Of a stretch of DNA of 16,547 bases, positions 1 through 16,547 are shown piece after piece (positions within the stretch are counted from its first letter, which is position 1; the number at the start of each line of letters is the position of its first letter). The position numbers were made by a program, and so were the translations under genes. Below the pieces are notes generated by a model. It was not told the DNA's origin. It did no database searches and was given only the letters and a program-made list of their open reading frames with translations. Source of the DNA: Candidatus Altimarinota bacterium (GTDB taxonomy: Bacteria > Patescibacteriota > Gracilibacteria > RBG-16-42-10); NCBI GenBank assembly GCA_017984655.1, contig JAGNZB010000019.1, positions 1 to 16,547 of the forward strand, in the 5' to 3' direction.

Positions 1-1
1 A

Positions 2-1333
2 GAATCAACTGAGCGTGATCAGACCATTGCTTTGACAGCAACAGACTTGAGTCGTGTTGAGCAGCCACGTGATGAAGCTAATGTGATTGTTACTAGTGCG
101 AACATCGGTGATGCTCAAACTATGGAAATCATGCCAATTAGCGACGAGGTCGGAGTGAACCAAGATATTGGTACTGTGATCTTCGTACAAGATGATAGTG
201 GTTATGGACTTCACTGTTCAACAGCACCATCATCACAAGAGAACGCTAATGGAGAACCTGATGCAAACAGCGGTTGTTCTACATTGCCTCGTAATGGATA
301 TGCTGAGTCTGATTTAGGCGATACCGTCTCAATCAACATGACGCTGCCATTCACAGGAACAGCTGGTGCATTATCTGTGAGCCCAATCAATAGTGAGAAT
401 GTGAATATCTACAGCCGTGGTACAGGTACAGTTACTGGTGAGACAACAAATCACTGGATCGTACACAACCTCGGTGGTGGAGCATACTTCATGGCAGTTC
501 GTGCGAAAGATCGTGCAGACCGTGGAGAATGGGATCTTGATTTGAATGATGCATCAGGTGATTCACTTGATTCACAATTGGTACAATTGAACATTGTTCC
601 AAACAGTATCGATGCTGAGTTCAATCTTGAGACTACCATGCCAGATTGGAACAATACTTTGGTTGCTTTCGTAAGTGATCAGAATGATGATCCAGTTATG
701 ACTCTCAGTCATTGTGAAATTGGTACTTCTGATAGTAACTTCACTGACTTTGCAGTTACTAGAGCAGGTTCTGAGGTTGCAGTTCTTCAGGATCAAGATG
801 AGGTTACTGTTCCAGCTGGTGCTGGAGTTTGTATCGCCGGTAATTCAAATCTTTTGAATATTGGTATTGCTGGTACAGGACTTTATCTCTTCAATGCTGA
901 TACAGTTGCTAATGTTTCTGTAGGTACAGTCACTATCAATATGAGCTTGAATCAGGCTACAAATCCTGAGACTAGCGCAAGTTACCGTGTCGTTGATCCA
1001 ACTGTCACATTTGACGCTTGGCCAACACATATGGGTACATCAAACATCGTTCCATTGACAGTAATTGTCCGTGACGACAATGGTGATCCAATCACTTTCG
1101 CTACAAGTGCTGCAGTACAGGTTGAAATTACCAATGGTAGCGGTCAGTTGGGAGCAGTGAATGCTGCTACTGTAACTGGTAGCTTACTACGTGTTGATCT
1201 CACCAACCAAGCTAACGGCGTATTCACAGCTGCTTTCAAAGCATCTTCTGTACGTGGTAATGTTGACTTAGTTGCGCGTATCAATGCAATTTCAAACCGT
1301 GCTGAAGATAGTCTTACTCTCTCAGTACACTAG
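2..1333 (+). CDS. C-terminal part of a large Ig-like repeat surface protein (5' end outside window)
   Basis: The reading frame is open from the first complete codon at base 2 to a TAG stop, so the gene begins upstream. A TTG at 32 is an internal Leu codon, not a start. The visible 443 residues are rich in Thr, Ser, Asn and Val, with alternating beta-strand patterns and no membrane segment or SLH motif. At least three Ig/invasin-like units can be made out. The last (about 997-1330) contains GVFTAAFKASSVR and resembles the end of the next gene (GVYIGTFKASTVR), so the two are probably paralogous in this part. Four Cys residues lie in two pairs and may form disulfides. Arg is almost always CGT and Gly mostly GGT or GGA, which, with a very strong terminator, suggests high expression. 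Role as a surface or S-layer-type protein is inferred; SLH domains could lie in the missing N-terminus. Confidence 0.8.
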   Translation, partial: ESTERDQTIALTATDLSRVEQPRDEANVIVTSANIGDAQTMEIMPISDEVGVNQDIGTVIFVQDDSGYGLHCSTAPSSQENANGEPDANSGCSTLPRNGYAESDLGDTVSINMTLPFTGTAGALSVSPINSENVNIYSRGTGTVTGETTNHWIVHNLGGGAYFMAVRAKDRADRGEWDLDLNDASGDSLDSQLVQLNIVPNSIDAEFNLETTMPDWNNTLVAFVSDQNDDPVMTLSHCEIGTSDSNFTDFAVTRAGSEVAVLQDQDEVTVPAGAGVCIAGNSNLLNIGIAGTGLYLFNADTVANVSVGTVTINMSLNQATNPETSASYRVVDPTVTFDAWPTHMGTSNIVPLTVIVRDDNGDPITFATSAAVQVEITNGSGQLGAVNAATVTGSLLRVDLTNQANGVFTAAFKASSVRGNVDLVARINAISNRAEDSLTLSVH

Positions 1334-1340
1334 TTGAATC

Positions 1341-1360
1341 TACTTGAGTCATCTCAAGTA
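1341..1360 (+). repeat. Short hairpin just after the stop codon
   Basis: TACTTGAG and CTCAAGTA form a perfect 8-bp inverted repeat around a TCAT loop, starting 7 bases after the TAG. There is no T-run, so it is not itself a terminator. The intrinsic terminator follows 10 bases later. It may protect the mRNA 3' end. Similar hairpins with 4-nt loops follow other genes in this window. Confidence 0.55.
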
Positions 1361-1370
1361 CTTCACAAGA

Positions 1371-1412
1371 AAGCCCTCTCCTTTGTCTTCGGACAGAGGG
1401 GGGGCTTTTTTT
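1371..1412 (+). terminator. Strong intrinsic terminator with a UUCG tetraloop
   Basis: A 16-bp stem with some G-U pairs and one bulged C (arms 1371-1387 and 1392-1407) is capped by C(TTCG)G, an extra-stable tetraloop. Seven Ts follow (1406-1412). It closes the upstream surface-protein gene. Confidence 0.93.
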
Positions 1413-1485
1413 GTACCAAATATTCCCGATATGGCTATGCATGCAGGGGGAATAGGCTTATGATAAATCCACTTATAAATTGCTT

Positions 1486-2721
1486 ATGAACACATCAAAG
1501 ACTTTTCAGCGTTGGCTACGCACATGTGCAGTATGGGTAGTGAGTAGTGTGGTATTAGTTCCGGTGGTTTCAGCCTTTGATGATATCGCTTCTGTGGGAT
1601 CAGAGTTACACGCCTCAATTACTGCTTTGACAGACAAGAATATCATCAGAGGCTATGCAGATAGCACCTTCCGTCCCAATCAATTGATTACAGAAAAAGA
1701 ATGGGCTTTATTGGTGTTGCGGAAAGACCAAAGTAGTCCCAATGTGGCGGCTTATTCTAATCTGCCAATCACTCGTTTAGCTGCGCTTCGTCTCCTGGCT
1801 GAGCAGTGGCAGTTGCCTTGGTTGTCAGAGTCTGCAGTATCGCTTTTCACAGATGTTCCTACTGAGGATAGTGCTGTAGTCAACTTCTTCTTTCATTCAG
1901 GGATTATTCATGGCTATGAGAACCACCAATTCAAGCCTTATCAATCTCTAACTAGGGCAGAAGCAGCTAAAGTGCTTTATTTATCCCTGCAGTTCTGGGC
2001 TCCTGAGGTGTTGAGTAGCAGTTGTCACCCGTCATGCTCTCCCAGTCCTGTACCGACACCAACTAGTGTCCCGACCGCTGTTGTTGGGATTACCCAATCT
2101 GTTGTGCGCATTGTTGATGTATCACCAACATCTTTTGGGCCTGGTGACCAAGGATCGGTGTTGTTTACCTTGAGCAACAATGGGCGGCCCCTGACCGGTA
2201 TGCAGTATGGAGATGAATACATGGTTTCAGTGCTGAGTGGTAGTATCGATATCGATACTGTTTCTGAAATTGGTAATGGTCTCTACCAGATTTTTTTCCA
2301 TGTCAGGCCCCAAGCAGCCCCTGGACCAATCAATATCAGGATTACCGCCTTTGTGGGTGATGTCTTCAGTACTGATATCAATGAGTTTTTGAATGCCAAA
2401 AACCAAGTGGTAGTGAGCTCTCCTACGGTTTCTTTGGCCCAACTAGTACCACAAACATTGGGTGCTAGTGATACAGCTCAGATTATTGTCAGTCCTCGTG
2501 GTATCAATGGTTCCAGTGTTAGTGGTTTGGATATCGATGCGTATGTTTCTAAAGGTTCTGGGACTATTACTTCACCTGTAGTGGAGAGTCCTGCCGGAAG
2601 TGGTGTGTATATCGGTACTTTCAAAGCTAGTACGGTACGTGCTCAGAGCTTTGAAATTACTGTTCGGATCAATAATGTTGGTTCTCGTCCCCAGACGACT
2701 ATTACAGGGTATGTTCGTTAG
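1486..2721 (+). CDS. SLH-domain surface protein with two Ig-like domains
   Basis: A 411-residue exported protein. I chose ATG 1486 over the in-frame TTG at 1480. Residues 1-30 form a signal peptide (basic start, hydrophobic core, VVSA end). A first SLH domain covers about 31-78 (RGYADSTFRPNQLITEKE). Residues about 92-110 keep only the second half of an SLH unit (ITRLAALRLLAEQ). A full SLH covers about 119-168 (IIHGYENHQFKP, LTRAEAAKVL). A Pro/Thr/Ser linker with two Cys follows (179-198), then two Ig-like beta domains (about 206-300 and 312-411). SLH domains normally bind secondary wall polymers on peptidoglycan, so this is predicted to be anchored in the wall with its Ig domains outward. The last domain is related to the C-terminus of the preceding gene. 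There is no Shine-Dalgarno sequence. A weak -10-like TATGAT lies at 1459-1464. Confidence 0.9.
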   Translation: MNTSKTFQRWLRTCAVWVVSSVVLVPVVSAFDDIASVGSELHASITALTDKNIIRGYADSTFRPNQLITEKEWALLVLRKDQSSPNVAAYSNLPITRLAALRLLAEQWQLPWLSESAVSLFTDVPTEDSAVVNFFFHSGIIHGYENHQFKPYQSLTRAEAAKVLYLSLQFWAPEVLSSSCHPSCSPSPVPTPTSVPTAVVGITQSVVRIVDVSPTSFGPGDQGSVLFTLSNNGRPLTGMQYGDEYMVSVLSGSIDIDTVSEIGNGLYQIFFHVRPQAAPGPINIRITAFVGDVFSTDINEFLNAKNQVVVSSPTVSLAQLVPQTLGASDTAQIIVSPRGINGSSVSGLDIDAYVSKGSGTITSPVVESPAGSGVYIGTFKASTVRAQSFEITVRINNVGSRPQTTITGYVR

Positions 2722-2882
2722 CTCTTAATAATGCTGTTGGTAAGCCAAAATGTTGGCAGTGTGTGCTGTGGAACAGCATTTACCCTTATGAATCTTGATT
2801 TGTAAAGCGTAATTTTGGCTTATCTCTGCTCTGAATGTTTTATTAAGCGTACAATTCTCTTTGCTTTTTAACAAATCATAAT
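2722..2882 (+). promoter_or_regulatory. Intergenic region with interleaved inverted repeats
   Basis: Two perfect inverted repeats overlap in the order A-B-A'-B': AATGCTGTT 2730-2738 with AACAGCATT 2772-2780 (9 bp), and TAAGCCAAAAT 2741-2751 with ATTTTGGCTTA 2812-2822 (11 bp). A local hairpin, GCCAA-AATG-TTGGC (2744-2757), competes with the second pair. The RNA could form a pseudoknot or switch between folds. No T-run follows, so a simple terminator is unlikely. The function is unknown. Confidence 0.5.
2850..2870 (+). promoter_or_regulatory. Possible promoter and start-site motif of the SLH/RskA-like gene
   Basis: TACAAT at 2850-2855 is a good -10 match without a clear -35. Six bases later comes TGCTTTTTA (2862-2870), 12 bases before the ATG. 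The same nine bases occur at the same distance from a -10-like hexamer before the minus-strand SLH gene. It would give a short 5' leader of about 20 bases. Confidence 0.35.
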
Positions 2883-5084
2883 ATGACAAAATTGCGTTTA
2901 GCTACGCGATTTGTTTCTTTGGCACTAATTGGATCAACTGTGATCGCCCCTGTGGCGCAAGCAGCTTATTCAGATGTGACAGGAGGCGAATTCGCTCAGT
3001 ATGTCGACAATCTCAGCTCACAAGGCGTGATTTCAGGTAATGGTGGTTTGTTTTTCCCCAGCCGCAGCCTGAGTCGTGGAGAGTTGGCAAAGGTCTTAGT
3101 CAAGGCTGCCAATTTGACATTGGTGACTTCTGGTAGTGCTCGCTTCTCTGATGTGCCTACTGGCAGTACATTTTATGACTATGTGATGACTCTTGCCAAC
3201 CGTGGCACCATCAATGGTTATAGTGATGGTACTTTCCGTCCCAATAGCAATGTCAGTCGTGGCGAATTTAGCAAGATGGTGGTGGGTGCTTTTAGCTTTG
3301 CTACAAACACTGCTTCAGGCCCACACTTCACTGCTGATGTGCCTGCATCACAGACATTCTATGCACCAATTGAGACATTGTATGCGCTCAATGTGATTAG
3401 TGGCTACAATGCTAGCTTCTTTGGTCCTAATGACCCAGTGACTCGTGAGCAGATGGCGAAGATCGTTAGTCGTGCCATGATGTCAAAAGCAGGTACTTTG
3501 CCTCCTCGTGCCGTGTCAGTAGACACCAGTGCAGCACGAAAGCAATTTGCTTTGACATTCAACTATGTCTTCCCTCGTTTGCAGGTGACTCCATCTAGTT
3601 CTATGGATCGCGTGTCACTCAGTGCATTGCGTTTTCCTCACTTAGAGGGTGATGCTATGTATCAACTTTGGGCTACCGATGGTACTCAGACTGCTAGTGT
3701 CGGACGCTTCAATGTCCAGAATAGTGCTCTAGTAGACAATCGTGATGCGCCAATTAGCAATAGCTTCTTGATGCCACTACCATATCAGAGCGTGCGCTCA
3801 TTCTCTGTTAGTGTAGAAAGCTCAAGTGCAGCTACTACTCCATCAGCAAGTATTGTTGTCCGTGGTGACAGCTCTCGTGATGAAGATAGTTTTGATTTGG
3901 ATTTCCCTGCAGGTTTCGGTAATCCTGCTGTGACAGCAAGTGTGCTTGGTTCTTCAGGTGTCCTCAATGACGTTTTGGTTTTGAATTTCGCTACGCTTCC
4001 TGATATCAGTGGTATTGGTATGGTCTACCAAGCTTGGTCAGTCAAAGATGGCTTGGCAAGTAGTCTCGGTACTTTCAATGGTACTGGTATGAGTACATTG
4101 TTCCGTAGTTCAAACCTGCCGTTTGATTTGACGCAGGTACAACAAATTAAAGTGTCAGTAGAGCCAATTACCAATGTGACCACTAGCGGCTTTGTGATCC
4201 CTTGGTCAGGTGATGTTCCAGGTGCGCCACTTAGTGCTACGGCATCTTCAAGTGTCAGTAGTAGTCCTGCTCATGATCAACAATTGTACCGTGGTTTGAC
4301 CACATCTCTCACTACCGAGAGCCTCCGTGCTCGTACAGTGATGGAGGAGAGTGCTACTCAGCGAGTGATTATTCAAGCTTATGCTGGAGCTCCTTCAGTA
4401 GCTGAAGATGAAGATCAAGCAATCGTAGTCAAAGTTTCAGATCTGACTGGTAAACCAATCAGCGGTTTGGACTTGAAGTTGAGTCGTGTCGATGGTCCTA
4501 GTGCTAATTTTACTGACCCTCGTGAAGTTGGTAGTGATACCGGTATTTATATTGGTAACTACAGTACTGATGGTGATATCAGCTCTACCGACGAGGCTGT
4601 GATTCGTATTCAAAGTGATAGTTCAAGTAGTTCTGATGATGATGTCACTGTGCCAGATGTAGAAGTGAGATTTAGCGTCGCTGCTTCTAGTCGTGAGAGT
4701 GATCCTCGCACTGTGGAAGTAGATGTGCCAAGAACTACATTATTTATTGATGAGAATAGCACCCTATTGAACGATGCTGACATGATTGTCCTCACTATTG
4801 CTACTGACAGCAATAATCGTGGCATCCTTCCTACATCACTCTATAGCCGCTTGACGCTCAACTCTTCAAATAGTAGCTCAAGTGCTAGTGCTACCACTCG
4901 TGGTAACTTGAAGTACTTCCTCATGGATGATCGTTTCTTCGGTGTCAACAACGAGGATTCTGATATTGTTGTCAATCGTGATTTCACTATTCAACTGATT
5001 CCAAATAGTTCTGATTCTTTTGATCCAGTGATCTCAGATATTTATACAGTTCATGCAGATTACACTGCACGTGAAAGCGACTAG
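2883..5084 (+). CDS. SLH-domain protein with tandem RskA-like domains and Ig-like tail
   Basis: A 733-residue exported protein. The signal peptide ends near AQA (25-27). Three SLH domains follow (about 28-76, 88-138, 149-199), with GYSDGTFRP and SRGE/TREQ motifs. Next come two related units (about 222-327 and 345-443). They share a YQ-x-W core, a DG turn, S-x-G-x-FN and a closing SVSVE or VSVEP. This resembles the extracellular C-terminal domain of anti-sigma-K factors (RskA family), but with no membrane helix or sigma-binding domain. An Ig-like unit follows at about residues 498-580 (GSDTGIYIGNY, close to GSGVYIG in the preceding gene), then Ser/Asp-rich stretches and a beta-rich end. SLH anchoring to the wall is family knowledge; the role of the RskA-like pair is unknown. 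No Shine-Dalgarno precedes ATG 2883. Confidence 0.9.
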   Translation: MTKLRLATRFVSLALIGSTVIAPVAQAAYSDVTGGEFAQYVDNLSSQGVISGNGGLFFPSRSLSRGELAKVLVKAANLTLVTSGSARFSDVPTGSTFYDYVMTLANRGTINGYSDGTFRPNSNVSRGEFSKMVVGAFSFATNTASGPHFTADVPASQTFYAPIETLYALNVISGYNASFFGPNDPVTREQMAKIVSRAMMSKAGTLPPRAVSVDTSAARKQFALTFNYVFPRLQVTPSSSMDRVSLSALRFPHLEGDAMYQLWATDGTQTASVGRFNVQNSALVDNRDAPISNSFLMPLPYQSVRSFSVSVESSSAATTPSASIVVRGDSSRDEDSFDLDFPAGFGNPAVTASVLGSSGVLNDVLVLNFATLPDISGIGMVYQAWSVKDGLASSLGTFNGTGMSTLFRSSNLPFDLTQVQQIKVSVEPITNVTTSGFVIPWSGDVPGAPLSATASSSVSSSPAHDQQLYRGLTTSLTTESLRARTVMEESATQRVIIQAYAGAPSVAEDEDQAIVVKVSDLTGKPISGLDLKLSRVDGPSANFTDPREVGSDTGIYIGNYSTDGDISSTDEAVIRIQSDSSSSSDDDVTVPDVEVRFSVAASSRESDPRTVEVDVPRTTLFIDENSTLLNDADMIVLTIATDSNNRGILPTSLYSRLTLNSSNSSSSASATTRGNLKYFLMDDRFFGVNNEDSDIVVNRDFTIQLIPNSSDSFDPVISDIYTVHADYTARESD

Positions 5085-5099
5085 GTTACTTCAGTAATC
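5084..5099 (+). repeat. Short hairpin overlapping the stop codon
   Basis: GGTTAC-TTCA-GTAATC forms a 6-bp stem with one G-U pair and a 4-nt loop, beginning on the last base of the TAG. A terminator follows 10 bases later, the same order as after the first gene of the window. Confidence 0.45.
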
Positions 5100-5109
5100 T
5101 TGTTCGGAC

Positions 5110-5145
5110 GGCCTCTCTATTCATCTGAGTAGAGAGGCCTTTTTT
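5110..5145 (+). terminator. Intrinsic terminator of the SLH/RskA-like gene
   Basis: GGCCTCTCTA (5110-5119) pairs perfectly with TAGAGAGGCC (5130-5139). The stem can extend three pairs into the loop. Six Ts follow (5140-5145). Confidence 0.93.
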
Positions 5146-5508
5146 GTAAAAGAGCTTTGTAGTTTGTTTTAATCTCTATTAGTTTTCTGTATAGGGATTA
5201 GTTGTGTTCCCTAAAAAGAGTTCAGCAACTAATTGCTCTTTCTGATTATAACGGTCTGCGAGTATTGAGGTTGTTGGGAGTGTATAGTTGCAATAATGCT
5301 TCGGATATCTCAAGGCAACAAAAAGGGGACTGGTTCATTACGTAGCCTGAACTGGGAATCATTGCACGGATAGTTTTGTCACAAGAGAAGGGCTCTGAAT
5401 GTTACTGTTTTAGCTGACTTGCAGGAGATTGTAGTGATGGTGATTGATGCTAGTTGACTGAAGCTGAAGCCTAATCATAGCTGCTGTGCGATTGATTATT
5501 TGTTTATC
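5146..5508. other. Gene-poor stretch of about 360 bases, possible structured RNA
   Basis: I see no convincing gene, tRNA or known RNA motif. The plus strand has an 11-bp hairpin with G-U pairs (5169-5179 with 5191-5201, 11-nt loop). Its 3' arm can pair instead with TCCCTA at 5208-5213. A further hairpin is AGCAA-CTAA-TTGCT (5224-5237). TATAAC at 5247-5252 resembles a -10 box. A transcript from about 5259 would end at the two-way hairpin at 5511-5547, giving an RNA of about 290 bases. This is speculative. A 25-codon ORF (5296-5373) has no supporting signal. Confidence 0.3.
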
Positions 5509-5547
5509 AAAAAAAGACCTAACTGCAACAAGCGATTAGGTCTTTTT
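5509..5547 (-). terminator. Intrinsic terminator, probably bidirectional
   Basis: AAAAAGACCTAA (5511-5522) pairs perfectly with TTAGGTCTTTTT (5536-5547) around a 13-nt loop. On the minus strand it lies 17 bases after the TAA of the SLH gene and ends in seven Ts (complement of 5509-5515). On the plus strand five Ts follow the stem core (5543-5547), so it could also stop plus-strand transcription. Confidence 0.92.
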
Positions 5548-5564
5548 GGGGATTTGGGGGAGTT

Positions 5565-6626
5565 TTACTTATTCTTTAAGTAACCATCCGACAGCATGCT
5601 GCTAGCTTTCATCGCATACCACTGAGCATAGGTGAGGCCGGTATCTTCGAATGGGCTAGACCAGGTGGTAGTGGAGAAAGGATATGCTCCAGTGTTGAAG
5701 TTCTGGTTCGCAAGCACAATGCCTTCGACTGTAATGTCTTTGTTGAACTTCTCTCGGGCAATTGCTTTTGCTTCCTCATAATTCTGTGCTGTATATCTCC
5801 AGCTGTTGCTACCAGCTACTTGGTAGTGATTGTCACTACTAGCAGCTTTCTTGACTGTAGTCCGTTGACCAAAAAGACTAGTATCTAAGCTGATCGTGGG
5901 GATGCTGACCTGTGGGTAACTAGTCTCGACAAACTTAGGCATTGGTACAGATCGGCTCAATGTTGAGAGTCGGTACACCAAGTCACTAAACTCGCCACGA
6001 CTGATCAGAGCTTGTTGGTTGTAGATGCTCTCTGTGTGTGGGAAATAAGAGAGATTATGATCCATTACAAACTTAACATATGGTGTGAACCAATCTTCAC
6101 CCTCGACTGGGGCGTCAGTAAGTAGCCCTTGAGCTCGTAAAAGCATTTTATAGGCGGCTACGCGTGTCACAGGGGCATTGGGTCGGAAAAGACCATCTTC
6201 GTAGCCGTGGATGATCTCACGCTCTTCACCTTCATTGACATAGGGAGCATACCAGCTGTCTTTGGTCACATCAGGGAATCCGATGGTGGGTTGGGTATTT
6301 TGTGCTGGTGTTGTTGTTGGGATGATTTTGCCATGACGATCGATTTGGGGAGCAAAATACTGGGTGTTACTCACTGGTGGAATCTGGATGTCAGCACTTT
6401 TGAAGATGATCTTCAATGCTTCGATTCGAGAAAGGTGGCCGTCAGGACGAAACAACCCATCTTCATATCCATGAATAATACCTGCACTTGAAAGCCCCGC
6501 GATACCGCGAAGATAGGGGTGTTGGTAATCCAAATCTGGGTACACCATTGCTTGAGCTGCTGGTACTTGCATGACGAGTGTCACAGCTAGCAAACTACAG
6601 GCTGTGAGGAGGTGTTTTCTTATCAT
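5565..6626 (-). CDS. SLH-domain surface protein, C-terminal domain unknown
   Basis: A 353-residue exported protein. A signal peptide ends near AQA (residues 24-26). Three SLH domains follow at about 27-76, 115-165 and 175-222. The first two share the identical stretch IIHGYEDGLFRP, encoded with different codons, while the third is more diverged. A linker rich in Thr, Pro and Gln (about 100-115) separates SLH1 from SLH2. The last 130 residues (about 224-353) contain a charged helical piece (NYEEAKAIAREKFNKD) and several aromatic residues; I do not recognise this domain. The SLH units predict anchoring to the cell wall. The gene lies 53 bases after recJ on the same strand, so it may be read from the secDF-recJ transcript, its own promoter, or both. 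No Shine-Dalgarno precedes the ATG. Confidence 0.9.
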   Translation of the reverse strand: MIRKHLLTACSLLAVTLVMQVPAAQAMVYPDLDYQHPYLRGIAGLSSAGIIHGYEDGLFRPDGHLSRIEALKIIFKSADIQIPPVSNTQYFAPQIDRHGKIIPTTTPAQNTQPTIGFPDVTKDSWYAPYVNEGEEREIIHGYEDGLFRPNAPVTRVAAYKMLLRAQGLLTDAPVEGEDWFTPYVKFVMDHNLSYFPHTESIYNQQALISRGEFSDLVYRLSTLSRSVPMPKFVETSYPQVSIPTISLDTSLFGQRTTVKKAASSDNHYQVAGSNSWRYTAQNYEEAKAIAREKFNKDITVEGIVLANQNFNTGAYPFSTTTWSSPFEDTGLTYAQWYAMKASSMLSDGYLKNK

Positions 6627-6635
6627 AAGAAATAG

Positions 6636-6679
6636 TAAAAAGCACTTATTACCATACTCAATGCCTGTCGCATATGCAA
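6636..6679 (-). promoter_or_regulatory. Possible promoter of the minus-strand SLH gene
   Basis: Reading the minus strand, TTGCAT (6679-6674), a 17-base spacer and TATGGT (6656-6651) form a weak promoter. Six bases later comes TGCTTTTTA (6644-6636), 9 bases before the ATG. This nine-base motif also precedes the plus-strand SLH gene at 2883 with the same spacing to its -10-like box. The -35 overlaps a 5-bp hairpin right after the recJ stop (6667-6680). Confidence 0.33.
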
Positions 6680-8356
6680 CTACAGAGAACCGCTGCTCGG
6701 TTGCAAATGCTCAATGATCAGTTGTGGTTTGCTTATACCATTCCAAGTGTTGATTCCTAAGCGTACGCCTAGATCCAGAGTCCCTTGCACTGCGGTGCGG
6801 TCGGTATTGAACGCTACAGCCTCAAATGTCCTCCCGCTACGACATTCCTTGAGGTCCAATTTCCAATGCTTTTGATCACTGCCAAGAGGCTTTACAGCGA
6901 CAACCTCAATTGCTCCCATAAAAAATAACGGTTTGGGGTTGGCGATACCAAAAGGCTCAAATTGGTCTAGAGTCTGGTGAGTGGCAATGCTGATATCATC
7001 CACATACAAATCGGTGTCGAGGATCAATTCTCTTGCTGGTAGCGGCAAGAAAGCCTGGAAGCGCTCTCGTAGTGCTGCTATGAAAGGTGCTTCTTGCTCG
7101 ATCGCTACTGAGAATCCTGCTGCCTGAGCGTGTCCGCCGTATTTGAGGAAGAATGGTTTGAGGTCATTGAGGGCTTCCATCAAATCAATCTGCGGGATGC
7201 TACGAGCGGAGCCCACTACCTTGTCAGGTCGGCGTTCGAGCATGATGATTGGTCTTTGGTATCTTTCTGCTAATTTCCCAGCGACCAGACCGATTACGCC
7301 AGGATGAAAGTTCTCACTATTAGCGATCAGTACGGCATCATCGATGTTGCCTTTCTGAATAATTTGATCTGCGACGAGGAAAGTTTGCTCAGCGACCACT
7401 TTTCTTTCGGTATTTAGTCGCTCGATCTGCAGGGCCAAGTCCTCAGCTTCTAGTTCTGTGGTGGCCATGAGGAGCTGGACGCTCAGTCCGGCATCGGCCA
7501 TTCTGCCTGAGGCATTCAATCTAGGACCAAGTTTGAATCCAACAGTTTCTGCCAGACATCGAGGATCCTTATGTCCACTGACTGCAAGGAGCTGTTTGAG
7601 CCCTGGCCGTCTTTGTTTGTCCATGATTTGGAGGCCATAGTGCACGATCTGGCGGTTCTCACCAGTCAGCGGTCCCATATCAGCGATAGTGCCTAAAGTA
7701 GCTAGGTCTAGGAGCCATTTACAATAATTCTCTGCTTCTGCAGCAGGGAGGAAAGTTCTGGCTAATGCTGTTGCAAACTTATAGGCGACGCCACTGCCAG
7801 TAAGGTCAGCATCAGGATAAGTCTCTTCTTCAATCTTCGGGTGTAAGATCGCAAATGCATTAGGAATCTGAGCGGGGATGGTGTGATGGTCGGTAATGAT
7901 GACATCGATACCAAGGGATTGTGCCATCAAAATTTCAGACAAACAGCTAATGCCATTGTCTACGGTGATAATCACACTTACTTTATTTTTCTTGGCTTCG
8001 ACTACTGTTGCAGCACTGAGTCCATAGCCGTCATGTACACGGTGGGGCAATTTATAAAGCACCGGGAATCGAATGTAGCGGAAGAAGTCGAGCAGTGCTG
8101 CTGTGCCTGATATCCCATCCAGATCATAGTCGCCCGCGATCATGATCTTTTCTTGATTCTCTACTGCTGTTTTGATCCTACTGACCGCCAAGGACATGTG
8201 ACGGAATAGAAAAGGATCATGAATGCCCTTTTGATAGTCAAATGAAAAAAACTTGTCGGGATCTCGGTGGCGTGAACGCAAAAGTACTTCAGCCAGAGGC
8301 TCCGCAGGGGAGCGTGACTGAAGTACTCGCCAATATGTAGGTAATGTATTGGCCAT
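6680..8356 (-). CDS. recJ: Single-stranded-DNA-specific 5'-3' exonuclease RecJ
   Basis: RecJ digests single-stranded DNA 5' to 3' in recombinational and mismatch repair, using Mn2+ or Mg2+ in the cytoplasm. At 558 residues it is close to the usual bacterial length. The DHH phosphoesterase motifs are present: GDYDLDG (75-81), VDNG (132-135), TDHHT (155-159) and DADLTGSGVAYK (182-193). GPRLNASGRMADAG (277-290) is the typical RecJ signature. The DHHA1 part carries GSARS (382-386) and GGHAQAAGF (407-415). The end (about 450-558) matches the RecJ OB domain, with FEPFGIANPKP. All metal-binding Asp and His residues I can place are intact. It starts 17 bases after the secDF stop on the same strand, so the two are probably cotranscribed. 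No Shine-Dalgarno precedes the ATG, so coupling to secDF translation is plausible. Confidence 0.97.
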   Translation of the reverse strand: MANTLPTYWRVLQSRSPAEPLAEVLLRSRHRDPDKFFSFDYQKGIHDPFLFRHMSLAVSRIKTAVENQEKIMIAGDYDLDGISGTAALLDFFRYIRFPVLYKLPHRVHDGYGLSAATVVEAKKNKVSVIITVDNGISCLSEILMAQSLGIDVIITDHHTIPAQIPNAFAILHPKIEEETYPDADLTGSGVAYKFATALARTFLPAAEAENYCKWLLDLATLGTIADMGPLTGENRQIVHYGLQIMDKQRRPGLKQLLAVSGHKDPRCLAETVGFKLGPRLNASGRMADAGLSVQLLMATTELEAEDLALQIERLNTERKVVAEQTFLVADQIIQKGNIDDAVLIANSENFHPGVIGLVAGKLAERYQRPIIMLERRPDKVVGSARSIPQIDLMEALNDLKPFFLKYGGHAQAAGFSVAIEQEAPFIAALRERFQAFLPLPARELILDTDLYVDDISIATHQTLDQFEPFGIANPKPLFFMGAIEVVAVKPLGSDQKHWKLDLKECRSGRTFEAVAFNTDRTAVQGTLDLGVRLGINTWNGISKPQLIIEHLQPSSGSL

Positions 8357-8373
8357 TGCTACAAAACAATCAA

Positions 8374-11364
8374 TTACTTCTTACTAAATTTCGCCTTAGG
8401 TGCAGCCAAACGATACCATAAAACAAGGAGCAGTCCGGCAATGAAGATTGAAGAGTAAGTACCAATAGCGATACCCAGAATCAATGCAAACACAAATGTT
8501 TTAATTGCTGCTCCGGCAAAGAAGTAGAGAGCACTCAAGGTTACCAGTGTAGTCAATGATGTGTTGATAGAACGTGCCAAGGTCTCATTCAAACTCTGGT
8601 TCACAATCTCAGGAATACTACTTTTGCCTGTCGCTTTGATCACATTCTCACGCACACGGTCAAAGACCACGATAGTGTCATGGACTGAGAAACCAAGCAC
8701 GGTCAGCAGTGCCGTGATAAACAAAGTGTCGATCTCTAGCTGGAAGACTGAGAAGACGCCGACAGTGATCAAGAGATCGTGGAGCAATGTAACTACAGCC
8801 ACAATACCAAAACGCCATGCGCTCAATGTCTTTGGCACCTTTCGGAAAGCATAAGCAATGAAAATAATCATGAAGACTGTTGCCAGAGCCAAGGCTTTGA
8901 ATGCATTCTCACGGAGAGTGGCTCCGATTGTTGGTCCAATAGTTTCGAAACGCAATTCTTTGACGTCCTCATTGTTGTTGAGTGCTTTGAGGGCGGTCAA
9001 GATTTGTTGTCGAGTGTCATTGGTAATGTGCTTCATTCTGAGTATGAAGCCATTTCCATCAGTTGGTTGCACTGTTGTGCTACTGAGATCTGGGTTGGCT
9101 TCAGCTTCTTGCAATGGGAGAGCATTGGTTGTTGGTGCTACTGTAGCTTGTTGCGCCATTGCCATTGGAATGAAGCTCAGTGGCTGTGAAGCGGCTGGTG
9201 CTCGAATTGAGCGGACAGCTGCTTCTACTTCTTGGCTAGTGACTGCCTTGTTGAACTGAACTTCCATCATGGTGCCACCAGTAAAATCGATGCCCTGACG
9301 CAGACCATTCGTAAAGAGTGATCCAAGTGTAATGATAATTAGAGTAGCAGAGATACCAAAGAACCATCCTTGATTTTTGACAATATTGAGATTGGGTCGT
9401 TTGTCGCTAAATCCACATTTCCACAAAGAAGGTTTCTTGAACCAACGATGGGCAAGGTCAACAAACGTGCGAGTAATACTGACTGCTGTCAGCATACTGA
9501 CGATGACACCGATCGCCAAAGTGACTGCAAATCCACGGATGACATTGGTACCGAAGACAAATAGAATCAAACAAGTGATCAAGCTAGAGAAATTCGAATC
9601 ACGGATAGAGCTCCAAGCACGACTGAAGCCGGCCTTGATCGCACTATCCAAACTCTTACCAGCAACCAATTCTTCTTTGAGACGCTCGAAGATCAAGATA
9701 TTCGCATCCACGGCCATACCAATTGACAGAATAAATCCGGCAATACCAGCGAGTGACAGGGTGACGTGGAACAATTGGAAGAGAGCACTACTGATCAAGC
9801 CATACATTGCCAGGCCCAATAACGCTGCTATACCAGGAAGACGGTAATAGATCAGCATGAACAAGATCAAGACAATTAGTCCAATTAAGCCTGCATAGAG
9901 GGTATTGTTCAATGCATCTTGGCCAAGAGTAGCTCCGACAGTGTTTTGGCCAATCAAAATAATTGGTGCTGGGAGAGCTCCTGTGTTGAGGTTGTTTGCT
10001 AATTCACTAGCAGACTGAGCATTGAATTGTCCGGTGATCACTGCAGTACCAGTATCAATCACATTCTGGACTGTTGGTGCTGAGATTTGTTGATCATCAA
10101 GGAAAATCGCGATTGGTTTGTTGAGGTTCTTTTTGGTCAGATCAGCAAAAAGTTTCTTGCCTTCGTCATTGAATTGAATACTAACCACATAACCAATTCC
10201 ATTAGGATTAACCTGAGCGCTAGCATGAGCGAATTGCTTTCCTGTTAGTGCTGTTGTTACCCAGCCATCAACTGGCTTCGCTGGACGTTTCTTTAGTACC
10301 AATTCTTGGCGTTTGATTTTGAGTGTAGCTGGTTTGTCAGTTACCTGAATTAGATGGTAACCAAAACTAGTTTCTACAGGACCAATGATGCTACCAGCGG
10401 TGGCATTGAAAGCTGTTTCTTCAAATGGAGCAACCATCTCGCCTTTTCTGAAAGTACCCAAGCTACCACCTTTCTCTTTGTTACTTTCGTCATCAGAATA
10501 CTCAGCTGCTTTGGCCGCGAAGTTTTCTGCATTGGCTTCAGCTTTTACTTTTTCAGCTAGTTGTTTTGCCTCATCTTTGCTGCGAGTAGTTTGTGCAGGG
10601 GCACTAGTCGCATCTTTGTAGGCGATCAAAATATGATTAGCCGTCACAGCTGGTTCAGTAGCCGTCTCCAGTACTTTTTCGATGTAGATAGTGTCTTCGG
10701 TCTCTACCATCGCAAACCGATCTGCTGGCAATGCACTTAGTTGTGTCCATAGAGCCGGATCGATTTGTGGTTCCGTCTGGAAGTCAATGATGCCACCCTC
10801 AGTGACATTCACACCTTCAGATTTTTCTTTGATGATTTGGCCAAAGTCAGCACCTGCTACTTGAGCATCAGCCAAAATTGCTTTTGCTTTTGCTGTCACT
10901 CCAGCATTATATTGGTCATTTTCTTTGACTTGTTCTGGTGTCCACTCTGTTTGTTGTTCTTTGAACTCCAACTGTACGGTCTTGCCGACGCGATTGATCG
11001 CCTCATTGATGTCTTTGACACCAGGAAGTTCGACGATGATATAGTGGTCGTCACCAAGTTGTGATGATTGCACTACAGCTTCAGAAATACCAAGTGAGTT
11101 GATCCGTCTATCCATGACACCTTTGATGCCTTCGACAACTGACATGCGGTCCCCGGCAGGTACTCCGCTAGTATCTACGCGGTATCGCAGTTGTGTTCCG
11201 CCTTGGAGATCGAGTCCGAGGTTGAACTTCACCGCATTAATTTTTGAGGCAAAGCTACCATCACCCAAATAATTACTAGTGATGCTTGGTGGAGCACTCA
11301 AGGTGCCAACGCCCAAAGCAACGATCACAATGATGACAATACGAACCCATAAGTGTCTAAACAT
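8374..11364 (-). CDS. secDF: SecDF fusion with a parvulin-type prolyl isomerase inside SecD
   Basis: SecD and SecF use the proton gradient to pull secreted proteins through SecYEG; here they are one chain. I start at ATG 11364 (996 residues) because a membrane helix follows directly ([10 protein letters not shown]) and a promoter lies just upstream. The in-frame ATG at 11511 would add a 49-residue tail with no SecD features. SecD: helix 1, [13 protein letters not shown] (47-59), P1 start (74-135), then an insertion (about 136-350), the rest of P1 (to about 470), and five helices with [14 protein letters not shown] (549-562). SecF: about 660-996, with [12 protein letters not shown] and [17 protein letters not shown] (891-907). 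The proton-path Asp residues are kept (D553, D896). The insertion holds a PpiC parvulin domain (241-343) with [11 protein letters not shown] and FGYHLIQV, preceded by a degenerate parvulin-like unit (157-235). SecF also has an Ala/Pro/Thr-rich insertion (about 721-770). Confidence 0.96.
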
Positions 11365-11394
11365 AACGTGTGTATGGTAAGGATGAACGGGCGG

Positions 11395-11403
11395 AATATA
11401 GCA
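11395..11403 (-). promoter_or_regulatory. Extended -10 promoter for secDF
   Basis: On the minus strand TGC-TATATT is an extended -10 element (TGn plus a 5/6 match to TATAAT), about 31 bases before ATG 11364. The -35 is weak (TAGATT at 11423-11418). Just upstream lies TTGACAGTCAA (11429-11439), a perfect odd palindrome that could be an operator. This position supports the shorter SecDF start. Confidence 0.42.
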
Positions 11404-11572
11404 CATACCATAGGCAGAATCTATCGTTTTGACAGTCAAGGTTGCGATGTTCGAGGGATTGTTGATCAATAAGCTATTTGTTGCCACTGTGGGCTTGTAA
11501 TTAGCCTCCATCTGTCAATAGATTGTTTTCATTTTTGATCACTTATGCTGGAGAGGCATTAACCACTTTTCT

Positions 11573-11953
11573 ATGCGAAGTCTCAATAAAGCAATGTTGA
11601 TGGGCAACCTAGCTGCAGATCCGGATGAAAAATCTACTACCAAGGGGGCTTCTATGGTCTCTTTTCCTCTCGCAACCAATCGAGAGTATGAAGTAGATGG
11701 GGAGAAGAAAAAGACTACTGACTTTCATCGGATTATTATCTGGGGTAAATTAGCTCAGGTTGCTAAGCAGTATTTAGCGAAAGGGTCAGCTGTTTATATA
11801 GAAGGACGGATCGTCAATCGAGCGTATGATGCTCAGAGTGGTGATCGGCGATTTATTACCGAAATTGTCGCTGATGATCTCAATATTATTACTTGGAAAC
11901 ACAGTGCCTCTGATCCCAAGGCTGGGGAATTGGCATCACCACCTGTTAATTAG
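11573..11953 (+). CDS. ssb: Single-stranded DNA-binding protein, no acidic tail
   Basis: SSB coats single-stranded DNA during replication, repair and recombination. The 126 residues hold one OB fold: NKAMLMGNLAADPDE (5-19), SFPLATNREY (30-39), DFHRIIIWGKLAQVAKQYL (50-68) and GSAVYIEGRIVNRAY (71-85), all typical of bacterial SSB. The chain ends ASPPVN soon after the OB fold. The long flexible linker and the acidic tip (DDDIPF type), which normally recruits partners such as RecJ, RecO and PriA, are missing. The stop is TAG, and the next gene starts three bases later in the same frame. There is no good Shine-Dalgarno: GGAGAGG lies about 15 bases before the ATG, too far for a usual one. The gene diverges from secDF. 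Confidence 0.96.
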   Translation: MRSLNKAMLMGNLAADPDEKSTTKGASMVSFPLATNREYEVDGEKKKTTDFHRIIIWGKLAQVAKQYLAKGSAVYIEGRIVNRAYDAQSGDRRFITEIVADDLNIITWKHSASDPKAGELASPPVN

Positions 11954-11956
11954 TTT

Positions 11957-12667
11957 ATGAAGCCATTACCAATACTTGCCAAGACTAGTCATGAAATGAA
12001 GAACTCGCTGACTTTGCTGCAAGCTACTATTGCGCATATTCAGGCGCAGCTGGCGAATGAAGCGCAGCCTTTGTTAGTCAAAGAAATGACCGCTATGTAC
12101 CAACATACGCAGCGATTAATAGACTTGCTAACTGGATTGGTGACTGATGTGAGCTTAGAACACGAAGACTTTGCTGTGGTTGCCCTCAATCAATTAGTGC
12201 AGGAGACGTTGTCAGAATACCAAGTAGTGTTTCCTCGGGTACTCTTTGACTTCACTCCCCTGACTACTGAGCTTCTTGTCTGGGGTGGTGGTGAAAGCCT
12301 GCAAGTGATGCTGCGTAATATCATCGATAATGCATTGCAGTATGGCCAGAAGCACGACACGTCACCCCTAGTCATGGTTCAGTTGTCATCTACAGCAAAG
12401 TACCAGGTCATCGAAATTATTGATAATGGTCCTGGTATTCCTAGCCAAGATCTCAGTAAGGTGTGTATCCCGTATTATCGTGGGCATAATGCACTTGCTT
12501 TACCTGGCAGTGGTCTTGGGCTGGCAATTGTTGCTGAGATTGTTCGAAAGCATCACGGAAAGCTACAGGTGACGAATAAGGTGCCTGGTCCTGGGGTTCG
12601 CATTAGGATTTCATTACCTCAATTGCGAGAAAACAATACTTCACATCGAAACATGGATCGTGTATAG
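11957..12667 (+). CDS. Small soluble histidine kinase (HisKA plus HATPase_c), no sensor domain
   Basis: A 236-residue two-component kinase core. The H-box is TSHEMKNSLTLL, with the likely phosphoacceptor His12. The ATP-binding domain shows an N-box RNIIDNALQYG (120-130), G1 DNGPGIP (156-162), an F-box-like YYRG (173-176) and G2 GSGLGLAIV (184-192). All are intact, so catalysis is expected. There is no membrane helix, signal peptide, PAS, GAF or HAMP domain, and helix 1 begins almost at the start Met. No response regulator lies beside it in the window. The gene follows ssb with only TAG-TTT between them and in the same frame, so translation probably restarts after ssb; readthrough would give an SSB-kinase fusion. 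The signal sensed and the partner are unknown. Confidence 0.9.
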   Translation: MKPLPILAKTSHEMKNSLTLLQATIAHIQAQLANEAQPLLVKEMTAMYQHTQRLIDLLTGLVTDVSLEHEDFAVVALNQLVQETLSEYQVVFPRVLFDFTPLTTELLVWGGGESLQVMLRNIIDNALQYGQKHDTSPLVMVQLSSTAKYQVIEIIDNGPGIPSQDLSKVCIPYYRGHNALALPGSGLGLAIVAEIVRKHHGKLQVTNKVPGPGVRIRISLPQLRENNTSHRNMDRV

Positions 12668-12668
12668 T

Positions 12669-12684
12669 CCTAGACTGCTCTAGG
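12669..12684 (+). repeat. Short hairpin just after the kinase stop codon
   Basis: CCTAGA-CTGC-TCTAGG is a perfect 6-bp stem with a 4-nt loop, starting one base after the TAG. No T-run follows. An alternative pairing, CTGCT (12675-12679) with AGCAG further on, is possible. It lies just upstream of the next promoter, so it could also be a protein-binding site. Confidence 0.4.
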
Positions 12685-12696
12685 CAAAGCAGCCTG

Positions 12697-12705
12697 TGGT
12701 ATACT
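12697..12705 (+). promoter_or_regulatory. Extended -10 promoter for the amidase/SpoIID gene
   Basis: TGG-TATACT is an extended -10 element (TGn plus a 5/6 match). No clear -35 is seen. Transcription would begin near 12712 and give a leader of about 34 bases with no Shine-Dalgarno. Confidence 0.45.
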
Positions 12706-12745
12706 AAATAGATAGCTTTACATTTTGATTTGATCTCATACGCGT

Positions 12746-15511
12746 ATGGTTTCTCATAATAATCCATTTCCAAACTCGACGACAGGTGTTCTAAGTGCAG
12801 CTACAAAATTGTGGAAGGGGCGGGTGGTGATCTCGGTTCTTATCGCCGTCATTAGTCTTAGTCTTACCTTTTTGGTTCAACCCCTGGTGCTTTCCACCCC
12901 ACCAGTTCTTGCTAGTACCACCATGTATCCTTTCGGTAGCGATACTTTGGTCAGCGGACAATCTTACCAATCATCATGGTTGTCTGTATCTGACTTCTAT
13001 GGCATGCAAGCTAGTTGGGTTAGTGCGGGCATCTCTACGTTTCGTTATCGCACAGATGTTGCCCCTCAATGGATAGCAATAGAAGAGGATGCTGATGCAG
13101 AATCTGGTATTGCTTTGCCAGTGTTCTTCAGTGGAGCAACTCAAGTCCAGGTCGAGGTTGTCGTAAATGAAGGTAGTGTTTCTACTGTTCGTTTGGACTT
13201 TGTTGATCCAGGAGAGAATGCGCAAGTGTCCCAAGTTCATGCTGACGGTCGAGTTTTGTCTCGTAGTGATTGGGGAGCGGACGAATCACTTCGTCTTCGT
13301 GAGACTCGCGATCGGATCATTGCTGAGGCCAAGAAAAAAGCAGCAGAGGCTGCTCCTAAGCCAACTGCTACCCCCAAACCAACTCCAATCCCAACACCTG
13401 CTAAACCAACTGAAGATGGGGTCAAGCAACCAACAGAAGCAAGCGAATATGGTGCTAATTGTAGCCTCCTCCAGGCCAAGTACCCAGAGGAGTTCAAGGT
13501 GTCGCAAGTAATCAGTAGTGATGCTGCTGGCAAGGCCTATACTTGGCCTGTTGCATATACCCAAAGATTGCGGAAGATTGTAGTCCATCATACTGATACA
13601 GATATCAAAGATTATGATCAGAACGGTGTCGTCGATGGCAGTGACTACAAAGTTGCTGTGCGAGCGATCTACTATTTCCACACTATCAGTCGTGATTGGG
13701 GAGATATTGGTTACAATTACCTGATCGATCCAGCCGGTACCATCTATGAAGGTAGAGCTGGAGGTGATCTTGCCATTGGTGCTCATTCACTCTGTAAGAA
13801 CAATGGTTCTTTGGGGATTGCGTTGATTGGTAATTTCCAAGGGGCTGCGCCTACAGCTGAAGCTCTCAGTGCTTTGCAAAGTCTCGTTAGTATCAAAGGG
13901 CAAGCCTACAGTATCGATATCCAGGGTATGAGTACTTTCTATGGTAGCTATATGCCCAATGTAGTCGGTCATCGTAATGTCCGTGCGACAAACTGTCCTG
14001 GAGATCAGCTCTATACTTTGTTGCCTAGTCTTCGTGCTGCCACTTTGGCCACGATCCAGCAATACACATTCCCAACTAGCTCCCCTACAAGTCAAGGTCG
14101 TGCTGTAGCCTACACTTCCCCTCCAGTAAGTCCGATTGGTGAGACCCAGAACGTCTATCGTGCTGAGCCTCAGAAGTTTACTGAAGTATTACAAGTTGCA
14201 GGCGGCAGCACTGTGAAGCCTACGGTTACTTTCAAGAATACTGGTACCACTATTTGGAATGAGCAGACCGTAATCCGTCCTCTCAATCTCGCTTCAGGTG
14301 TGACGTTGATGCGTCAAGCTCTCCAACAACAGACCTATGTGTCACCTCAAGATATCGCTACTTTCATTCCTGAATTAGCAATCGATCCGGCCCTCTCCGG
14401 TAAAGTGTTGGTCATAGAGTTCTATGTAGTACCCAACAACACAGTAGAGCTGCCTGATCAGCGAGTGAAGATCAATGTCCAGGTTGCCATCAGTGATAAG
14501 CGTGATGACATCTCACTCAATGGTGTGCCGCTCGACAAGCTCAAGACCGTGATTAGTCAAAATGCTATTGCCACCCAACTCCAGAAGTCTACGGAGAGTA
14601 TGAGTAAGTTTATTAGTGAAGAGATCGGCGGTGATCAGGCGTCTGCTACTCAAGATGCTCAATTGATGAGAATCAAGCTCACTGCACCAGATAGTGCTAG
14701 TTCTGCACTGGTTTCAAGTGATGCTGCGCTAATTGTCGACAATCAACGTGTCCGCAAAGTACAAGTTGGTACAAAGGTGACTGTGATTCGACAAGATAGT
14801 GGGCTTACTGCCAAGGTGGGCTCTGACATTTATCAGGGCGTGGTGATTCGTCTCGTGCCTGAAGATAGCGATGGCAAGGTCACTTTGACCAATCTCTCCA
14901 ATGTGCCACCCTGGAATACATTGCTCAATGATAATGTGTTCCGCGGTACGATGGAATGGCGGGTGATCGCTAGTAAGTTGGTCACTATCAATGAATTGCC
15001 ACTTGAGCTATACCTGCGCGGTTTGGCAGAAGTATCTAATACTGCTCATCCTGAAAAACAAAAGACGATGGCAATTATTGCCCGTTCTTATGCGCTTTAT
15101 TATTTGACTCGTGATCAGAAGTTTCCTGGGCAGCCATACACACTCGATGATGATCCCCGATCGTCACAGAAATATCTAGGCTATGGTTACGAAATCCGTT
15201 CACCTAACTTTGTCGACGCCGTCATCGCCACCAAAGGGCAAGTGGTTGCTTACAAAAATCAAGTCGTGAAGACACCATACTTCAATAAGAGTGATGGTCG
15301 TACCCGTAGTGCTGAGGAAGTGTGGGGTTGGAAAGACACCCCCTATCTAGTTTCAGTAGCTGATCCACTCTGTCAGAGCGATGAGCAGAAGCTTCTAGGG
15401 CATGGTGTTGGTCTCTCCGGTTGTGGTGCGGACGGAGCTGCTGCCCGAGGCTATACTACAGCTCAGATTCTACAATATTACTATCCTGGCACCACTATTT
15501 TGTCTCTGTAA
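12746..15511 (+). CDS. Exported PGRP/amidase and SpoIID-type lytic transglycosylase fusion
   Basis: A 921-residue predicted cell-wall hydrolase. A hydrophobic segment (about 26-56) is a long signal peptide or N-terminal anchor. A beta-rich domain (about 60-168) resembles those before actinobacterial PGRPs and runs into LSRSDWGAD (171-179). A charged helix and a Pro/Thr/Lys linker follow (about 183-235). The amidase/PGRP domain (about 272-432) has KIVVHHT, IGYNYLID, VVGHRNV and TNCPGD, giving zinc ligands H281, H409 and C417. Inside it, DYDQNGVVDGSD (289-300) fits an EF-hand/dockerin calcium loop. An NBR1-like Ig module follows (about 478-582, FKNTGTTIW). The SpoIID domain (about 640-921) has ELPLELYLRGLAEVSN (candidate catalytic E762), IIARSYALYY and GHGVGLSGCGADGAAARGY. 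Amidases remove stem peptides; SpoIID cleaves denuded glycan. The joint action is inferred. The last 17 bases overlap convergent gyrA. Confidence 0.93.
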   Translation: MVSHNNPFPNSTTGVLSAATKLWKGRVVISVLIAVISLSLTFLVQPLVLSTPPVLASTTMYPFGSDTLVSGQSYQSSWLSVSDFYGMQASWVSAGISTFRYRTDVAPQWIAIEEDADAESGIALPVFFSGATQVQVEVVVNEGSVSTVRLDFVDPGENAQVSQVHADGRVLSRSDWGADESLRLRETRDRIIAEAKKKAAEAAPKPTATPKPTPIPTPAKPTEDGVKQPTEASEYGANCSLLQAKYPEEFKVSQVISSDAAGKAYTWPVAYTQRLRKIVVHHTDTDIKDYDQNGVVDGSDYKVAVRAIYYFHTISRDWGDIGYNYLIDPAGTIYEGRAGGDLAIGAHSLCKNNGSLGIALIGNFQGAAPTAEALSALQSLVSIKGQAYSIDIQGMSTFYGSYMPNVVGHRNVRATNCPGDQLYTLLPSLRAATLATIQQYTFPTSSPTSQGRAVAYTSPPVSPIGETQNVYRAEPQKFTEVLQVAGGSTVKPTVTFKNTGTTIWNEQTVIRPLNLASGVTLMRQALQQQTYVSPQDIATFIPELAIDPALSGKVLVIEFYVVPNNTVELPDQRVKINVQVAISDKRDDISLNGVPLDKLKTVISQNAIATQLQKSTESMSKFISEEIGGDQASATQDAQLMRIKLTAPDSASSALVSSDAALIVDNQRVRKVQVGTKVTVIRQDSGLTAKVGSDIYQGVVIRLVPEDSDGKVTLTNLSNVPPWNTLLNDNVFRGTMEWRVIASKLVTINELPLELYLRGLAEVSNTAHPEKQKTMAIIARSYALYYLTRDQKFPGQPYTLDDDPRSSQKYLGYGYEIRSPNFVDAVIATKGQVVAYKNQVVKTPYFNKSDGRTRSAEEVWGWKDTPYLVSVADPLCQSDEQKLLGHGVGLSGCGADGAAARGYTTAQILQYYYPGTTILSL

Positions 15512-16547
15512 GTAATGCTGGTTGATCATCAGCAACAGTCTCACTAGCTTCGTTGTTTTCGTTGGGATCAGGGATGAACAGTGCGAATGAGGCTACTTTG
15601 TCACCAGTGTCGAGACGCATAAGGATGACGCCTTGTGTAGATCGACCAATGACAGGAACATCCTGGATCCGGAGACGGATAATTTGTCCTTGAGTAGAAG
15701 TCACCATCACATCTGCTTCTTTGTCAGCTGTGCCGACGAAGTAGGCACCGACTAGTGGTCCTGTCTTGGTAGTGACTTTGGCAATTCTGATACCACTACC
15801 TCCACGCTTCTGGGCGGTGAATTCTTTTTTCTTTGACATTTTACCGTAGCCATGGCTACTGAGTACCAAGATTGTGCCTTCTTCTTCTGGTACTTTGATC
15901 AGTTGGATTACTTGGTCTTTGCCTTTGAGGCGAATACCACGTACACCTTGGCTAGCACGGCCCATTTCGCGGACATCAGATTCATGGAATAGTACGCTTT
16001 GACCATCATTGGTAATCAACATCATGTGGTCAGTACCAGATGTAGGACGCACCCATGCTAGCTCTTCATTTTCTTTCAGTTTGATAGCGATCAATCCTGA
16101 TGCACGAACATTAGCAAAGTCTTCGATCGCAGTTTTCTTCACCGTACCACCCGTGGTAGCCATGAAGTAGAATTTGTGCGGATTAACTGCGTCAGCCGCT
16201 ACTTTCTCTACGGGTAGCAGTGCAGTGATTCTTTCTTCTGGGCGGAGCTGGAGGAGATTGACAATCGCTTGTCCTTTGGCTGTACGAGATGCCTGAGGGA
16301 TCTCCCAAGTCTTGAGACGGAACACTCTACCAGTGCTGGTGAAGAAGAGCAGTTCCGCATGAGTAGTCGTCGAGAGAATGTGCTCTACCTGATCTTCCTC
16401 TTTGGTTGTGATACCAGAGACTCCTTTGCCACCACGGTGTTGTGAGCGGTAGGTAGAAGGTGGTAATCGTTTGATGTAGTTGCCTTGGGTGAGCATGACA
16501 ACCATTGCCTCATCTGGGATCAGATCTTCTTCTGAGAAGCCTTTGAG
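15495..16547 (-). CDS. gyrA: DNA gyrase subunit A, C-terminal part (5' end outside window)
   Basis: GyrA, with GyrB, introduces negative supercoils using ATP. The frame stays open through the window edge, giving 350 visible residues; the start lies beyond 16547 and the Met at 16505 is internal. The piece begins LKGFSEEDLIPDEA, the end of the core, and continues into the C-terminal beta-pinwheel that wraps DNA. The GyrA box is QHRGGKG, one change from the canonical QRRGGKG (R to H); it marks this as gyrase rather than topoisomerase IV. Repeated blade motifs follow, such as TSTGRVFRLK, TTGGTVKKT, TNDGQSVLF and TSTQGQIIRLR. The tail is acidic and Asn/Glu-rich and ends TETK. The catalytic Tyr lies outside the window. 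The stop is TAG, and the gene end overlaps the end of the opposing amidase gene. Confidence 0.97.
   Translation of the reverse strand, partial: LKGFSEEDLIPDEAMVVMLTQGNYIKRLPPSTYRSQHRGGKGVSGITTKEEDQVEHILSTTTHAELLFFTSTGRVFRLKTWEIPQASRTAKGQAIVNLLQLRPEERITALLPVEKVAADAVNPHKFYFMATTGGTVKKTAIEDFANVRASGLIAIKLKENEELAWVRPTSGTDHMMLITNDGQSVLFHESDVREMGRASQGVRGIRLKGKDQVIQLIKVPEEEGTILVLSSHGYGKMSKKKEFTAQKRGGSGIRIAKVTTKTGPLVGAYFVGTADKEADVMVTSTQGQIIRLRIQDVPVIGRSTQGVILMRLDTGDKVASFALFIPDPNENNEASETVADDQPALLTETK

Follow-up and report, generated by a model that had tools for sequence, protein, structure and literature searches.

The window, the whole stretch of 16,547 nucleotides that was analysed, carries on its minus strand an open reading frame from 8374 to 11511 which encodes a SecDF fusion protein, as recognised by open reading frame calling, Pfam and TIGRFAM-type models. 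The frame comprises 1045 codons, and residue numbers given here refer to it. Alignment with relatives showed that these mostly start near a motif M(F/L)(R/K)xLW, which corresponds to the ATG at 11364, and that the 49 extra codons 5' of this conserved start (11365-11511) are common only to the near-identical proteins P0002 and P0003. The SecDF fusion gene therefore most likely spans 8374-11364 (minus strand) with a product of 996 amino acids. The protein passes the curated cut-offs of the secD model TIGR01129 (406.5 bits, cut-off 244.4) and of the SecF model TIGR00966 (339.3 bits, cut-off 160). Its parts, all on the minus strand, are the N-terminal part of the periplasmic P1 domain of SecD (SecD_1st, PF21760, residues 130-187, 10951-11124), which ends in a strand with the motif LEFKE, the P1 head (SecDF_P1_head, PF22599, residues 419-515, 9967-10257, E 1.3e-28), the SecD membrane part (MMPL, residues 533-697, 9421-9915) and the SecF membrane part (SecD_SecF_C, residues 846-1033, 8413-8976, E 1.8e-70); a Sec_GG match has an E value of 1.5e-18. 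The invariant aspartate of the GMAVDAN motif in the SecD membrane part, D553, which we take to be the proton-relay residue of SecD, is kept in all 61 aligned relatives. Elsewhere in the window three S-layer homology proteins are encoded (1480-2721, 2883-5084, and 5565-6626), the second of which also matches RskA_C, and one protein with Amidase_2 and SpoIID domains occupies 12746-15511.

A structure prediction of the full-length protein was of moderate quality (mean pLDDT 78.8, pTM 0.58) and found SecDF and RND pumps as fold matches in the PDB, the best being SecDF of T. thermophilus (3AQP) and of D. radiodurans (5XAP). The window protein shares with these the N-terminal part and the head of P1, the GG motif, the two six-helix membrane halves and the invariant aspartate, but it differs from them by about 230 extra residues where the P1 head starts, which include two parvulin units. 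The Pfam order is SecD_1st (130-187), parvulin (281-393) and head (419-515), so that the parvulin sits between the two parts of P1. The preliminary description had placed a parvulin-like insertion splitting this domain at 10315-10962, corresponding to residues 184-399; the split is borne out, with a slightly wider extent of about 10264-10956 (minus strand), reaching from the LEFKE strand to the start of the head. This stretch measures 230 residues in the window protein, and among nine SecDs of Patescibacteria that lack a parvulin match the corresponding stretch between LEF(K/R)E and the head is 8-28 residues long in seven and 50 and 94 residues long in the other two. The match of the window protein to the 993-residue SecDF model NF009585 of NCBIfam starts at residue 298, and a similar insert might be contained in that model.

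The insert consists of two units. Unit B (10333-10653, minus strand) matches the Pfam families Rotamase_3 (PF13616, residues 281-393, E 2.1e-32, 112.5 bits versus a cut-off of 22.5) and Rotamase (PF00639, residues 293-392, E 8.9e-27, 94.4 bits versus 21.7), and in the structure prediction it adopts the parvulin fold. It had been described as a PpiC parvulin with both expected histidines, and these are indeed H293 in the context ANHILI of the HIL strand (codon 10633-10635, H244 in the numbering of the 996-residue product) and H386 in the context FGYHLI of the GYH strand (codon 10354-10356, H337), both on the minus strand and each a histidine in 60 of 61 relatives. Unit A (10657-10956, minus strand) is a degenerate parvulin homologous to unit B: hhalign related the two with a probability of 97.4, an E value of 1.5e-11 and a score of 66.5, compared to 25.2 for the best of 100 column shuffles and 16.0 for the reversed alignment. 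The predicted elements of unit A, three helices, strand, helix, strand, strand, are those of a parvulin minus the first strand. Unit A has neither the HIL strand nor the GYH histidine, be it in its sequence or at the corresponding alignment columns, as had been noticed initially together with the resemblance of the two halves. A profile made from B-type units alone also matches unit A, again without the first strand (profile positions 20-30 to 103-109), in eight SecDs of other lineages (L053, L054, L056, L057, L058, L061, L164, and L165).

The insert alone was predicted with a mean pLDDT of 92.2. Structure searches with Foldseek and VIA took the insert as a whole, units A and B together, and unit B fills the VIA list. 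The top PDB match by Foldseek was SurA (1M5Y; 258 columns, E 7.9e-10), and VIA superposed model residues 31-229 on SurA 188-386, which covers both parvulin domains. Over these 189 residues the rmsd was 10.9, so that the model and SurA do not agree in how the two domains are oriented to each other. With this reservation on orientation, the initial comparison to the inactive and active pair of SurA is supported by profile comparison, structure prediction and both structure searches. Unlike the insert, SurA is soluble, stands alone as a protein and has a chaperone domain of its own, and neither PF09312 nor PF13624, the families of that N-terminal domain, was among the nine Pfam families matched by the window protein at E ≤1. 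The insert also matched PpiD (8ZHT) in Foldseek, a membrane-anchored parvulin which in part of PMC9643414 is reported to contact SecD, but which is a separate protein of another build with one membrane segment. In a sequence comparison with the PDB, unit B matched PrsA best, which is likewise an extracytoplasmic parvulin foldase; PrsA, however, is a separate lipoprotein without SecD parts, and the parvulin of the window stands in one open frame with SecDF. Patescibacteria entries named "protein translocase subunit SecD" share the architecture of the window protein, and their Rotamase and SecD domains are precomputed in the databases; the names are automatic.

The fusion is widespread, far beyond one genome. 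The genome-by-genome surveys covered 192 genomes of the class and a phylum sample of 379 genomes, and used a model of 184 positions comprising parvulin and head (A3), with matches counted when they reached at least 100 bits, started at or before position 30, ended at or after position 165 and lay in one place. Such spanning matches were found in 106 of the 192 class genomes and in 64 of the 379 genomes of the phylum sample, namely in 35 of its 37 members of the same class and in 29 others. Spanning matches below 100 bits, which were left uncounted, occurred in G433, G424, G485, and G466 of the class and in G300, G112, and G382 of the phylum sample; in G003 the class search found the parvulin and head pieces both within one open reading frame. 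Named relatives with the fusion are Abawacabacteria, Gracilibacteria, Peregrinibacteria and Peribacter, and more distant ones are Magasanik-, Falkow-, Buchanan-, Komeili- and Parcubacteria, several of which presumably belong to the GTDB class ABY1. A query with a single-unit SecD retrieved 2552 proteins at E ≤1e-3 among 3072 candidates, of which the best 120 were listed. In the scan of named organisms, parvulin and SecD head lay in one open reading frame in at least 10 loci (L053-L061 and L075) among the 80 kept, nine of them titled as Patescibacteria-type organisms and L053 as "bacterium" alone. Among the matches listed, protein P0147 is labelled Candidatus Eisenbacteria.

In the class sample, genomes that bear a parvulin nearly all hold it in a frame of the size of SecD. 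PF00639 matched in 44 of 70 class genomes, in 43 of them over the cut-off, and 43 of these 44 genomes have a match within an open reading frame of at least 543 amino acids; in G010, G003, and G009 these are the same frames as those found with the parvulin and head model. Shorter frames with a PF00639 match were seen in four class genomes (G224, G001, G000, and G046). G046 has two such short frames with a parvulin match besides SecD, of 231 and 373 amino acids on contigs C3 and C8, and is the sole such genome of the class sample. According to part of a 2022 survey (PMC9166423), CPR classes include members encoding PrsA. Some of the CPR "PrsA" proteins of that survey may be SecD inserts, and "PrsA" annotations in these genomes deserve to be read again.

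SecD relatives vary in having no, one, two or more parvulin units. From 222 collected proteins 182 have the N-terminal part of P1, a parvulin match and the head, and 68 of these fit one unit only. All 68 single-unit SecDs have residues of the FGYH type and none has an HIL motif just before the unit, but in 67 a histidine followed by two hydrophobic residues stands in the strand before the head, e.g., FGYHIVKKNSEQGSGDAYQADCSHILIQIKT. With a score matrix of the HIL strand trained on 36 B units of the Gracilibacteria type, the best window in this last strand exceeded all of 50 shuffles in 63 of the 68 single-unit SecDs and in 42 of 53 tandems of the single-unit clade. Since an HIL-like strand thus follows the GYH strand, the order in single-unit SecDs looks permuted, running from helix 1 to the GYH strand and then to the HIL strand. 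The score gained by the permuted order was small, with a mean of 2.1 bits; it exceeded all of 20 shuffled strands in 52 of 67 proteins (one of the 68, without a matching strand, was dropped), and as controls the LEFKE strand and shuffled strands both gave -0.4, with one shuffle gaining 7.5. In the window protein the strand from unit B to the head (10264-10332, minus strand) stands where the single-unit SecDs have their HIL-like last strand, with no sequence homology detectable in its own group: against 50 shuffles the resemblance was weak or absent there (4 of 36) and in the Peribacter type (0 of 25). Because of this result a permuted origin of the window protein itself would rest on its relatives.

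The histidine of the last strand was found in 70 of 72 single-unit SecDs versus 32 of 61 tandems of the same SecD clade (Fisher p 4e-10, a value which ignores relatedness), and in 79 of 114 tandems the last unit begins with HIL, a figure that depends on where the profile match begins and was left out of account. Single and tandem SecDs are interleaved in a tree of 233 SecD cores, on which parsimony counted 8 changes between single and tandem and 11 changes of the histidine; the tree was rooted at the midpoint or at an arbitrary member, and many of its inner supports are low. The simplest reading of these sequence comparisons would be gain and loss of a unit composed of helix 1 to the GYH strand plus the HIL strand. 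The insert could then be a row of circularly permuted parvulin units that has repeatedly changed in number, with the single-unit form as a natural circular permutant and with decay of the outer remnants, a proposal which is tentative and to which we assign somewhat less than even odds. If it holds, the first strand of unit B in a tandem would be supplied by the end of unit A, which would give unit B the standard order. In a single-unit SecD the HIL strand would lead straight into the movable P1 head, and motion of the head could open and close the active site. The series of unit numbers makes it testable how a circular permutation originates, and it would then be a living record of a domain becoming circularly permuted inside a protein motor.

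An insert of at least 100 residues is present in 225 of the 233 SecD cores. Both histidine motifs were found in 208 of these, GYH alone in 3, HIL alone in none and neither in 14, which suggests that the two motifs are kept or lost together. The class families f11 and f14, with many in-frame TGA codons, gave weak matches to the parvulin and head model, and in the examined members of f11, f14, f164, f15, and f2 the insert is present with both histidine motifs missing. Inserts without recognisable parvulin motifs were noted in L148, L149, L162, and L163 (table 25), L150, L151, and L177-L180, some of these lineages reading TGA as an amino acid. In family f8 (L016, L021, L029, and L030) about 90 residues interrupt the match to the P1 head profile itself, and the extra stretch in L030 contains two long hydrophobic segments.

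Taken as a whole, the window protein is best read, with a probability of roughly 0.7, as a SecDF motor whose mobile P1 head bears at its base a SurA-like pair of parvulins, of which unit A is degenerate and unit B is equipped for catalysis. Unit A would help to bind or position an unfolded chain, unit B would isomerise X-Pro bonds or hold the chain, and movement of the P1 head would present the pair to polypeptides leaving SecYEG. One chain would thereby take on the role presumed for SurA and PpiD, two separate proteins, at SecD of E. coli. The hand-over of chains exiting SecYEG to folding factors is known in E. coli from crosslinks and low-resolution models. PMC9987972 locates SurA of E. coli together with the periplasmic domains of SecDF within the holo-translocon, its two parvulin domains resting on the SecDF P1 head in AlphaFold models. 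Part of PMC9643414 has PpiD touching the periplasmic domain of SecD and proposes that it passes substrate to SecD/F, and part of PMC9508474 describes forms of P1 of very different height, the height of the I-form being more populated with SecYEG. As separate parvulins are reported at the same region of SecD, the E. coli data support, by analogy, a joint action of SecD and parvulin, which the preliminary description had put forward. The reported contacts together with the changes in P1 height would make a fused pair well placed to receive the emerging chain. Enzymatic activity of unit B and its action on emerging chains are inferred.

A purely catalytic role is called into question by the lineages which keep the insert without the histidines. 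The parvulin units might instead be a non-catalytic scaffold, which enlarges the chain-binding surface of P1 as a holdase or docks other envelope proteins, with catalysis incidental or lost. The degeneracy of unit A in the window protein would fit such a role, as would the motif-less inserts of 100-330 residues in recoded and some other class families and the doubts about the importance of the parvulin domain of PpiD voiced in part of PMC9643414. The retention of both motifs in the large majority of insert-bearing cores and of each histidine of the B-type unit in nearly all relatives argues against it, however, and we consider it unlikely as compared to the pair with a catalytically equipped unit B. 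An assembly chimera, a frameshift join or an ordinary loop variation of P1, for which the draft state of the genome (92 contigs) and the 50 and 94 residues at the site in two of the nine SecDs without parvulin might speak, is ruled out for practical purposes by the occurrence of this fusion at the same position in many further genomes and contigs and by a parvulin fold which is confidently predicted and matched.

Both component families are known and the domain matches are already in databases. In the open-licence literature, judged by titles and the beginnings of abstracts, no description of a fusion of SecD and parvulin was found, nor of its spread, of the series of units or of the lipoprotein-like form described below. 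New here are the varying number of units, the apparently permuted order in single-unit SecDs and the lipoprotein-like proteins of P1 and parvulin. In this large group of uncultured, tiny and reduced bacteria export and help in folding may sit in a single molecule, and a foldase pair built into the region of SecD at which SurA and PpiD presumably act would be a covalent version of a transient complex.

Parts of P1 and parvulins also occur apart from the motor. A query with a protein from G224 found 1109 proteins, the best 120 of which were listed, and the score drops after the first 36 of these (P0223-P0258). Each of the 36 matches both the parvulin and the head profile, and 33 match that of the N-terminal part of P1; a hydrophobic window past residue 60 was seen in 1 and a lipobox-like motif near the N-terminus in 30, an anchoring which resembles that of PrsA. 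L152 and L154 are also lipoprotein-like proteins of SecD P1 and parvulin without the membrane motor. The genome of the window itself encodes a shortened protein of this type on contig C86 (L002:1150-2184, plus strand), with 345 amino acids, the motif LTGC, a Rotamase match with E 1.2e-4 and a P1 head match with E 2.8e-5, just under the cut-off; both histidine motifs are absent from it. These proteins suggest that P1 and parvulins together form a module which works independently of the motor. On contig C198 of G480 (L153) a secD with parvulin units adjoins a second gene for P1 plus parvulin (541 amino acids) on the same strand. The insert is not the only prolyl isomerase of its own genome, which also encodes a trigger factor along with two cyclophilins, one of them bearing a lipobox-like motif (contig C13, L185; contig C88, L184 and L186).
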